Shown here one piece after another: positions 1 through 64,000 of a stretch of DNA of 64,000 nucleotides. This stretch comes from an uncultured Methanobrevibacter sp. (lineage in GTDB: Archaea; Methanobacteriota; Methanobacteria; Methanobacteriales; Methanobacteriaceae). A program made the position numbers and the translations under genes. Where the stretch lies: assembly GCF_902770715.1 (NCBI RefSeq), contig NZ_CACXTS010000002.1, positions 1 to 64,000 of the forward strand, in the 5' to 3' direction. The stretch's first letter is position 1, and every line of letters begins with the position of its first letter. Below the pieces are notes generated by a model. That model saw only the letters and a program-made list of their open reading frames with translations. It was not told the DNA's origin and did no database searches.

Positions 1-750
1 TCTCTCACCCAATTCATACGCTTTTTGCAAATCCTTTGGAAATTGTGTTTTTTCGCTTTCTGCCTTATGTTCAGGGTCAAACATATTGTTCACATATGCA
101 GAATACTGTTTGAACTGTTTTGTGTCATATTTACCGGATAATGCACCCTGCTCCAAAACCATATATGAAAAAAAGATTATGTCATTCTCTTTACAGTACT
201 CAAGAATTCCGGAATCTTCAGATGAACGGTTGAGTAGGCTGTAATGGTTTTGAACGGCTCCAAGCTTTAATCCTGCCTCTTTTAAAATCTCATTTGCCTC
301 TTTGATTTCTGCGAGATTATGGTTTGAAACACCAATCATTTTAATGTCATGCTCTTTTGCGGTTTCAACCAGCTTTTTAGTCCAATCCGGTGCTCCGACA
401 GGATTATGAATCCAGAAAATGTCAATGTCTTCAACACCCAATATTTTCGCACTGTTTTCATACATTGATGTTACCTCATTTGCCTCAAACATCTCGGCAA
501 GCTGAGGTGTGAATTTAGTTGAAATTACAAAATCCTCACGATTGGAAGTCCTTAAGAATTCTCCTAAAACCTCTTCAGATTTTCCCATACCATAGACATA
601 TGCAGTATCCCAAAGGTTCAAATCCAATTCCATTGATTTATCGTAGATTGGTTTTAAATCTTCAATATTATGTTCGTTTCCAAAAGTTCCATCATTACCC
701 CATGCCCAAGCGCCAAGGGCGATTTTTGGAAGATTATCTTTTAATGTCAT
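1..750 (-). CDS. Aldo/keto reductase, C-terminus beyond window edge
   Basis: The reading frame runs from an ATG at 748-750 to the left edge without a stop, so about 250 N-terminal residues are visible. It begins MTLKDNLPKIALGAWAWGND and carries the aldo/keto reductase tetrad: Asp48 and Tyr53 in a DTAYVYG motif, Lys79 in ISTKF and His115 in WIHNP. The family reduces carbonyl compounds with NAD(P)H in the cytoplasm; the substrate cannot be read from the sequence. The gene is divergent from a broken HxlR-type regulator, with 94 bp between the two starts, a common arrangement for a redox-responsive regulator and its target (inference). Confidence 0.88.
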   Translation of the reverse strand, partial: MTLKDNLPKIALGAWAWGNDGTFGNEHNIEDLKPIYDKSMELDLNLWDTAYVYGMGKSEEVLGEFLRTSNREDFVISTKFTPQLAEMFEANEVTSMYENSAKILGVEDIDIFWIHNPVGAPDWTKKLVETAKEHDIKMIGVSNHNLAEIKEANEILKEAGLKLGAVQNHYSLLNRSSEDSGILEYCKENDIIFFSYMVLEQGALSGKYDTKQFKQYSAYVNNMFDPEHKAESEKTQFPKDLQKAYELGER

Positions 751-844
751 ATTTAATTATCTCAATAAAAGAATATAAAAAGTTAAAGTGACGGCTATGA
801 CACCTAAACATTAAAATAAAACAAAATAGAAATTTTTAAACCAT

Positions 845-1207
845 ATGACCTATTTTGATTTTGAACTTACTCACTGCCCAGTTGAATTGTCCCTTGACAT
901 AATCAATAGAAAATGGGTTTTGTAAATTATTTGCGACATGTTTTTCGGAAAAACCCGATTTAGCGAATTTCAAAAGGAAAGACCTGAAATGTCAAACAAG
1001 GCATTGTCCAGAAGTTTGAAATTCATGGAAGATCAGGGATTGATTAAAAAAGATGTTGACGAATATTTTCTAACAGATAAAGGAAAATCCCTGAATAAAG
1101 TCATTTATGATTTGGTTGAATTTACTTTAGACAACAATAAAGAATTATACGATGAAAAAACTATTTTAAAGGCAAATGAAGGATTTAAAAAACAGTTATT
1201 GAATTAA
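845..1207 (+). pseudogene. HxlR-family winged-helix regulator interrupted by an in-frame TAA
   Basis: Reading from ATG 845 gives the classic HxlR start, with CPVELSLDII and then NRKWVL, followed by a TAA at 923-925 (codon 27). The same frame continues without another stop through IICDMFFGKTRFSEF, the recognition helix region (MSNKALSRSLKFMEDQGLI) and the wing to 1207. A Gln codon CAA changed to TAA would explain it. An ATG at 938 could start an 89-residue product, but that would lack the N-terminal cysteine and first helix. HxlR proteins are dimeric DNA-binding regulators. The neighbouring divergent aldo/keto reductase is the likely former target. It is either a recent nonsense mutation or a sequencing or assembly error. 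Confidence 0.8.
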
Positions 1208-1517
1208 TCTTGTTGAATATCCTGAGATTTATTAATATTATTATAATAAATAACCATTTAACAATATAATATAATTACTATTTGTTTGGATGGTCCGTAA
1301 AACCCATATGAATTATAAAATCAATTAGAAAAGAATATTTAATTATTCATTTCACCCTCTATTTTTAAAACAACACCCCTATCACATTTTAAAACTTAAT
1401 GAATTGTATTGAAGTAAGTGCTTTAGCAAGTCATAACCCCTGCTCAAATTGTATCAAAGAATAGCTTATAAACAGATTAAATACAAAAATATTAACAATA
1501 CGATAAAGAGTGAAATA
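1208..1517. other. AT-rich intergenic stretch with a likely promoter
   Basis: No coding frame or tRNA-like fold is seen. A TATA-like CTTATAAA at about 1465-1472 lies some 45 bp before the GNAT start and is the best promoter candidate. Confidence 0.4.
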
Positions 1518-1973
1518 ATGATAATTGAAAATGGTGATGAATACATAGCTGAGGTCAAAGAACTTATTATGGAATACACTGACCGTTTAGATAGAGACCT
1601 CTCTTTTCAGGGATTGGATGATGAGTTAAATTCATTAGAAGACAAATATTTACCGCCAAATGGAGAACTGATAGTTGCCATTGAAGATGAAAATGTTTTG
1701 GGCATGGTCGCATATCACAGACATGATGACAACACATGTGAGATGAAAAGACTGTACATCAAAATTGAAGCCCGAGGATGCCATTGGGGAGACATTTTAG
1801 TTTATGAAATAATCAAAAGAGCACAGAACAATGGATTTAAAGAAATGGTACTGGATACCATCGCTCCCTTGAAACCTGCCATTTCACTTTACAAAAAACA
1901 TGGATTTAAAGAATGCGAACCCTATTACAATAATCCAATGGATGATGTCATTTATATGAAAAAAGAATTATAA
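1518..1973 (+). CDS. GNAT-family N-acetyltransferase
   Basis: The product is 151 residues from ATG 1518, preceded by a weak GAG-type ribosome-binding site. A longer frame from TTG 1449 lacks one and its extra residues are not GNAT-like. The fold is recognisable from the order of elements: an acidic N-terminal helix, a strand with LIVAIEDENVLGMVAYH, then MKRLYIKIEARG opening the acetyl-CoA loop, and the C-terminal ISLYKKHGFKE typical of the family. The pyrophosphate loop, normally RGxGxG/A, reads RGCHWG, so cofactor binding may be altered. The family transfers acetyl groups from acetyl-CoA to small amines or proteins. The substrate is unknown. Confidence 0.8.
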   Translation: MIIENGDEYIAEVKELIMEYTDRLDRDLSFQGLDDELNSLEDKYLPPNGELIVAIEDENVLGMVAYHRHDDNTCEMKRLYIKIEARGCHWGDILVYEIIKRAQNNGFKEMVLDTIAPLKPAISLYKKHGFKECEPYYNNPMDDVIYMKKEL

Positions 1974-2054
1974 TCTCTTATTTTAACTTAAACATTAAAA
2001 AATGAAGTTTTAACAAGCAAAACCATAGTTTTAAACTTGATGATTAAAACAATC

Positions 2055-2177
2055 TAGTTTGTGAATCAATATCTAGTTTATCGACTTCATTTACAACATC
2101 ACCTATCAACAAGGGTGAACAGGATTATGCAACTTCCGGTTCCTTTTGACCAACTTCATATTGCTGTTGGCATAATA
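2055..2177 (-). pseudogene. Relic of the 3' end of the DUF1848 gene
   Basis: Read on the minus strand, this stretch gives YYANSNMKLVKRNRKLHNP, then two stops, and after a frame change GDVVNEVDKLDIDSQT. These match the last about 45 residues of the intact DUF1848 protein at 5347-6270 (ANSNMKLVKRNQKLHNPNSP, then GDVVKEVNEPSYIDTQQ). Similarity stops at about 2177, where the CxxxCxxC motif should begin. It is a decayed fragment, not an expressed gene. It lies in the 305-bp gap between the GNAT gene and the next minus-strand gene. Confidence 0.8.
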
Positions 2178-2278
2178 CACTTTAAATTATCTACTACTTT
2201 TAGTGAAATTCAGTTTATACAATACGCCTAATCTTGTTAAAAAATTAAAAATAAGGTTTGTTCATCTGTGAACAGTTA

Positions 2279-2617
2279 TTACAAAGTTCCTTGTTCAATA
2301 ATTTCTAACCCCTGCCCTTCCTGAATTTTTTTTAATGCCCCTTTAGCGGATCTTTTAGCAAATATTTGGCTGGAACCATCTAAACTGTCTTCACCGAAGA
2401 ATCCAAAGTTTCTAACCCATGATTCTATTACAATCATGTCATCTTTAAATGTGTATTTAATTAACTGTGGAGATGTGACTATTCCAGATCCATGTTGATA
2501 AAATTCCTCTCCTTGGGATTCTCTTTTTTTGTATTTGTTCTCTTCCAAAATTCTCAATATTGTTTGCTCTTCCTCTTCTCTGTTTGTACTTTTAAATTTA
2601 AGGTAAGTTCTTGACAT
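2279..2617 (-). CDS. Hypothetical protein, 112 residues
   Basis: I do not recognise the family. The protein is soluble, has no signal or membrane segment, and is Lys/Glu rich. It starts MSRTYLKFKSTNREEEEQ, predicts as a helix followed by several strands (IVTSPQLIKYTF, MIVIESWVRNFGFFGE) and ends with a helix containing SAKGALKKI. It is a single gene with its own upstream region of more than 200 bp and no operon partner. Confidence 0.6.
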   Translation of the reverse strand: MSRTYLKFKSTNREEEEQTILRILEENKYKKRESQGEEFYQHGSGIVTSPQLIKYTFKDDMIVIESWVRNFGFFGEDSLDGSSQIFAKRSAKGALKKIQEGQGLEIIEQGTL

Positions 2618-2850
2618 GATTGTAATTTTTATTGTTAGAACTATTTAATGTAATAACTATTTGTTTTAGTTTATCTATTGATTAGACAATATTTTTTCCA
2701 ATATCGGAAAGATAATAATTAACTATTTGTTTAATATGAATAATACAAACATTGTGATGTAGTCATATAAAATTATCATTATTTTCCGCTTTAAAAATAT
2801 CATGAAAAACTTTTTTTGATATCCCTAGCTATACATAAAATTTAATTATT

Positions 2851-3693
2851 ATGATTAAAAAATTGTTATTCATGAACATTAAAGCGCCAATAATTATGGA
2901 GTTAATTTTCATCGCGATTTCTGTTCTGGTATATATTACAACTTCCAACACATTTTTCATATTCAATTTCCTCTATATCGGAACTGCAATAGCTGTTGGA
3001 CTGTTCATGATGGGTAAAAATAACAGATACGCAAGAAACCTGATTATGCTTGCAGTTGGATGTTACCTGTTTGTTTATGTTGGCATTTTAGGTCATGAAA
3101 ACTTGTCTCTGTCCGGATTTTGGTATTATTTAAGTTTAGGTGTTTTTGAAGGTGCTGTTATTCATTTTCTAATTGCAAAAATCCTTGGGCCATTACTGTT
3201 TGGCCGTGGATGGTGCGGATATGCCTGCTGGACAGCAATGATATTGGATTTGCTACCTTATACAACCCCTCAAAATGAAAGGAAAAACTGGGGGTATGTC
3301 AGATACATATTATTTGTAGCAATATCATGCGGTGTATGTTCACTATTCATTTTTAAAGTTGCTAATCTTGATTCAATAATATTCTTCCTGTTTATTTTAG
3401 GAAATATTATTTACTATATTCTTGGAATTGCTCTGGCATTTTATCTTAAAGATAATCGTGCATTTTGCAAATATGTTTGTCCGATTACTGTATTTTTAAA
3501 AATTTCAAGCTATTTTTCACTTTTAAGAGTTAAAGTTAATGAAAATAAATGCATCAGTTGCGGCAAATGTGTAAAGGCATGTCCGATGGATGTTGAAATG
3601 TTAAACAATTCCAGAAAAAGAGAAAACGGTACGGAATGCATATTGTGCCTTGATTGTGTTCACAGTTGTCCGAATGATGCTCTGAAATTATGA
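2851..3693 (+). CDS. NapH-type membrane ferredoxin-like Fe-S protein
   Basis: The product is 280 residues with about six membrane helices in residues 10-225 and a cytoplasmic-type tail with two 4Fe-4S motifs. Seen directly: GRGWCGYACW with Cys122 and Cys126, FCKYVCP with Cys206 and Cys210, then CISCGKCVKAC (234-244) and CILCLDCVHSC (263-273). This pattern is known from NapH, MauN and RnfE-associated proteins that pass electrons across or along the membrane. No partner redox gene is adjacent, so its role in this cell is open. There is no clear ribosome-binding site before the ATG, so a leaderless message is possible. Confidence 0.85.
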   Translation: MIKKLLFMNIKAPIIMELIFIAISVLVYITTSNTFFIFNFLYIGTAIAVGLFMMGKNNRYARNLIMLAVGCYLFVYVGILGHENLSLSGFWYYLSLGVFEGAVIHFLIAKILGPLLFGRGWCGYACWTAMILDLLPYTTPQNERKNWGYVRYILFVAISCGVCSLFIFKVANLDSIIFFLFILGNIIYYILGIALAFYLKDNRAFCKYVCPITVFLKISSYFSLLRVKVNENKCISCGKCVKACPMDVEMLNNSRKRENGTECILCLDCVHSCPNDALKL

Positions 3694-3728
3694 TTTGAAC
3701 AGGGTTAATTCAAAAAATCTAGTATTTT

Positions 3729-3762
3729 CTGTCATCATGAATCTTTTTGATTAAATTGACAG
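3729..3762. terminator. Stem-loop between convergent genes
   Basis: CTGTCA pairs with TGACAG, and inner AATC pairs with GATT around a TTTTT loop. It lies between the Fe-S protein gene and the convergent AAA+ gene and could end either transcript. Confidence 0.35.
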
Positions 3763-3770
3763 TAATATTA

Positions 3771-5051
3771 TTATCTTAATGCTCCAATCGGAATTACCAT
3801 TACCCCATCTTTTCGAACTTTTGCAATCGAATCACCCGTTATAACCGCTAAAAAGCTAGGTTCCGGAATATGTGTATTTCCCACAGCAATTTTTTGTTTA
3901 ATCAACTTATCCATTTTCAATAAGGATTTTGCACCATCATCAATTCTTTTATCTCCTAATTTAAACTCAATCAATCCATAACGCCCATCAGCAATTTGCA
4001 AAACACAATCCACTTCCAAAGTACCGTCATTATAATATAATACTTTTCCACCCAATGGTGCGGAATATACTTTTAAGTCTCTAATACATAAGGTTTCAAA
4101 AATGAATCCGAAAGTTTCCAAATCATACACCAACATTTCAGGAGTTGCATTAAGACCTGCAACTGCAATTGAGGGGTCTATAAATTCCTTTTTTTCAGAT
4201 TTTCTTATTTTTTGCTTTGAACGAATATTTGGAGCCCATGCCGGAACATTATCAATGACAAAGAGATTTTTTAAAACAGAGATATATGAATAAAATGTAG
4301 GCTCGGAAATTTTACCGTAATTCTCTTCAATATCCGACATTATTTTTGTATTGGCAACTAATGTTGAAATGTTACGTGAATAAGACCTAAGAATCGCTTC
4401 AAATAATTTTGAATCACGTTTAACGCCATCAATATTATAAGTATCATCACGACATATGTTATCAAAATAGGAAGATGCCACAATCAATTGTTTTCGCTTG
4501 TCTTTAATATTCAATGTTTCAGGCCAGCCCCCACGGGAAGCTAAAAAAGTCAAATCACTTAAAGACAAATCTGAAGTAACTCCATTAATTTTAACATCAC
4601 TATCATTAAATAAATCAATCAATGAAATCTTACCGTTTGAATCGCCACTTTCATACAGACTCATCGGCCTCATCATCAACCTGTGAATCCTTCCAACACC
4701 TTTATGATTTATTTTAGAATTATCAACAATTGTAGAACCAGTTAAAATGTATAATCCATAACCATCAGTTTTATCAACTGAATATCTTACTGCATCCCAC
4801 AATTCAGGAGCCATTTGCCATTCATCAATCAGCAATGGTTTTTCTCCATCCAATACTAACAATGGATCCACATCTGCCAGTTCAATGTATGATTTACCTA
4901 ATGTAGGATGTTGCAATTCAATTACTGTTTTGGCGAATTGAGTCGCAGTTGTTGTTTTACCACACCATTTTGGCCCCACTATTAAAACAGCACCCATACA
5001 TTCAAGTATATCATTTAATTCTTCATCAACATATCTTTTAATATATTCCAC
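3771..5051 (-). CDS. AAA+ ATPase with DUF4143 C-terminal domain
   Basis: The product is 426 residues. A Walker A motif GPKWCGKTT lies at residues 26-34 and Walker B LLIDEWQ at 73-79, then a sensor-like YILTGST. The C-terminal third is DUF4143-like with a PD-(D/E)XK-style pattern, EVDCVLQ followed by LIEFKLG. Proteins of this type are common, often in accessory DNA, and their role is unsettled; toxin-like and regulatory roles have been proposed for relatives. The start is GTG at 5051, chosen because GGTGGT sits 5 nt upstream. Five and a half 23-bp repeats occupy the promoter region just before this gene, suggesting multi-site control. Confidence 0.85.
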   Translation of the reverse strand: MEYIKRYVDEELNDILECMGAVLIVGPKWCGKTTTATQFAKTVIELQHPTLGKSYIELADVDPLLVLDGEKPLLIDEWQMAPELWDAVRYSVDKTDGYGLYILTGSTIVDNSKINHKGVGRIHRLMMRPMSLYESGDSNGKISLIDLFNDSDVKINGVTSDLSLSDLTFLASRGGWPETLNIKDKRKQLIVASSYFDNICRDDTYNIDGVKRDSKLFEAILRSYSRNISTLVANTKIMSDIEENYGKISEPTFYSYISVLKNLFVIDNVPAWAPNIRSKQKIRKSEKKEFIDPSIAVAGLNATPEMLVYDLETFGFIFETLCIRDLKVYSAPLGGKVLYYNDGTLEVDCVLQIADGRYGLIEFKLGDKRIDDGAKSLLKMDKLIKQKIAVGNTHIPEPSFLAVITGDSIAKVRKDGVMVIPIGALR

Positions 5052-5060
5052 ATTACCACC

Positions 5061-5186
5061 AATTAAGTAATTATACTATTTATATTTAAGTAATTATACT
5101 ATTTATATTTAAGCAATTATACTAATTTTATTTAAGCAATTATACTATTTATATTTAAGCAATTATACTAATTTTATTTAAGTAAT
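5061..5186. repeat. 23-bp tandem repeats, about 5.5 copies, in the promoter of the AAA+ gene
   Basis: Units begin at 5061, 5084, 5107, 5130 and 5153, with a partial copy at 5176. All follow the pattern ATTTAAG(T/C)AATTATACTA followed by TTTAT or ATTTT. Units 1, 2 and 4 end one way and units 3 and 5 the other. Copies with T contain the interrupted dyad AGTA-N4-TACT. There are no spacers, so it is not a CRISPR. On the minus strand each unit boundary reads as a TATA-like AAATATAAATAG, so the array may be a set of operators or stacked promoters for the gene ending at 3771. From 5187 to 5346 I see only AT-rich DNA. Confidence 0.85.
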
Positions 5187-5346
5187 AATCGAAGTTATGA
5201 TTAACCATATTTACATAGATATTTTGAAGTTCTAATTATTTAAAATTAGTTATTTTAACAATAAACGATAAAAAAATAAGTAAAAAGAATATTCAAGAAT
5301 TAAAACAATATTACAATATGAAAACAATAATTTTTATTGAAAACAA

Positions 5347-6270
5347 TCAAATTAACATTTGTTGAGTATCAATATAACTGGGTTCATTAACCTCTTTTAC
5401 AACATCACCCTCATTAACATTCCCAATCAGCAATGGTGAATTTGGATTGTGCAACTTTTGGTTCCTTTTGACCAGCTTCATGTTGGAGTTGGCATAGCAA
5501 TACTTGCATCCATGCATGCAAGTATTATATAACCCAATATCCCTTCCCATTAAGCAGTTGCATTCTCTATTTCTGTATTTTCCTTTAGGGACATTTAGAT
5601 TATTTCCGATAGCTTTTTCCAGCACCTGCTGGGTCATGCATCCTGTTGAATCAAATCCGAACTGGTCAAGCAATGTTCCTTCAACGCAAGTTTTCATCTT
5701 TATATCATATTTCTTGGCAATTCTTGCAAAATTTTCACCAATCACCAAACGCTCTTCAGTTGTAACCTCACGGGCTTCGGGGAAATTTCTCAAAACCTTC
5801 TGATATAAATCTATAAAGCTTATTGTGCAGTCGGAAGTGTATTCATGCAATTGAGCGGCCATTTCCTCAAATTTATCAATGTGAAAATCCAGACTATACT
5901 TTTCTGTGATGAAAATCGGATCGTATCTCCAGGATATGCAATTTCTTCCCAAAGTTTCAGACAACTCCTCAAATGTCTTCATGACCTTTTTGTAGCTGGG
6001 AACATTGACTTCAATATCCTTATCATATGGATTGATTGTCGTAAACCAGAACTGCTTATAGTCAGACAGCTTATCCAAATTCTTTAACAATGGCTTTGGA
6101 TTTTTAGAGCAAAAACAAAGGCAATCAACGGTTTTTGGATTGAAGTTATATCTGTAAAGCTGATTGTTATACGGATTTTTGGAAATTACAAAGCCCTCTT
6201 CAATTCTGTTCAAGAACCATTTACTAAAAAAAGCGGGAATGTCAGTTCTAGTACCTGTATTGATTATCAT
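5347..6270 (-). CDS. DUF1848 family protein with C-terminal cysteine cluster
   Basis: The product is 307 residues and starts MIINTGTRTDIPAFFSKWF, as DUF1848 proteins do. It has an N-terminal CLCFC at 50-54 and a C-terminal radical-SAM-like motif CMHGCKYC (Cys251, 255, 258) followed by YANSN, plus ECNC at 237-239. The family is uncharacterised; the cysteine pattern suggests an Fe-S cluster. It lies 24 bp upstream of nothing related: the next gene in the same direction is the AAA+ gene after the repeats. A decayed copy of its last about 45 codons lies at 2055-2177. Confidence 0.85.
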   Translation of the reverse strand: MIINTGTRTDIPAFFSKWFLNRIEEGFVISKNPYNNQLYRYNFNPKTVDCLCFCSKNPKPLLKNLDKLSDYKQFWFTTINPYDKDIEVNVPSYKKVMKTFEELSETLGRNCISWRYDPIFITEKYSLDFHIDKFEEMAAQLHEYTSDCTISFIDLYQKVLRNFPEAREVTTEERLVIGENFARIAKKYDIKMKTCVEGTLLDQFGFDSTGCMTQQVLEKAIGNNLNVPKGKYRNRECNCLMGRDIGLYNTCMHGCKYCYANSNMKLVKRNQKLHNPNSPLLIGNVNEGDVVKEVNEPSYIDTQQMLI

Positions 6271-6287
6271 AAAAAAAAGAAAAGTAA

Positions 6288-7464
<1,177 letters not shown>

Positions 7465-8502
7465 TTACATTTTAATTTTGCCTTTGAATTTAGCATAAAC
7501 AGCATAATCGACATAAGTCTTTTGGTCAATCATATCTTGTGTTTTTGGAGCTAATTCTCTTCTTTCAACAATCTCATCTTTAACAGTTATTGTGAATCCA
7601 TCACTTCCAGCACCAGATCCGTATGAGATGACAAAGATGTTGTCACCAGGTTCAGCAACATCCAAGATGTTGGATAATGCCAATGGCACAGCACCGGAAT
7701 AAGTATTTCCAATATTTGGAGTGAGTAAACCTTGTTTGATTTGTTCGGAGCTGAATCCTAATTTTTTACCCGCCCTTAAGTAAAATTTACCGTTAGGTTG
7801 ATGGAAACAAGCATAATCATAATCTTCAGGTTTTGTATCAGTTTCTTCAAATAACATTTTTGCAGCACTTAAAACATGTTTAAAGTAAGCTGGCTCTCCG
7901 GTAAAACGACCACCGTGAGAGGGGTAGTCTTGACCTTCTCTTCTGTAGAAGTCAGGAGTGTCAGTTGTGAAACTGCATGTGTGATTAATATCCGCTATTG
8001 TATTTTCTTTACCTATAATGTAAGCAGCACCACCAGCGGATGCAGTGTATTCCAATGCATCACCAGGAGCTCCTTGTGAAGTATCCGCACCAATAGCAAG
8101 TGCATATTCAACCATGTCAGACTCAACAAGACCCATAGACATTTGAATACCTGCGGTTCCTGCTTTACAAGCGAATTCCAAATCGGCAGCAGTCAATTTT
8201 GGAGTTGCACAGACAGCTTCAGCAACAATGGAAGCGGTTGGCTTAACTGCATATGGATGTGATTCGGAACCTACATAAACAGCACCAATCTTTGATGGAT
8301 CAATTTGAGCTCTTGCTAGAGCATATCTAGCAGCAGTAACTGCAATAGTTGCAGTATCTTCATCGGGAGAAGGTACGGATTTTTCATTAACAACCAATCC
8401 GTTTGATAAAGCTACAGGGTCATCACCCCATACTTTAGCAATTTCCTCTACCTTTATTCTATATGAAGGCACATGTGCCCCATATCCTACTATTCCTACC
8501 AT
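7465..8502 (-). CDS. Hydroxymethylglutaryl-CoA synthase
   Basis: The product is 345 residues, the archaeal length. It begins [20 protein letters not shown], carries Glu80 in [13 protein letters not shown], the acyl-accepting Cys112 in [11 protein letters not shown], and a FHQPNGKF histidine motif. It joins acetyl-CoA to acetoacetyl-CoA to give HMG-CoA in the mevalonate pathway. A strong AAGGTGAT ribosome-binding site lies 4 nt before the ATG at 8502. It is the first gene of the operon with the thiolase. Confidence 0.93.
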
Positions 8503-8647
8503 TAAATCACCTTAAATTATAATCTTAAACGATAATTAAAAATTAATTTAATTATTACTATTATATTTTTATTATTATATAAAAGTAACTAAAAAGGGAG
8601 TATTTTTTAAACAAAATAAGAATTTTAAAAAGAATTAGAATCAAGAT

Positions 8648-8720
8648 GCAGTCGCCGGGATTCGAACCCGGGTTGTAGGCTTGGAAGGCCCAAGTAATAA
8701 CCAGACTATACCACGACTGC
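8648..8720 (-). tRNA. tRNA-Gly (anticodon TCC)
   Basis: The minus strand folds as a complete tRNA. Acceptor GCAGTCG pairs with CGACTGC, the D-arm holds TGGTTA, the anticodon stem is TGGGC/GCCTA around loop CTTCCAA (anticodon TCC), and the T-arm CCGGGTTCGAATCCCGG is intact. No CCA is encoded. Its 73 nt lie just upstream of the start region of the HMG-CoA synthase gene, with a truncated second tRNA 8 bp away. Confidence 0.95.
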
Positions 8721-8728
8721 ATAAAAAA

Positions 8729-8772
8729 TGCGGCGTCCGGCTAGAGTCTTAACCAGGCTGGACTAACACCGC
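8729..8772 (-). pseudogene. tRNA-Gly-like remnant lacking anticodon loop and T-arm
   Basis: The minus strand reads GCGGTGTTAGTCCAGCCTGG, continues TTAAGACTCTAGCC, then jumps to GGACGCCGCA. The acceptor stem (GCGGTGT with ACGCCGC plus discriminator A) and D-arm are intact. About 30 nt spanning the anticodon loop, variable loop and most of the T-arm are missing. The D-arm and acceptor are those expected of archaeal tRNA-Gly(GCC). The join falls in a CC run, which suits a deletion at microhomology. It cannot decode as it stands, so a full tRNA-Gly(GCC) should be elsewhere. Confidence 0.75.
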
Positions 8773-8825
8773 ATGAAAAATAACAACAAATAAACTTATG
8801 TTTTGATAATATATAAATGTTTGCA

Positions 8826-10253
8826 TTAACGCCCAATTATTTGCTTAACAATAAGTTTATCATCTCGATCAAATGTCCTAAGTAGAATAATTGCGGCAAA
8901 GTATACTACAATTGATACTGCTATAGCAAACCACATATTCAAATCAAGAGCATATAATGCAATTCCTAAGATTAATGAAGCACCACAAACCTTTAAGATG
9001 TCATAAACAAGATGCATATCTGGAAGTTGACCTATTTTTCTAATCATATATAATTCTAGAATTAATATTAAAACTTCGCTTAAAACTGTTGCAACTGAAG
9101 CCCCATAGACTGAATATCTAGGAATCAGAATTAAATTTAAAATTATATTAAACACTGCAGCAATAGAATAAATCTTTGTGACAGAATACTCTTCATGAGA
9201 TGCATTTAAAATCATTGAGCAAGCCCCATTGACAAACAAGAAGCAGACTGTCCAAATCAATATTTTTAAAACACCACCCGCTTCAATGAACTGTGCTCCA
9301 TAAATTCCAATTAAATCATAACCATAGAAACAGGTGAAAACTGCAATTGGAATTGTAATTATTGAGAGATATTTAATTGATTTAACAAAGCTGAGAGCCA
9401 ATAGATCTTTTTCGCCTTCAAATAATTTGCTCATAACCGGGAAGATAACTGCAGTATATATTGTATAGAATAATGCTAAAACACTAATTAACTTGTATGC
9501 TGAATTGTACAAACCTGCATTGTAAGTTGTTGACATCTGAGTGATCATTACGATATCTATTGAGTAGTAAATTGTGTAAAAAAGACCTGTTAATGCAAAA
9601 GGGATTCCGGCTTTTAATAAGGTCTTGTAAAATGAAAAATCAAATTTGAGTTTTGGTTTGATGAAATGGGCTCTCATTGCATATGTGGCATAGATTAACG
9701 CTACAAAATTTGCAAAAAGATAGGCTGCTGTGATTCCTAAAAGTCCCCAATCCGTAAATGTTACAAAAACTATACCTGCCAATGTAAAAATGGTTATGAT
9801 AATGTTTGTAATGGCCTGATATTTGATTTCTTCATGAGCCTGGAAAGATGAGAAAAAGACATCATGATATGTTTTAATAATGTATTCAATAGCATATAAC
9901 AAACAAATTCCAATCACATAACGATTCCATCCTAGAACCAACAATGTAATAAAAATCATGAAAAGATAGAAAATTGCCAGAAATATCTTAAGGGATAACG
10001 TATTGTTAATGTATTTATCCTCATTTTCAAAATCCGTTGATATGGCTCTTACAAGATAAGTAAAAACACCAAATGTTGCAAATACGCCAAAAATAGAAGA
10101 TATTGAAACTGCAGTTCCAAAAATACCATATTCTGATGGACCCAAGTATCTTGCACTTAAGATAGTCCAAACAAATGCACAAACACTGGTCAATATCTGT
10201 GAAACCATCAGCCAGCTCATATTTGCAAAAATTGTTCTTACATTACTAGCCAT
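8826..10253 (-). CDS. Polysaccharide flippase (MOP/RfbX-like)
   Basis: The product is 475 residues with 12-14 predicted hydrophobic helices spread over the whole length. The start MASNVRTIFANMSWLMVSQI and ARYLGPSEYGIFGTAVSI are typical of Wzx-type flippases, which move lipid-linked glycans across the membrane. It would serve surface glycan or pseudomurein assembly. It is the last gene after tgtA and a methyltransferase on the same strand, 9 bp after the latter. Confidence 0.88.
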   Translation of the reverse strand: MASNVRTIFANMSWLMVSQILTSVCAFVWTILSARYLGPSEYGIFGTAVSISSIFGVFATFGVFTYLVRAISTDFENEDKYINNTLSLKIFLAIFYLFMIFITLLVLGWNRYVIGICLLYAIEYIIKTYHDVFFSSFQAHEEIKYQAITNIIITIFTLAGIVFVTFTDWGLLGITAAYLFANFVALIYATYAMRAHFIKPKLKFDFSFYKTLLKAGIPFALTGLFYTIYYSIDIVMITQMSTTYNAGLYNSAYKLISVLALFYTIYTAVIFPVMSKLFEGEKDLLALSFVKSIKYLSIITIPIAVFTCFYGYDLIGIYGAQFIEAGGVLKILIWTVCFLFVNGACSMILNASHEEYSVTKIYSIAAVFNIILNLILIPRYSVYGASVATVLSEVLILILELYMIRKIGQLPDMHLVYDILKVCGASLILGIALYALDLNMWFAIAVSIVVYFAAIILLRTFDRDDKLIVKQIIGR

Positions 10254-10262
10254 ATTATAACC

Positions 10263-10925
10263 TTAAATTTTTCTTGCTGTTACGCAAATCCAATCGTTTT
10301 CATCATTTATAAAAGCTTTAAAATCCTTAAATCCGGTTTTTTCCAAAGATTCTTTTAAAACATCTTCAGAATAGATTTTCATGTCAAGAAGTTCGACCAA
10401 ATCATCGTATTTTTCCATTTCACCTTCTCTATAAACGGCTTCATTGCAGAAAAATACCAAACCCTCCTTTTTAAGAACCCTATTAACCTCTTTCAAGTCA
10501 TTGATAAAGTCAGGCCAGAAATAAATAGTCTCAAATCCTGTGACTATATCAAAAGTTTCATCATAAAACGGCATGTCAGAAACGGATCCCTGCAGAACAT
10601 TGACAATTCCCTTATCGATAGCATCTTTATTGAGTTTTTGGGATTTTTCAACACTTACCTCTGAGTAATCGATTCCGACAACCCTTCCATTTTCAGATAT
10701 CTGTTCTGCAAAGCGTTCAATGTTTCTTCCACCGCCGCAACCGATGTCTAAAATTTTGCTGTCCTCTTCAATTTCAAAATGGCTTACTCCCCATTGAGCC
10801 ATGGATTCATGAGATTCGTTCATTCTATCCAATATCTGATGACCCAATTCACCAACAGGTTTTCTTGCATTTTTAATAAGTTCCTTATTTTCAATATGAT
10901 GGCCAGTATTTACCTTATCATCCAT
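10263..10925 (-). CDS. Class I SAM-dependent methyltransferase
   Basis: The product is 220 residues. The SAM-binding motif ILDIGCGGGRNIERF lies near residues 58-72, followed by the acidic loop VVGIDYS and motif FDIVTGFETIYFWPD. The substrate is unknown. It lies 4 bp after tgtA and before the flippase, so it is probably co-transcribed, though a shared pathway is not evident. Confidence 0.85.
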   Translation of the reverse strand: MDDKVNTGHHIENKELIKNARKPVGELGHQILDRMNESHESMAQWGVSHFEIEEDSKILDIGCGGGRNIERFAEQISENGRVVGIDYSEVSVEKSQKLNKDAIDKGIVNVLQGSVSDMPFYDETFDIVTGFETIYFWPDFINDLKEVNRVLKKEGLVFFCNEAVYREGEMEKYDDLVELLDMKIYSEDVLKESLEKTGFKDFKAFINDENDWICVTARKI

Positions 10926-10929
10926 ATTA

Positions 10930-12909
10930 TCACTTCTTCATTCCTTTACGTGTTTTAATAGCTTGTCCTGTTTCAAATTGTTTTATTTCACAGGCTCCAA
11001 TCAACGCTTTTCCATATGCCAATAATTTATCTTCTTCATTTACAATTAAAACTTCATCATTTGATCTGATATTATCGTCACAGTCAACTACAAATTTACA
11101 GAAAACACTTTTTCCATCAAGAGCAAATGGTTCTGAATCCTTATTTACGACAACTCTGTTTTTAGGATATGGCATTGCATTGTGAAGTCTTTTTGCACCT
11201 TCCTTTGATAAAATCAATAATGAATCTGAAGCTCTCATATTCACTATTAAAACCTTTCCATCGTAGATATGTCTTATTTTGCCTGTCTTTTTACTTTTTT
11301 CAATGTTGATTTTGCCTGTAAACAATGCATCGCCGGCGCCGACTCCAAACTGATAATCTGCAATTGCCTTAATCTTTTTGACATCATCCTTCTGATATCT
11401 TATTTCATCGGAAGCTTCGCATTTATTCAGAAGGCCCAATTCCAAGTCCTCATTGATACGTTTGTGAATGAACACCTGGTCATAATATTCGACGAATTCA
11501 TCAATGAAATCCTCTGCAAATTCAATTGCATCAACATCACGGGTTCTGGGAGCGTCATTCTGACTTAATGGATATACTTCATCAATTTCCAATGGAACCA
11601 ATCCGAACGGAATGTCCAATACCATGAAATCAGTGTTTTCCAAGTCAATTTCCTTTTCATCACCGTAGGTGTAGAATTCACCCAGCTTTCCGGAAATGAA
11701 CTTTGAGTAAGGCTTTCTTGTAGGAGGCAAAATTACCAAGTCCCTCTTTTTGGGCATTTGGCGCAATTTTTGCATATGCCTTAAAACTTCAGACCGGCAT
11801 AATGATTCGGGACCTGTGTAGAAAAATGCTGATTTCTTGCTTCTCGGATCATACTTTTCCAAATCCTGAGAGTAGTTTCCAAGCTGTCTTACACCCTCTA
11901 AAAGTGCAGGATGAGCTCTGCATCTCTCTTCTACAAGTTCCATAAGATTACCGTCATAAATGGCCTGCCTAATTAATCTTAACTCGGCAAATGAAACGTG
12001 AAGGTTATGTTGAGCAATAAGGTCTCTGCGCTTTTCCTTTGGCATTGCCCTCAAATCATCGGGAGTGTATTTGGTACACACTTCACAAGAACATGGCATT
12101 TCCTGCAAGTTTTCAAGCTTGAATGTTCCTCTTGTGGATAAAAGCCTGTCATCTTCAGCATATAAAATATAAGCGGCAGAGTCAAACAGATCGCAACCCA
12201 TTGCAACACATAATGCGAATATCATAGGATGTCCCGCACCCATCAAATGGCGGGGAACAGTATCTGACAGCTCTTTCATGGAGTTCATTACAACATCCAC
12301 AAGGTCTTTGTAGTGATAGGATTCCATTAAAGGAACAACAGCTCCAATCGGATACAAGTCAGCGTCAAGTTTTGAAAGTTCACGGGCGCATTCCTGTCTT
12401 AAATCCAAGTAAGTTGAACCTTGAACAACAGAATTCAACAACATTTCAATGTTTTGCTCCTTTTTAAATTCAACAGCTTCCTTCGCACGTTCTATAGTGA
12501 TTTTTAAATCGCTTTCCGCTTTTTCCCTATCTACGAAAGGCGCTGTAGGAATATCCAGGCTTGTTCCAATATCGGTTTTGATTAATTCCTGAAACTCGAT
12601 TACTTCCTTATTTGTAATTTCAACATCCCCATAAACAGATAGCTGAAATGAACCTGAATCGGTCATGATCGGTCCGTCAAAGTTGATTAACTTATGCAAT
12701 CCTTCATCTACAGCTTTTTTCTTCAGTTCTTCATCTTTATAAATTAGATAAGCGTTAGTGATTACTATGTCCGCACCATATTTTCCAACATCAATAGCCT
12801 GTTTGCGCGGATGAATAACCGGCATTAATGCAGGAGTCTTTACATTGCCGTGCTTGGTTTTTAAAACTCCAACACGCCCCATATTATCTTTTGCTTTAAT
12901 TTCAAACAT
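10930..12909 (-). CDS. tgtA: Archaeosine tRNA-guanine(15) transglycosylase
   Basis: The product is 659 residues. The N-terminal catalytic domain has PALMPVIHPRKQAID and the MTDSGSFQL motif with the first catalytic Asp near residue 95. A zinc site CSCEVC lies near 275-280. A C-terminal PUA domain (GVLIV/VVVNKDSEPFALDGKSVF type, about 575-655) follows. The enzyme swaps guanine 15 in the tRNA D-loop for preQ0, leading to archaeosine, a modification restricted to archaea. It is first in a three-gene run. A 228-bp divergent region separates it from the MnmC-like gene. Confidence 0.95.
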   Translation of the reverse strand: MFEIKAKDNMGRVGVLKTKHGNVKTPALMPVIHPRKQAIDVGKYGADIVITNAYLIYKDEELKKKAVDEGLHKLINFDGPIMTDSGSFQLSVYGDVEITNKEVIEFQELIKTDIGTSLDIPTAPFVDREKAESDLKITIERAKEAVEFKKEQNIEMLLNSVVQGSTYLDLRQECARELSKLDADLYPIGAVVPLMESYHYKDLVDVVMNSMKELSDTVPRHLMGAGHPMIFALCVAMGCDLFDSAAYILYAEDDRLLSTRGTFKLENLQEMPCSCEVCTKYTPDDLRAMPKEKRRDLIAQHNLHVSFAELRLIRQAIYDGNLMELVEERCRAHPALLEGVRQLGNYSQDLEKYDPRSKKSAFFYTGPESLCRSEVLRHMQKLRQMPKKRDLVILPPTRKPYSKFISGKLGEFYTYGDEKEIDLENTDFMVLDIPFGLVPLEIDEVYPLSQNDAPRTRDVDAIEFAEDFIDEFVEYYDQVFIHKRINEDLELGLLNKCEASDEIRYQKDDVKKIKAIADYQFGVGAGDALFTGKINIEKSKKTGKIRHIYDGKVLIVNMRASDSLLILSKEGAKRLHNAMPYPKNRVVVNKDSEPFALDGKSVFCKFVVDCDDNIRSNDEVLIVNEEDKLLAYGKALIGACEIKQFETGQAIKTRKGMKK

Positions 12910-13137
12910 TTAATAACCTTATTATATTAATTAAACAAGAATTCACTACTTTAAAATAAAATCTTAAATTATGAGTCCTCTTAAAAAAAATCATTTCCAA
13001 AAATATTTGGACTATCAAATACCTAAATAAAGTTTTAATTAGAAATTATATAAATTTTGCTCATATAAAAAGTTAAGATTGATTTATTTATGGAATGTTT
13101 TAATATGATTAAAATCTAAAAATTAAGTTTAGATAAA

Positions 13138-14355
13138 ATGAGTTATGAAAACAGTGCCAGAATAATTAATGACGATATCTTTGATTTAATCAATGAATGT
13201 TTCGCCCAAGAAAAAAGTAGTCGAAATAATGAAAGCAGACTTAATTTTTTTGATACCTATAACAATTACTTTGTTTTAACTGAAGATGGATCTTATTCTA
13301 TTAATTCAAAAGAAATAAATCACAAAGTTGAAACGTTACATACATCTACAGGAGCAATAAGTGAATCATTTGAGAAATTTATCAAACCCATGAAGTTCAA
13401 TTATGACAAGGATATTGCCATTTTAGACATCTGCGCAGGATTGGGCTACAATTCATCAGCTGCAATAGCTGATTTCATTAAAAATAGCTCCAATTCAAAT
13501 TTGCAAATTGACATGGTTGAAATTTCAAAAGCCACCTACGCCTGTGGACTTTTGGTGCCTTCTCCGATACCAGAACATGACATTACAAAAAAGGCCATTG
13601 AAGATGAACTCATCAAACAGGATTATGCCACATTAAGTTTGGAAAAGGCGGAAATTCCCGAAAACATTAACATCAACGTCTTCATTGAGGATGCAAGACA
13701 AACCGTTCAAGGACTTGAAGATGACACCTATGATGCAATATTTTTAGATCCGTTCAGCCAGAATATGGCACCAGAATTATTTTCAGTTGAATTCTTCAAA
13801 CAGTTCAGGCGCATCATCAAAGATGACGGCATCGTGGCAACCTACACATCCGCCGCACCAATTAGAGCAGGATTCATTGAAGCCGGTTTTTACATAGGTC
13901 TCGGTCCGATTTTTGGAAGAAAACAAGGAGGAACCCTTGCCAGTCCAAATCCTGAGATGCTTGACTATTCCCTTCCCAAAAATGATGAGATTAGAATTGC
14001 ACTATCAGATGTTGGAATTCCATTCAGAGACCCTGGATTAAACAATTCAAGTGAAACAATATTGGAAAACAGAACTGAAGAACGCCACAATGCACGCCAT
14101 AACACCAAAATCTCATCAGCCGTAAAAACACCAATATTTTTAGGCGATGAAATGGATGATGAAAAATTAAAAAGACGTGTTGAGAGAAACCTCGCTAAAA
14201 TGAATATTCCATCAACCACATCCAAGGAAGCATTCTTTATTATTGAATGTGAAAAAAATTATTGCGAAAAGCAGGATAGTGAAAATAACTCCACAAATAG
14301 AATTTTGGATATGGAAAAAAGATTAAAAAAAGTTAAGAAAGGAAATTATGTTTGA
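13138..14355 (+). CDS. MnmC-like (DUF752) SAM-dependent methyltransferase
   Basis: The product is 405 residues. It has the SAM-binding LDICAGLGYNSSAA, the catalytic-type YDAIFLDPFSQNMAPELFS, and VATYTSAAPIRAGFIEAGF, all features of the methyltransferase half of MnmC. Bacterial MnmC acts on the wobble uridine of tRNA. Archaeal homologues have this half alone and may act on tRNA, but this is inferred. The C-terminal 120 residues are extra and Lys/Asn/Glu rich. Its TGA abuts the stop of the convergent gene with no spacing. Confidence 0.82.
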   Translation: MSYENSARIINDDIFDLINECFAQEKSSRNNESRLNFFDTYNNYFVLTEDGSYSINSKEINHKVETLHTSTGAISESFEKFIKPMKFNYDKDIAILDICAGLGYNSSAAIADFIKNSSNSNLQIDMVEISKATYACGLLVPSPIPEHDITKKAIEDELIKQDYATLSLEKAEIPENININVFIEDARQTVQGLEDDTYDAIFLDPFSQNMAPELFSVEFFKQFRRIIKDDGIVATYTSAAPIRAGFIEAGFYIGLGPIFGRKQGGTLASPNPEMLDYSLPKNDEIRIALSDVGIPFRDPGLNNSSETILENRTEERHNARHNTKISSAVKTPIFLGDEMDDEKLKRRVERNLAKMNIPSTTSKEAFFIIECEKNYCEKQDSENNSTNRILDMEKRLKKVKKGNYV

Positions 14356-16227
14356 TTATTTAACAAAATTTCCACTTTTAAGCATATAAGCTGCTTCTTT
14401 TGTTGATTTTGTAGGTGGTATCACTACAGTTAAATGCATTGGATTTGATGTGACATGCTCATTTCCGAATATTGAAAAATCACAATCACAATGGGAACAG
14501 AAGATCATACCTTCAGTACTTCCAGGTTCCCTATGGCCTGTTGCAGGGAAAATACCCACTTCGGTTTTTTCATCACCGGCCCAGAAAACATCCCAATACA
14601 AGGTGTCGGTATGATGGCAGTATGGGCAAACCCTTTCGAATTCTGTCATATACCAAGTCCAACCGTATTTTGATTCCTCACCTGGAGCGGAAGGTCTTCC
14701 AATAGCTAAAATAGTAGTTCCATCTTCAGAAATACCATATTTACTATACGATGTACCATACCTATCTTTCATTACAGTGATTTTTTTAGTTACCTGATAG
14801 CCTGTGTCTAAATCTTTAGAAACAACCTTGTATTGGCCAACCGGCAATTTAAAGCTAACAGAAGCCAGACCTTTTGAATTAGTTTTTACTATATGTTTAA
14901 CGCCATCAATAGTAATCTGCACTTTCTTGCCTTTAGCTATTTTACCGTCCTGACCTAAAAGCTGAATCTGATAGGATGATTTTTCATTATCGATAGCTCC
15001 AATATCCATTGCTTTAATAGAAGCCAACTTGACAGTTACCTTCTTGTTTAAAACATAACCGGTATAAGGATCTACGCTCTTAAAGTTGTAAACACCTTTT
15101 CCCAATTTGAAACTAACGGTAGCAACACCTTTTGAGTTTGTCTTAACTGTTTTTTTAGCCCCGTCAACATAGACATGCATTTTAGCATTTTTGGCTAAAG
15201 TTTCACCTTTATAAAGTGTAACTTCAAATTTAGAAGTTTTTCCAGTGAATACAGTCATGGATTTGGCATAAAGTGTTGGTAAAACTTTAAAGGTATTTGT
15301 CTTTTTCTCACCGGTCTGAGTATTGATTGAAGTAATCTTATATGTTCCCGGAGGAGAAATCACTTTAATTGTTGCCTTACCATTGGAATTGGTTTTCTTA
15401 TAGAAGTAATTGCCTCTTGCATAAAACTTGATGTTTTTATTTTTTAAGACTTTTCCATTTTTGCCATAGAATGTTGCTGTGAATTTTTTAGAGCTTAAAT
15501 AATGCTTTTTCAAATCAGTTGCAACAATGGATGATTTAACAACAATTTTATTGGAAGTCTTGAATCCATTAGGATGGATTGCATAAATAGTATAAGTACC
15601 AACCTTCAATCCTATGGCTAATTTAGCTACTCCTTTTGAATTGGTCTTTTTAGTATATGTTTTACCATTAACCTTGAATTTGACATCTGTATTCGCCAAA
15701 GCCTTACCATTGCTTTTCAGGAATGTAGCAGAATAGGAAGCTGTACTCTTATAGGTTTTAGTAAGATCATTTCCTTTAATTACAGGCAATACCTTAATAT
15801 TATTTTTTGTAGTAGCAAGTTTGCCGTATTTGGCAGAAATTACATAGCTACCTACATTCAAATCCAAAGGCAATGAAACTTTGCCTGAACTATCAGTATT
15901 TTTAGTGTAATCTACACCATTAACAGTCAAAGTTATAGGCACATTGCTGACGGATTTATTTCCATTGGATAATGATACTTTATAACTGGAACTGCCTTTA
16001 TAATACATACTTACATCACTACCGCTCAATTCATAGTTATTTTTTTGAGCTGAAGCAGTGAGCACTTCATTTGTAGATATATCTTCAGAAACCCCCGATG
16101 GAGGTTCTTCATCTACATCACTAGCCATTATATCATCAGTTGCATTTGTATCAGCTGCAGCAATTGCAGAGATTGACAACATAAAAACTAGTGTTAACAA
16201 AATTAAACTAATTTTTTTATTAAACAT
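14356..16227 (-). CDS. Secreted Ig-repeat adhesin-like protein with C-terminal CxxC pair
   Basis: The product is 623 residues from ATG 16227, where a GGAG lies 10 nt upstream and [16 protein letters not shown] begins a signal peptide ending about ISAIAAAD. An upstream ATG would add five residues. Five bacterial-Ig-like repeats of about 84 residues follow, each with a TNSKG(V/K/L)A turn and a GxY strand. The last about 120 residues differ: CPYC and, some 40 residues later, CSHC, resembling a zinc ribbon, flanked by aromatic-rich sequence. Ig-repeat proteins of this kind are abundant in Methanobrevibacter and are thought to act at the cell surface. No membrane anchor or pseudomurein-binding repeat is seen. 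Confidence 0.8.
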
Positions 16228-16244
16228 AAACGTTAACTCCATCT

Positions 16245-16606
16245 AACATTTGTTCTTGTTAATTCTTATTTGTCTTTTTCTATAAAAAGCTTTTGATTTT
16301 CAAAAAAAGATTAAATAAGCTTAATTTAGCTAAAATAAGCAATTATAAGTTAAAAAATTTAATAAATAGTTTAAATTAAATGAAACTATTATCAAAAGAT
16401 AAAATTGAATTGAAAATAAATTATTCAAAATAATTCATATTTAATAAAAAGCTTAAAAACAAAGCAATAAGGGTAACCCGAATAAGAAGAGCCGATTAAA
16501 TAAATTCAATGAAATAATAATAATCCAATAAAAATCAATGAAAACTCAACGAAAAATCCTTAATTTGAAAAATAAATGAAAATTAGCTAAAAAAAGAAAA
16601 AAAGGA
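16245..16606. other. AT-rich intergenic stretch
   Basis: It is very AT-rich, with no open frame and no RNA fold I can support. It must carry the promoter of the Ig-repeat gene (minus strand) near 16260-16300 and holds the U-rich tail of the glmS terminator at its right end. Confidence 0.4.
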
Positions 16607-16625
16607 TAAGGTAAAAAATACCTTA
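16607..16625 (-). terminator. Hairpin plus U-tract overlapping the glmS stop codon
   Basis: TAAGGTA and TACCTTA form a perfect 7-bp stem with a 5-nt loop. On the minus strand two U7 runs follow (complement of 16588-16603). The 5' arm contains the glmS stop. Confidence 0.65.
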
Positions 16626-18407
16626 CTCGACAGTTACGCATTTTGCCAAATTTTTAGGCTTGTCAGGGTCATGGCCCTTTTCAAGTGTGATGTAATATGC
16701 TATCAACTGTAAAGGCACAATGTAAACCAAAGGTGCAATAATCTCTTTTACATCGGAATTTATTGCAATGACATCATTGGCTTTAGCTTTTAATGATTCA
16801 TCATCAGAAGATCCTACAGCCAAAACATAGGCACCACGTGACTTGACTTCCTCCAGATTGCTCATGGTCTTTTTATAAGTATCGCCCGGAGGTATAACCA
16901 CTACAACAGGAATGCCCTCATCAATCAAGGCCAAAGGACCATGCTTCAATTCACCTGCAGCATACCCTTCACCGTGAATATATGTGATTTCCTTAAGTTT
17001 TAATGCTCCTTCCAAAGCTGTTGGATATGAATATCCTCTTCCAAGATAGAAGAAATCTTCAGCAAAATTATATCTTCTTGAGATGTTTTTGATGTATTCA
17101 ACATCTTCCAATGTCTCATCAATGAAATCAGGTACCTTTTCAAGTTCCTTAAGCAATTCTGTATTCTTAGCAAGCAAAGCTGCGAACAAGTAGATTGATG
17201 TCAATTGAGCCACATAAGTTTTGGTTGCTGCAACCCCTATCTCCGGACCTGCCTGGGTTTGGATTACATATTGGGCTCTTCTTGTAATGGATGAACCGGC
17301 TACATTAACTATTCCTAAAGTTTTTGATGTCTGGTTTGCAACATCCAATGCCTTAAGCGAATCTGCAGTTTCACCGGATTGGGAAATAAATATCACTAAA
17401 GTTTTATCATTTAGGGTATTCGCAGAATATTTGAACTCTGATGCCAAAATCACATCAGTAGGAATGCCCGCAAGTGATTCGATTAAATATTTTCCTGTCA
17501 ATGATGCATGATAAGAGGTTCCGCATGCAACAAAACAAATCCTTTGAACATCCTCTATTTCTTCAATAATCTCTTGAATATTATCCTTTTGGGTTAAAGT
17601 GTTTCTAACAGCTGTGGCCTGCTCATTAATCTCTTTAATCATGAAGTGATCATAGCCTTCTTTTTCAGCCATTTCAGGTGTCCATGTAATTGTATCGATT
17701 TCCTTGTTGACTACATTATCGAATTCGTCATGAACAACAACGCCTTCCTTGTCCAGGATAACAATTTCCCCTCTTTCAGGATAAATTATATCCCTGGCAT
17801 ATTTTAAAATTGCAGGAGAATCGGAAGCGAGATAGTAACCTTCTTCACCTATTCCAACGATTAATGGAGAATCTTTACGTGTTGCAACAATTTTATTAGG
17901 TTCCTTGATTGAAATTGCAGCAATTGCATAAGCTCCCTGGATAATATCTATGGTTTTTCTCACAGCATGCTCCAAGTCAAATTTTTCATCCATGAATTTC
18001 TGAATCAAATGTGGAATGACTTCAGTGTCAGTGTCTGATTTGAATACATGGCCTTCAAGTATTAACTTTTGTTTGATCTCCTCATGATTTTCAATAATAC
18101 CGTTGTGAACTACAGCCACGGTATTGTCCTCATCCACATGAGGATGTGAATTCAATTTAGACGGGTCTCCATGAGTAGCCCATCTTACATGCGCAATACC
18201 AAAGTTGCCAGGCATGTCTGTTAAGTTTAATTTTTTATCAACTTCCTCAATTTTTCCCTTGTCCTTTTTAATATAAATCCTATTATCTGAAAAAGTAGCT
18301 AAACCAATAGAATCATATCCTCTGTATTCTAACTTAGATATGCAGTCAAAAAGGATTGGTGCTACATCTTCTTCATTTTTTAAAATGCATCCGACAATTC
18401 CGCACAT
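16623..18407 (-). CDS. glmS: Glutamine--fructose-6-phosphate aminotransferase (isomerizing)
   Basis: The product is 594 residues, near the family norm of about 600. The N-terminal nucleophile is Cys2 in MCGIVG, followed by the glutaminase residues VRWATHG and HNGIIEN. Two SIS sugar-isomerase domains follow (VACGTSYHA, ISQSGETADS). The end, KNLAKCVTVE, is canonical. It makes glucosamine-6-phosphate for UDP-GlcNAc, used in pseudomurein and glycans. It begins directly after the cobA stop, suggesting one transcript with cobA and the pur genes upstream. Confidence 0.96.
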   Translation of the reverse strand: MCGIVGCILKNEEDVAPILFDCISKLEYRGYDSIGLATFSDNRIYIKKDKGKIEEVDKKLNLTDMPGNFGIAHVRWATHGDPSKLNSHPHVDEDNTVAVVHNGIIENHEEIKQKLILEGHVFKSDTDTEVIPHLIQKFMDEKFDLEHAVRKTIDIIQGAYAIAAISIKEPNKIVATRKDSPLIVGIGEEGYYLASDSPAILKYARDIIYPERGEIVILDKEGVVVHDEFDNVVNKEIDTITWTPEMAEKEGYDHFMIKEINEQATAVRNTLTQKDNIQEIIEEIEDVQRICFVACGTSYHASLTGKYLIESLAGIPTDVILASEFKYSANTLNDKTLVIFISQSGETADSLKALDVANQTSKTLGIVNVAGSSITRRAQYVIQTQAGPEIGVAATKTYVAQLTSIYLFAALLAKNTELLKELEKVPDFIDETLEDVEYIKNISRRYNFAEDFFYLGRGYSYPTALEGALKLKEITYIHGEGYAAGELKHGPLALIDEGIPVVVVIPPGDTYKKTMSNLEEVKSRGAYVLAVGSSDDESLKAKANDVIAINSDVKEIIAPLVYIVPLQLIAYYITLEKGHDPDKPKNLAKCVTVE

Positions 18408-19127
18408 TTAATCACCTTGATAACTGTAAATGTCTTCATACATATTCACAACATCACCAATTATTAGAATGGCTGGTGTGTTGATTTTCTTATCTGAAAT
18501 GTCACCCAATGTACCGAATACCAGATTCTGATTCGGAAGTGTGCCGCTTTCTAAAGCACATACTGGAGTATCGGCTGAACGATATTTCATTATTTCTGAA
18601 GTATTTTCTTTGATATTTCCTATTCCCATTAATATAATTAATGTATCAGCAGTATAATCCCAGTGCACTTGGCTTTCTGGTTTTGTAGGGTCTTCATGAC
18701 CAGTTACAATAGTAACTGATGTTGCAACTCCCCTGTGAGTTACTGGTAGTCCAATGGAGGTTGGTGCTCCAATAGCTGAAGTTACACCTGGAATAACTTC
18801 AAATTTGATATCATGTTCCATTAAAGCCAATATTTCTTCTCCACCACGACCGAAGACAAAAGGGTCTCCCCCTTTCAATCTCACTACATTCTCATGATTT
18901 TGAGCCTGTTCAATAATCAACTCATTGATTTCATCCTGAGTTTTGTAATGCTCGCCTGCCTTTTTACCTACATAAATCCTTTCAGCAGTTTCCGGAGCAT
19001 GAGCCAATATTTCTTCATTAGCTAAATAATCATATAAAACAACATCAGCTTTATTTAAAGCTTTTACAGCTTTAAGAGTTATTAAATCAGCATCTCCAGG
19101 TCCCGCACCAATTAAATAAACTACCAT
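18408..19127 (-). CDS. cobA: Uroporphyrinogen-III C-methyltransferase
   Basis: The product is 239 residues. It has the [14 protein letters not shown] start, [18 protein letters not shown] and [21 protein letters not shown] motifs of SUMT enzymes. It adds two methyls to uroporphyrinogen III to form precorrin-2, on the way to cobamides, siroheme and coenzyme F430. It abuts glmS and lies 9 bp after purQ. hemD and hemB elsewhere in the window supply earlier steps. Confidence 0.95.
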
Positions 19128-19136
19128 CCTATCACT

Positions 19137-19781
19137 CTATAAAAATCCTTTAAAGAAATTTAAACCGTCCGCAGAACCAAAAATGTCTTCACAAGCACGT
19201 TCTGGGTGAGGCATCATAGCAACAACAAGACCGGATTCATCACATACGCTTGTGATTGCTTCCATAGATCCATTAGGATTTTTGCCTTCAAACTGCAAAA
19301 CTATTTGGTCTTGGTCTTTCAATAAATCCATATTTTCTGTGTAAAATCTTCCTTCAGCATGTGCAATCGGAAGGGCAATGCTTTGGTCTTTCTTAAATGC
19401 TTTTGTGAATGGAGTCCTGTTGGTTGCAACTTTCAAATCAACCCATTCACAATTGAATTTAGGGTTTTCATTTGTAATGAAAATTCCAGGAATCAAACCT
19501 ATTTCTCCTAAAATCTGAGCTCCATTACAGATTCCAAGCACCGGCTTTTCTTCTTTCACCAATTCTTTAATTCCATCAATGACTGGTGTAATGGAAGCCA
19601 TTGCACCTGCCCTTAAATAATCTCCATATGAAAATCCACCAGGAATGACAATACCATCAAAGTCAGTAAGCTTTTCTTCACTCCACCAAACGTATTCCGG
19701 TTCAAGACCTGCCAATTCGCAAGCTTGTGCAACATCCCTGTCACAATTGGTTCCCGGAAATCTAATTACTCCAATTTTCAT
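19137..19781 (-). CDS. purQ: Phosphoribosylformylglycinamidine synthase subunit PurQ
   Basis: The product is 214 residues, a class I glutamine amidotransferase. Seen: [10 protein letters not shown] at the start, [13 protein letters not shown], the nucleophile Cys in GICNGAQIL, and the His/Glu end HAEGRF and MPHPERA. It supplies ammonia to PurL in the fourth step of purine synthesis. It follows purS with an 8-bp gap; purL is not in the window. Confidence 0.95.
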
Positions 19782-19789
19782 TTTCTCAC

Positions 19790-20056
19790 CTATTTACCGC
19801 AAGCCATGTTCTGTGGAATAACATTGATTTTATAATCATGAATTACAGGATTACAGAGTAATCTTTCACACATGTCAACGACATTTTCTCTGATTACTTC
19901 CCTGTCTTCACCTTCCATTTGGAATTTGATAATTTCAACGGTTTTTACGTTTTTAACTTCGTAACCAAGTAAATCGAGAGATCTTTCGATTGTAGTTGCT
20001 TCAGGGTTTAACATACCGCTTTTTAAAGAGATTTTAACTTCAATATCAAATAACAC
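19790..20056 (-). CDS. purS: Phosphoribosylformylglycinamidine synthase subunit PurS
   Basis: The product is 88 residues, typical for PurS. It has [25 protein letters not shown] in two stretches ([20 protein letters not shown]) and [11 protein letters not shown], the family signature. It bridges PurQ and PurL in the FGAM synthase complex. It starts directly after the purC stop. Confidence 0.93.
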
Positions 20057-20785
20057 TTAAATCACCTTTTCATCATCTGGAATAATTCTATTATATACTT
20101 CTATATAAGCATCCATAACTTCGTCATCTTTTCCTTTTCTAAACAATTCCTTATCCAACATGTCTAAGGTTTCGCTATCCCATAATCTGCAGCTATCAGG
20201 GGAAATTTCATCACCTAAAAGGATATTGCCTTGGCTGTCTTTACCGAATTCGACTTTGAAATCAACCAAGATAATTCCGGCATCGGCTAAAAATTCAGAT
20301 AAAACCTCATTGATTTTCAATGCCTTTTCGGTTAAGGTATCAATTTCCTCTTGGGTAGCAATGCCTAATGCCTTGATAATTGAATCATTTAACATTGGAT
20401 CATGGTATTCATCAGCTTTGAAGTCCATTTGAACAATAGGAGGTTCTAATCTAGTACCATCTGCAATAGGATATTTTCTGATTAAACTTCCAGTAGCAAT
20501 GTTTCTAATAATTACTTCAATAGGAATCATATCAAGCTTTTTTGCAATCATAACATTAGGTTCAGGCAAGTCAATGAATTGAGTTTCAACACCGTTTTCC
20601 TCTAAAACTTTGAATATTTTAGAAGAGATAACAGCATTATAAGCTCCTTTATCGTTCATTACTTCTTTTCTCTCACCGTCACCTGCAGTCATGTCATCTC
20701 TAAACTCGATAATGACTTCATCAGGATTATCAGTAGTGTATACACTTTTTACTTTTCCAGAATTAATTAACTCTTTTTTGTTCAT
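20057..20785 (-). CDS. purC: Phosphoribosylaminoimidazole-succinocarboxamide synthase
   Basis: The product is 242 residues. Family motifs seen: SGKVKSVYTTDNPDEVIIEF, FRDDMTAGDGE, PIEVIIRNIATGSLIRKYP, VDFKVEFGKD and DEISPDSCRLWD. It joins aspartate to CAIR in purine synthesis. It is first in the purC-purS-purQ-cobA-glmS run. No strong ribosome-binding site is visible before ATG 20785. Confidence 0.95.
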   Translation of the reverse strand: MNKKELINSGKVKSVYTTDNPDEVIIEFRDDMTAGDGERKEVMNDKGAYNAVISSKIFKVLEENGVETQFIDLPEPNVMIAKKLDMIPIEVIIRNIATGSLIRKYPIADGTRLEPPIVQMDFKADEYHDPMLNDSIIKALGIATQEEIDTLTEKALKINEVLSEFLADAGIILVDFKVEFGKDSQGNILLGDEISPDSCRLWDSETLDMLDKELFRKGKDDEVMDAYIEVYNRIIPDDEKVI

Positions 20786-20867
20786 GATATCAACAAATAA
20801 ATTATTATAATATAATTTTTGGTTTTAATATTATATAAAAATAAGTTAAAAAATAAAAAAATAGTAG

Positions 20868-21152
20868 CTACAATCCGTTGATGTATGCAACATCATCTTC
20901 AGTAAGGCCAAATTTCATCCCATTTAACAAACCGCTTGGAAGTTCAGACAGGACGATAACAGGATAATCCTCATCTGGCTTTAAAAACAATTGATGAATA
21001 ACATCTTGTCTTGTTTTAACTACTATCTTATAGTTGTTATCGCTTTTAGATAGCTCTCCATCAAGAAACACTTTATTGAAAGATTGCTCTAAAAGATAAT
21101 CCGGAAATGACTCTTCGATATCGAAATGTTTTAACAAATCCCTTAAAATCAT
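20868..21152 (-). CDS. Hypothetical protein, 94 residues
   Basis: I do not recognise the family. It is soluble, with MILRDLLKHFDIEESFPDYLL at the start (helical) and a central strand pair KIVVKTRQDVIHQLFL. It lies 5 bp downstream of the membrane-anchored gene at 21158, so the two are probably co-transcribed. Confidence 0.55.
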   Translation of the reverse strand: MILRDLLKHFDIEESFPDYLLEQSFNKVFLDGELSKSDNNYKIVVKTRQDVIHQLFLKPDEDYPVIVLSELPSGLLNGMKFGLTEDDVAYINGL

Positions 21153-21157
21153 TTAAA

Positions 21158-21517
21158 TCATTCCATGCTTGGAAGTTTATCTTGATCGGAATCATATGAA
21201 GAACCAATTAACTCATTGCTTTCAGTGTCGAATTGACGGAACCCTCCGTCCCTGTATGTGACTTCACGGTAGTATCCTGAGCCATTTTGATAATTGAACT
21301 TGACTTCTTCACTAACAATATCGCTATCGCTATCTGATGAAGTGTCATCATCGACAAGAGTTGCGTTTTTGACTGTGTCGGTTTCCTCTTCAACAGCTGA
21401 GTCAGCATCATCACTTTGTTGATTATCATTGGAACCCATAGTATTCAACGCTACAGCTCCGCCAACAATTAATAATGCTATGACAATACCTATCAAGACT
21501 ATAATTGCGTTTTTCAT
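21158..21517 (-). CDS. Membrane-anchored acidic hypothetical protein
   Basis: The product is 119 residues. Residues 4-26 are one hydrophobic segment (IIVLIGIVIALLIVGGAVAL), followed by an Asp/Ser/Glu-rich linker (about 30-70) and a C-terminal part rich in Tyr and Gly (SGYYREVTYRDGGFRQFD). It is probably tethered with the C-terminus outside. A GAGGTGA ribosome-binding site precedes ATG 21517. It is divergent from a second small anchored protein 96 bp away. Function unknown. Confidence 0.65.
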   Translation of the reverse strand: MKNAIIVLIGIVIALLIVGGAVALNTMGSNDNQQSDDADSAVEEETDTVKNATLVDDDTSSDSDSDIVSEEVKFNYQNGSGYYREVTYRDGGFRQFDTESNELIGSSYDSDQDKLPSME

Positions 21518-21613
21518 ATTTTCACCTCGCTAAACTTTTCAATAGTTATTTGAGTATAGGCCTTAAAATACTTTTCTATTCCTTTTATATATTCTTAGAG
21601 TTAATATATAACC

Positions 21614-21823
21614 ATGAAAATGAAAGATGCCACTATACTTTTAATATTTCTGCTTGCCATATTAGGCCTGATAATTGGTGTTTGCTATACTGAAGCAGAA
21701 GATATTGAAAAACCCTCAAACGACAATGATGAAATAGCTTTTGAGGGCTCAGGCGATGAAATCACCATCACTTTAGAACCTAAAGAAAAGAATGAAAGCA
21801 TTATTGATAAACTGTTTACTTAA
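21614..21823 (+). CDS. Small membrane-anchored or secreted protein, 69 residues
   Basis: One hydrophobic segment (about residues 6-25, ATILLIFLLAILGLIIGVCY) is followed by an acidic tail. The layout matches that of the divergent 119-residue protein, though the sequences are not clearly related. Its last 4 bp overlap the convergent DUF2283-like gene. Function unknown. Confidence 0.5.
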   Translation: MKMKDATILLIFLLAILGLIIGVCYTEAEDIEKPSNDNDEIAFEGSGDEITITLEPKEKNESIIDKLFT

Positions 21824-22197
21824 GCTAAAACTAATTGTGTGGATATTTCTGGAATTTTAGCATAATTACTTGCATGTGATTGAAAAATCTGTTTGTTTTC
21901 AATATCATCAATTAGAACTCCAATTGTAGCATTTATTGAAATTAATTTTTTATCAACACATATATCCGCTTTCAGACAAATAATGTTTTTTAAGCTTCCA
22001 TTATCTAAATCAAACCTTTTTGAAGCATCTAAAATTTCAAGAGATACTGGAATACCATCTGTGTCAAAATCAAGCAAGATTCCATCATCCATTTCAATAG
22101 TTTCATCATATTTAAAATTGCGGGTGACTTTAATTCCTAATGTATCTGATAAATAATCATATCTATAAATTACCTCTTGTGAATCATTTTCTCTCAT
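21820..22197 (-). CDS. DUF2283-like protein
   Basis: The product is 125 residues. The stretch YRYDYLSDTLGIKV, then GILLDFDTDGIPVSLEILDAS, matches the DUF2283 layout (a YDxxxDxLYI strand, then D-DxxGxxVGIEILxAS). Its start overlaps the end of the upstream gene by 14 nt, so the two are translationally linked. DUF2283 genes often sit beside DUF4258-like genes in a toxin-antitoxin-like arrangement. A related single gene lies at 52189-52533. Confidence 0.65.
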   Translation of the reverse strand: MRENDSQEVIYRYDYLSDTLGIKVTRNFKYDETIEMDDGILLDFDTDGIPVSLEILDASKRFDLDNGSLKNIICLKADICVDKKLISINATIGVLIDDIENKQIFQSHASNYAKIPEISTQLVLA

Positions 22198-22507
22198 TTT
22201 CGCGTTGCCTCCTAGATTTACTAAAGGAATATACAGTTTTTACTGTAATTTTTTCCAAATCATCAATCTCAATAATTATATACAAATCTTTTGTCTTGAG
22301 TTTTTCATGGGGATAAATTAGTTTAAAACGATTTTCTGATGTTTTAGAAATACTTAGAATCATTTTACCTTTTAAACAATCAAAGATATAATCCAAATTG
22401 ATTTCTCTTTCAAACCAATTATCCAATATATGATTATCCAATCTTAAATCTACACTATCAAAAGATTTTAATATTCTTTGAGCATCTTCAATATTATAAT
22501 CAAGCAT
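22184..22507 (-). CDS. DUF4258-like small protein, possible partner of the DUF2283 protein
   Basis: The product is 107 residues with a GAGG ribosome-binding site. It shows a helix (HILDNWFEREINLDYIFDCL), then two strands (RFKLIYPHEKLKTKDLYIII, KITVKTVYSFSKSRRQ), like DUF4258 and BrnT-type small proteins. The sequence match is weak. The 14-nt overlap with the DUF2283 gene supports a two-gene module. Confidence 0.5.
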   Translation of the reverse strand: MLDYNIEDAQRILKSFDSVDLRLDNHILDNWFEREINLDYIFDCLKGKMILSISKTSENRFKLIYPHEKLKTKDLYIIIEIDDLEKITVKTVYSFSKSRRQRENERK

Positions 22508-22730
22508 TTTATATCCTCATCAATTCTAAGTTTCTTAAAATCAATTAGAATAAATGGCCAAATATTTTAATAGATTGAAACTACACAAGGAATATGTTTT
22601 AAACACTATATTAACTTATTTGAAGTGTTACTGTATGATAAAACATAAAAATGACATATTATTTAAAATTAACTTATAATTGAAGTCAATATTACAAAAT
22701 GAAAGCAATAATTAAAAAAAAAGAAAAAAA

Positions 22731-22751
22731 TGTTATAGATGAACTATAACA
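22731..22751 (-). terminator. Hairpin plus U-tract after the sodium symporter gene
   Basis: TGTTATAG and CTATAACA form a perfect 8-bp stem with loop ATGAA. It lies 1 bp from the stop codon and is followed directly on the minus strand by a U-rich run (complement of 22713-22730). Confidence 0.7.
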
Positions 22752-22752
22752 A

Positions 22753-24243
22753 TTACACTCTCTCTTCAGCATTATCCCACTCAGGGTTTTTAGCAGGAAG
22801 AATAGTGAATATCAAGGTTGCAATTAATAAGACTGCAGCGGAAATCAATGTAAATACCAACTGTTCGAATGTGCCGTTGCTGATAACATCAACCATTCCA
22901 CCAATCCAGATAATTGTTACAACTATCGGTAAAACGTATTTTACAATTAAAAGCCACCATTTGCCTAATTTTAATGTTTTACTTTTGGAATTTAAAAAGT
23001 CAATGAGTTTTTCAGCCTTAAATATCCATGCAAACACAATACATTCCGCTACAACACCAATTAGAATCGCAATCTGATTGATGAATGTATCTACAACACC
23101 CAAGAGGAATCCTCCGAATGCAGTTGCATAAAGCATTGAAACAATAGCCCCTACAGCAATCAATATTGTCATTGTTCTTGACCTTGTCAATCCGAACTTG
23201 TTTTGAATTGAAAAGGACAAAGGCTCGATTGTAGACAATATGCTTGTAAGGCCTGCAAGGTAAACTGTTATGAAGAACAGAGGTCCTAAAACATATGCCC
23301 AATCACCCAGTACATTGAATACGGTAGGATAAACAACAAATACAAGGCCTGTTCCTTGAGTTACAAGATCAGCTACTGCTGTTCCTGATTGCATTGACAT
23401 GTAACCTAAGATTGAAAATACTCCCAATGCTGCGAAGTTTTCAAATAAAGAATTAGCAAGCGCGATGGAAATAGTGTTTGTTATTAAATCAGAACCATCT
23501 TTAGTGTAGCTTGCATAAGTAAATGCAATAGACATTCCAAGGCTTAATGAGAAAATAATTTGACCGAATGCCGCCATCCAAATGTTAAAATTGAATAGAA
23601 GTGACCAATCAGGATTGAATAATTCGGCTAGACCAATTGAAGCACCAGGCAAGGTAAGTGAAAATCCAACAATAACCACCATAATTAGAAACAATAATGG
23701 AACTAATACTTTTGAAACTTTACCTAAACCTTCTTCAAGGTCACGGTGTGAAATAAACCAAATAATTACCCAACCGACAAGCATCGCAATAGCAATAATT
23801 GGAATGAAATTAAGTAAGCTTGATACGGATTCAGAAGATTGTAGAAGAGTAGTTGAAAAGAAAGCGTTAGGATCTGCTCCCCAACCTTTAGTGAAACTCA
23901 AAATCATATAAATTCCATCCCAACCGAGAATAGCTGAGTAATAAATCATAATCATGAATACGGCAACCGGCAAGAACCAACCCAAATACTCCCACTTGAC
24001 ATTAATCTTTTTTATAGCCTTTGCAAAAGATGATTTATAGTTATAACCAACGCCATACTCCAAAATCAAAAAGGGAATACCCATTAAAAGAATTGCAACA
24101 ATATACGGGATGTAAAATGCACCCCCACCATTAGAATACAATACATATGGATATCTCCAAATGTTTCCAAGTCCAACTGCAGAACCAATCATTGCAAGGA
24201 TGAATGACAGGTTGCTGCCCCATTCATTTTTATCTTGTGACAT
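22753..24243 (-). CDS. Sodium-dependent transporter of the NSS/SNF family
   Basis: The product is 496 residues with about 11-12 membrane helices. The first helix region WGSNLSFILAMIGSAVGLGN, then IWRYPYVLYSNGGGAF, is the hallmark of neurotransmitter:sodium symporters (LeuT type). These import amino acids or related amines with sodium. It is a single gene with its own terminator. A fragment of it, about 65 bp with roughly 60 matching, is repeated at 25491-25555. Confidence 0.93.
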   Translation of the reverse strand: MSQDKNEWGSNLSFILAMIGSAVGLGNIWRYPYVLYSNGGGAFYIPYIVAILLMGIPFLILEYGVGYNYKSSFAKAIKKINVKWEYLGWFLPVAVFMIMIYYSAILGWDGIYMILSFTKGWGADPNAFFSTTLLQSSESVSSLLNFIPIIAIAMLVGWVIIWFISHRDLEEGLGKVSKVLVPLLFLIMVVIVGFSLTLPGASIGLAELFNPDWSLLFNFNIWMAAFGQIIFSLSLGMSIAFTYASYTKDGSDLITNTISIALANSLFENFAALGVFSILGYMSMQSGTAVADLVTQGTGLVFVVYPTVFNVLGDWAYVLGPLFFITVYLAGLTSILSTIEPLSFSIQNKFGLTRSRTMTILIAVGAIVSMLYATAFGGFLLGVVDTFINQIAILIGVVAECIVFAWIFKAEKLIDFLNSKSKTLKLGKWWLLIVKYVLPIVVTIIWIGGMVDVISNGTFEQLVFTLISAAVLLIATLIFTILPAKNPEWDNAEERV

Positions 24244-24409
24244 AATTAATTTTCCTATACTATTATGTCAAGTATTTTTGTTATTGGAAAGTTAAAAAGG
24301 TTTATATTTGAAAAAAGAAGTTGAATTTTAAAAAAAATAAAAAAATCAATTTAAACCAATAATATTATTAGCATAAATTAAACAAATGTAAAATAAATTA
24401 AGAATCATC

Positions 24410-25447
24410 CTATGGATTGTCTATGCTCTCAGCGGAAGTTCCGACTGAAATCTTGTCAAGGACTGATGATCCGTAGTGAGGCAATATCACAAGACCTATT
24501 ATTGTTGCCATCCAGAATGAGATGAGCCTTTCAATCACTGTGACTGGTGCTGCAAGGGATAGTGATATTCCTGCCTTTGAATAGAACCCTACCATCACAC
24601 CGTCAACCGCTCCAAGACCTCCTGGCAAGAGTGGAATCATACCGACAAGTGAAGCGATGATGAAAACCTCACCGATTACGATGACGTTCAAAGTGGCTCC
24701 GAAGGCCAGGAAAACTATGTATACACGCATAATCTCGAACACCCATATCACGAATGACAAGGGGATTGTGTAGTACAGCACCTTCCTGTTTGAGATGAGC
24801 ACCTTCATGGTTTCCTGAAATCCGAAGATGTTGTCGTGAATGGTCTTCTCCATGTTTTCTAATCCATTCTTGTACTCCCTGTTTACAATCCTTAAAACGA
24901 ATTTCTCAATCTTGTATCCGAAATTCGGATTGATACATAAGTAGATTAGAATACTTAAGATTGCAACGATTGCAATCACCGCCAAAATAAGAATGATTAC
25001 GCCATGTAGGCATCTGGAAGTAGAACACTGTAGCTGCAATTGTTATTATTGCAAGAACGATGAAGGGAAATGTGTCAAGCATCCTATCGGCCACAACTGT
25101 AGCCAATGTGTCCTTAAGATGGGAGCCATGTTCCTCCGCAAGGATGTATGCCCTTACAGGCTCTCCGCCTCCACGACCGGAAGGTGTGATGTTGTTCACC
25201 GCAAGACCCACCATTGTGATTGGTAAGAGCTGTTTGAAACTCACCTTGATGTCTGTGATGTTGATAATCCATTTCCATCGTAGGTTGTACAATAGATAAG
25301 TGAAAATCTGCACACCTATGGCCAATGCGATTAATGCCTTATTGGCGTTTTTCAATGTGATGATTATCTTATCTATTCCTACAAAATAAAGCATTACAGC
25401 CAAATGACAATACTTAAAATGATAAAAAATGCAGATTTCTTGTCCAT
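24410..25447 (-). pseudogene. AglD/UPF0104-type flippase-like membrane protein with two frameshifts
   Basis: From ATG 25447 the frame reads MDKKSAFFIILSIVI and then breaks at a short A-run (25402-25404). The next frame gives LAVMLYFVGIDKIIITLK through SGRGGGEPVRAYILAEEHG, the family signature, to FYFQMPTW. A second break near 24998-25005 leads into VIILILAVIAIVAIL and on to the stop at 24410. Joined, these give about 345 residues with about eight helices, the normal family length. Relatives are linked to lipid or glycan-lipid transfer. The base composition is visibly more GC-rich than in neighbouring genes. It is either a recent pseudogene or carries two sequencing errors. Confidence 0.8.
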
Positions 25448-25490
25448 GGTTAATATATAATATTTAGTACATTATAAAAATTTTGAATTG

Positions 25491-25555
25491 GTGAAACTCA
25501 AAATCATATAGATTCCATCCCAACGAGAATAGCTGAGTAATATATCATATCATAT
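25491..25555 (-). pseudogene. Short duplicate fragment of the sodium symporter gene
   Basis: Positions 25491-25555 repeat 23891-23958 with two substitutions or so and two single-base gaps. The fragment lies just beyond the frameshifted flippase, on the opposite side from the intact symporter. It encodes the MIYYSAILGWDGIYMI region but is out of context and not a gene. Confidence 0.85.
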
Positions 25556-25647
25556 ATTAAATTATAGTAGAAACATTGTAGTTTAAGTAGTAAACAGATT
25601 ACTTTTTTTAAAAATAATTGGCAATTAAAAAAAAGCTTTAAAATCAG

Positions 25648-25665
25648 AATGGGAAAACTCCCATT
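25648..25665. terminator. Perfect inverted repeat, terminator-like
   Basis: AATGGGA and TCCCATT form a 7-bp stem around AAAC. CCTTTT follows on the plus strand and an A-run lies on the other side, so it could work in either direction. No gene ends right beside it; it may be left from a lost gene in this 680-bp gap. Confidence 0.4.
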
Positions 25666-25844
25666 CCTTTTCACAAATCTTTTACCATGATAACACATGG
25701 CCAACATCTAAGATGTCTAACCTATTTTATGAATTTTATCATATTTAAAGTCTTTTATTAAAATGTCTAAAAATAAAATTAAAACAATTTTATCATTTAA
25801 AAACAATTTTACAAACCAAATACAATCCCGTATTAAAAAATACT

Positions 25845-25873
25845 CTCTTACTTAAATAATAAGAGCTATAAAG
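25845..25873 (+). promoter_or_regulatory. Palindrome and TATA-like box before a small ORF
   Basis: CTCTTA and TAAGAG form a 6-bp dyad (25845-25865) directly followed by TATAAAG (25867-25873). It lies about 75 bp upstream of the 24-codon ORF and could be its promoter and operator. Confidence 0.35.
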
Positions 25874-25948
25874 AGTAAATTCTAAATGTTAATAAAACTT
25901 ATTCACAAATCTTACGAAATTATGAAATTCAAAGTAACGGTGATAACA

Positions 25949-26023
25949 ATGGTCGAAGATATTGTTTTAGCAATTGCATATTTTATAATTGCAATCCATT
26001 ATCTCTACCTAGCCATAGGATAA
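25949..26023 (+). CDS. Possible 24-residue hydrophobic small protein
   Basis: ATG 25949 begins MVEDIVLAIAYFIIAIHYLY and the frame ends in LAIG before TAA 26021. GGTGAT lies 5 nt upstream, as strong a ribosome-binding site as any in the window. The peptide is nearly all hydrophobic after residue 4, long enough to span a membrane once. There is no neighbour in the same operon. With only 24 codons, chance cannot be excluded. Confidence 0.4.
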   Translation: MVEDIVLAIAYFIIAIHYLYLAIG

Positions 26024-26130
26024 ATGGCAAATAGTTGTGTTAAAAACATAGTTATGGATTTTAAATGAATGATATTAACTAAACAATTAGTGGACTAGTT
26101 TTCGCACTGCATTTATAGTTTTAAGCACAA

Positions 26131-26979
26131 CTAATATTTTCCAAAATCAATGAAATCAATTGGATGATTATATCTTTTATCCTCAGGAGGCAACTGCATA
26201 TAATCACCATACAACTCAGTTAAAATCTTATCATAATTTTTAGGAACATTAACATGAATATCCTCAAATTTAACTTGTGTAACCTCTTTAAAATCATTTT
26301 TGTCATATATCAATGGATATTCATGAGCCATAGCTGAAATATCAAATACGTTTTTAGCATTAACATCAGCGTACTTATTTAAAAACTTCAAACATCTTTT
26401 ATTTAATTTGGATGGATTTAAATTTAAAAAATGCAAAATATGATATGCAGAATGTGAAATGACCTTTGAAACAAACGGTAAATCATCTAATCGTATCTTA
26501 GACATTATCAATAAACGATTATATAAGAATGCTTTCTTAAGCTGATAAGAACGCTTATATTTATTGTCTGTTAAATCATCAAGAACAAAAATATCAATAT
26601 TGAATCCTATTGTGAAATCAAGCTGGTCCATCCATTCTTCTTCAAATCGGGTGTTTTTAAGATTTAATTTAGCAAAAAAGTAAGGATAATCACCATGAGA
26701 CTCGGTTGACAACAAATCATATTTTTCATCAGATGAAAATAGCTTCTTGAATCTTTCAAATTCACTTCTTAACATGCAGACATCCAAATCATCGTCCCAT
26801 GGGATGAAACCGCTATGCCTTATTGTTCCCAATAGGGAACCTGCATACATGAAATATGTAACATCGTTCTCATCACAAAAACTGATTAAATCCTTTAAAA
26901 TCATCAATTCAACGTCATGAATATGCTTTAATGTTTCATCATCGTATTCTTTTAGTTTCACTTTATCACTATTTTTCAA
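26131..26979 (-). CDS. LicD-family phosphotransferase (first of three)
   Basis: The product is 282 residues. The family motif GSLLGTIRHSGFIPWDDDLD lies at residues 47-66. LicD proteins move a phospho-group, such as phosphocholine, from a CDP-activated donor to a glycan. It overlaps the phosphonopyruvate decarboxylase gene by 11 nt and is last in the pepM operon, so its donor may be a CDP-linked phosphonate (inference). It closely resembles the LicD at 33253-34086. No membrane segment is seen. Confidence 0.88.
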   Translation of the reverse strand: MKNSDKVKLKEYDDETLKHIHDVELMILKDLISFCDENDVTYFMYAGSLLGTIRHSGFIPWDDDLDVCMLRSEFERFKKLFSSDEKYDLLSTESHGDYPYFFAKLNLKNTRFEEEWMDQLDFTIGFNIDIFVLDDLTDNKYKRSYQLKKAFLYNRLLIMSKIRLDDLPFVSKVISHSAYHILHFLNLNPSKLNKRCLKFLNKYADVNAKNVFDISAMAHEYPLIYDKNDFKEVTQVKFEDIHVNVPKNYDKILTELYGDYMQLPPEDKRYNHPIDFIDFGKY

Positions 26980-28087
26980 GGAATTTCATGAAGTTCTCTT
27001 TATTTTCAATTGCAGTAGTTGTTGGCCTTCCTAAATCTTTTCTGGAGCCTATTGAAGACAATATTTCAATAAATGAAAGTTCATTTCGGGATTTTGCCAA
27101 TGCCAATTCCTTATCCAAATCGTCAAAGTTATCTACTGACACAGCATAGGAATAACCGCATGACTTTGCAACATTAACCAAATCCATTGTTGAAGCTACG
27201 GTAGGCATTCCCCCAACAGTTTCATGAGCACTGTTATTTATAACGATGTGCACAAAATTATCAGGATTTACATTACCTACAAGAGCTAGAGAACCCATAT
27301 GCATTAATGCAGCACCGTCACCGTCTATACACCAAATTTTTTCATCAGGTTTATTGATTGCAACACCTAACGCAATAGATGATGTATGTCCCATTGAACC
27401 AACAGTTAAAAAATCATAATGATGCCCTTGATTATTGGACTCTCTGATTTCAAAAAGCTCACGGCTGGCCTTACCTGTAGTTGAAACGATTGGATCTTCT
27501 CCAGTCACATTAACGATATGTTCAATAATCTCTTCACGAATCATATCATTATCATTTTCATAAACTACCTTTTCATCATAGGTTAAAGCATTTTTGCGAA
27601 CTACAAAAGCAACACACTTGCCTGAATCTAAAATGTTATAATACCCATCCATTGTAGATTTAAGCTCTTCTACAGTCGTATCCTCACTAATTACAAAATT
27701 TTCTATATCCATCAAATCAAGCAAATCGCAAGTGATTTGGCCTTGATAGATATGCTGGGGCTCATCATGAATCCCCGGCTCACCACGCCAACCGATGACA
27801 AAAATGCAGGGAATCGCATAAACCTTATCATTTAAAAGAGAAGCAACAGGATTGATAATATTTCCTTCACCACTATTCTGCATATAGACAACCGGAACCT
27901 TGCCAGTAGCCAAATGATAACCTGCTGCAAGAGCAGTGCAGTTACCTTCATTAGCAGCGATTAAATGATGTTTTTCATCAATACCATAGGTATTCATCAG
28001 ATAATTGCATAATGCCTTCAATTGTGAATCCGGAACACCAGTGTAGAAGTCACAACCCAAAATATCTACAAAATCTTCAACATTCAT
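26969..28087 (-). CDS. Phosphonopyruvate decarboxylase
   Basis: The product is 372 residues, a thiamine-diphosphate enzyme. The N-terminal part has the catalytic-type Glu47 in AANEGNCTALAAG and the signature GWRGEPGIHDEPQHIYQG (about 99-116). The C-terminal TPP site reads CIDGDGAALMHMGSLA. It turns phosphonopyruvate into phosphonoacetaldehyde, pulling the unfavourable PEP mutase step forward. It lies in the same operon as PEP mutase, which makes the assignment firm. Sulfopyruvate decarboxylase is the nearest alternative, but the PEP mutase context argues against it. Confidence 0.93.
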   Translation of the reverse strand: MNVEDFVDILGCDFYTGVPDSQLKALCNYLMNTYGIDEKHHLIAANEGNCTALAAGYHLATGKVPVVYMQNSGEGNIINPVASLLNDKVYAIPCIFVIGWRGEPGIHDEPQHIYQGQITCDLLDLMDIENFVISEDTTVEELKSTMDGYYNILDSGKCVAFVVRKNALTYDEKVVYENDNDMIREEIIEHIVNVTGEDPIVSTTGKASRELFEIRESNNQGHHYDFLTVGSMGHTSSIALGVAINKPDEKIWCIDGDGAALMHMGSLALVGNVNPDNFVHIVINNSAHETVGGMPTVASTMDLVNVAKSCGYSYAVSVDNFDDLDKELALAKSRNELSFIEILSSIGSRKDLGRPTTTAIENKENFMKFLEK

Positions 28088-28096
28088 TGTATTGTC

Positions 28097-29278
28097 CTAC
28101 TTATTCAATTGTGGAGTGATTATTTCATCTATAAGGAACTCTGCAGTTTTTTCTATATCGTCATATTTGACTTCTTTAGGTAAATCAACGCCAAATGCCT
28201 TATCAACTTTACATATTAAATCATCAGTGTAAATCAATGTTGCATCACGGATATCCTCAACACCATCCAATGCTAATGATTCGCGGTTGGCCTTATCCAT
28301 CTCATCAAAAGTGAATACTGACTCATCAATCCAAGCGGATATATTTCCATCCTTATAACCAATGATTACAGGATATCCACCTATATGGCCAAACACTCCC
28401 GGTGCAAATACCTTTTGATTTTCACCAGTGCGGATTGCATCAATGACTGCGCTGATGATGCGATAGTTACTAGAAGCGTTCATCATGTTCCTTTTTTGGT
28501 CAACAGGCATGCTGATGGAACATCTGCTGAATATCTCATCGTGAGGAATGTCTTTTTCTTCTCCTTTGTAGTAGATTTTAAGAGGTAATTCAACACCTTC
28601 AGTTTGACCTTCCTTGCTTATGCAAACGTCATGGAAGTGTGCTGCTGCAAAATTAAAGTCAACATTCCAGAAATCATCAACACCTAAAATATCTGCTACT
28701 GCAAATTTCATTCTTGGAATCAAATGATTTAAATTTCCGCTTCCAAAGTCAGGATATGCTTTTCCTGCACTTCTAAGCCATGGAATAACTGCATCAGAAT
28801 AGGAAGTGTTAATAACGACAGCATCGGTATCGGCATTGTCACATGCTTCCATGATATTTTTTGTAAATCTGATTGACAATGGAGTCCAAATTCCATAAGC
28901 GCGAACATTGCTCCAGGAAATGCTTCCATATTTAAGGCCAGGATATGCCCTGCTTGAGTTAACAATGAAATCAGGACTATATTTGCTTATTGCTTTTTCA
29001 ATTGATGCAATGTCATTTAAATCAACGCCCGCTTCAACAATGATTTGAGATTTATTAACTTCACGAATAAGGCCTGCAACACGGACAATATTTACATCAG
29101 ACTGCATTTTTTCCTGGTTTCTTCCAACAACAACAATTTTTATTGCAGGGTCATTTTTACTTACTAAAAAGTCCAATAAATAGGTTCCAACACTACCTAA
29201 ACCAATAATCATTATAGTTATTTCCTCATCATTTACGTGTTTTTCAACGATTTTCAATCTTTCATCTAAAGTTTTCAT
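28097..29278 (-). CDS. Unrecognised Rossmann-fold enzyme in the phosphonate operon
   Basis: The product is 393 residues. An N-terminal nucleotide-binding motif IIGLGSVGTYLLDFL (about 24-38) is followed by VVVGRN, which suggests NAD(P). The middle has FIVNSSRAYPGLKYG and INTSYSDAVIPWLRSAG; the C-terminal part is not recognised. It begins 1 bp after the nucleotidyltransferase gene and 9 bp before the decarboxylase gene. A reductase or epimerase acting after phosphonoacetaldehyde is plausible because no aminotransferase or iron alcohol dehydrogenase is present, but this is inference only. Confidence 0.7.
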   Translation of the reverse strand: MKTLDERLKIVEKHVNDEEITIMIIGLGSVGTYLLDFLVSKNDPAIKIVVVGRNQEKMQSDVNIVRVAGLIREVNKSQIIVEAGVDLNDIASIEKAISKYSPDFIVNSSRAYPGLKYGSISWSNVRAYGIWTPLSIRFTKNIMEACDNADTDAVVINTSYSDAVIPWLRSAGKAYPDFGSGNLNHLIPRMKFAVADILGVDDFWNVDFNFAAAHFHDVCISKEGQTEGVELPLKIYYKGEEKDIPHDEIFSRCSISMPVDQKRNMMNASSNYRIISAVIDAIRTGENQKVFAPGVFGHIGGYPVIIGYKDGNISAWIDESVFTFDEMDKANRESLALDGVEDIRDATLIYTDDLICKVDKAFGVDLPKEVKYDDIEKTAEFLIDEIITPQLNK

Positions 29279-29279
29279 T

Positions 29280-30053
29280 TTAATTTTCCTCCCAGTAATC
29301 TTTTATAAACTGATAATCATCACGAGTATTGCAATTTACCCAATGTCTTAAGCCGATAATCTCAATATCACCCTTATTTTCCACCAAATCAAAATATTTC
29401 TGGATTATGCCCAGATTGGTGTCTTCAACAATATTCTCATAGAAATTGTCGTTGGCTATTTTTAATAATTCCATATCATTAAATTTCCAGGTTTGGCCTG
29501 AATTGAAAATAGCTTTAAATTGCTCTTCTAATGACAACAATCCATGGTCGCTGTTGAAAAGGTAATGATATTCATCATTTCCATTTTGATATAACACCAC
29601 AGCTTTATTTGAATAAATCGGTTCATAATTAAAGGTTAACACATTTTTATCAGACATGACCACTTCATTAAATGATTCATTATCAATATCCAAATCTCCT
29701 TCAACAAACAATATTTCATCAATATCATTGAAATTATCCAATGCTTCTTTAATTCCAAGATATAAACTATAACCGGAACTTAAATCACTGAAATGGTCGT
29801 TGTAGACTAGAGATATTTTATCCTGCAGCTCACTTGAAATGTTATTTTGAACATATTCCTCCAAATCAGAATATTTATATCCTCCGACAATAATTATTTT
29901 ATCACAATAATCCAGTTTTTTAAGCATTTGATAAATTAAGGTGTTTTGAGGATTTTCTTCATAGTATAGACATTTCAATATCTTGTTTTCCTCAGGAATA
30001 TCTTTATTGAATCTGCTGGAAACACCAGCGACTGTAATAATCGAAATTTTCAA
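29280..30053 (-). CDS. LicC/PntC-like nucleotidyltransferase
   Basis: The product is 257 residues. The N-terminal nucleotide-binding motif is AGVSSRFNKDIPEENKILK (about 9-27), then KIIIVGGYKY and an acidic metal site ILFVEGDLDID. This is the MobA-like fold that includes LicC (CTP:phosphocholine) and PntC (CTP:2-aminoethylphosphonate) cytidylyltransferases. In this operon it probably links a phosphonate to CMP for the LicD transferase. A sugar nucleotidyltransferase is the main alternative. Confidence 0.75.
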   Translation of the reverse strand: MKISIITVAGVSSRFNKDIPEENKILKCLYYEENPQNTLIYQMLKKLDYCDKIIIVGGYKYSDLEEYVQNNISSELQDKISLVYNDHFSDLSSGYSLYLGIKEALDNFNDIDEILFVEGDLDIDNESFNEVVMSDKNVLTFNYEPIYSNKAVVLYQNGNDEYHYLFNSDHGLLSLEEQFKAIFNSGQTWKFNDMELLKIANDNFYENIVEDTNLGIIQKYFDLVENKGDIEIIGLRHWVNCNTRDDYQFIKDYWEEN

Positions 30054-30063
30054 ATTTACTCAC

Positions 30064-31068
30064 CTAATTTTTTGTGTAATTTTGAACACATTCATCCAAT
30101 CCCTTATTTAAATCGACAATAGGTTCCCAATTGGTTCTAGCCCTAATCTTTTCTGTGGAGAGCAATCTTCTTTCAGGATCGGATTCACGGTAGCCTTCAA
30201 ATTTAATTACAGGCTCATCAATACCCATTTTTTCAGCAATGAGCTTAGTTAAATCAATGATTGAAATCTCCTCATCGGTTGCAACATTGTATATTGTACC
30301 GTCAAGTGCAGAATCTGTTTTAGCAAGTTCCAATACGGCACTGCAGCTGTCATAATTATTCAAAAATGTTCTACGATTCTTTTTGGAGTTTTCAAGCAAT
30401 GTAACTTCACCAGTATTTTTGAAACTGTCTATGATATGTGGAATGATATGTTTTGGATATTTTTCATCCCTGCTGTAAACATTAGCGAAACGGATTGAAC
30501 ATCCTTTGATTTTACCGTTGTCAACTGCATCCTTCATGAAAAACTCTGTTAATAGCTTTCCAGTTGCATAGCTGGTTCTTTGACTGTGTTCCGCATCAGC
30601 CATGGTAATGTAATCAGATTCCTTAACACCACCATCTTCATTCCATGAATTCATTGAATAAATCTCGGAAGTGGAGCAGTTAATGTATTTTTCAGCACCC
30701 ACACGAATAGCTTGCTCTAAAAAGTTATTCATACTGATGACATTAGTCTCGTAGGTTTCATAAACATTGTAGAAATGCTCTGTGTGGACAACAGCTGCAC
30801 AATTGATGTAAATGACCTCATCAAAATCATCTTTTAAATCAACAACCATTGCTTCTATTTTATCCATCTCATCTGATTTGTTTAAATCATATTCATAAAA
30901 GTCAAATCTTTCATCATCGATACAATCTGCAACTGTATCAATTGAGGAGGCATAGAAATTGTCAAAACCAATAATTTTAACTTCATTTTCACTCTGATTT
31001 AATAGTTGGCGTACCAATTCGTTACCGGTCATCCCAGTAACACCACTAATAACATATAAGATTTTCAT
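30064..31068 (-). CDS. NAD-dependent epimerase/dehydratase (extended SDR)
   Basis: The product is 334 residues. The N-terminal GVTGMTGNELVRQL is the SDR cofactor loop, with NCSTSEIYS and the catalytic YATGK following, and the extended-SDR end ERRLLSTEKIRARTNWEP. These enzymes change nucleotide-sugar stereochemistry or dehydrate them. The substrate is unknown. It sits between the phosphoesterase and the nucleotidyltransferase in the pepM operon, so it may supply the sugar carrying the phosphonate. Confidence 0.85.
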   Translation of the reverse strand: MKILYVISGVTGMTGNELVRQLLNQSENEVKIIGFDNFYASSIDTVADCIDDERFDFYEYDLNKSDEMDKIEAMVVDLKDDFDEVIYINCAAVVHTEHFYNVYETYETNVISMNNFLEQAIRVGAEKYINCSTSEIYSMNSWNEDGGVKESDYITMADAEHSQRTSYATGKLLTEFFMKDAVDNGKIKGCSIRFANVYSRDEKYPKHIIPHIIDSFKNTGEVTLLENSKKNRRTFLNNYDSCSAVLELAKTDSALDGTIYNVATDEEISIIDLTKLIAEKMGIDEPVIKFEGYRESDPERRLLSTEKIRARTNWEPIVDLNKGLDECVQNYTKN

Positions 31069-31082
31069 AAGTTCTTCTCCCG

Positions 31083-31814
31083 TTAAATTCCATTTTCTAA
31101 TCTTTTTTTATAAAATTCATCGATGCTGCCATCATACAAAGCCATGGCTTTATCTTTTGGATACTCAATGTATCTTAAATCAACACCCATAGAATCTGTG
31201 TCTAGAATTGCATACTGCGCATTTGGATTATGATTTCTAGGTTGACCAACAGATCCCGGATTAATGAATAAAACTGATTTTTTATTTCTGAAATCAGGAT
31301 TTTCAAATTCATAAAATTTTTGAAAAACGTGAGGATAATGGGAATGGCCTGATAAAACGATATCATACTCAATATAATCCCCATTTAAGTTATCTGGAAA
31401 AATTGCTTTCCAATAATAATCATTTAAAGAGCCATGAATAGCTAAAACTTTTTTTCCATCTAAATCTAACTTCAATATTCCTTCATGAGCCAATTCATCA
31501 TTCAAGTAATCCCTGGACTCATCACTTAAAATAGAATCGGTGAATTTAGCTGACTCAACACCTCTTGAGCTTGAAAAATGATTAAAGTCTTTAGTCAAAA
31601 TAGCCCTTTCATGATTGCCCCAGATGTTGCAAATAATATCCAAGGATAAATTTTCTTTAATAAAGTCAATCACTTCATTAGACTGCATACCATAATCTAT
31701 CAAGTCTCCTAAAAGGATTATGGAATCAATTTCCTGATTGACAAGGTCATTGTAAACCTCTTTTAAGGCAAACAAATTCCCATGAATATCGGATAAAATC
31801 GCATATCTTGACAT
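31083..31814 (-). CDS. Calcineurin-like metallophosphoesterase
   Basis: The product is 243 residues. The five metal-binding blocks are all visible: ILSDIHGN, LLGDLIDYG, WGNHERA, IHGSLND and SGHSHYPHVF. This is the YfcE/MJ0936 group of phosphodiesterases. It lies 8 bp after pepM, so it may trim a phosphate ester or phosphodiester in the same pathway, though the link is inferred. Confidence 0.87.
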   Translation of the reverse strand: MSRYAILSDIHGNLFALKEVYNDLVNQEIDSIILLGDLIDYGMQSNEVIDFIKENLSLDIICNIWGNHERAILTKDFNHFSSSRGVESAKFTDSILSDESRDYLNDELAHEGILKLDLDGKKVLAIHGSLNDYYWKAIFPDNLNGDYIEYDIVLSGHSHYPHVFQKFYEFENPDFRNKKSVLFINPGSVGQPRNHNPNAQYAILDTDSMGVDLRYIEYPKDKAMALYDGSIDEFYKKRLENGI

Positions 31815-31822
31815 TTAATCAC

Positions 31823-33130
31823 TTATAATTCATCAATTAGGGTAATAATATCTTTGATAGATAATAATTCTTCATCTATTTCATGTGCTCTGTGATATTT
31901 TAAAATGCTTTTTGCCGCATTTTGCATGGCCGGAAATGCCGCTCTTAATAACTGATTAGCATAAATAACAATATTAACTCCGTGTTCTATGAGCTCATCT
32001 TCAGTGATTGTGTTATATGAAGATGGAACCACAATAATCGGAGTTTCCTTATCTTCCTGTCTGAATTTATCACAGAATTCCAATATTTCATCAGGTTCTT
32101 TCCTTCTGCTGTGTATCATTATTCCATCTGCCCCCGCATCACGGAAAGCAAATGCCCTTTTAAGCGCATCGTCCATGCCCTGTTCAAGAATTAGACTTTC
32201 AATTCTTGCTATAATCATGAAATCATCAGATAATTGTGCATTTTTACCTGCAGCAATCTTTTCACAGAAATGTTCAATTTCATCCTGTGTTTGCTGCACT
32301 TCAGTTCCAAACAGTGAATTTTTCTTCAAACCTATTTTATCTTCAATAATTACCGCAGAAACACCCATCCTTTCAAGTGATCTTACAGTATAGACAAAGT
32401 GTTCAGCTATTCCTCCGGTGTCTCCATCAAAAATGATTGGCTTGGTTGTCACTTCCATTATGTCATTTATTGTTCTGAATCTGGAAGTCATATCAACCAG
32501 TTCAATATCGGGTTTTCCCTTCTCGGTACTGTCACATAAACTGGATATCCACATTGCCTCAAACTGGTCGATGTGCTCATCATCAGCGATTACTGTCTTT
32601 TCAGCTATTAAACCAGTTAATCCACTGTGAACCTCGATTGTCTTTACAATAGGCACCATATCCAATAATTGCCTTAATCTTTTCCTTCTAAGTTCAGGCA
32701 TTGCTAACTGTTCCCTCATTTGCCTGTCAACTTTTTGAATATTTGGGTTATAAGTGTATGGAACCTCTATGAGCTCCCCACCATATTCATCCAAAACTTT
32801 TAAGATATTTCTTCTTATAACCTTCATTGAGTCCTCTGACCAGTTATCCCCATGGATAATGTAATCTGGATGAAGTTCACGAACCACATCATCATACATT
32901 ATTTTGTTTTGAATGATTACCCTTTTTACATCAGGTATTGACTCAACCAAGTCGACACGTTCTTTGGTTGTTTTTAATGGAAACCTATTATATTTAACCA
33001 TTTCAGAATCACAAAGGACACCTACAACAACATCACCATACTTTTTAGCTTCATTAATCAAATTCAAATGTCCTTCATGAATAATATCAGTGCAAAAACA
33101 AGTATATACAATTGGATTATCCTCTTTCAT
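31823..33130 (-). CDS. pepM: PEP mutase fused to an N-terminal cytidylyltransferase-like domain
   Basis: The product is 435 residues. Residues 1-130 form a cytidylyltransferase-like domain with HEGH at 18-21 and a late segment RRNILKVLDEYGG. Residues 160-430 form the isocitrate-lyase-type barrel with FDGDTGG (234-240) and EDKIGLKKNS (263-272), the signature that separates PEP mutase from its lyase relatives. It converts PEP to phosphonopyruvate, the entry step of nearly all phosphonate synthesis. The start is ATG 33130, 7 nt after AAGGT; upstream codons lack that spacing. It heads the seven-gene leftward operon. Confidence 0.95.
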   Translation of the reverse strand: MKEDNPIVYTCFCTDIIHEGHLNLINEAKKYGDVVVGVLCDSEMVKYNRFPLKTTKERVDLVESIPDVKRVIIQNKIMYDDVVRELHPDYIIHGDNWSEDSMKVIRRNILKVLDEYGGELIEVPYTYNPNIQKVDRQMREQLAMPELRRKRLRQLLDMVPIVKTIEVHSGLTGLIAEKTVIADDEHIDQFEAMWISSLCDSTEKGKPDIELVDMTSRFRTINDIMEVTTKPIIFDGDTGGIAEHFVYTVRSLERMGVSAVIIEDKIGLKKNSLFGTEVQQTQDEIEHFCEKIAAGKNAQLSDDFMIIARIESLILEQGMDDALKRAFAFRDAGADGIMIHSRRKEPDEILEFCDKFRQEDKETPIIVVPSSYNTITEDELIEHGVNIVIYANQLLRAAFPAMQNAAKSILKYHRAHEIDEELLSIKDIITLIDEL

Positions 33131-33252
33131 AAACATTACCTTAATTAGCAAAATTTTATTAATTAATTATATTATAAATTTTAAAAAAAGAAATATTTAA
33201 AAATTTCCAAGACATATATAAAATTATTTAAAAAATTAATTAAGGGAAAAAA
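33131..33252. promoter_or_regulatory. Divergent promoter region of the two surface-modification operons
   Basis: The 122 bp between the two divergent starts is almost pure A/T, with TATA-like stretches such as TATATAAA near 33213-33222. GGGAAAAAA just before 33253 provides a weak ribosome-binding site for the plus-strand LicD. Shared control of both operons is possible. Confidence 0.5.
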
Positions 33253-34086
33253 ATGTTTAAATCAAAAAGATATAATGATGAAACTTTAAAACACCTCCAG
33301 CAAGTCCAAATGAAAATTTTAAAATATTTCATTGAAGTTTGTGAAGAGAATAATTTAACATATTTCATATATGGCGGAAGTCTGCTTGGAACTATCAGGC
33401 ATAAAGGATTCATTCCTTGGGATGATGATATTGATGTTATAATGTTTAGAGAAGATTTTGAAAAACTAAATAACATTTTTGAAAAAAGCATTGACAGCAA
33501 ATACTCCTTCATCAATGTCTTAAATGAAGAAACATTCCCTTATACCTTTGGAAGATTATTGTTGAAAAATACTGAATTTAGCGAATGGTGGTATGATCAA
33601 GTAAATTTTAAACAGAATATATTTATGGACGTATTCATTTTAGACAATATCCCAAACAGCAAATTCAAACGATTTATACATAAATGGAAAAGTTTCACAC
33701 TTAATCAGCTCACAATGTATGCATTAATAAAATTTGACAATACATCTAAATTTAAAAAAATAATTCAGAACATAGTTTATTATTTAATAAAAATACTTCA
33801 TATTTCTCCATACTCAATTAAAAAGAAATGCGTGGAATCCTTTTCAAAATATGAACATGAAAACTGTGATGAAGTTTGTGACTTTCCAGCAGTATGTCAA
33901 ATGCCAGTTTATTATAAAACTGACTGGCTACCGCCAAAAAGAGCGCAATTCGAAGATATTGAAGTGAACATTCCTAAGGATTATGACAAAATATTAAAAA
34001 GAACATACGGAGATTATATGGCATTGCCTCCAGAAGAATCTAGATGGCGTCCCGCTCCCGAAAAAATTGATTTTGGAGAATATTAA
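33253..34086 (+). CDS. LicD-family phosphotransferase (second)
   Basis: The product is 277 residues. The motif GSLLGTIRHKGFIPWDDDID lies at residues 42-61. It is clearly a paralogue of the LicD at 26131-26979: both begin with DETLKH and end with LPPE(E/D)xR and IDFG(E/K)Y. It heads the rightward operon with the GpsA-like and IspD-like genes, so its donor may be a CDP-polyol rather than a CDP-phosphonate (inference). Confidence 0.88.
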   Translation: MFKSKRYNDETLKHLQQVQMKILKYFIEVCEENNLTYFIYGGSLLGTIRHKGFIPWDDDIDVIMFREDFEKLNNIFEKSIDSKYSFINVLNEETFPYTFGRLLLKNTEFSEWWYDQVNFKQNIFMDVFILDNIPNSKFKRFIHKWKSFTLNQLTMYALIKFDNTSKFKKIIQNIVYYLIKILHISPYSIKKKCVESFSKYEHENCDEVCDFPAVCQMPVYYKTDWLPPKRAQFEDIEVNIPKDYDKILKRTYGDYMALPPEESRWRPAPEKIDFGEY

Positions 34087-34104
34087 TCTGAAAGGTGGTA
34101 AAAA

Positions 34105-35073
34105 ATGACATTAAACATTGGAGTTATTGGTGCCGGTGCAATGGGAACTGCCATTTCACAGTCAATAGCTGAAAATGCTAATAAATTATTTTTATATGCA
34201 AGAAAAAAAGAAATTTGTGATGAAATTAACTCAACACATTATAATTCACAATATTATCCCAACTTAAAATTAAAAGAAAATATTATCGGAATTAATGAAT
34301 TTGACAAATTAAATGAAGTAGATATCATATTTTTATGTATTCCTTCATCAACTGTTCGTGAAGTAACTGCTGAATTAAATAAGATCATTTCAAAAGATTG
34401 CATTCTAGTTACAACCGCAAAAGGGATTGAATCCAACACAAACAAACGTATGACCGAAGTTATTGGGGAAATAATTAAAAGACCAGCAGTTGCATTATCC
34501 GGACCGAATATTGCTTCAGAAATGGCAAAGAATCTTTCCACTGCAACAACAATTGCTTGTGAAGATGAAAATTCTCTAATGAAAGTAAAAACCGCATTAG
34601 AAACAAAAAAATTCAAGGTTAATGCCAATACTGATGTTATAGGTACTGAATTTTGCGGAATTATTAAAAATGTTTTAGCAATAAGCCAGGGAATCTGTGA
34701 AGGATTAGACATTAATGACAATGCAAGATTTGCATTATTCACAAAAAGTTATGCTGAAACAAAAGACATCATTGAAAAATTAGGTGGAAGCCGAGATACA
34801 GTAGATGATTATTGCGGATTTGGAGACATAATTACTGCTTCAACATTATCAGTCAGCAGGAACCATACATTAGGAGTGTTATACGGTCAAGGAATTGTAG
34901 TTGACGAGAAATCATCTGGAATTTTATTTGAAGGAAGAAATACAACAGTTATTCTAAAAGATATTTGCGATAAATATAACCTTCAAAGTTTGACTGTTAA
35001 TTTTGTTTATGATGTTATTGTTGATAAAAACAATCCTAGACTAGCTTTTAATAAATTTTGGGATGGTTTATAA
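34105..35073 (+). CDS. GpsA-like glycerol-3-phosphate dehydrogenase
   Basis: The product is 322 residues. The NAD(P) loop is GAGAMG (9-14), the catalytic-type Lys188 lies in CGIIKNVLAISQGICEGL, and the end domain has GFGDIITASTLSVSRN, all as in bacterial GpsA. GpsA reduces dihydroxyacetone phosphate to sn-glycerol-3-phosphate. Archaeal membrane lipids use the opposite isomer made by an unrelated enzyme, so this gene is more likely to serve a surface polymer or decoration. It lies between LicD and the IspD-like gene, and its stop abuts the next start. Confidence 0.85.
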   Translation: MTLNIGVIGAGAMGTAISQSIAENANKLFLYARKKEICDEINSTHYNSQYYPNLKLKENIIGINEFDKLNEVDIIFLCIPSSTVREVTAELNKIISKDCILVTTAKGIESNTNKRMTEVIGEIIKRPAVALSGPNIASEMAKNLSTATTIACEDENSLMKVKTALETKKFKVNANTDVIGTEFCGIIKNVLAISQGICEGLDINDNARFALFTKSYAETKDIIEKLGGSRDTVDDYCGFGDIITASTLSVSRNHTLGVLYGQGIVVDEKSSGILFEGRNTTVILKDICDKYNLQSLTVNFVYDVIVDKNNPRLAFNKFWDGL

Positions 35074-35769
35074 ATGATTTTTGTAGCAATGCTTGCAGGT
35101 GGAATTGGAACTAGAATGAAATTGGACAAACCAAAACAATTTGAAATTGTTGGAGACAAACCAATTCTTGCCCATTCAATTGAAAAATTTTTAGAAGTTG
35201 ATGAAATTGATAAAATTATAGTTTCTTCACCTGAAAGCCATATTACAACAACAAAAGACTTAATTAAAAACTATTTTAACGATGATTCAAGAATTGTTGT
35301 CATACTTGGCGGTGAAACAAGAAACGGCACTATCTTAAATTCAATAGATTATGTTAAATCAAATTATAATGATGGAGACCATATTCTAATAACACATGAT
35401 GCGCCAAGAATATTTGTAAGTCCAGAATTAATTAGAAAAAGCATAGAAGAACTTGAAGACCATGATGCTGCAAGTCCGGTCATTCCTGCAGTTGATGTTA
35501 TTTTTGAAAGCAAAGAAAAAGGAAAATTAACTGATATTCCACTTCGTAAAAATTTAGTTCACTCACAAACCCCACAAAGCTTTAAGATTAATAAATTTTT
35601 AGAAATTTACCAAGATTTGAGTGAAGATGAAATATCTAAATTAGATGAAGCCATGATGCTATTCTTCTTAAGAGATGGAAATATTTCCCTATTTGAAGGA
35701 GACCCAAGCAATTTTAAAATCACAAGAAAGATTGATTTGAAGATTGCAGAAGCATATTTGAATGAATGA
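35074..35769 (+). CDS. IspD/TarI-like cytidylyltransferase
   Basis: The product is 231 residues. It carries AGGIGTRMKLDKPKQF (8-23), ILITHDAPRIFVSPELI and LVHSQTPQSFK, the CTP- and substrate-binding blocks of the IspD family. Archaea use the mevalonate route and the window has its first two enzymes, so an isoprenoid role is unlikely. The same fold in TarI/Bcs1 activates ribitol phosphate. Next to a GpsA-like enzyme and two LicD genes, it probably makes a CDP-polyol such as CDP-glycerol (inference). Confidence 0.87.
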   Translation: MIFVAMLAGGIGTRMKLDKPKQFEIVGDKPILAHSIEKFLEVDEIDKIIVSSPESHITTTKDLIKNYFNDDSRIVVILGGETRNGTILNSIDYVKSNYNDGDHILITHDAPRIFVSPELIRKSIEELEDHDAASPVIPAVDVIFESKEKGKLTDIPLRKNLVHSQTPQSFKINKFLEIYQDLSEDEISKLDEAMMLFFLRDGNISLFEGDPSNFKITRKIDLKIAEAYLNE

Positions 35770-35777
35770 GGTAAACC

Positions 35778-36821
35778 ATGAATTTTAGTAAACTTTATAG
35801 AAAATTACCTAAAAAAATACAGGACTCTGAAAAACTAATGATATATTGCATTAGGTTTGTAAAATTTATTCGCAGCAAGAAATTGAGAAAAAATGAACCT
35901 GCTAAAAACAATCTCCTGAATTTTATATTCAAATCAAGTACAATAAAACCAACTGGAACAATAAGAGATATTCAATTATTATATCTTGAATTGCTAAAAT
36001 TCATCGATAACGTCTGTGAAAAGCATGATCTTGACTATTGTCTTACATACGGCACATTACTTGGAGCAATACGCCATGAGGGATTCATACCTTGGGATGA
36101 CGATTGCGATATTTTAATGATGAGAAAAGATTATGATAAATTTATCGAAGTGTTACCTGAAGAAATAAATAAATATGAATTTTTTAAAGAGAATTGTGCT
36201 TTAACACGCCTGATTAATTCAACTGACAACTATTTTACAGATTTCAATAATATATACCACAAAGAGCTAGGTCATGATGATTTCTTCAATTTACCGGGTT
36301 TGGGAAAATCACTATTTTTACAGTTAGGCTGGTTGAAACCAATGGTGAAATTAGATATTTTTCCTTATGACTATGTAAAAGAAGAATTTGTTAACTATTA
36401 CACCAAAAATTACCTCGGCCATAAATTCTATTTCAGGGGATTGTATTCCCAAGAGAATTTTTCATTTGAAAAGGAATTTACTAAAAGATTTGAGGAATTA
36501 GGTTTGAGCTATGAACCAACTAATTTTATTGCTGAAGGGATTGATGCTTCATTTATAGAAGATTTTCCTCCTTTTAAAAAAGAATTAATATTTCCTACAA
36601 AAAGATTGAAATTTGATGAATATGAATTGAAATGTCCAAATAAATCACATGAATTACTTAAATTATGGTACGGAGACAATTATACGGACATTCCACAAAA
36701 TGTTGTTGTTCATGGATATGCTGATTATAATTTAACATTATTTGAATCAAAATCAGAAATGGATAATGCATTTAAGGACACTATTGAGAAGTTAAAAGAA
36801 ATTAATCACAACTTTGAATAA
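35778..36821 (+). CDS. LicD-family phosphotransferase (third, longer form)
   Basis: The product is 347 residues. The motif GTLLGAIRHEGFIPWDDDCD lies at residues 92-111, after a basic N-terminal extension of about 60 residues. It is more distant from the other two LicD proteins. It lies 8 bp after the IspD-like gene and ends the rightward operon. It presumably attaches a CDP-activated phospho-group to a glycan. Confidence 0.87.
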   Translation: MNFSKLYRKLPKKIQDSEKLMIYCIRFVKFIRSKKLRKNEPAKNNLLNFIFKSSTIKPTGTIRDIQLLYLELLKFIDNVCEKHDLDYCLTYGTLLGAIRHEGFIPWDDDCDILMMRKDYDKFIEVLPEEINKYEFFKENCALTRLINSTDNYFTDFNNIYHKELGHDDFFNLPGLGKSLFLQLGWLKPMVKLDIFPYDYVKEEFVNYYTKNYLGHKFYFRGLYSQENFSFEKEFTKRFEELGLSYEPTNFIAEGIDASFIEDFPPFKKELIFPTKRLKFDEYELKCPNKSHELLKLWYGDNYTDIPQNVVVHGYADYNLTLFESKSEMDNAFKDTIEKLKEINHNFE

Positions 36822-36893
36822 CTATCAATATTTATAACCTGCTTATCTAAAATATTCAAAATACTTAAATATGACATCCGAGTTATTACTTTC

Positions 36894-38366
36894 ATGAACA
36901 AAAAATACATTATTGCAGCTATTGCAATCCTAATAATAATTTGTGCATGCGCTTTCGCTCTCACAAATTCATCCAGCAATGCCTCAACAAGCATTGATGC
37001 AAATGCACTGGAGGACAGAGGAAACCTCATTGTTGACTCTTAAAGCTTAGACGAAAGTAAGGGACTATACCACACTGATAGTGCAGATGTAAATACAATT
37101 CTTGTCAAAAATGGAGGAGCATTAAAGCTCATCGACTCCATCATCAACAAGACAGGAGACACCGCATCTACCGGTGACGACGCTGATTTTTATGGAATCA
37201 ATTCTGCCGTTTTAGCCAATACAAATGGCACCATAGACATTTCCAACGTTGAAATCAACACGGACTCCAAAGGATCCAACGGTATTTTTGTAACCAACGC
37301 TGAAGCATCTGGAGAAGATTCTTCAGCGCAAGGTGGAAATGCTGGCAGCGGAGGACAACCTCCTGAAATGCCTGACGGAGGCCAGCCTCCTGAAACAATT
37401 GACGGACAGGGTCCGGGAGGTAGCGAAGAACCTGGCCAGACCACAGTTTCCGGAACAACTGAAGCAAACATCAAAAACGTTAAAATCACAACACACTCAG
37501 ACAAATCCAGAGGACTGGACGCAACATACAACGGAATCATCAATGCCGAAAATGTTGTCATCAACACCGACGGCCAAAGCTGTGCGGCACTTGCAACAGA
37601 CCGTGGAGAGGGCCAGGTACATGTCAAGAACTCAGATATCAACACCGGCGTAAGCAAAGCCAGCGGCAGGGGATCACCTTTAATCTACTCAACAGGAAAC
37701 ATCACCTTGGAAAATACCAAAGGTACTTCCTATGTTTCTCAAATAGCATGCATCGAAGGCAAAAACTCAATTGAACTTACAGACTGTGATCTGACTGGAT
37801 ACGGCGAAGGAAACAGGCAGGATGGTGATGCATACGTCGATTTAGGAGGAGTGTTCATCTACCAGTCCATGAGCGGAGACGCTGATGTCGGAACAAGCCA
37901 GTTCACCGCCAAAAACTCCAAATTGACAATACCTCAGGAATCATCCGTTTACGGTGAGGCCCCAATGTTTCATGTAACCAACACCGCCTGTGTTATTAAT
38001 TTAGACAATACAGAGTTAAGCTTCGGCAGCGGAACATTCCTCGAAGTTTCAAGCCAAAACCAATGGGGAAACACTGGTTCAAATGGAGGAACAGCCGAAC
38101 TAAACACAGATAATGAAAAGATAGAAGGCAACGTCATTGTCGATTCAATCAGTTCCTTAAACTGGACCATGAAAAATACCGAGTTTAAAGGAGTAATCAA
38201 TTCAACAGGCAACACTACAGTAAATGTTGCTGAAGGTTCAACATGGACATTGACCGGGGACTCCACAGTCTCTTCATTGGCTGTTTCAGGAAACATCGAT
38301 TATGGTGACTATTCAATAACGGTTAATGGTCAAAACTACGATAGTTCAAATCCTTTTAACGGATAG
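36894..38366 (+). pseudogene. Secreted repeat-rich surface protein interrupted by an in-frame TAA
   Basis: ATG 36894 opens MNKKYIIAAIAILIIICACA, a signal peptide, and the frame meets TAA at 37041-37043 (codon 50). It then stays open without another stop for 440 codons to TAG 38364. The body is rich in Asn, Thr, Gly and Ser, with recurring VxI(N/T)TDG and LxxTxGNITLENT turns, resembling right-handed beta-helix surface proteins. It includes a Gly/Pro linker (GGQPPEMPDGG) common in gut Firmicutes surface proteins. The base composition is more GC-rich than around it, hinting at transfer. A TATA-like ATACTTAAATA lies about 25 bp before the ATG, so a leaderless message is likely. Confidence 0.75.
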
Positions 38367-38386
38367 GAAAGATTAGTTCTTTCCTA
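38364..38386 (+). terminator. Hairpin starting at the stop codon of the surface-protein gene
   Basis: TAGGAAAGA and TCTTTCCTA form a perfect 9-bp stem with loop TTAGT. The TAG stop is the first three bases of the stem. ATTTCCTATTTTTA follows. It supports the whole of 36894-38366 having been one gene. Confidence 0.7.
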
Positions 38387-38397
38387 ATTTCCTATTT

Positions 38398-38784
38398 TTA
38401 ACATAATCTAATTAGATTATCCACTTTATCAAAGTCACTGTCAAAACTGGCAATTTTAAAAATATCCTCTTTTTTCATTATTGCCACATACATTGCATCA
38501 AAAAATGAAATCGATGAATCGTATTTTACAAATTCATTCATTGCAGCATCATACAAAGCATTATCATCAACTACATAAAAAAAATTCGGAATATTTCTAT
38601 ATATTTCCAGAATGTCCTTTGTTTCAAGCTTGTTTTTTAATATGGTGACCGTTTCAGCAATGACCAAATTAGATATTACTAGCTTTTCATTCCTTATTTC
38701 ATTATAAACCTTAACTGCAGATTCATGCCAATCGTCATTGGAAACAAACAAACCCACAACAAAAGTCGTATCTAAAAAAATCAT
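38398..38784 (-). CDS. vapC: VapC-type PIN-domain toxin
   Basis: The product is 128 residues from ATG 38784, which overlaps the antitoxin stop as TAATG. The PIN acidic residues are in place: Asp5 (MIFLDTTF), Glu44 (VIAETV), Asp96 (SFFDAMYV) and Asp115/117 (SFDSDFD). VapC proteins cut RNA, often tRNA, when free of antitoxin. The upstream gene is the matching antitoxin. Confidence 0.88.
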   Translation of the reverse strand: MIFLDTTFVVGLFVSNDDWHESAVKVYNEIRNEKLVISNLVIAETVTILKNKLETKDILEIYRNIPNFFYVVDDNALYDAAMNEFVKYDSSISFFDAMYVAIMKKEDIFKIASFDSDFDKVDNLIRLC

Positions 38785-38969
38785 TAAAACTCCCCTTTTT
38801 TGAAGTCCTTTTTTATGTTTACACAATTCATTTTGTCATATGCCCTGAATTTTCCAATGAAATCATCCAGACAGAGTTTGTTTTGTGGTGTTTCTTTACT
38901 ATACATTTTATGTTTTCCTTTACTTTCAGGCGAAGATGTTTCTCTTAGTTTATGACTTAAAAGATTCAT
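38784..38969 (-). CDS. VapB-like antitoxin lacking a recognisable AbrB domain
   Basis: The product is 61 residues from ATG 38969, with AGGTGAT 4 nt upstream; a longer frame lacks such a site. The C-terminal half, LCLDDFIGKFRAYDKMNC and VNIKKDFKKGEF, is a likely toxin-binding tail and matches the tail of the AbrB-like protein at 39023-39259. The N-terminal half is basic and has no evident DNA-binding fold. Its stop overlaps the toxin start. Confidence 0.75.
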   Translation of the reverse strand: MNLLSHKLRETSSPESKGKHKMYSKETPQNKLCLDDFIGKFRAYDKMNCVNIKKDFKKGEF

Positions 38970-38976
38970 TGTATCA

Positions 38977-39001
38977 CCTAACTTTATATTTATCACCTAA
39001 C
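38977..39001 (-). promoter_or_regulatory. Pair of CCTAAC repeats, 19-bp period, before the VapBC pair
   Basis: CCTAAC is found at 38977-38982 and 38996-39001, within 12-bp direct repeats TATCACCTAACT. CTATATAAAG at 39001-39010 is the likely TATA box, so the repeats cover the start site. One repeat doubles as the ribosome-binding site. The same spacing occurs before the next antitoxin gene. Confidence 0.6.
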
Positions 39002-39022
39002 TATATAAAGATTTTCATGAAA

Positions 39023-39259
39023 TTATAATTTGCTATTTTTAAATTCATGTTTTAGTTTAACTGAATCAATTTTTTCCACTGCAGAATACTTGCCTATCAT
39101 TTCATCCAATGTTAAGTCCTTTATGAAATCCAATTCCACTTTTCCATTTTCATTTATCTTCCACTCAACCTTATAAGATTTATCCAAATTAAATTCCTTG
39201 CGAATCTCAAGGGGAATTACTGTTTGAAATTTATCATAAATCTTTGTTACACTAACCAT
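39023..39259 (-). CDS. AbrB/SpoVT-type antitoxin-like protein without its own toxin
   Basis: The product is 78 residues from ATG 39259. MVSVTKIYDKFQTVIPLEIR is a swapped-hairpin AbrB DNA-binding domain. The tail LTLDEMIGKYSAVEKIDS and VKLKHEFKNSKL parallels that of the VapB-like protein 53 bp downstream. No toxin gene follows directly, so it may control the adjacent VapC or be left from a lost pair. Confidence 0.78.
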   Translation of the reverse strand: MVSVTKIYDKFQTVIPLEIRKEFNLDKSYKVEWKINENGKVELDFIKDLTLDEMIGKYSAVEKIDSVKLKHEFKNSKL

Positions 39260-39270
39260 CACAAACACTT

Positions 39271-39295
39271 CCTAACTATAATTTAATTTCCTAAC
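39271..39295 (-). promoter_or_regulatory. Pair of CCTAAC repeats, 19-bp period, before the AbrB-like gene
   Basis: CCTAAC is at 39271-39276 and 39290-39295, each within TTCCTAAC. Core and period are the same as at 38977-39001, which suggests one regulator for both genes. Confidence 0.6.
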
Positions 39296-39366
39296 CCAAT
39301 ATAAATATTTATATTATCTTAAAAAAAGTGCAAAAAAATGAATAAAAATAAAAAAAAAGAAAAAAA

Positions 39367-39882
39367 TTAGCAGTCAAAGCCCGCTTCATAAACTTCCTTC
39401 AACAATTCAGGCTGGGACTTTACATCTCCAAATCCTGAAAGCACTGCCTTTTCTGTCGGATTTTTGGAAAAGCTGATGAAATCCCTGATTCCGATTAAGA
39501 CATTTCCATTACTTGAACCTGCTGCGGTTATGATGTAGTAGTCCTTGTTTTCCAGATGCCGGAATATGGGATAGCATCTGTCGAAGAACCTCTTAAGGGT
39601 TCCGCACATTGAATAGTAATAGACCGGTGTCGCATATACAATAACATCAGCTTCCATCATCTTGTCAAGAACTTCGGCAAGGCCATCTTCCTGGAAGCAT
39701 TTCATTTCGGGAGTCTTGCACTTATAGCATGCCTTGCATGCGTGGAATCTGATATCTTCTAGATTGTATTTTACAACAGCATTGTCCGCATCAAGTGCTC
39801 CCCTTACGAATTCATCACACATTGTATCAGAATTTCCTCCAATTCTCGGTGAGGAACTTATTACAATTACTTTCTTACTCAT
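39367..39882 (-). CDS. Flavodoxin-like NAD(P)H-dependent FMN reductase / Fe-S flavoprotein
   Basis: The product is 171 residues from MSKKVIVISSSPR at 39882. The FMN-binding loop SSSPRIGGNSDTM is followed by a cysteine patch ACKACYKCKTPEMKC, as in archaeal iron-sulfur flavoproteins, and YATPVYYYSMCGTLKRFFDR. It handles electron transfer to an unknown acceptor. Its start overlaps the flavodoxin gene end by 8 nt, so they are co-translated. Confidence 0.85.
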   Translation of the reverse strand: MSKKVIVISSSPRIGGNSDTMCDEFVRGALDADNAVVKYNLEDIRFHACKACYKCKTPEMKCFQEDGLAEVLDKMMEADVIVYATPVYYYSMCGTLKRFFDRCYPIFRHLENKDYYIITAAGSSNGNVLIGIRDFISFSKNPTEKAVLSGFGDVKSQPELLKEVYEAGFDC

Positions 39883-40339
39883 TTTCAATCCACCCTTTAG
39901 CTTTTGTGACGTCACCCATGAACCTCATTCCCTTTGAGAAATCGAGTTCCGGATAACTTGCCTGCAAATCATTTACGCATTTGTCAATTCCTGAACCGCC
40001 TGAGGTGCAGAACGCCTTAATTGTCTTGCCTTTCAGGTCAACGCTTTCTATGAAAGTATTGATTATTGACGGCGCTGTATACCACCATACAGGAAAGCCA
40101 ATCACAACAGTATCATATGCTGAAACGTCACAAGTTCCGACAATCGGAGGCCTGAAGGATTTATCGTTCATTTCTTTTGTTGACCTTGAATCCTTGTCGG
40201 TCCAGTCCAAATCGGCCGGAGTATAGATTTCTTCGGGAATTATTTCAAATAAGTCATATCCATTTTCGCCAGCTATTCTTTCCGCCACATCTTTTGTAAC
40301 GCCGCTGGCTGAAAAATACGCTACCAATACATTGCTCAT
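39875..40339 (-). CDS. Flavodoxin
   Basis: The product is 154 residues from MSNVLVAYFSASG at 40339; longer starts lack support. The FMN loop YFSASGVTKDVAERI, GFPVWWYTAPSIINTFI and FCTSGGSGIDKC are flavodoxin signatures. It is probably an electron carrier or FMN-dependent oxidoreductase paired with the downstream gene. Confidence 0.88.
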   Translation of the reverse strand: MSNVLVAYFSASGVTKDVAERIAGENGYDLFEIIPEEIYTPADLDWTDKDSRSTKEMNDKSFRPPIVGTCDVSAYDTVVIGFPVWWYTAPSIINTFIESVDLKGKTIKAFCTSGGSGIDKCVNDLQASYPELDFSKGMRFMGDVTKAKGWIENE

Positions 40340-40438
40340 TTTATCACCTACATGATGTTCTGTAATTGACAGTAAATAATTGTTTACATTCACAACAATA
40401 TTTCAATATCTGAATCTGTCAGCAACATTGACTGTTTT

Positions 40439-41236
40439 TCATTTTTTTAAAGATTCAATCTCACTTTTCAATTCCTGAATTTCCCTTTTAAGATTTCGAT
40501 TTTCCTCAAACAGATTATTGAATGTATCCGCATCAGTGGCAGATAACCTATCTGAGCGGCCTGCAAATTCCCTAACCTTTCTAAATTTCAGAAGCAATAT
40601 TGCAGGGCGGATTTCCTCATTATCAAAATCGTAAAATGTAGGGTCATCCAAATTATCGCGAAAACCTGTTTTATAGACCCTTTCAAATACCTTTTCATCA
40701 ATTAATTCAAAGGCATCCAGAAACTTATCCTTCAAATTCAAATCAATGGTAATCGGTTCGGTTGGAGTCGGCTTATGATTTGCATCAACAATTATTCCGC
40801 AAATGCCTCCGACTTTCAAAACACGCTTCATTTCAGATACTGTCGCATCCAAATCATCAACATGGTCCAGGGAGTTAATGGAAAATACAAAATCAAATGT
40901 TTCATCAACGAAAGGCATGTCCTCACTGTATCCCTTTACATAATGCATCTTATGAAATAGGGTTCCGCCGTTCAGCTTATAGTACTCATTGATTAAAGGA
41001 TCAAGACCTACCCTTAAATTAGCCATATCCGCCCATTCCAGACTTCCTCTTGGACCGCAGCCGATATCTAAAATGTTCTTGTCTGCAAAATCATCATACG
41101 CCAAATTCAAATCGTTGACGTAAAACTTGTCATAATATGGAACTCCGCCGAATGAATTCTTCAGGGTTTTCTCCATTTTAACCTTTTTAGCCCAGAATTT
41201 CAACTCATGCTTGTGTTTAAACTCATTATCCTGCAT
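40439..41236 (-). CDS. SAM-dependent methyltransferase with C-terminal coiled coil
   Basis: The product is 265 residues from MQDNEFKHKHE at 41236, with GGTAATA just upstream. The SAM motif ILDIGCGPRGSLEW lies near residues 52-65, followed by GLDP and FDFVFSINSLDHVDD. The last about 30 residues, EENRNLKREIQELKSEIESL, are a coiled coil. That layout is common in methyltransferases encoded in surface-glycan regions. Substrate unknown. Confidence 0.83.
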   Translation of the reverse strand: MQDNEFKHKHELKFWAKKVKMEKTLKNSFGGVPYYDKFYVNDLNLAYDDFADKNILDIGCGPRGSLEWADMANLRVGLDPLINEYYKLNGGTLFHKMHYVKGYSEDMPFVDETFDFVFSINSLDHVDDLDATVSEMKRVLKVGGICGIIVDANHKPTPTEPITIDLNLKDKFLDAFELIDEKVFERVYKTGFRDNLDDPTFYDFDNEEIRPAILLLKFRKVREFAGRSDRLSATDADTFNNLFEENRNLKREIQELKSEIESLKK

Positions 41237-41458
41237 TATTACCACTGAATAATATTATATCCGACTTAATATAAAAGTTAATGTAATTTGCTTTTGAAGA
41301 TATACATGTCGAGTTAAAAAGCTGATTGATTTTTGGAAACCTTCCAGTTAATGTGAAATCCAAATTATTAAATGCATAGTTTTTAGATTTGGTTGCTTAT
41401 AATGGCATGCACATTGCATTATATTGGATGGTGAATTGATTTAAAAAAAGAGAAAAGA

Positions 41459-41480
41459 ATAAGGAATTGAAAATCCTTAT
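41459..41480 (-). terminator. Hairpin plus U-tract after the truncated Ig/PG-binding gene
   Basis: ATAAGGA and TCCTTAT form a perfect 7-bp stem with an 8-nt loop, 2 bp from the stop. A U-rich run follows on the minus strand (complement of 41441-41456). Confidence 0.7.
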
Positions 41481-41482
41481 CT

Positions 41483-41968
41483 TTAAATTATTCCAAGCTT
41501 TTTGGCAGTCTTTTCGTCAACTTTACCAGTGCCCTTAAGGGTTTTTGCATTCTGGAACTGCTTGACGGCCATTTTAGTGTAGTCCCAGAAGATTCCGTCG
41601 ACTTTTAGATAACGGCCGTTGTATGTGAGATAGTATCCGTGGTTTTTCAATGCCCTTTGGATCTTTTTGACGATTGCCTTTTCCTTGCTTCCTTTCTGAA
41701 CTGTTTTCCAGACAGACTTGACCTTGATGCTGACCTTCTTAGTGACTTTCTTGTAGTATTTGCTTCCTTTGAAGGTTACTGTTGCCTTGAAAGTGCCTTT
41801 CTTGTTGAGCTGGGTAATCTTGAATGTAGCCTTGCCCTTGGGGTTTGTTGTGGCTTTATAGGTTTTGCCGTTGACTTTAAGGGTAAGTTGGGCATTCCTG
41901 ATTCCCTTGCCGTTCTTGTTCTTCAAGGTTATTGTGTATTTCTTGGTTTTTGTATAATATAATAATAA
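41483..41968 (-). pseudogene. 5'-truncated secreted protein: Ig-like repeat plus peptidoglycan-binding-type domain
   Basis: The frame opens abruptly after a TAA at 41969 with no ATG or ribosome-binding site, then reads TKTKKYTITLKNKNGKG, the middle of an Ig-like repeat. After KVSIKVKS a PG_binding_1-type domain follows (GSKEKAIVKKIQRALKNHGY, then VDGIFWDYTKMAVKQFQNAK). Full-length relatives have a signal peptide and several more repeats. It therefore looks like the 3' end of a larger surface protein gene. A TTG at 41926 could start 147 residues, but without a signal peptide. Confidence 0.7.
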
Positions 41969-42056
41969 TTAACAGAACGAATTATCCGATTTTTTAAACT
42001 GATGGATTTTTGAAAAAAATTTAATTAATAGTTCAATCTAAAATTTAATTATTTAA

Positions 42057-42098
42057 AGTGCAATGAGTATCGCCAAGCCGGTACAAATTTAGCGCACT
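42057..42098 (+). promoter_or_regulatory. Two-tier hairpin in the hemD leader
   Basis: Outer AGTGC pairs with GCACT and inner GTATCG with CGGTAC (one G-U pair) around CCAAGC. It lies 26 bp before ATG 42124 and is much richer in G/C than its surroundings. It could be an RNA element or a protein site; no known riboswitch is recognised. Confidence 0.35.
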
Positions 42099-42123
42099 TA
42101 CAAATTAATGAAGGTAATGTAAT

Positions 42124-42888
42124 ATGTCAAAACCTGTTGTTGCAATAACAAGACCTAAGGATAGGGCAAAAAAGGCTTGTGAAATTGTAAAGGAATTGGG
42201 CGGCGTGCCTGTTCTTGCGCCGACACTTGACTTGGAGCCTGTAAATACCGAATCACTGAAAAATCTGGTTGAAAGAAAGGATGATTTGGACTGGATTATA
42301 TTCACATCCCCTACAACCATCGTTTCACTGAACAAGTTCTATCCCGATTTCATCAAAACCCTAAGCTGCAAATTAGCCGTCATCGGAAACAAGACCGGAA
42401 AATTGGCTGAAAAAAACGGCATGACAGTTGATTTGATGCCTGATGATTTCACGGCCGAAGGACTCATTGAAGAGTTCAAAAAAAGGGGAATCACCGATAA
42501 GGTAATCGGAATTCCAAGAACCGCATCTGCAAGGCCGGTGCTTCCGGAAGAGCTGGAAAAGCTTGGAAATGAAATCATATTGGCTGAAGCCTACAAATCA
42601 CTTTTCCCGATGGATGAGGATGCAGTAAAAGATTTGATTTCAAAAATCGAAAACAGGGAAATTGATGCGATAACATTTACAAGCCCTTTGACTGTTGAAA
42701 ATTTCTTTGAAATCGTTGAAAACAAGCAGAAAATAGCCAAATTGCTCTCAGAAAACCTACTGACTGTCTGCATTGGTCCGATTACAGCAAAGGTTTTGGA
42801 AAAATATGGCATTGACCACATTTACCCAGATACCTATACAGTTCCAGACATGATGGAACTGCTATTCAAAACATTAGACAGGTGTTAA
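42124..42888 (+). CDS. hemD: Uroporphyrinogen-III synthase
   Basis: The product is 254 residues, within the usual size. It shows the two-lobed HemD pattern: VAITRPKDRAKKACEIVKEL and VLAPTLDLEPV at the start, FTSPTTIVSL, and in the second lobe DAITFTSPLTVENFFEIV and VCIGPITAKVLEKYGI. It closes hydroxymethylbilane to uroporphyrinogen III. The SRP19 gene follows after 1 bp and the RecJ gene after that, forming one run of genes. Confidence 0.93.
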   Translation: MSKPVVAITRPKDRAKKACEIVKELGGVPVLAPTLDLEPVNTESLKNLVERKDDLDWIIFTSPTTIVSLNKFYPDFIKTLSCKLAVIGNKTGKLAEKNGMTVDLMPDDFTAEGLIEEFKKRGITDKVIGIPRTASARPVLPEELEKLGNEIILAEAYKSLFPMDEDAVKDLISKIENREIDAITFTSPLTVENFFEIVENKQKIAKLLSENLLTVCIGPITAKVLEKYGIDHIYPDTYTVPDMMELLFKTLDRC

Positions 42889-42889
42889 T

Positions 42890-43159
42890 ATGATTACTAT
42901 ATGGCCGCAATACTTAAATAAAAACCTATCCCTGAAAGAGGGACGCAAGATTTCAAAAGAGGATTGCGTAAAGGATCCGAGCATGAATGAAATCGAAAAA
43001 GCCTTGAAAAGGCTTGGACTTTCCTACAACATTGACAAGGAACGCGCTTATCCTGGAAAATGGTATGAAAAATCTGGAAGGGTCCTTGTCGAATGGGAAG
43101 GAACAAAACTGGAATTGATAAGAGAAGTTAGCTTGAAGATAAAAGAGATTAGACACTGA
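42890..43159 (+). CDS. srp19: Signal recognition particle 19 kDa subunit
   Basis: The product is 89 residues. ITIWPQYLNKNLSLKEGRKI and VKDPSMNEIEKALKRLGL are the SRP19 core. It binds 7S RNA and helps SRP54 join it, for delivery of membrane and secreted proteins. It is typical of archaea and eukaryotes. Confidence 0.95.
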   Translation: MITIWPQYLNKNLSLKEGRKISKEDCVKDPSMNEIEKALKRLGLSYNIDKERAYPGKWYEKSGRVLVEWEGTKLELIREVSLKIKEIRH

Positions 43160-43164
43160 TTATT

Positions 43165-44571
43165 ATGCAAATACCACCACAAATGCACGAACAGTACCTG
43201 CAGGCGAAGGAAATTATAGAAAACAGCAAAGACATCAAGGTATATTCCCATATCGACTGCGACGGAATCTGTTCAGGCGCAATACTATCAACCATACTAG
43301 ACAGACAGAACAAGGAACATGAAATCGAATTCGTAAACCTCGATGTATTGGACAATATCGAACTGACCCATGAGCTTACAATATTTTCCGATTTGGGATC
43401 AGGCCAGAACATTGACGGCAAAGCCCGCAAAGGTCAAAAAATTATTGTCCTGGACCACCATCCTCCATTGAGAGACCTGGATTACAAAAACGATAAGAAC
43501 TATACTTATCTGGAAATCAATCCAATGCATCATGGCATTGATGGGTCATACTATGTCTGCGGAGGAGGTTTATGCTATTTTTTAGCAAAGGAATTTGGAT
43601 ATACTGATTTAAGCTGGATTGGAGTTTTATCCGCAATTGGAGATATGCAAAATACCAAAAGCGGACATTTCGAAGGCCTGAATGAGATTATCCAACAGGA
43701 CGCCATTGACGGAGGCTATCTTGAATTGACAAAGGATGACCTCAACATCTATGGAAGAAATACAAGACCCCTGTTCATTGCACTTTCCTACTTCAGTGAT
43801 GTAAAGCTTCCGATTACAAACAATACTGCCGAAACAATGGCTATTCTGGAGGAATTGGGAATCGATGAGAAGCATAACAGAAAAACATTGAATCAACTTA
43901 CACAGGATGAAAAGAACAGACTGATTCAATACCTCATATCCATGCTTGCAAAAGTGGTTCCGGGAAAATACGTCAGATATATTCCCCAATTGATTATCGG
44001 AGATGCATATACTTTCTTAAAGGAAGATCCTCAAAGTTTCCTGAGGGACGGCTCTGAATTTTCAACAGCCATGAATGCATGCGGAAGAAACAGCGAAGAG
44101 AAAGTTGCAATGGAAGTTCTTAAGGGAGACAGGTTTGTGGCTTTAGATGAACTTGAAAGCGTGAGTCTAGACCACAGACGCAACCTCGCACAGTCAATTG
44201 CCAAAGTTGCTGAAGGCGATGAAACCAACATTATTGAAATGGAAAACCTGCAATACTTTGACGGCACTGGAATCAAACCAGAAATTGTCGGTACCATAAC
44301 CGGAATGATTTTAGGGTATTGTGATTGGAAAAAGCCAATCATAGGGTTTACACAAACCGACGAAAAGGGACTTAAAGTATCCCTCAGATGTTCCAGATTG
44401 CTTTCATATGATGGAATCCACTTCGGTAACATAATCCGTAAAGTTGCAGCTGATGTCGGCGGCAGCGGCGGTGGGCATGCAATGGCATGTGGTGCCTACA
44501 TCCCTATCGACAAAAAAGATGAATTCCTCAACAAATTCAATGACAGTCTTGACGGCATGTTAACAAATTAG
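43165..44571 (+). CDS. Archaeal RecJ-like DHH nuclease (GAN type)
   Basis: The product is 468 residues. DHH motifs seen: SHIDCDGICSGA (Asp31, Asp33), FSDLGSGQN, LDHHPPL, and the DHHA1 end GGSGGGHAMACGAYIP. Archaeal RecJ proteins are single-strand exonucleases that join the CMG-like replication complex. The gene lies 5 bp after SRP19. Confidence 0.9.
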   Translation: MQIPPQMHEQYLQAKEIIENSKDIKVYSHIDCDGICSGAILSTILDRQNKEHEIEFVNLDVLDNIELTHELTIFSDLGSGQNIDGKARKGQKIIVLDHHPPLRDLDYKNDKNYTYLEINPMHHGIDGSYYVCGGGLCYFLAKEFGYTDLSWIGVLSAIGDMQNTKSGHFEGLNEIIQQDAIDGGYLELTKDDLNIYGRNTRPLFIALSYFSDVKLPITNNTAETMAILEELGIDEKHNRKTLNQLTQDEKNRLIQYLISMLAKVVPGKYVRYIPQLIIGDAYTFLKEDPQSFLRDGSEFSTAMNACGRNSEEKVAMEVLKGDRFVALDELESVSLDHRRNLAQSIAKVAEGDETNIIEMENLQYFDGTGIKPEIVGTITGMILGYCDWKKPIIGFTQTDEKGLKVSLRCSRLLSYDGIHFGNIIRKVAADVGGSGGGHAMACGAYIPIDKKDEFLNKFNDSLDGMLTN

Positions 44572-44628
44572 TTTATATAAGATAAAGATAAATATATAAA
44601 TTAATCAAGTAAAATTGAGGGATGAATC

Positions 44629-45435
44629 ATGATGAAAGCATTTAAGAAAAGAGGTGCACTTACACATTTTCAGATTTTGAGTGAAATATCTAAACAAGAT
44701 CCGCATCTCAAACAAAAAGATTTGGCTAATACTTTGGGAATTACTATACAGGCTGTTTCTGAAAACATAAAAACATTGATTGAATTGGGATACATCACTT
44801 CCAAAGACGGAAGATCACCATATAAAATTACTCAGGCAGGCATTGATAAAGTAAAAAAAGATGCAATAAGCTTAAGGAAATATTCTGATTCTGTTTTAGA
44901 AACAATGAATCATTATAAAACAATTTGGCCGGCAATCGCAACAGAAGACCTTAAAAAAGATGATATTGTGGGTCTTTACATGGAAAATGGAGTATTATAC
45001 GCTCACAAAAAAGAGGAAAATGCGACAGGTCTTGTTTTAGATGATGCAGAAGCGGGCATGGACGTATCCTTAACTAACCTAACCGGACTCATTGACATGA
45101 GCGTTGGCGAAGTTACTGTTATTATAGTTCCTACAATCAAAGATGGCGGGTCCAAAGCTTGTGATTTGGATTTAATCAGAAATGTCTATGAAAAAGGTAC
45201 AAACACCGGTGAAGCAATCGATAAGGTTGCAGTGGCAGGTACAGTTTCACGCGCCGTCGCTAAAAAACTAGACATTCCTATAGATATTGAATTTGCAGCA
45301 CCTCAAGCAACAGCAAATGCAGCCCGTAAAGGCCTGAATGTCGTTGCAATCTGTGTAGGGGACATGAGTAAAGCATTCACTCGTGAGCTCGAATCTGAAA
45401 AAATTAAATTTAACATTATTGATGGGGCAAAATAA
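44629..45435 (+). CDS. Winged-helix regulator with C-terminal ligand-like domain
   Basis: The product is 268 residues. An N-terminal winged helix (LKQKDLANTLGITIQAVSEN, ELGYITSKDG) is followed by about 170 residues of unknown fold. These contain VVAICVGDMSKAFTREL and AVAGTVSRAVAKKLDIP. This two-part protein is seen in Methanobacteriales and other euryarchaea. The ligand is unknown. A GAGGGATGA lies before the ATG. Its TAA abuts the stop of the convergent helicase gene. Confidence 0.8.
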   Translation: MMKAFKKRGALTHFQILSEISKQDPHLKQKDLANTLGITIQAVSENIKTLIELGYITSKDGRSPYKITQAGIDKVKKDAISLRKYSDSVLETMNHYKTIWPAIATEDLKKDDIVGLYMENGVLYAHKKEENATGLVLDDAEAGMDVSLTNLTGLIDMSVGEVTVIIVPTIKDGGSKACDLDLIRNVYEKGTNTGEAIDKVAVAGTVSRAVAKKLDIPIDIEFAAPQATANAARKGLNVVAICVGDMSKAFTRELESEKIKFNIIDGAK

Positions 45436-46704
45436 CTAATTTTCCCTCATTCTCTTTAATAAAGCTGCTGCAAGCTCTAAATCTGTAAAATTCTTATTTT
45501 TGTTGTTTTCAATTATTTTTATATATTTGTTTAAATTTTCTTTTGATTTCTGAACATTGTTTAAAATCAAGTTTACTTTAATTATATCAATCTCACTATG
45601 CGTGGGAATTTCCTTTTCAGTTATCTTATTGGATTTTAAAATATTATTAAATCTTGGAATTTCATCTTTGGAAACTAAAGTGAATGCGAATCCGGTTTTT
45701 CCCGCTCTAGCAGTCCTTCCAATCCTATGAATATAATCATCATTATTTTGAGGAACATCGTAGTTAATGACAAGGTCAACACCATTGATGTCAAGGCCAC
45801 GTGCGGCCACATCTGTTGCAACCAGAATGCCAATGTTTCCATTTCTGAATTTATTCATTACCTTATCTCTTGCCTGCTGTGTCATGTCTCCATGAAGGGC
45901 ATCGGCTGAATAGTTCTGTTTTTTCAAGTGTTTTTTTACAAAATCAACACTCTTTTTTGTATTGCAAAATATCAAAACGAGCTTTGCATCATACGCTTCT
46001 ATCAATCGAGTCAAGTAGTCGAATTTATCTTTAATATCACATTTAAAGGAATACTGAGTTATTTTTGGGATGTTTTTCTTTTTGTTGGAAACCCTAATAA
46101 ATTTCGGATTCTTTTGATAATTTTCGGCAATTTCCCTAACCTCATCAGGAATTGTGGCCGAAAAGAGCAGAGTCTGCCTTTGATAGGGAGTTCTGGACAA
46201 TATCTCTTCAATATCCTCCCTGAAGCCCATCTCCAACATTTCATCGGCTTCATCCAAAACAACAGTTTCAATACCTATCAAATCCAGATTGCCTCTTTCA
46301 ATATGGTCAATGACACGGCCGGGAGTTCCAACAACGATGTGGACACCTTTCTTCAATACTCTTGTTTGCTTTCCGATTGGTTGACCTCCATAAACTGCCA
46401 ATATTTTAAGTTTCTTTATTCTGGAACCTGCTTTTGCAATTTCACTGGCTACTTGCATGCATAGCTCCCGTGTAGGGCATAAGACAATAGCCTGTGGAGA
46501 TTTATCCAGAAGGAATATCTTTTCCAAAATGGGAACTGCAAATGCCAATGTCTTTCCGGAACCCGTTTGGGCCTGACCGATAATATCTATTCCTTTCAAT
46601 ACATCTGGAATGGCTCTGGATTGAATGGGAGTTGTTTTAGTGAAACCCATATCCCCGATAGCTTCCTTTATTTCATCGCCAATGTTAAAATCATCGAAAT
46701 TCAT
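45436..46704 (-). CDS. DEAD-box RNA helicase
   Basis: The product is 422 residues with all core motifs: TPIQSRAIP (Q), AQTGSGKT (45-52), PTRELCMQ, GTPGRVIDH, DEAD, SATIP, ATDVAARGLD and HRIGRTARAG. It unwinds RNA with ATP; ribosome assembly or mRNA roles are usual for the family. The C-terminus is short and lysine/asparagine rich. Confidence 0.95.
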   Translation of the reverse strand: MNFDDFNIGDEIKEAIGDMGFTKTTPIQSRAIPDVLKGIDIIGQAQTGSGKTLAFAVPILEKIFLLDKSPQAIVLCPTRELCMQVASEIAKAGSRIKKLKILAVYGGQPIGKQTRVLKKGVHIVVGTPGRVIDHIERGNLDLIGIETVVLDEADEMLEMGFREDIEEILSRTPYQRQTLLFSATIPDEVREIAENYQKNPKFIRVSNKKKNIPKITQYSFKCDIKDKFDYLTRLIEAYDAKLVLIFCNTKKSVDFVKKHLKKQNYSADALHGDMTQQARDKVMNKFRNGNIGILVATDVAARGLDINGVDLVINYDVPQNNDDYIHRIGRTARAGKTGFAFTLVSKDEIPRFNNILKSNKITEKEIPTHSEIDIIKVNLILNNVQKSKENLNKYIKIIENNKNKNFTDLELAAALLKRMREN

Positions 46705-46730
46705 TAATATTAATATTTAAAAAACAAGTT

Positions 46731-47591
46731 TTATATTAGTTTTGATTGAACTGATTTTTGAGGAAATTCCCTCAAATAGGTCAATATCTCATAAGTATCA
46801 CTCATGATTCCCGCATCGGCAGTTCTTCCTTTAAAATATTTCATCAGCTCATCATTATTCGGTGAGCCGACACCATAGCTATCACCGAACTCCTTTATGT
46901 ATCTCTCTTTCAATCCAGGGAAGTGCTCATCCAATTTTTCATAAAAGTATAGGCGATTTTTATCCCTTAAAGTTAAGCCCATGTTAAAGCAAAAGATTCC
47001 CTTAACGTTGACTTCAACACAAAAATCAAGTATTTCCTTTATATTTTCAAAATCGTCGTTGATGTAAGGCAGAATCGGACACAGCCATACCACTGTAGGA
47101 ATTCCCGCATCATCCAGCTCTTTTAAAACTTCCACTCTTCGTGAGGTCGGACAAACATTAGGCTCTATGATTCTGCACAAATCGTCATCTGCAGTTGTCA
47201 GGGTCATCTGAACAACCGCCTTTGCCTTTTCATTGATCTTTTCAAGCAAATCCAAATCCCTTAAGACCAAGTCGGATTTTGTGATGCAGGTGAATCCAAA
47301 TCCGTATCTGTAAATCATCTCCAATGATTTTCTGACATATTGCAAATGACTTTCGGCAGGAATATATGGGTCAGTCATCGAGCCTGTCCCGATCATGGCC
47401 TTTGGACGTTTGATGAGTTCCTTTTTAAGCAGCTCGAGAGCATTTTCCTTAACTTCGATATCTTCAAAATCATGGTCCATATTATATCGTTCACTTCTGG
47501 AATCGCAATATATGCACCCATGGCTGCATCCCCTATACAGGTTCATGCCGTTTTTGGGCGACAGTATAGTTTTGGCTGTTACATAGTGCAT
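46731..47591 (-). CDS. Radical SAM protein, SPL-like group
   Basis: The product is 286 residues. The cluster motif CSHGCIYC has Cys22, Cys26 and Cys29, followed by GTGSMTDPYIPAE and ITKSDLVLRD, as in spore-photoproduct-lyase-like proteins of the COG1533 group. The reaction is not known. It is divergent from the Cas4-like gene with a 97-bp shared promoter region. Confidence 0.88.
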   Translation of the reverse strand: MHYVTAKTILSPKNGMNLYRGCSHGCIYCDSRSERYNMDHDFEDIEVKENALELLKKELIKRPKAMIGTGSMTDPYIPAESHLQYVRKSLEMIYRYGFGFTCITKSDLVLRDLDLLEKINEKAKAVVQMTLTTADDDLCRIIEPNVCPTSRRVEVLKELDDAGIPTVVWLCPILPYINDDFENIKEILDFCVEVNVKGIFCFNMGLTLRDKNRLYFYEKLDEHFPGLKERYIKEFGDSYGVGSPNNDELMKYFKGRTADAGIMSDTYEILTYLREFPQKSVQSKLI

Positions 47592-47688
47592 AAATTAAAA
47601 TTTAATCGAAATGTTATATAAATGGATAGTTAGAGCATATGGAAAGTATTGGGCAAACATCAAATATGAAAAATGACAAAGAAAGATT

Positions 47689-48375
47689 ATGGAACAAAAA
47701 AACATTATTGGATATTCAAAGGAATACGAAATTAAAGACCATCCTTCAGTGGAAGGCCTTAAAATAATTGAAGGAAAAAGCAATTTCCCAATTAGCTGGC
47801 TCAATAAGCAAGGATATTGCGAATATCAGTTATATCTTGAGCACATGAAAGGCATAAAAACACAGGCAACACCCGAAATGACACATGGAATACAGATCCA
47901 TAAGGAGTTGGAGAACATATTCAAAGAGTCATCAACACCATCAACATTTGAAGATGCAGTCGAGGCATCCAAAAAGGAAGCGTCAATGTCAAGGGAATGC
48001 TTCGTGATAGCTCCCGATTATGGAATCAGAGGATACATTGATGAAATCTGGATGACTCCCAACGAAATTGTAATCATCGATGACAAACCTGGAAGAACAC
48101 CTTACCAGTCCACTATGAACCAGGTTAGAGCATATTGCCTTGCATACAAGAACATGACAAATGAAGAAAGAAAAATCAAGGGCGCCCTAAGGGAGCGCGG
48201 AACCGGTAACCTGTTCTGGATTGAAGTGTTTACCCCTGAAGTCGAAAAGGAAATCAAGTTTACAATTGACAGAATGCATGGGCTGTTCGACGGTACAAAA
48301 CCATTCATACCAACTAAAAATCCAAACAAATGCCGATCATGTAACTTTAAAAATGATTGCGAACATGCAAACTGA
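47689..48375 (+). CDS. Cas4/Dna2-like PD-(D/E)XK exonuclease, not linked to CRISPR
   Basis: The product is 228 residues. One N-terminal cysteine (Cys44 in GYCEYQLYLE) and a C-terminal CRSCNFKNDC (Cys215, 218, 224) form the Fe-S site. Between them lie THGIQIHKELE, IRGYIDEIW and IVIIDDKPG, the nuclease core. Such proteins resect DNA ends. No cas genes or repeats are in the window, so a repair role is more likely. An SNase-type gene follows after 5 bp. Confidence 0.88.
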   Translation: MEQKNIIGYSKEYEIKDHPSVEGLKIIEGKSNFPISWLNKQGYCEYQLYLEHMKGIKTQATPEMTHGIQIHKELENIFKESSTPSTFEDAVEASKKEASMSRECFVIAPDYGIRGYIDEIWMTPNEIVIIDDKPGRTPYQSTMNQVRAYCLAYKNMTNEERKIKGALRERGTGNLFWIEVFTPEVEKEIKFTIDRMHGLFDGTKPFIPTKNPNKCRSCNFKNDCEHAN

Positions 48376-48380
48376 TTTAA

Positions 48381-48845
48381 ATGAATAAAAAACGCATTTC
48401 ACAAATATTATTGATAGTATTCATAATAACAATGATGCTGACCGTTGCAAATATCTTCCTACATGACAGCAACACCCAAGAAAATCAGACAGGAACATTG
48501 AACATCAGCAACAAAACTGTTCACTATGAAAAAGCGGGAAAGTGTCTGGAAGTTATTGACGGCAACACAATTCAGGTTTACGGCGTGGGCAGGGTTCAGC
48601 TAATACAGGTAGACACCCCCGATAAGGAACCCGGATTAAGCCAGGCAAAGAAATTTGTCGAAGACAGATGTCTTGGAAAAACAGTGTATCTTGACATAGA
48701 TGACAAACAGAGCGAGGACAAATACGGCCGTACGCTAGCTATCGTCTATACAGACACATCAGACATCAACAAAGAACTGCTTGACAATAGCTTGGCCAAC
48801 GTATCCTATTTCACACCAAGCGAATTTAAAAAAGGAGAAGTGTGA
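48381..48845 (+). CDS. Membrane-anchored staphylococcal-nuclease-type nuclease
   Basis: The product is 154 residues. One hydrophobic segment (about 8-26) anchors or exports it. The SNase fold follows: LEVIDGNTIQVYGVGRVQLIQVDTPDKE, seen as VIDGNTIQV, then RVQLIQVDTPDKE, SQAKKFVEDRCLGKTVYL and DKYGRTLAIVY. The key Arg, Asp and Glu positions are kept, though the usual DGDT reads DGNT. It probably degrades extracellular nucleic acid. Its TGA abuts the convergent gene stop. Confidence 0.88.
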   Translation: MNKKRISQILLIVFIITMMLTVANIFLHDSNTQENQTGTLNISNKTVHYEKAGKCLEVIDGNTIQVYGVGRVQLIQVDTPDKEPGLSQAKKFVEDRCLGKTVYLDIDDKQSEDKYGRTLAIVYTDTSDINKELLDNSLANVSYFTPSEFKKGEV

Positions 48846-49481
48846 TTAAACAACTCTGTTCAATCCCAAATAGATTTTGTTTTTCTTATATACCTTTTCC
48901 AATATTTCATTCCATTCATCAACGCTTATATGGCCTTTATTTGGAATTAGGTTATCAAGAGAGGATTCGTTCAGATTCAATATGTCTGCAAGAACAAATG
49001 ACAGTGCCCTGCCGGTCAACGGCAAATCATAAGGATCATATCCAGTGACTGCCAAAACCCAAACATTTTCCTTTGAAGCACTGTTATACTCTTTCCTAAG
49101 GCTGTCAAACCAGCTGGCTATTCTTCCTTCACCATTTCCGACACCGTCAATTGAGATATAATAATCCTCACCGGAAAAATCAATTGAATCAATAGCCTTT
49201 TGAATCTTAAGGTTCAATTCGGGAGAACCTATTTCCAAATCAAACTCGTTGTTCGTGATGCTTTTGGAAATATGATTTTCTATTTCCTTTTTGTTTTTGA
49301 AATATCCGAGAGGCTCCAGTCTATCAGGGTCCCTATCGCATAAATCATAAATTAAATCCTCATCAACGTCAACGATTTCATATCCTTCAAGCTTATGGGA
49401 TTTGTATTCTTTAAAATCAATGCAATAATTTTCTAAATCTTCCTTATTTAAATACCAAAGAACTTGAACTTTCTTAATCAT
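48846..49481 (-). CDS. Hypothetical protein, 211 residues
   Basis: I do not recognise the family. It is soluble and acidic, with KKVQVLWYLNKEDLENYCI at the start, a strand-rich middle (DYYISIDGVGNGEGRIASWF) and a helical end. WVLAVTGYDPYDLPLTGRAL is a notable conserved-looking stretch. It lies 29 bp after an RDD membrane protein gene. Confidence 0.65.
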   Translation of the reverse strand: MIKKVQVLWYLNKEDLENYCIDFKEYKSHKLEGYEIVDVDEDLIYDLCDRDPDRLEPLGYFKNKKEIENHISKSITNNEFDLEIGSPELNLKIQKAIDSIDFSGEDYYISIDGVGNGEGRIASWFDSLRKEYNSASKENVWVLAVTGYDPYDLPLTGRALSFVLADILNLNESSLDNLIPNKGHISVDEWNEILEKVYKKNKIYLGLNRVV

Positions 49482-49510
49482 TTCAATCTTTAAAAATAGA
49501 ATGAATGAGC

Positions 49511-49909
49511 TTAAAGCTCATCAATAACAATTGTTCTAGTAATATTGTTTAAAATCCTATCAGTCTTCAATATTTTACCAATAGCCCAATCGAAAATAAT
49601 TGGAATCCAATATATTTTAGTTAAATTACGTACAATTGCCTGTGGCCATGAAATATCATAACCGTTTTTGGATTTAACTTGTAAATACATTAAAGATTTG
49701 CCTACGGTAGCCCCAGCAAACTTCTCACATAAAATGAAGTAAACCAATGTCAAAATAGGGGTTACATATGGGAAATACTGATATACCATGTACGAATTAT
49801 ATGGATTTACAATGAAAAACAACAAATAGGATACAATCCACATAAATGCTGAAACGACAAAAAAGTCAATTACATATGCGACAACTCTTCTTGAAAATAC
49901 ACTTACCAT
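49511..49909 (-). CDS. RDD family membrane protein
   Basis: The product is 132 residues with three membrane helices. SRRVVAYVIDFFVVSAFMW carries the Arg-Asp pattern, and FAGATVGKSLMYLQVKSK is the second family block. AAGGTGAT precedes the ATG. RDD proteins may be transporters; the function here is unknown. It follows hypE by 9 bp. Confidence 0.87.
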   Translation of the reverse strand: MVSVFSRRVVAYVIDFFVVSAFMWIVSYLLFFIVNPYNSYMVYQYFPYVTPILTLVYFILCEKFAGATVGKSLMYLQVKSKNGYDISWPQAIVRNLTKIYWIPIIFDWAIGKILKTDRILNNITRTIVIDEL

Positions 49910-49918
49910 CTTATCACC

Positions 49919-50941
49919 TTAACACACTCTAGGAACCGGATCGGCAATAGGTGCCTCCAGAATTCTTTCACCGCCAATCGGAGTGTTGACAACAACATAA
50001 TCACCTTCAACAACTTCACCGATAATGGCCGCATTCTCCCCATATTTTTCACTTCTTATTGCTTCAAGGATCTCTTCCGCCTTATCGGCCTTAACTCCCA
50101 TAACAACTTTGCCTTCATTTGCTACTTCAAATGGGTCGATACCTAACATTTCAGATACTGCATGAACCTCCTCCTTAATAGGAATTGCATCCTGTTCAAG
50201 AACTACACCCACACCGGATTTTGAAGCCATCTCATTGATTGCATTGGCAAAACCTCCGCGGGTAGGGTCTTTCATGGCAGTAACTCCACCAATTTCCAAA
50301 GCTTTTTTAATGATATTCCACATAGGAGCAACATCAGATTTTAAATCAGTCTCAAAACCGAAACCTTCTCTAAAAGACATTAGACTCATTCCGTGGTCTC
50401 CTAAACTGCCTGTGATGATAATCTTATCACCGACCTCTAAAGTAGAATCGCGAATTACTTCACCTTTTTTAGCAATACCTATTCCTGTAGTGACCATTAC
50501 AATACCGTCAAGTTTGTCCTGAGGCATCACTTTAGTATCACCGGTAATCACGGCAACATCAACTTCCTGACATGCTTCATTTAATGATTTTATGATCCTG
50601 TCCAAGTCTTCAATTGGAAATCCTTCCTGCATGATGATTGCGTTAGATATAGCCAATGGGCGAGCCCCCATTACTGAAACATCGTTAATTGTTCCTGCAG
50701 CTGAAATTCTACCAATATCTCCACCTGGGAAAAATAACGGATCGATAGTATGACCATCTGTTGTAAAAACAATTTCATAATCGTCTCCAAGAGGGATGGA
50801 AGCACCATCATCTAAAGCATCTAAACTAATACCGCCGTTAACGCTTTTTTTAGTGATATTATCCAATATTGTGCTGGCAATTAAATTAGCCATAACTTCT
50901 CCACCAGCACCATGATTCATACTAATTTTATCGTCTGACAT
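49919..50941 (-). CDS. hypE: Hydrogenase maturation protein HypE
   Basis: The product is 340 residues and ends in the required cysteine (DPVPRVC). MNHGAGGEVMANLI, TDGHTIDPLFFPGGDIGR and GTINDVSVMGARPLA are HypE signatures. It dehydrates a thiocarbamate on its C-terminal Cys to a cyanide ligand for NiFe hydrogenases, which hydrogenotrophic methanogens need. The RDD gene is co-oriented downstream. Confidence 0.96.
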   Translation of the reverse strand: MSDDKISMNHGAGGEVMANLIASTILDNITKKSVNGGISLDALDDGASIPLGDDYEIVFTTDGHTIDPLFFPGGDIGRISAAGTINDVSVMGARPLAISNAIIMQEGFPIEDLDRIIKSLNEACQEVDVAVITGDTKVMPQDKLDGIVMVTTGIGIAKKGEVIRDSTLEVGDKIIITGSLGDHGMSLMSFREGFGFETDLKSDVAPMWNIIKKALEIGGVTAMKDPTRGGFANAINEMASKSGVGVVLEQDAIPIKEEVHAVSEMLGIDPFEVANEGKVVMGVKADKAEEILEAIRSEKYGENAAIIGEVVEGDYVVVNTPIGGERILEAPIADPVPRVC

Positions 50942-51029
50942 TTTATCTCCTATACTCTAATAAATATATGATATAGTATCTGTTAAAACAAGTATATTAA
51001 TTTAGTTAAAAAAATTTAAAAAAAAAGAG

Positions 51030-51053
51030 AATTTAAGAAATTAATCTTAAATT
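51030..51053 (-). terminator. Hairpin plus U-tract overlapping the rps8e stop codon
   Basis: AATTTAAG and CTTAAATT form a perfect 8-bp stem with an 8-nt loop. A U9 run follows on the minus strand (complement of 51018-51026). The stem includes the stop region of S8e. Confidence 0.65.
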
Positions 51054-51421
51054 AAAATTCCGTTAATAACACCGTCTTGACCAGGTCTGGATGTTACTTT
51101 TGCATTACCTTCAGGGGTTTCTACGATAGCACCTTTGGTAATGATGTTCCTTCTTACGTAGTTAGGGTTTGCGGTGTTTTCGATAACGTTTAAGATTTCT
51201 ACTACTTTGGTTTTACCGTTAGCGTCGGTTACATTAATTTGATTACCGGTAGCTAATCTGAGTTTTTCGTTTCCACCACGAGTTCTAATTTTTCTTAATT
51301 TTTTTTCATCTAATCTAGTTTCTGCTGGGTCTCTTCCGAGTTCTGATTTTCTTTTTCCACGGTTTGCAACATTTCTTGCACCGGAAGGACTCCTTGTTGA
51401 TTTTCCTTGAGAAATTGCCAT
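51047..51421 (-). CDS. rps8e: 30S ribosomal protein S8e
   Basis: The product is 124 residues, typical for archaeal S8e. It begins [20 protein letters not shown] and continues [15 protein letters not shown], with the end [18 protein letters not shown]. It belongs to the small subunit and is found in archaea and eukaryotes only. AGGTGA lies before the ATG. A 72-nt imperfect hairpin begins 48 nt upstream of the start codon. Confidence 0.97.
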
Positions 51422-51468
51422 TATTTCACCTAAATAAATATAATCTATTAATTAATAATCGCTGTCAA

Positions 51469-51540
51469 TAAGCCTCTTTTCAATCAAACTGTCGGCAAGA
51501 TAAATGACAGTTCAATTATTGAGAGCAAAAAAGAGCCTTA
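51469..51540 (-). ncRNA. Long structured leader or small RNA upstream of rps8e
   Basis: Three nested stems are seen: 51469-51480 with 51529-51540 (11 of 12 pairs), 51481-51484 with 51518-51521 (4 pairs), and 51487-51493 with 51506-51512 (7 pairs, 12-nt loop). Together there are 22 base pairs in 72 nt, in otherwise AT-rich DNA. A TATA-like box at 51573-51583 would start transcription about 10 nt before the structure, so it is probably the 5' leader of the S8e mRNA. It could serve autogenous control, or be a separate small RNA. Confidence 0.5.
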
Positions 51541-51572
51541 ATGAATAATGATAATTAAATATTAATTTATCA

Positions 51573-51583
51573 TTATATATAAA
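51573..51583 (-). promoter_or_regulatory. TATA-like box for rps8e
   Basis: The minus strand reads TTTATATATAA, about 25 bp before the inferred start near 51550. It is the best archaeal promoter match in the 193-bp gap. Confidence 0.5.
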
Positions 51584-51614
51584 TGTTTTATTTTTTAGCA
51601 AAAAAATAGGTATT

Positions 51615-51854
51615 TTACTTCTTATTTTTTAAAATGAATTCTTCGACAAGCTTGTCAAAGTCTTCCTCACTAAGTTCCTCATCAGATGCTGCATCTAAAA
51701 TTTTCTGTATTTCTTCAGGGCTGACGTCGTCGCCTAAAAAATCAATTAATAAATCCTTCAAATCATTATCGTCGATATATGCCTCGGCATTTGAAGAGAA
51801 ACTTTCAACATTGCCTTCCTCATCTAAAATGTAATATGGAATTTCATTCTGCAT
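51615..51854 (-). CDS. Small acidic hypothetical protein, 79 residues
   Basis: The family is unknown. It is very acidic and helical, with DDNDLKDLLIDFLGDDVSPE and EEIQKILDAASDEELSEEDF. It lies 7 bp after another acidic gene, so the two form an operon. No membrane segment. Confidence 0.55.
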   Translation of the reverse strand: MQNEIPYYILDEEGNVESFSSNAEAYIDDNDLKDLLIDFLGDDVSPEEIQKILDAASDEELSEEDFDKLVEEFILKNKK

Positions 51855-51861
51855 TATTTTT

Positions 51862-52137
51862 CTACTCTCCTACAAATTCATAGTAAACAATTCCATAAGG
51901 ATCATCATCGAAATACCATTCCATTGGCTCTTCATCCTCATCGTATTCATCCATAATTTCATCTTCAAGCTCTTCGGCCCCTTCAACTTGAATTATGATA
52001 TTAACATCCTCATCTAAATTTTCAACATCAATGCCCAATGCGTCTAAGTCAATGACTATCTCGTCTTCGTCTGCATCTTCGGGGACAATGATAACAATCT
52101 CATCTCCCGCTTTAATGTCAATATTGGGATTTTCCAT
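51862..52137 (-). CDS. Small, extremely acidic hypothetical protein, 91 residues
   Basis: The family is unknown. About a third of residues are Asp or Glu. Two short strand segments (DEIVIIVPEDADEDEIVIDL, NIIIQVEGAEE) lie before an acidic tail with aromatic residues (EWYFDDDPYGIVYYEF). It starts with a good ribosome-binding site and is co-transcribed with the 79-residue gene. Confidence 0.55.
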   Translation of the reverse strand: MENPNIDIKAGDEIVIIVPEDADEDEIVIDLDALGIDVENLDEDVNIIIQVEGAEELEDEIMDEYDEDEEPMEWYFDDDPYGIVYYEFVGE

Positions 52138-52188
52138 CTCATCACTTCCTTGAGAAATTTATGTTCTAATATTTGTAGATAGTAACCT

Positions 52189-52533
52189 TTAATGGTTACT
52201 ATCAATTTCAAAGTTTATGGCAGGTATCCTGTAATCGTTTTTACATTTGACGGAACAGATTTTCAAATCCTCAATGCACATATTGAAATTCAAGAAAAAT
52301 GCGTCGCAGATAATTCTAATCTTCACATTGGAGTTTTCCAATATTTGCTTTGGTATATCCAAGACCTCAGATGCATTGCTGACATAGACTGAAGCCGGGA
52401 GATTGTTCTCGTCAATTCCTAAAAATATCCCATTTGAGATATCATAGTCCGCACAGAAGCCGTTTCGGCCTTCAACCTTTCCGACAAATGTGTCGGTTAC
52501 CTCGTCATAACTTGTAATCAATCTTTCTTTCAT
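52189..52533 (-). CDS. DUF2283-like protein, single gene
   Basis: The product is 114 residues from MKERLITSYDEV at 52533, where GAGGT lies 8 nt upstream; the GTG farther up is inside that site. It has SYDEVTDTFVGKV and GIFLGIDENNLPASVYVSNAS, the same layout as the DUF2283-like protein at 21820-22197. Here no DUF4258-like partner is adjacent. Confidence 0.6.
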   Translation of the reverse strand: MKERLITSYDEVTDTFVGKVEGRNGFCADYDISNGIFLGIDENNLPASVYVSNASEVLDIPKQILENSNVKIRIICDAFFLNFNMCIEDLKICSVKCKNDYRIPAINFEIDSNH

Positions 52534-52722
52534 TGTATCAAACCTCACACATACTATGTAGCATTTGACATATAAAAAACTTCTAAGAGCATCTGAAAAG
52601 TAATATGAACTAACTATAATGTAAATAAACCTATTTTAAAGCAATAATATTGAAATAATTTAAAATCGATTTAGAAAAGTATTATTAATATGATAAATCA
52701 AAATTTTAATCAGGTGTAAAAA

Positions 52723-53406
52723 TTGGTTGAAGAGACAAAAGAACAGTTAGAACTTGAAGCGGAAATTAAAGCGCAAGCTCAAAAATTCTTAAAATACCTT
52801 AATTCAACACTTCCTGAAAGCATGGAATTGGAATACGAAGGATTTTACAGAAGAGGATTCTTTGTAAGCAAAAAAAGATATGCTGTAATTGAAGATGGTG
52901 AAATCATAGCAAAAGGATTGGAATTGGTCAGAAGAGACTGGGCACCAATAGTTAAAAAAACACAGGAATCCGTATTGATGGCAATCCTAAGAGAAGGGGA
53001 TTCCGATAAGGCCATCAGCGAAGTCAAAAAAGTTCTAAAAAAAATTAAAAAAGGGGATGTTGATAAAAAGGAAATGATTATTCACACCCAAATTACAAAA
53101 CCTCTTGACCAATACAAACAGGTGGGGCCACATGTCGTAGCAGCCCGCAAAATCGAAGAGCACGGCATTAAGGTTTCACGGGGAACCATCATCCAGTATA
53201 TTATCGTAAAAGGAAAGGGATCCATCAGCCAAAGGGCTGTTCCATACGAATACAGCGAGGGATATGAATACGATAAGGACTATTATATCAACAACCAATT
53301 GATTCCGGCCATTGAAAGGATAATGTATTCCTTCGGATATACAAAAAAAGACCTGGAGGATATGGCCCGTGGAGAAGTCCAACAAAGTTTGGATGCTTTT
53401 TTCTAA
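52723..53406 (+). CDS. polB2: DNA polymerase B, separately encoded C-terminal subunit
   Basis: The product is 227 residues. [20 protein letters not shown] and [18 protein letters not shown] match the late palm and thumb region of family B polymerases. The upstream catalytic part is absent because in Methanobacteriales PolB is made from two genes; this matches the small MTH208-type subunit. The start is TTG 52723, with AGGTG 7 nt upstream. It should pair with a larger subunit encoded elsewhere. Confidence 0.92.
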
Positions 53407-53444
53407 AAAAATTTAAATATTTTTAAAGGCATAATATCAATCAT

Positions 53445-54137
53445 ATGATGAACAATGATGATAGCGTAGTCTTTTTTGATATAGATGGTACATTGCTTGA
53501 CACTTCAGATTTTGCTGAAACTGCAAGAAAAGCAGCAATCGGATTAATGGTTGATAACGGTCTCCCATTAGATAAAGATGAGGCATATGGTGTTCTAAAA
53601 ACAATTATCCGTGAAAAAGGATCCAATTACGGTAAACATTTCAACGTATTGACCCAAGTCGTTTTGGGCCATGAAGACCCGATGCTTGTTGCGCTTGGAA
53701 TGATTACATACCACAACGTTAAAATGGCGCTTTTAAGACCTTATGCTAAAACAATTGATACATTAATCTATCTTAAGAGTCAAGGATATCGCCTAGCAGT
53801 TATTTCCAATGGTATTACAATCAAACAATGGGAAAAGCTTGTCAGACTTAATGTGCATTCATTTTTCGATGAGGTCATTACATCCGAAGAAGTTGGAAAA
53901 GAAAAACCCGACAAATTAATCTTTGATGTTGCACTTAGAAAAATGAACGGAAACCCTGAAAAATCAGTGATGATTGGAAATAAATTCAAAGCTGATGCAT
54001 TAGGCGCAGTAAATGCGGGCTTAAGTGCTATTCTTGTCAATTCTGATGTTACAGAAGAAGACAGGGAATACATTAAAAAAGAAAAATTAGATATTACTAT
54101 TATTGATGACATTGGTGATGTAAACACAATATTATAA
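53445..54137 (+). CDS. HAD-family hydrolase, TIGR02253 type
   Basis: The product is 230 residues. HAD motifs are clear: FDIDGTLLDTSD (I), AVISNGI (II), EKPDKLIFDVAL (III) and MIGNKFKADALGAVNAG (IV). It probably removes phosphate from a small metabolite. The gene starts 38 bp after polB2 and could share its transcript. Confidence 0.88.
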   Translation: MMNNDDSVVFFDIDGTLLDTSDFAETARKAAIGLMVDNGLPLDKDEAYGVLKTIIREKGSNYGKHFNVLTQVVLGHEDPMLVALGMITYHNVKMALLRPYAKTIDTLIYLKSQGYRLAVISNGITIKQWEKLVRLNVHSFFDEVITSEEVGKEKPDKLIFDVALRKMNGNPEKSVMIGNKFKADALGAVNAGLSAILVNSDVTEEDREYIKKEKLDITIIDDIGDVNTIL

Positions 54138-54159
54138 TCACCAAAATTAACTATTTTTT

Positions 54160-54933
54160 TTAAAAATCAAGTTCCAAGGTTACCGGACAGTGATCGGAAC
54201 CGTAAACTTCATTCAATATTTCAGCGGATTTGACCTTATCGACAATTTCTTCATTTACATAAAAATAGTCAAGTCTCCAACCGGCATTCCTCTCACGTGC
54301 GCGGGTTCTGTAGCTCCACCAGGTGAAGTTATTCTCGCCTTCATCAAACATCCTGAAGGTATCAACGAATCCGACCTCTTCAAGCTGGTCCAGCCAGGCA
54401 CGCTCTTCAGGAAGATACCCGGATTTCCCTTCGCAGTTTTTAGGATTGTAAACATCGATAGGGTTGTGGGCAATGTTATAATCTCCAGTGATGATTAAGT
54501 TTTTGCCTTGCTGCTTAAGCTCAACCAGCTGCTTCAACAACGCATCGCAGAAGGCAACCTTAAAATCAAGCCTTTTTGCCTCCATACCACTGTTTGGGAA
54601 GTAAATATTGTACAAGATAAAGTCAGGATATTCAATCCTTAAAACCCTGCCTTCGCTGTCAAGCTCTTCAACGCCCAAGCCCTTAACAACATCAACGGGT
54701 TCGATTTTTGAGTATGTTCCGACTCCGCTGTATCCCTTCCTTTCGGCTTCATTGAAGCATTGGTGAAAATCATCGACATTAGCCAATTTCTTAGGAATAT
54801 CTTTTTGTGTAGCTCTAACTTCCTGAAAGTTAATAATATCAGCGTCGGTATTGTCAAACCAGTCCCAAAATTCATCTTTTTTTGAAACTGCCCTAATACC
54901 ATTTACATTCCAAGAAACCAGCTTGATTGACAT
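54160..54933 (-). CDS. Exodeoxyribonuclease III (AP endonuclease family)
   Basis: The product is 257 residues. Seen: SWNVNGIRAV, INFQEVRATQKDIP, the GDYNIAHNPIDVYNPKNCEG block, TWWSYR and the end YGSDHCPVTLELDF. It cuts DNA at abasic sites and trims 3' ends in base-excision repair. Its ATG overlaps the pheS stop by one base. Confidence 0.94.
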   Translation of the reverse strand: MSIKLVSWNVNGIRAVSKKDEFWDWFDNTDADIINFQEVRATQKDIPKKLANVDDFHQCFNEAERKGYSGVGTYSKIEPVDVVKGLGVEELDSEGRVLRIEYPDFILYNIYFPNSGMEAKRLDFKVAFCDALLKQLVELKQQGKNLIITGDYNIAHNPIDVYNPKNCEGKSGYLPEERAWLDQLEEVGFVDTFRMFDEGENNFTWWSYRTRARERNAGWRLDYFYVNEEIVDKVKSAEILNEVYGSDHCPVTLELDF

Positions 54934-56477
54934 TATAACCTGACTCCTCTGTCAATAGGCAATTCGCGAAGCCATTTGATGTCACTTTTGTAAAGCATAC
55001 GAATGTCTTCCACATCATACCTGATCATTGCAAGCCTTTCAATACCTAAACCGAAAGCCAAAGCAGGCTGATTGATTCCAAGAGGTTTTAATACTTCTGG
55101 CCTGAACATTCCAGCCCCTCCAAGTTCAATCCAGCTTTCCTTTTCCTCCAAATAGATTTCAGTTTCTGTGGACAAGTAAGTGTATGGGAAATAAGCCGGC
55201 CTGAATCTGACTTCAAATCCTAATTTCTTATAGAATTCCTTTAATGTTCCTAAAAGGTTTTGGTAACTGATTCCTTCATCACAGACCAATCCTTCGACTT
55301 GGTGGAATTCAGGCAAGTGCTTGTAATCGAAAGTTTCTCTTCTAAATACCCTTCCTACAGAAAACATTTTAATTGGAGGTTCATGATTAAATAAGTGTTT
55401 AGTGGATATTCCGGTAGTGTGAGTTCTTAAAACGCTTTGGCGAGCAATGTCTTCACTCCAGTCATATTGCCAGCCTATAGAACCTGTGTCCGCACCGGTT
55501 TCATGAGTCTCAGCAGTAAGTTTTACAAGCGCATCATCAGGCAAGTCACATGTTAGCGGATTTTTAAGATAGAAAGTGTCCTGCATTTCACGGGCAGCGT
55601 GGTCTTGTGGCTGGAAAAGTGAATCGAAGTTCCAGAATGCAGATTCTACAAATTCTCCGTTGTCCTCTGAAAATCCCATATTAAGGAAGATTTCCCTTAT
55701 CTCATCAATGATTACCCTCAAAGGATGTTTTTTACCTGCAAAAATAACAGGCGCTTCAGCATTAATGTCATATGGACGGTACTGTAAGCTTTTCCATTCA
55801 CCGTCTTTCAGTTGTTGGTGTGTTAATTGAGTGGCTTGCTCTTGAATAGTGAATCCTTCATCCAATATAGCTTCACCTTTATCTAAAAGTTTAAAAGAGT
55901 GTGAGGTATTCTTTTTAATGTTTAAGATGTTTTTCCTATCATTCAATTTCTTAAATCCATCCAAAAGGCCTTCTTCCTTTATGGAATTGATAATTGTTCT
56001 GGCTCCCTTCAATTTATTCAGCAATTGTTCATCATCACCTAACTTGTCCTTAAAGTCCATTCCGACATCAGTGATTTTCACTTCGCCCTTATCGATTTGA
56101 GCCCAATTCTTACGACGCAGCCAGCCAATGGCAATATTGGCTTCCTTTTTGTCGATGCCTGTTGCATCAGCCAAGTCTTTCATAAGAATGGAACTCCTTT
56201 CAGCTAAAACATCCAATATTTTACGTTCAGGAAGGCCTTTGTCGGCATATTCCAATCCTGCATCGGATAGGGAGATTTCCTCTTCAATATCCTTTTCAAC
56301 TTCAATAATGTCTTTTGAAGCAAGTGATCCTGCCGCACTCATCACTGCCTTAATGTCCATGTCGGCATTTTCAGCTATTTCTTCAGGAGTGGCAGTAGGA
56401 TTTGCCTCAAGTTCCTTTAAAACTTTCTTTTCGTAAATATGCAATTCATTAATGGTTTTTTTAATATCCTCACTCAT
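54933..56477 (-). CDS. pheS: Phenylalanyl-tRNA synthetase alpha subunit
   Basis: The product is 514 residues, the archaeal length. An N-terminal winged-helix region precedes the class II core: [19 protein letters not shown], motif 2-like [20 protein letters not shown], and motif 3 [18 protein letters not shown]. With the beta subunit it charges tRNA-Phe; pheT is not in the window. exoIII follows with a 1-nt overlap. Confidence 0.96.
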
Positions 56478-56576
56478 TTAAACACCATAAATTATAGATT
56501 AATAATATAATAATATATGTTTAAAGTGATTTATAAAAGTAGTGTAAAATTTAAAAAAAAATAGAAAAAAAGATAA

Positions 56577-56900
56577 TTAGAATATTATTCTATTACCTGT
56601 CCAGTCAACATCATCAAAGGCATTGGCTTTCTTTTCATCTTCAAGATATTGTTCCATGTCCCTGTAAACCTTAACTCTGAAGATATCAGGGTAAGCTATA
56701 TAAAGCCTATCACCATTAGGTTTGGATTCCTTCACGTAAGTTTGCTGAAATTCAATAATTGTGTCATCTTCCTTATGGAAATGATGAACCTCATTTGCAC
56801 ATAGAATCTTGAAGTGTACGAAATCATCCTTCAGCAATTCATTGACCAAATCCTCAATCAAAGGAGGATTATTTGCATTTTTATTATATCTAATTTCCAT
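56577..56900 (-). CDS. Hypothetical protein, 107 residues
   Basis: The family is unknown. From MEIRYNKNANNPPLIEDLVN at 56900, with GAGGAAA upstream. It is soluble and rich in charged residues, with strands HFKILCANEVHHFHKED and RLYIAYPDIFRVKVYRD. It stands alone with a terminator hairpin at its stop. Confidence 0.6.
   Translation of the reverse strand: MEIRYNKNANNPPLIEDLVNELLKDDFVHFKILCANEVHHFHKEDDTIIEFQQTYVKESKPNGDRLYIAYPDIFRVKVYRDMEQYLEDEKKANAFDDVDWTGNRIIF
56578..56592 (-). terminator. Hairpin at the stop codon with U-tract
   Basis: TAGAAT and ATTCTA pair in a 6-bp stem with a 3-nt loop; U-rich sequence follows on the minus strand (complement of 56551-56570). It overlaps the end of the 107-residue gene. 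Confidence 0.5.
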
Positions 56901-57040
56901 TTTCCTCACCATTTTCGGATTTCTAAAAAATAGAAAGCCATGTTAAACATATATTTCATTTTAATTCTTTAAATACTTATTGAAATAAGATTAAACAAGT
57001 AAACAATCATCTGATGAACATGCCTAAATCAGGGAATGTT

Positions 57041-57421
57041 CTAAAATGTTTCGATTGTTTTATTTAATTCCCTGACAATTATTTTAACACACTCTTCGGC
57101 TTCAGCGTCCAATCTGAAAGGGTCCTTTGCAGATACTTCATAATCCTCGAGAACTTCATTAACGGCAATTGTGCCAGCCACATCAATTCCCTTATTTTTT
57201 AAAATCTTATTCACGCATCCGTTGGCGCAGCCATTTAGTGCAACGATGGGATATTTCTTAAGCATTTCATCATTTTTTCCTTCAATGTCGGCAGATGTTG
57301 AACCCATGCAGATTGAAATGACATTTTCATTTGCCTTTCTGCAGTCTCCAACGGCAACTCTGGACACCAACCCGTTTGCACTCATTCCATTGCATGGCGC
57401 CAATGCGATTTTCTTATCCAT
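57041..57421 (-). CDS. Putative zinc-binding DGC-domain protein
   Basis: The product is 126 residues. Conserved cysteines lie in ALAPCNGMSANG, VAVGDCRKAN, ISICMGSTSADIEGK and LNGCANGCVNKILKNKGI, as in DGC/DUF1847-type proteins. It probably binds metal. It lies 9 bp after the citG-like gene and may be part of its operon. Confidence 0.78.
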   Translation of the reverse strand: MDKKIALAPCNGMSANGLVSRVAVGDCRKANENVISICMGSTSADIEGKNDEMLKKYPIVALNGCANGCVNKILKNKGIDVAGTIAVNEVLEDYEVSAKDPFRLDAEAEECVKIIVRELNKTIETF

Positions 57422-57430
57422 ATTACCACA

Positions 57431-58306
57431 TCAGAAATTTGATTTCAAATAGCTTACAAAAATGGAAGCTGCAGTCAAATCTGCAGTTGTTCCTGGATTA
57501 TACTTGTTGTTAAATAAATAATCATCGAATTCAGCCACCCTGTCAATAAAATCAGGCACATCCTTCATTTTAAGCAAATCCCTTGTCATCAATGATATCT
57601 TGAGCGCTTCATCATCTCCGTATTTTCTAGAAATCAATGTATCTGGAACATGAGACAGGATTGTTAAAAATGTCAAAAGGCATGCTTCATTTTGGGATTT
57701 TTCCGCTTTCAATTCATGATATGTTGGATAACCTATTTCAAAAACGGCAGGCATGTCACTGGTCATTTCACGTGCCAGCATGTCCCACGGAGCGGATATT
57801 TTCAAAACATCATACATTGTCTGGTTGTTTTCCCTGAGCTCATTTTTAGCGTTGTCGCTTGCCACATCATATTCGTCCTGATCGCCCATACCCCCTGCAT
57901 CTGCAATATTGATTGCATCATACAAGTCACATGCATCGTCAACTGAGGTATTTGACATCAGCAATTTGATGTTTTCACGAATATCATCGAAAGAGTCGCT
58001 TATGGCGGCTGCAACCGCAATAGGTGTTGTCATCATGACAATTCCCAAGTTGGTGTTGTTATTAATCCACCTGTCAGTTTCGGCAACTGCCTGAAGGATG
58101 TATTTTCCCAGTTCAGGATTTTCAACGTCGACATCAGTGCATGCTTCACGAATGGAGTCTCCAATAACAATTCCGCTTATCACAAAGTCTTCAAATACCA
58201 TGTCATCATAATCACGGGTTCTGTGAACATTGCCTGGCTTCGGGTATCCGCTTACCTCTAAAGCAGAAGCGATCTGAGCTATTTTTGCAATTTCATTAGC
58301 GTCCAT
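57431..58306 (-). CDS. Triphosphoribosyl-dephospho-CoA synthase family (CitG-like)
   Basis: The product is 291 residues. SALEVSGYPKPGNVHRTRDY, INNNTNLGIVMMTTPIAVA and LISRKYGDDEALK are CitG blocks, and DLTAASIFV is at the end. In bacteria CitG makes the precursor of the citrate lyase prosthetic group. Archaeal relatives are widespread without that enzyme, so the substrate here is unknown. It begins directly after the hemB stop. Confidence 0.85.
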   Translation of the reverse strand: MDANEIAKIAQIASALEVSGYPKPGNVHRTRDYDDMVFEDFVISGIVIGDSIREACTDVDVENPELGKYILQAVAETDRWINNNTNLGIVMMTTPIAVAAAISDSFDDIRENIKLLMSNTSVDDACDLYDAINIADAGGMGDQDEYDVASDNAKNELRENNQTMYDVLKISAPWDMLAREMTSDMPAVFEIGYPTYHELKAEKSQNEACLLTFLTILSHVPDTLISRKYGDDEALKISLMTRDLLKMKDVPDFIDRVAEFDDYLFNNKYNPGTTADLTAASIFVSYLKSNF

Positions 58307-59308
58307 TTATATCATCTCATTGAAAAGCAGATATGGTGCAAAATTAGTGATTATTAAGTCTGCTCCAGCCCTTTTGATTGAAAGAAGAGATTCTGTAATT
58401 GCCCTTTCAGTCAGATATCCTTTTTCAATAGCTGCCATTATCATGGAGTATTCTCCGCTTACGTTATATGCAACCAAAGGCAGCATGAACTCATCTCTCA
58501 CCATGCGAACGACATCCAAGTATGGAAGTGCCGGTTTGACCATCAAAAAGTCCGCACCCTCTATCACATCAAGTTCACATTCACGGATTGCTTCCATGGC
58601 GTTTCCAGGATCCATCTGATAGGATTTCCTGTCACCCAAATGAGGTGATGAACATGCAGCAACCCTAAACGGCTCGTAAAATGCGGATGCGTACTTGGCT
58701 GAATATGACATTATCATCACATTTTCATAACCTTCATCATCCAAGGTCTGCCTGATTGCTCCTACCCTGCCATCCATCATGTCTGAAGGGGCCACAATAT
58801 CAGCACCCGCTTCTGCATGTGAAAGTGCAACTTTGGCAATGTAAGGCAAGGATTCATCATTCAATATCTCGATACCATGGTCAGTGTCCTCATTTTCCTT
58901 TATCATGCCGCAATGGCCGTGAGAAGTGTATTGGCATAAGCATACGTCACTTATAACAACCAGATTTGTTTCCTTTTTGAGTCTTCTTATTGCTTTTTGA
59001 ACAATTCCTGTTGCTGAATAATCCGGAGAAGCTATTTCATCTTTAGTGTCCTCTTTAGGTATTCCAAATACAATTATTGATTTCAATCCTTTGGCTTCAA
59101 GCTGCTTTGCGAATTCTATTCCACTGTCAAGGGAGTATCTGAATTCTCCAGGAAGGGAGGAAATCTCTTCCTTTTCGTCGCCTTCAAGCTCTTCCTTAAA
59201 GTAAATAGGATAAATCAAGTCTTCTTTTTCGAGTTTTGTTTCTCGTACAATATCTCTAATCTTGGCATTCTTTCTAAGTCTTCTCATTCTTGTAGTCGGA
59301 AATTCCAT
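58307..59308 (-). CDS. hemB: Porphobilinogen synthase (delta-aminolevulinate dehydratase)
   Basis: The product is 333 residues from [14 protein letters not shown] at 59308; GTGAT lies just upstream and the earlier GTG is part of that site. Zinc-site cysteines are in [14 protein letters not shown], Schiff-base lysines in [16 protein letters not shown] and [12 protein letters not shown]. It joins two 5-aminolevulinates, the first common step to F430, cobamides and heme-like compounds. Confidence 0.96.
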
Positions 59309-59469
59309 AATAATCACTAGTTAATAATTTTGATTTAGAAATATTTAAATTAATATATGATGAAACTGATGATGATTCTGAGATTCCGTCCGGTTAAATT
59401 AATCATACAAAATAGTTTAATATAATTTAAAAAATAATATTAAAAGTAGCTATTAAAAAGAGGCCAACT

Positions 59470-60570
59470 ATGTCAAATTCAATTGGAGAAAAATTTAAAA
59501 TAACAAGCTTTGGTTCAAGTCATGGAGTTGCAGTAGGAGCCATCGTTGACGGATGTCCTGCAAATCTTGAATTGACAGCAGAAGATATTCAAAAGGAACT
59601 AAACAAAAGAAAACCTGGAACAAGCAGCGTAACCACTCCCAGAAAGGAAGCTGATGAAGTTCAAATACTTTCAGGTATTTTTGAAGGAAAAACCGATGGG
59701 ACACCAATTACCGGAGTCATTTTCAATAAAAATCAGCACTCCAAAGATTATTCCATGTTTAAAAGCACTCCACGCCCATCCCATGGGGACTTTGGCTGGA
59801 TGAGCAAATACGGAAACTACGACTACAATGGAGGAGGCCGTGGAAGCGGCAGAGTAACTATCGGCCATGTCATAGGCGGTGCAATAGCCAAAAAACTTCT
59901 TGAAACACAAAATATTGAAGTCATATCCCATGTGATCCAAATAGGAAACATTGAAGCAGAGCCTCAAGATTTCAATACAATAAAAGAAAACATTGAAAAG
60001 AATCCTGTAAGATGTGCAGATTTAAAGGCTGCTGAAGAAATGGAAGAATTGATTTTGGCAAAAAAACAGGAAGGCGATTCAGTTGGCGGAATTGTGGAAA
60101 CAATAGCTGTCGGCACTCCAGCAGGTCTTGGCGAACCTGTCTTTGAAAGGCTGGATGGAGACCTTGCAAGAATCCTAATGAATATTGGTGCCGTCAAAGG
60201 AGTTGAAATTGGTCTCGGATTTGATGTTGCAAATCGCACAGGCTCTGAAATCAATGATGAATATCAAATTGAAGACGGGAAAATCACAACAAAGACCAAT
60301 AATTCCGGCGGAATCATCGGTGGAATGAGCAACGGAATGCCTATAGTTTCCAGAATAGCCATAAAACCTACTCCATCCATTTCCAAATGTCAAAATTCAA
60401 TCAATCTGGAAAAAATGGAAAATGAAAAAATAGAAATTAAAGGAAGGCATGATCCTTGTATCTGTCCTAGAGTGACAGTCGTGGCCGAATCAAGCACTGC
60501 AATTGTCCTTGCAGACCATATGATTCGCTCAGGATTCATCCATCCAACTAATTTGGAAAAGAATATTTAA
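59470..60570 (+). CDS. aroC: Chorismate synthase
   Basis: The product is 366 residues. [29 protein letters not shown]-type [27 protein letters not shown] and [17 protein letters not shown] are the known FMN- and EPSP-binding blocks. It makes chorismate, the last shared step to aromatic amino acids. The divergent hemB lies 161 bp away. Its last 4 bp overlap the convergent MBL-fold gene. Confidence 0.96.
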
Positions 60571-61490
60571 CTTTTTTTAAGAATGCTAAGCTCATCAAAC
60601 TCCTTATTTTTAAAGGAAGTTTGATAAGAGTTTCTTCTTCCGCTGTTGAACAATGCATGGGAAGTGCTGTGCATTGAAGATTCAACATCCTTGAGTGAAA
60701 TCAATCTGAATTTCTTAGGATTATTGTAGTTCACATTGAAAGATAATCCGTCAAATGCCGCAATTGTCTTGACGCCTGTTTGTTTGGATATTTTTTTGGC
60801 TTCAACAACAGGATTATTCGATATCATTTTAAGGCCCAAATGAGTCATTACGGCAACTTTAGGCTGCACTTCTTCAATCAAATCCATGAAATTGCGTGAA
60901 CACATGTGTCCAGGTATTGATTTGTTTCCAGGCCTTAACACACTTGCAATCAGTATGTCCGCTCCCTTATGGGCTTCGCCTAATCCTTCAAAGTAGCCTG
61001 TATCCGAAGTATATGACACCTTGAATCCGTTGTAATCTATTTGAAATCCAATACCTGCAGGATCGCCGTGCTCAATTTCAGTACCCTTGACCTTGATATT
61101 GTCGACCTCTTTTACGACACCAGGTTCCAAAACAACTGTGTCTGATTTGGACTGATGGTATGAGGAGATGCAGGGACCCCACTTTTCAAAACCTTTCAAG
61201 ACGCTTCTGCTTCCGAATACTGTCCCATTATATTTGGTCATTCCTCTGGTCATTGACTCAATGAGAATTTCAGCATCATTGTAATGGTCTGTATGTGCAT
61301 GAGAGACAAAGATTCCGCTTAAGTTACGGGGATCAAATCCAAACTGGTAAGTTCTTATAAGCGCTCCTGGACCCGGGTCGACATGATAATTCTTTCCGCC
61401 CAGATTATCAATTCTGAAGCCTCCAGTCATTCTTCGCTGTGAAATGGCGGAAAATCTTCCACCACCACTACCTAAAAATGTTATTTTCAT
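60567..61490 (-). CDS. MBL-fold metallohydrolase
   Basis: The product is 307 residues. [10 protein letters not shown], the metal motif [24 protein letters not shown] and [10 protein letters not shown] are the metallo-beta-lactamase-fold blocks, in the RNase Z or lactonase-like subgroup. The substrate is unknown. It lies 12 bp after the DUF2121 gene. Confidence 0.88.
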
Positions 61491-61502
61491 TTAAACCCCC
61501 AC

Positions 61503-62423
61503 TTATAATGAACATAAAATTATATCGCATCTAAGAGAGGACTTATCTTTTTTGAGGCACAAATCTTCGTTTTCAATAACGACTTTATCTCCGATTTTTA
61601 CGTTGTCGCTTTCAGTGAACATCAACACGTTTTGACCAGGTCCTGCCAATTGTTTCCAGTTTCCGTCCATAGCCTGTGTTTTGTCATTTAATTGGACTTG
61701 CAGCATGTTTCCATCAATTGCAACTACACGACCTATATCTCCCTTTTCAATAATCTTGTTTGCCATGTCAATTGCAAGACTTTGTTGGACAAGCTGCTCT
61801 GTCAATTCTTGCCTGAATTTGGTCAAGACCTTAATATCGTGGTCAATAGTTATGTTCAAGTGCTTTTGTGCACTGGAATCTGAAAAACTAGGTTGCTGAA
61901 TTAAAACATCAAATTTATCCCCAACGGTAGGTGTTTTTGAAGAGACCTGAGATAGAATATCCTCAAATACTTCACCCATATATCTCAAACTCAGGGAAGA
62001 TTTCCAATTCTTAGAGATTAATGATTCGGCCAACTGTTTTGCATATTGATTACCGAAAAGTATAATTCCTTTATTCCCGGCTTTACGGGATTTGGTTTCT
62101 GAACCTAATAATTCAATTATCTGATAACCATTTGTTGTACCATAAATCCTTCTTCTTTTTGTTTCAAAAGTTCCTTTAGTACTCACTTCACCGCGAATGC
62201 AATTTCCAACGACTTTCAGTTTATTTGCGTCATCTGTAATCTTGATTGAAATTCCGAGTTCTTCCGCTCTTTTTAAAAATTTTTCGTCGCTTTCAATAGC
62301 ACCACTATATAATTCTTCCTCTAATGTTCTTAATTGTTCTTTATCACCGAAATATCCTATTTTTCTTTTATCAGCTGCCATTACACATCCTTTTTTACCA
62401 ATGTAAGCAATAATTAAGCTCAT
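61503..62423 (-). CDS. DUF2121 family protein, methanogen-typical
   Basis: The product is 306 residues. MSLIIAYIGKKGCVMAADKR at the start is DUF2121-like and resembles the beginning of Ntn-fold proteasome subunits (IVAxxGxxGVVLAADxR). The C-terminal part (GDIGRVVAIDGNMLQVQL, GDKVVIENEDLCLKK) is strand-rich. The family is known mainly from methanogens with no proven function. It is co-oriented with the MBL-fold gene. Confidence 0.82.
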   Translation of the reverse strand: MSLIIAYIGKKGCVMAADKRKIGYFGDKEQLRTLEEELYSGAIESDEKFLKRAEELGISIKITDDANKLKVVGNCIRGEVSTKGTFETKRRRIYGTTNGYQIIELLGSETKSRKAGNKGIILFGNQYAKQLAESLISKNWKSSLSLRYMGEVFEDILSQVSSKTPTVGDKFDVLIQQPSFSDSSAQKHLNITIDHDIKVLTKFRQELTEQLVQQSLAIDMANKIIEKGDIGRVVAIDGNMLQVQLNDKTQAMDGNWKQLAGPGQNVLMFTESDNVKIGDKVVIENEDLCLKKDKSSLRCDIILCSL

Positions 62424-62751
62424 AATATCTCCTGAATTTGATATTCATAAAAATATTCAAAATATTTCAAAATATCAATAATTTATTAATCATATATATT
62501 TATGCTAATCCTATATTATAAAGTTTAATAAGTAAAATTGAAATTACACTAAAAAAATTAAGGTTTCACTCTTTTTAAAAAATTGTTAAAAAACCTTAAT
62601 AATAGTCAAAATTATTTTTAAAGTTATTTAAACGAATATTTAAACAAAAATATTTAAATAATAACATAACATATATTATAATTAGTATAATTGTTAATTA
62701 TTTATCATTATAGATTAACATGAACACTAAAAAGAATATGGAGAGGAACTT
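62424..62751. other. AT-rich regulatory region before the acyl-CoA synthetase gene
   Basis: Three near-copies of an ATTTAAA motif sit at about 62624-62660, then TATA-like ATATATTATAATTAG near 62670-62685. GAGAGG lies before ATG 62752. A 12-codon frame from ATG 62720 ends at TGA 62753-62755, overlapping the main ATG. The left end holds the DUF2121 promoter. Confidence 0.45.
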
Positions 62752-64000
62752 ATGATTGATCTCAATAAAATGTTTAAACCTGAATCTGTGGCTGTAATTG
62801 GAGCATCCAACACCCCGGGTAAAGTTGGACATATCATTGTTGACAACCTTATCAACGATGGCTTTGAAGGCGCAATATATCCAGTAAACCCTAAAGGCGG
62901 AGAGATTCTTGGTAAAAAAGCATATGCAAATATAAAAGACATACCTGAAAAAGTAGACCTAGCAATTATTACAATTCCAGTGGCATTTGTAAACCCTGCT
63001 GTTAAGGAATGTGGTGAAGCAGGCGTGGAAAACATGGTAGTAATCACTGCTGGTTTTAAAGAAGTAGGTGGAGAAGGTGCCAAATTAGAAGCTGAATTGA
63101 CAGCACTTGGTGAAGAATACGGTATAAACATTATTGGACCAAACAGTTTAGGAATCACTGATTCACACACACCGTTAAACGGATCATTTTCACAAATGAT
63201 GCCACCAACCGGAAATATGGCATTTATTTCACAAAGTGGAGCTATGATGGTAGCTATCATCGACTGGAGTGTAACATCCGGAATTGGATTCAGTAAAGTA
63301 ATCAGTTTAGGAAACAAAGCTGGAGTAAGTGAAATCGAATTATTACAATACTTGGCCGAAGATGATGAAACCAATGTAATCATCTGTTACTTAGAGTCAA
63401 TTTCAGATGATGAGGACTTTGTAAGAACCATGAGAGAAACTGCACACAAAAAACCTATCATTGTCTTGAAATCAGGTTCAAGTTCCGCAGGAGCAGCTGC
63501 CGCATCCTCACACACAGGAGCGCTTGCAGGCAGTGACCTTGCATTTGACACAGCATTCAGACAATCAGGAATCATGCGTGTAGAAACAATGGCTGAACTA
63601 TTCGACTTAGGTTTAGCATTCTCCAAAGCACCGCTCCCAAGGGGAGACAACGTTGCTATCATTACCAATGCCGGTGGTGGAGGAGTACTCACAGTAGATG
63701 CAATGGAAAAAGCAGGATTGTCACTTGTTCAATTCGATGAAGAAACCACTGCAAGACTAAAAGAATGCGTTACCGAAGAAGGTAGTGCGAAAAACCCTAT
63801 TGACGTACTTGGAGATGCACCTGTAAGCAGATACAAAGAATCATTGGAAATCGTATTAAGTCAAGATGAAGTGGACAGTTTAATCGTAATGGTTTGTCCT
63901 ACTGCATCAGCAGACCCTGATGGAATTGCTAATGCCATCTTAGAAGAAAGGAAAGAATTCGACAAACCTATTATTGTTGTAAATATGGGTGGGCCATCAT
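62752..64000 (+). CDS. ADP-forming acetate/acyl-CoA ligase, 3' end beyond window
   Basis: At least 416 residues are visible and the frame is open at the right edge. MFKPESVAVIGASNTPGKVG opens the CoA-binding domain, NIIGPNSLGI and ISQSGAMMVAIIDW the succinyl-CoA-ligase-like domain, and SSHTGALAGSD holds the phospho-histidine. It interconverts acyl-CoA plus ADP with acid plus ATP. Because the acyl-CoA synthetase alpha part comes first, a fused alpha-beta protein is possible beyond the edge; a protein acetyltransferase fusion (Pat-like) is the alternative. Confidence 0.9.
   Translation, partial: MIDLNKMFKPESVAVIGASNTPGKVGHIIVDNLINDGFEGAIYPVNPKGGEILGKKAYANIKDIPEKVDLAIITIPVAFVNPAVKECGEAGVENMVVITAGFKEVGGEGAKLEAELTALGEEYGINIIGPNSLGITDSHTPLNGSFSQMMPPTGNMAFISQSGAMMVAIIDWSVTSGIGFSKVISLGNKAGVSEIELLQYLAEDDETNVIICYLESISDDEDFVRTMRETAHKKPIIVLKSGSSSAGAAAASSHTGALAGSDLAFDTAFRQSGIMRVETMAELFDLGLAFSKAPLPRGDNVAIITNAGGGGVLTVDAMEKAGLSLVQFDEETTARLKECVTEEGSAKNPIDVLGDAPVSRYKESLEIVLSQDEVDSLIVMVCPTASADPDGIANAILEERKEFDKPIIVVNMGGPS

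Follow-up and report, generated by a model that had tools for sequence, protein, structure and literature searches.

The window analyzed here is a 64,000-nucleotide stretch from an uncultured Methanobrevibacter sp., a methanogen of gut/rumen type (contig NZ_CACXTS010000002.1, positions 1 to 64,000), in which a gene for a GpsA-like dehydrogenase abuts one for an IspD-fold cytidylyltransferase, with LicD-family genes on both sides and a phosphonate operon on the opposite strand. The features that bear on its interpretation are:

26131–26979, minus strand: LicD-family phosphotransferase closing the divergent phosphonate operon (PF04991, 142.9 bits)
26969–28087, minus strand: phosphonopyruvate decarboxylase of the divergent operon (TIGR03297, 463.5 bits; cut-off 312.5)
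31823–33151, minus strand: PEP mutase with an N-terminal cytidylyltransferase domain (Fom1-like), gene 1 of the phosphonate operon (TIGR02320, 414 bits)
33152–33252, no strand: A+T-rich divergent intergenic region, read directly from the sequence; probably the promoter region for both the polyol operon (plus strand) and the phosphonate operon (minus strand)
33253–34086, plus strand: LicD-family phosphotransferase, 277 aa, gene 1 of the polyol operon (PF04991, 142.2 bits); candidate user of the CDP-polyol
34105–35073, plus strand: GpsA-family NAD(P)H dehydrogenase, 322 aa (PF01210/PF07479, NF000942, residues and tree)
35074–35769, plus strand: TarI-family (IspD-fold) cytidylyltransferase, 231 aa (NF001183, PDB matches, AlphaFold/Foldseek, tree and alignment columns)
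35778–36821, plus strand: LicD-family phosphotransferase, 347 aa, final gene of the polyol operon (PF04991, 116.3 bits)

Both genes of the central pair are preceded by ribosome-binding-like sequences, and the ATG of the second comes immediately after the stop codon of the first. The LicD genes on either side run in the same direction, with gaps of 18 bases upstream and 8 bases downstream, and the three LicD products listed above exceed the PF04991 cut-off of 22.6 bits. These abutting genes and their LicD flanks had been noted in a preliminary description of the DNA, the coordinates of which are exact. The archaeal host and the mevalonate-route enzymes that it named are equally well grounded: the window encodes equivalog-level matches to TgtA, archaeal HMG-CoA synthase and acetyl-CoA acetyltransferase, and its closest relatives among named records are Methanobrevibacter. 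The genome to which it belongs is 93% complete.

Full family motifs, as had been ascribed to both proteins, are indeed present. The GpsA-like protein matches PF01210 (141.8 bits) and PF07479 (106.0 bits) over their full length, passes the GpsA subfamily models NF000942 (267.8 against a cut-off of 257) and NF000940, and passes none of the GpsA equivalog cut-offs. It is the sole GpsA found in its 93% complete genome, and it retains the catalytic residues Lys106, Lys188, Asn189, Asp241, Arg252 and Asn253; its AlphaFold model, built from 7 sequences, is too poor to use (pLDDT 67). Phylogenetically, the GpsAs of the Methanobacteriaceae form one clade (100/100), separate from 34 bacterial GpsAs, and within this clade the proteins paired with TarI split from the others (x_L070 in this tree is the truncated GpsA of G064, in the TarI-paired group, and x_L072 that of the basal pair of G030).

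The cytidylyltransferase (CYTIDYLYLTRANSFERASE, 35074–35769) matches PF01128 over its full length with 137.8 bits. It had been described as IspD/TarI-like, and it is the TarI half of that name that stands: it passes NF001183, the model for D-ribitol-5-phosphate cytidylyltransferase, with 268.2 bits against a cut-off of 166, and falls under the IspD equivalog cut-off (TIGR00453, 152.8 against 181.3). Its top PDB matches are TarI (E values of 4e-50 to 3e-45; best IspD 2e-20), and an AlphaFold model with a pLDDT of 91.9 retrieves TarI structures as its best Foldseek matches, with that of Staphylococcus aureus at rank 1. A tree of 19 GpsA-paired enzymes, 15 IspDs and 28 other TarI-type sequences, corresponding to a phylogenetic check that the preliminary description had proposed, gathers the 19 into a single clade (100/100) that sits within archaeal and clostridial TarIs, with the 15 genuine IspDs lying across a branch of 87/98 support. 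As the subfamily models, the PDB search, the modeled fold and the phylogeny agree, the protein is assigned on sequence and model to TarI and not to IspD.

Archaeal lipids use the glycerol-phosphate isomer opposite to the product of GpsA, and archaeal GpsA has been discussed as a puzzle in the literature on the lipid divide. Automatic family annotation alone might name the pair as ordinary genes of lipid and isoprenoid synthesis, with GpsA supplying G3P lipids and IspD the MEP route, but this is scarcely credible here. IspF, through which the MEP route was probed, is absent from the 93% complete genome, the control search being positive in 9/14 named genomes, and enzymes of the mevalonate route are encoded in the window itself; on this evidence, together with the TIGR00453 score, the PDB matches and the tree, a genuine IspD in an MEP pathway was rejected as far as sequence permits. 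PlsY (PF02660), the acyltransferase through which the bacterial phospholipid G3P route was probed, is likewise absent, with a control positive in 8/14 genomes. A G1P dehydrogenase is present, and so, with PlsY absent, a GpsA serving phospholipid synthesis is unlikely and was rejected as far as sequence from a genome of this completeness allows. Thus, neither gene of the pair appears to serve lipid or isoprenoid synthesis.

Across 139 Methanobacteriaceae genomes, surveyed with a threshold of at least 57% identity for the cytidylyltransferase, both proteins occur in 18, and one further genome (G030), the 19th, has a more divergent version of the pair; the genomes are drafts, in many cases metagenome bins, and the counts are not those of independent events. 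In all 18 other loci that were read the two genes are co-directional, and in 17 of them scored as adjacent, the one near-adjacent locus having a small opposite-strand ORF between GpsA and TarI. In G037 and G042 about 1.3–1.5 kb separates them. A LicD gene lies at most three genes from the pair in 17/18, the exception being the short contig of G030. With the same pair in 19 genomes of the family, its recurrence is not due to chance. GpsA-paired loci of Methanobrevibacter account for the eight closest of 80 loci from named genomes, and almost all the remaining TarI-type relatives have a TarJ-like partner where the contig reaches; the exceptions are contigs that are cut short and some remote loci of bacteria, such as L142, L196, L199 and L200.

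As for the provenance of the pair, no close GpsA was found in 391 genomes of the class Clostridia (best 257 bits with the archaeal profile) or in 22 genomes of TarI-bearing bacteria (26–34% identity). For these sampled genomes, gut Clostridia are rejected as the source of a recent transfer, though a donor may lie in an unsampled lineage. Phage records yielded distant matches only, all below 60% identity and the best about 33%, in unannotated fragments, and plasmid records TarI-like matches of at most 42% identity. The two trees cannot place the origin of the ancestral TarI or GpsA.

The partnership is accompanied by changes in both active sites. In the cytidylyltransferase, the core residues R20, K27, D106, R109, R157, T165 and K213 (E. 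coli IspD numbering, as below) are invariant. In its acceptor pocket, the window enzyme has T140 changed to V, P110 to I, T189 to D and D190 to E. Position 140 (residue 142 of the window enzyme) is Val in 19/19 GpsA-paired enzymes, whereas Thr is retained by each of the 15 IspDs and of the 71 other TarI-type relatives; position 110 is Ile in 19/19, where Pro is conserved in IspD and TarI; and position 189 is D, N or H in 19/19 and T or S in the 71/71 others. In E. coli IspD, the side chain of Thr140 bonds the C3 hydroxyl of methylerythritol, beside the phosphate-bearing carbon (PMC3111433). Because of this contact, the loss of Thr140 is what would be expected, though it is no proof, of an acceptor changed to sn-glycerol-3-phosphate. 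On the GpsA side, Ala245 is found in 18/18 TarI-paired proteins (17/17 and the basal pair), in a position occupied by Thr in each of the 34 bacterial GpsAs compared and of the 12 other archaeal ones; Thr244, Leu248 and Val250 are likewise peculiar to the TarI-paired clade. By our mapping, made in part from aligned PDB relatives, position 245 is that of human GPD1 Thr264, a conserved active-site Thr. The substitutions in both enzymes are already in the most divergent pair and, thus, probably date to the start of the GpsA–TarI partnership.

These changes bear on whether the enzyme could still make CDP-ribitol with GpsA as an unrelated neighbor, which would accord with its exceeding the NF001183 TarI subfamily model. 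This is very unlikely, given that all members of the clade have a GpsA-type reductase in place of the TarJ-type one and that Thr140, Thr189 and Pro110, conserved in IspD and TarI alike, are all changed. Furthermore, the same genome has a separate canonical TarI–TarJ pair (L001 1489–3214, C17), a locus common across Methanobrevibacter. It also has 6 glycerophosphotransferase-family (PF04464) genes, 9 LicD genes and a gene, with LicD genes nearby, in which a Gfo/Idh oxidoreductase domain is joined to a TarD-like cytidylyltransferase (L253 7878–9203, C3). A teichoic-acid-like gene set, namely CDP-polyol synthesis plus PF04464 or LicD transferases, is accordingly found in this genome, and the window pair is, judged by gene content, one of its several predicted CDP-polyol modules.

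The pair very probably forms a module making a CDP-activated polyol donor for the LicD transferases. The preliminary description had suggested CDP-glycerol or a similar donor in a teichoic-acid-like chemistry; the module feeding LicD holds up well, whereas CDP-glycerol as its product is plausible only. We infer the pathway as follows, in its substrate, order of steps, acceptor and surface location alike. The GpsA-like enzyme would reduce dihydroxyacetone phosphate (DHAP) to sn-glycerol-3-phosphate, the TarI-like enzyme would transfer CMP from CTP to the latter to give CDP-(3-)glycerol, and the flanking LicD proteins would move glycerol phosphate from CDP-glycerol onto a surface glycan, as fukutin and FKRP do with CDP-polyols. 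These two LicD-domain proteins can use CDP-glycerol (PMC8587909). Human ISPD was considered as a precedent for its synthesis and dropped, since CRPPA is reported to be without CDP-glycerol-forming activity (PMC8587909). CDP-3-glycerol formed in this order is the most likely product and is favored with moderate confidence, in view of the TarI placement, the absence of IspF and PlsY alongside a G1P dehydrogenase, the stable pairing, the occurrence of GpsA with three partner types (see below) and the stereochemistry suggested by T140V. Several points count against it: Ala245 in place of Thr may indicate that the GpsA-like enzyme has a substrate other than plain DHAP; 12/19 genomes with the pair have another GpsA, which would be redundant if both yielded CDP-glycerol; and we know of no IspD-fold enzyme that makes CDP-3-glycerol.

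The first two of these points lend some weight to a different CDP-polyol, such as CDP-2-glycerol, CDP-1-glycerol or a tetritol derivative, for which both active sites would have been reshaped once the two enzymes had diverged from their other archaeal GpsA and TarI relatives. The substitutions in the two enzymes are co-ordinated and clade-wide, down to the most divergent pair; the second GpsA is of the kind found near LicC/TarD-type cytidylyltransferases; and the diversity of polyols seems real, in that relatives have IspD-fold cassettes with epimerase or aldolase-like genes. Still, all the catalytic residues of GpsA are retained, the operon is without a gene to supply an unusual ketose phosphate, and sn-glycerol-3-phosphate stereochemistry already accounts for T140V, such that this reading is a clearly weaker possibility. 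In a bolder and equally tentative form, the two enzymes might have co-evolved in the Methanobacteriaceae for an undescribed CDP-polyol, neither CDP-3-glycerol nor CDP-ribitol, as one interchangeable cassette of several that vary the surface glycan in the manner of bacterial capsule loci.

The diversity in question is visible in the LicD/phosphonate islands of relatives, where an IspD-fold cassette may be accompanied by an SDR epimerase (L236, L237), by a gene of the ribulose-phosphate-3-epimerase family together with a zinc alcohol dehydrogenase (L241, L244) or by a GatZ-like protein (L239, L242); the window pair is probably one of several such exchangeable CDP-polyol cassettes. At two loci (L238 4866–5579, L240 4843–5556), Tyr and Ser take the places of Asp106 and Arg109 in an IspD-fold protein encoded directly after a gene whose product starts with a LicC-like nucleotidyltransferase domain; the chemistry of this IspD-fold protein is perhaps altered.

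The order of the two steps could also be reversed, with the TarI-like enzyme converting DHAP and CTP to CDP-dihydroxyacetone and the GpsA-like enzyme reducing this CDP-ketose to CDP-glycerol. Such a bulkier substrate might be accommodated by the GpsA changes at 244, 245, 248 and 250, which lie next to the conserved SRN motif, but Arg252 and Asn253, which we take to bind the free phosphate, are invariant, and the TarI–TarJ system is established to reduce before activation, all of which makes this order improbable. It has a precedent in Campylobacter jejuni HS:5, where, as predicted for the window, a PF01128 cytidylyltransferase works with a reductase toward a CDP-alditol (HS5.18/HS5.17): the first enzyme makes CDP-6-fructose, which is then reduced to CDP-6-glucitol; unlike the window reductase, however, that of Campylobacter is an SDR and not a GpsA, acts after cytidylylation and leads to a hexitol product (PMC10918830).

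Parallels might also be struck between reduction before activation toward CDP-glycerol, the preferred reading, and other known systems. Like TarI–TarJ, which makes CDP-ribitol for wall teichoic acid, the window has neighboring genes for a reductase and an IspD-fold cytidylyltransferase in a surface-glycan locus, and its cytidylyltransferase nests within TarI-type sequences; unlike it, the reductase is GpsA-type rather than a TarJ-type alcohol dehydrogenase, and the acceptor contacts at T140, T189 and P110 are replaced. CDP-glycerol synthesis by GpsA and TarD/TagD offers the same GpsA-type enzyme with a cytidylyltransferase and the same predicted product, but that cytidylyltransferase belongs to the TarD nucleotidyltransferase family and not to the IspD/TarI fold. 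In the human ISPD (CRPPA)–FKTN/FKRP system, an IspD-fold CDP-polyol synthase feeds LicD-domain phosphotransferases (PMC4873967), whereas it makes CDP-ribitol and has no GpsA partner.

A further comparison lies within the family, in the GpsAs that occur away from TarI (22 loci, L099–L120). They belong to the same archaeal GpsA clade and keep the conserved Thr at 245, unlike the window protein, and their partner cytidylyltransferases are unrelated to TarI. A LicC-like nucleotidyltransferase (PF00483), with LicC and inositol-1-phosphate cytidylyltransferase among its nearest solved relatives, lies at most three genes away in 17/22, and a fusion of TarD-like and Gfo/Idh domains in 4/22, giving a cytidylyltransferase of one or the other type nearby in 21/22; a PF04464 gene lies within the same distance in 13/22. 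Members of PF04464 also transfer other polyol phosphates. Thus, the GpsA of the Methanobacteriaceae partners three unrelated types of cytidylyltransferase, and, GpsA being common to all three, the simplest reading is that they probably share a glycerol-phosphate substrate, which suggests that the role of GpsA across this family is generally of the CDP-glycerol type.

With nearly every Methanobacteriaceae GpsA examined lying near a cytidylyltransferase-type gene, often along with PF04464-family or LicD genes, a testable answer can be offered to the puzzle of archaeal GpsA: it may make building blocks of glycans, not of lipids. If CDP-glycerol is the product, the window enzyme would, as far as we know, be the first with the IspD/TarI fold to synthesize CDP-3-glycerol, and the clade-wide change of Thr140 to Val would fit the flipped stereocenter. 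The presence of GpsA in Methanobacteria has already been published, with horizontal transfer proposed (PMC5059525; PMC6431249), and the portions of those two papers that were consulted mention no glycopolymer role for it. Teichoic-acid homologues and phosphate-rich walls have been reported for Methanobrevibacter ruminantium (PMC2812497). A literature search, with most subscription journals outside its coverage, found no account of the GpsA–TarI pair or its pocket changes, and the clade, the paired changes and the glycopolymer role of archaeal GpsA appear to be new. The pair further suggests that host-associated methanogens have a surface chemistry that is variable and teichoic-acid-like, with possible relevance to virus receptors, host immunity and vaccine targets in the rumen.

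The surroundings of the polyol operon merit brief mention. The first LicD gene of the polyol operon has the start of the phosphonate operon (26131–33151, minus strand) some 100 bases upstream. The N-terminal domain of the PEP mutase fusion matches 5x3d (E 1.5e-28), and the phosphonate operon further encodes a DUF6564 protein, an epimerase, a Sacchrp-like dehydrogenase, a phosphodiesterase-like protein and LicD; its content suggests that a CMP-activated phosphonate, perhaps hydroxyethylphosphonate, is put on a glycan. On the other side, at 37190–38366, long ORFs overlap in several frames, among them one for a 332-aa protein (37368–38366) that is rich in Gly, Asp, Thr and Asn, has no NCBIfam matches and might be a fragment or part of a secreted adhesin-like protein.
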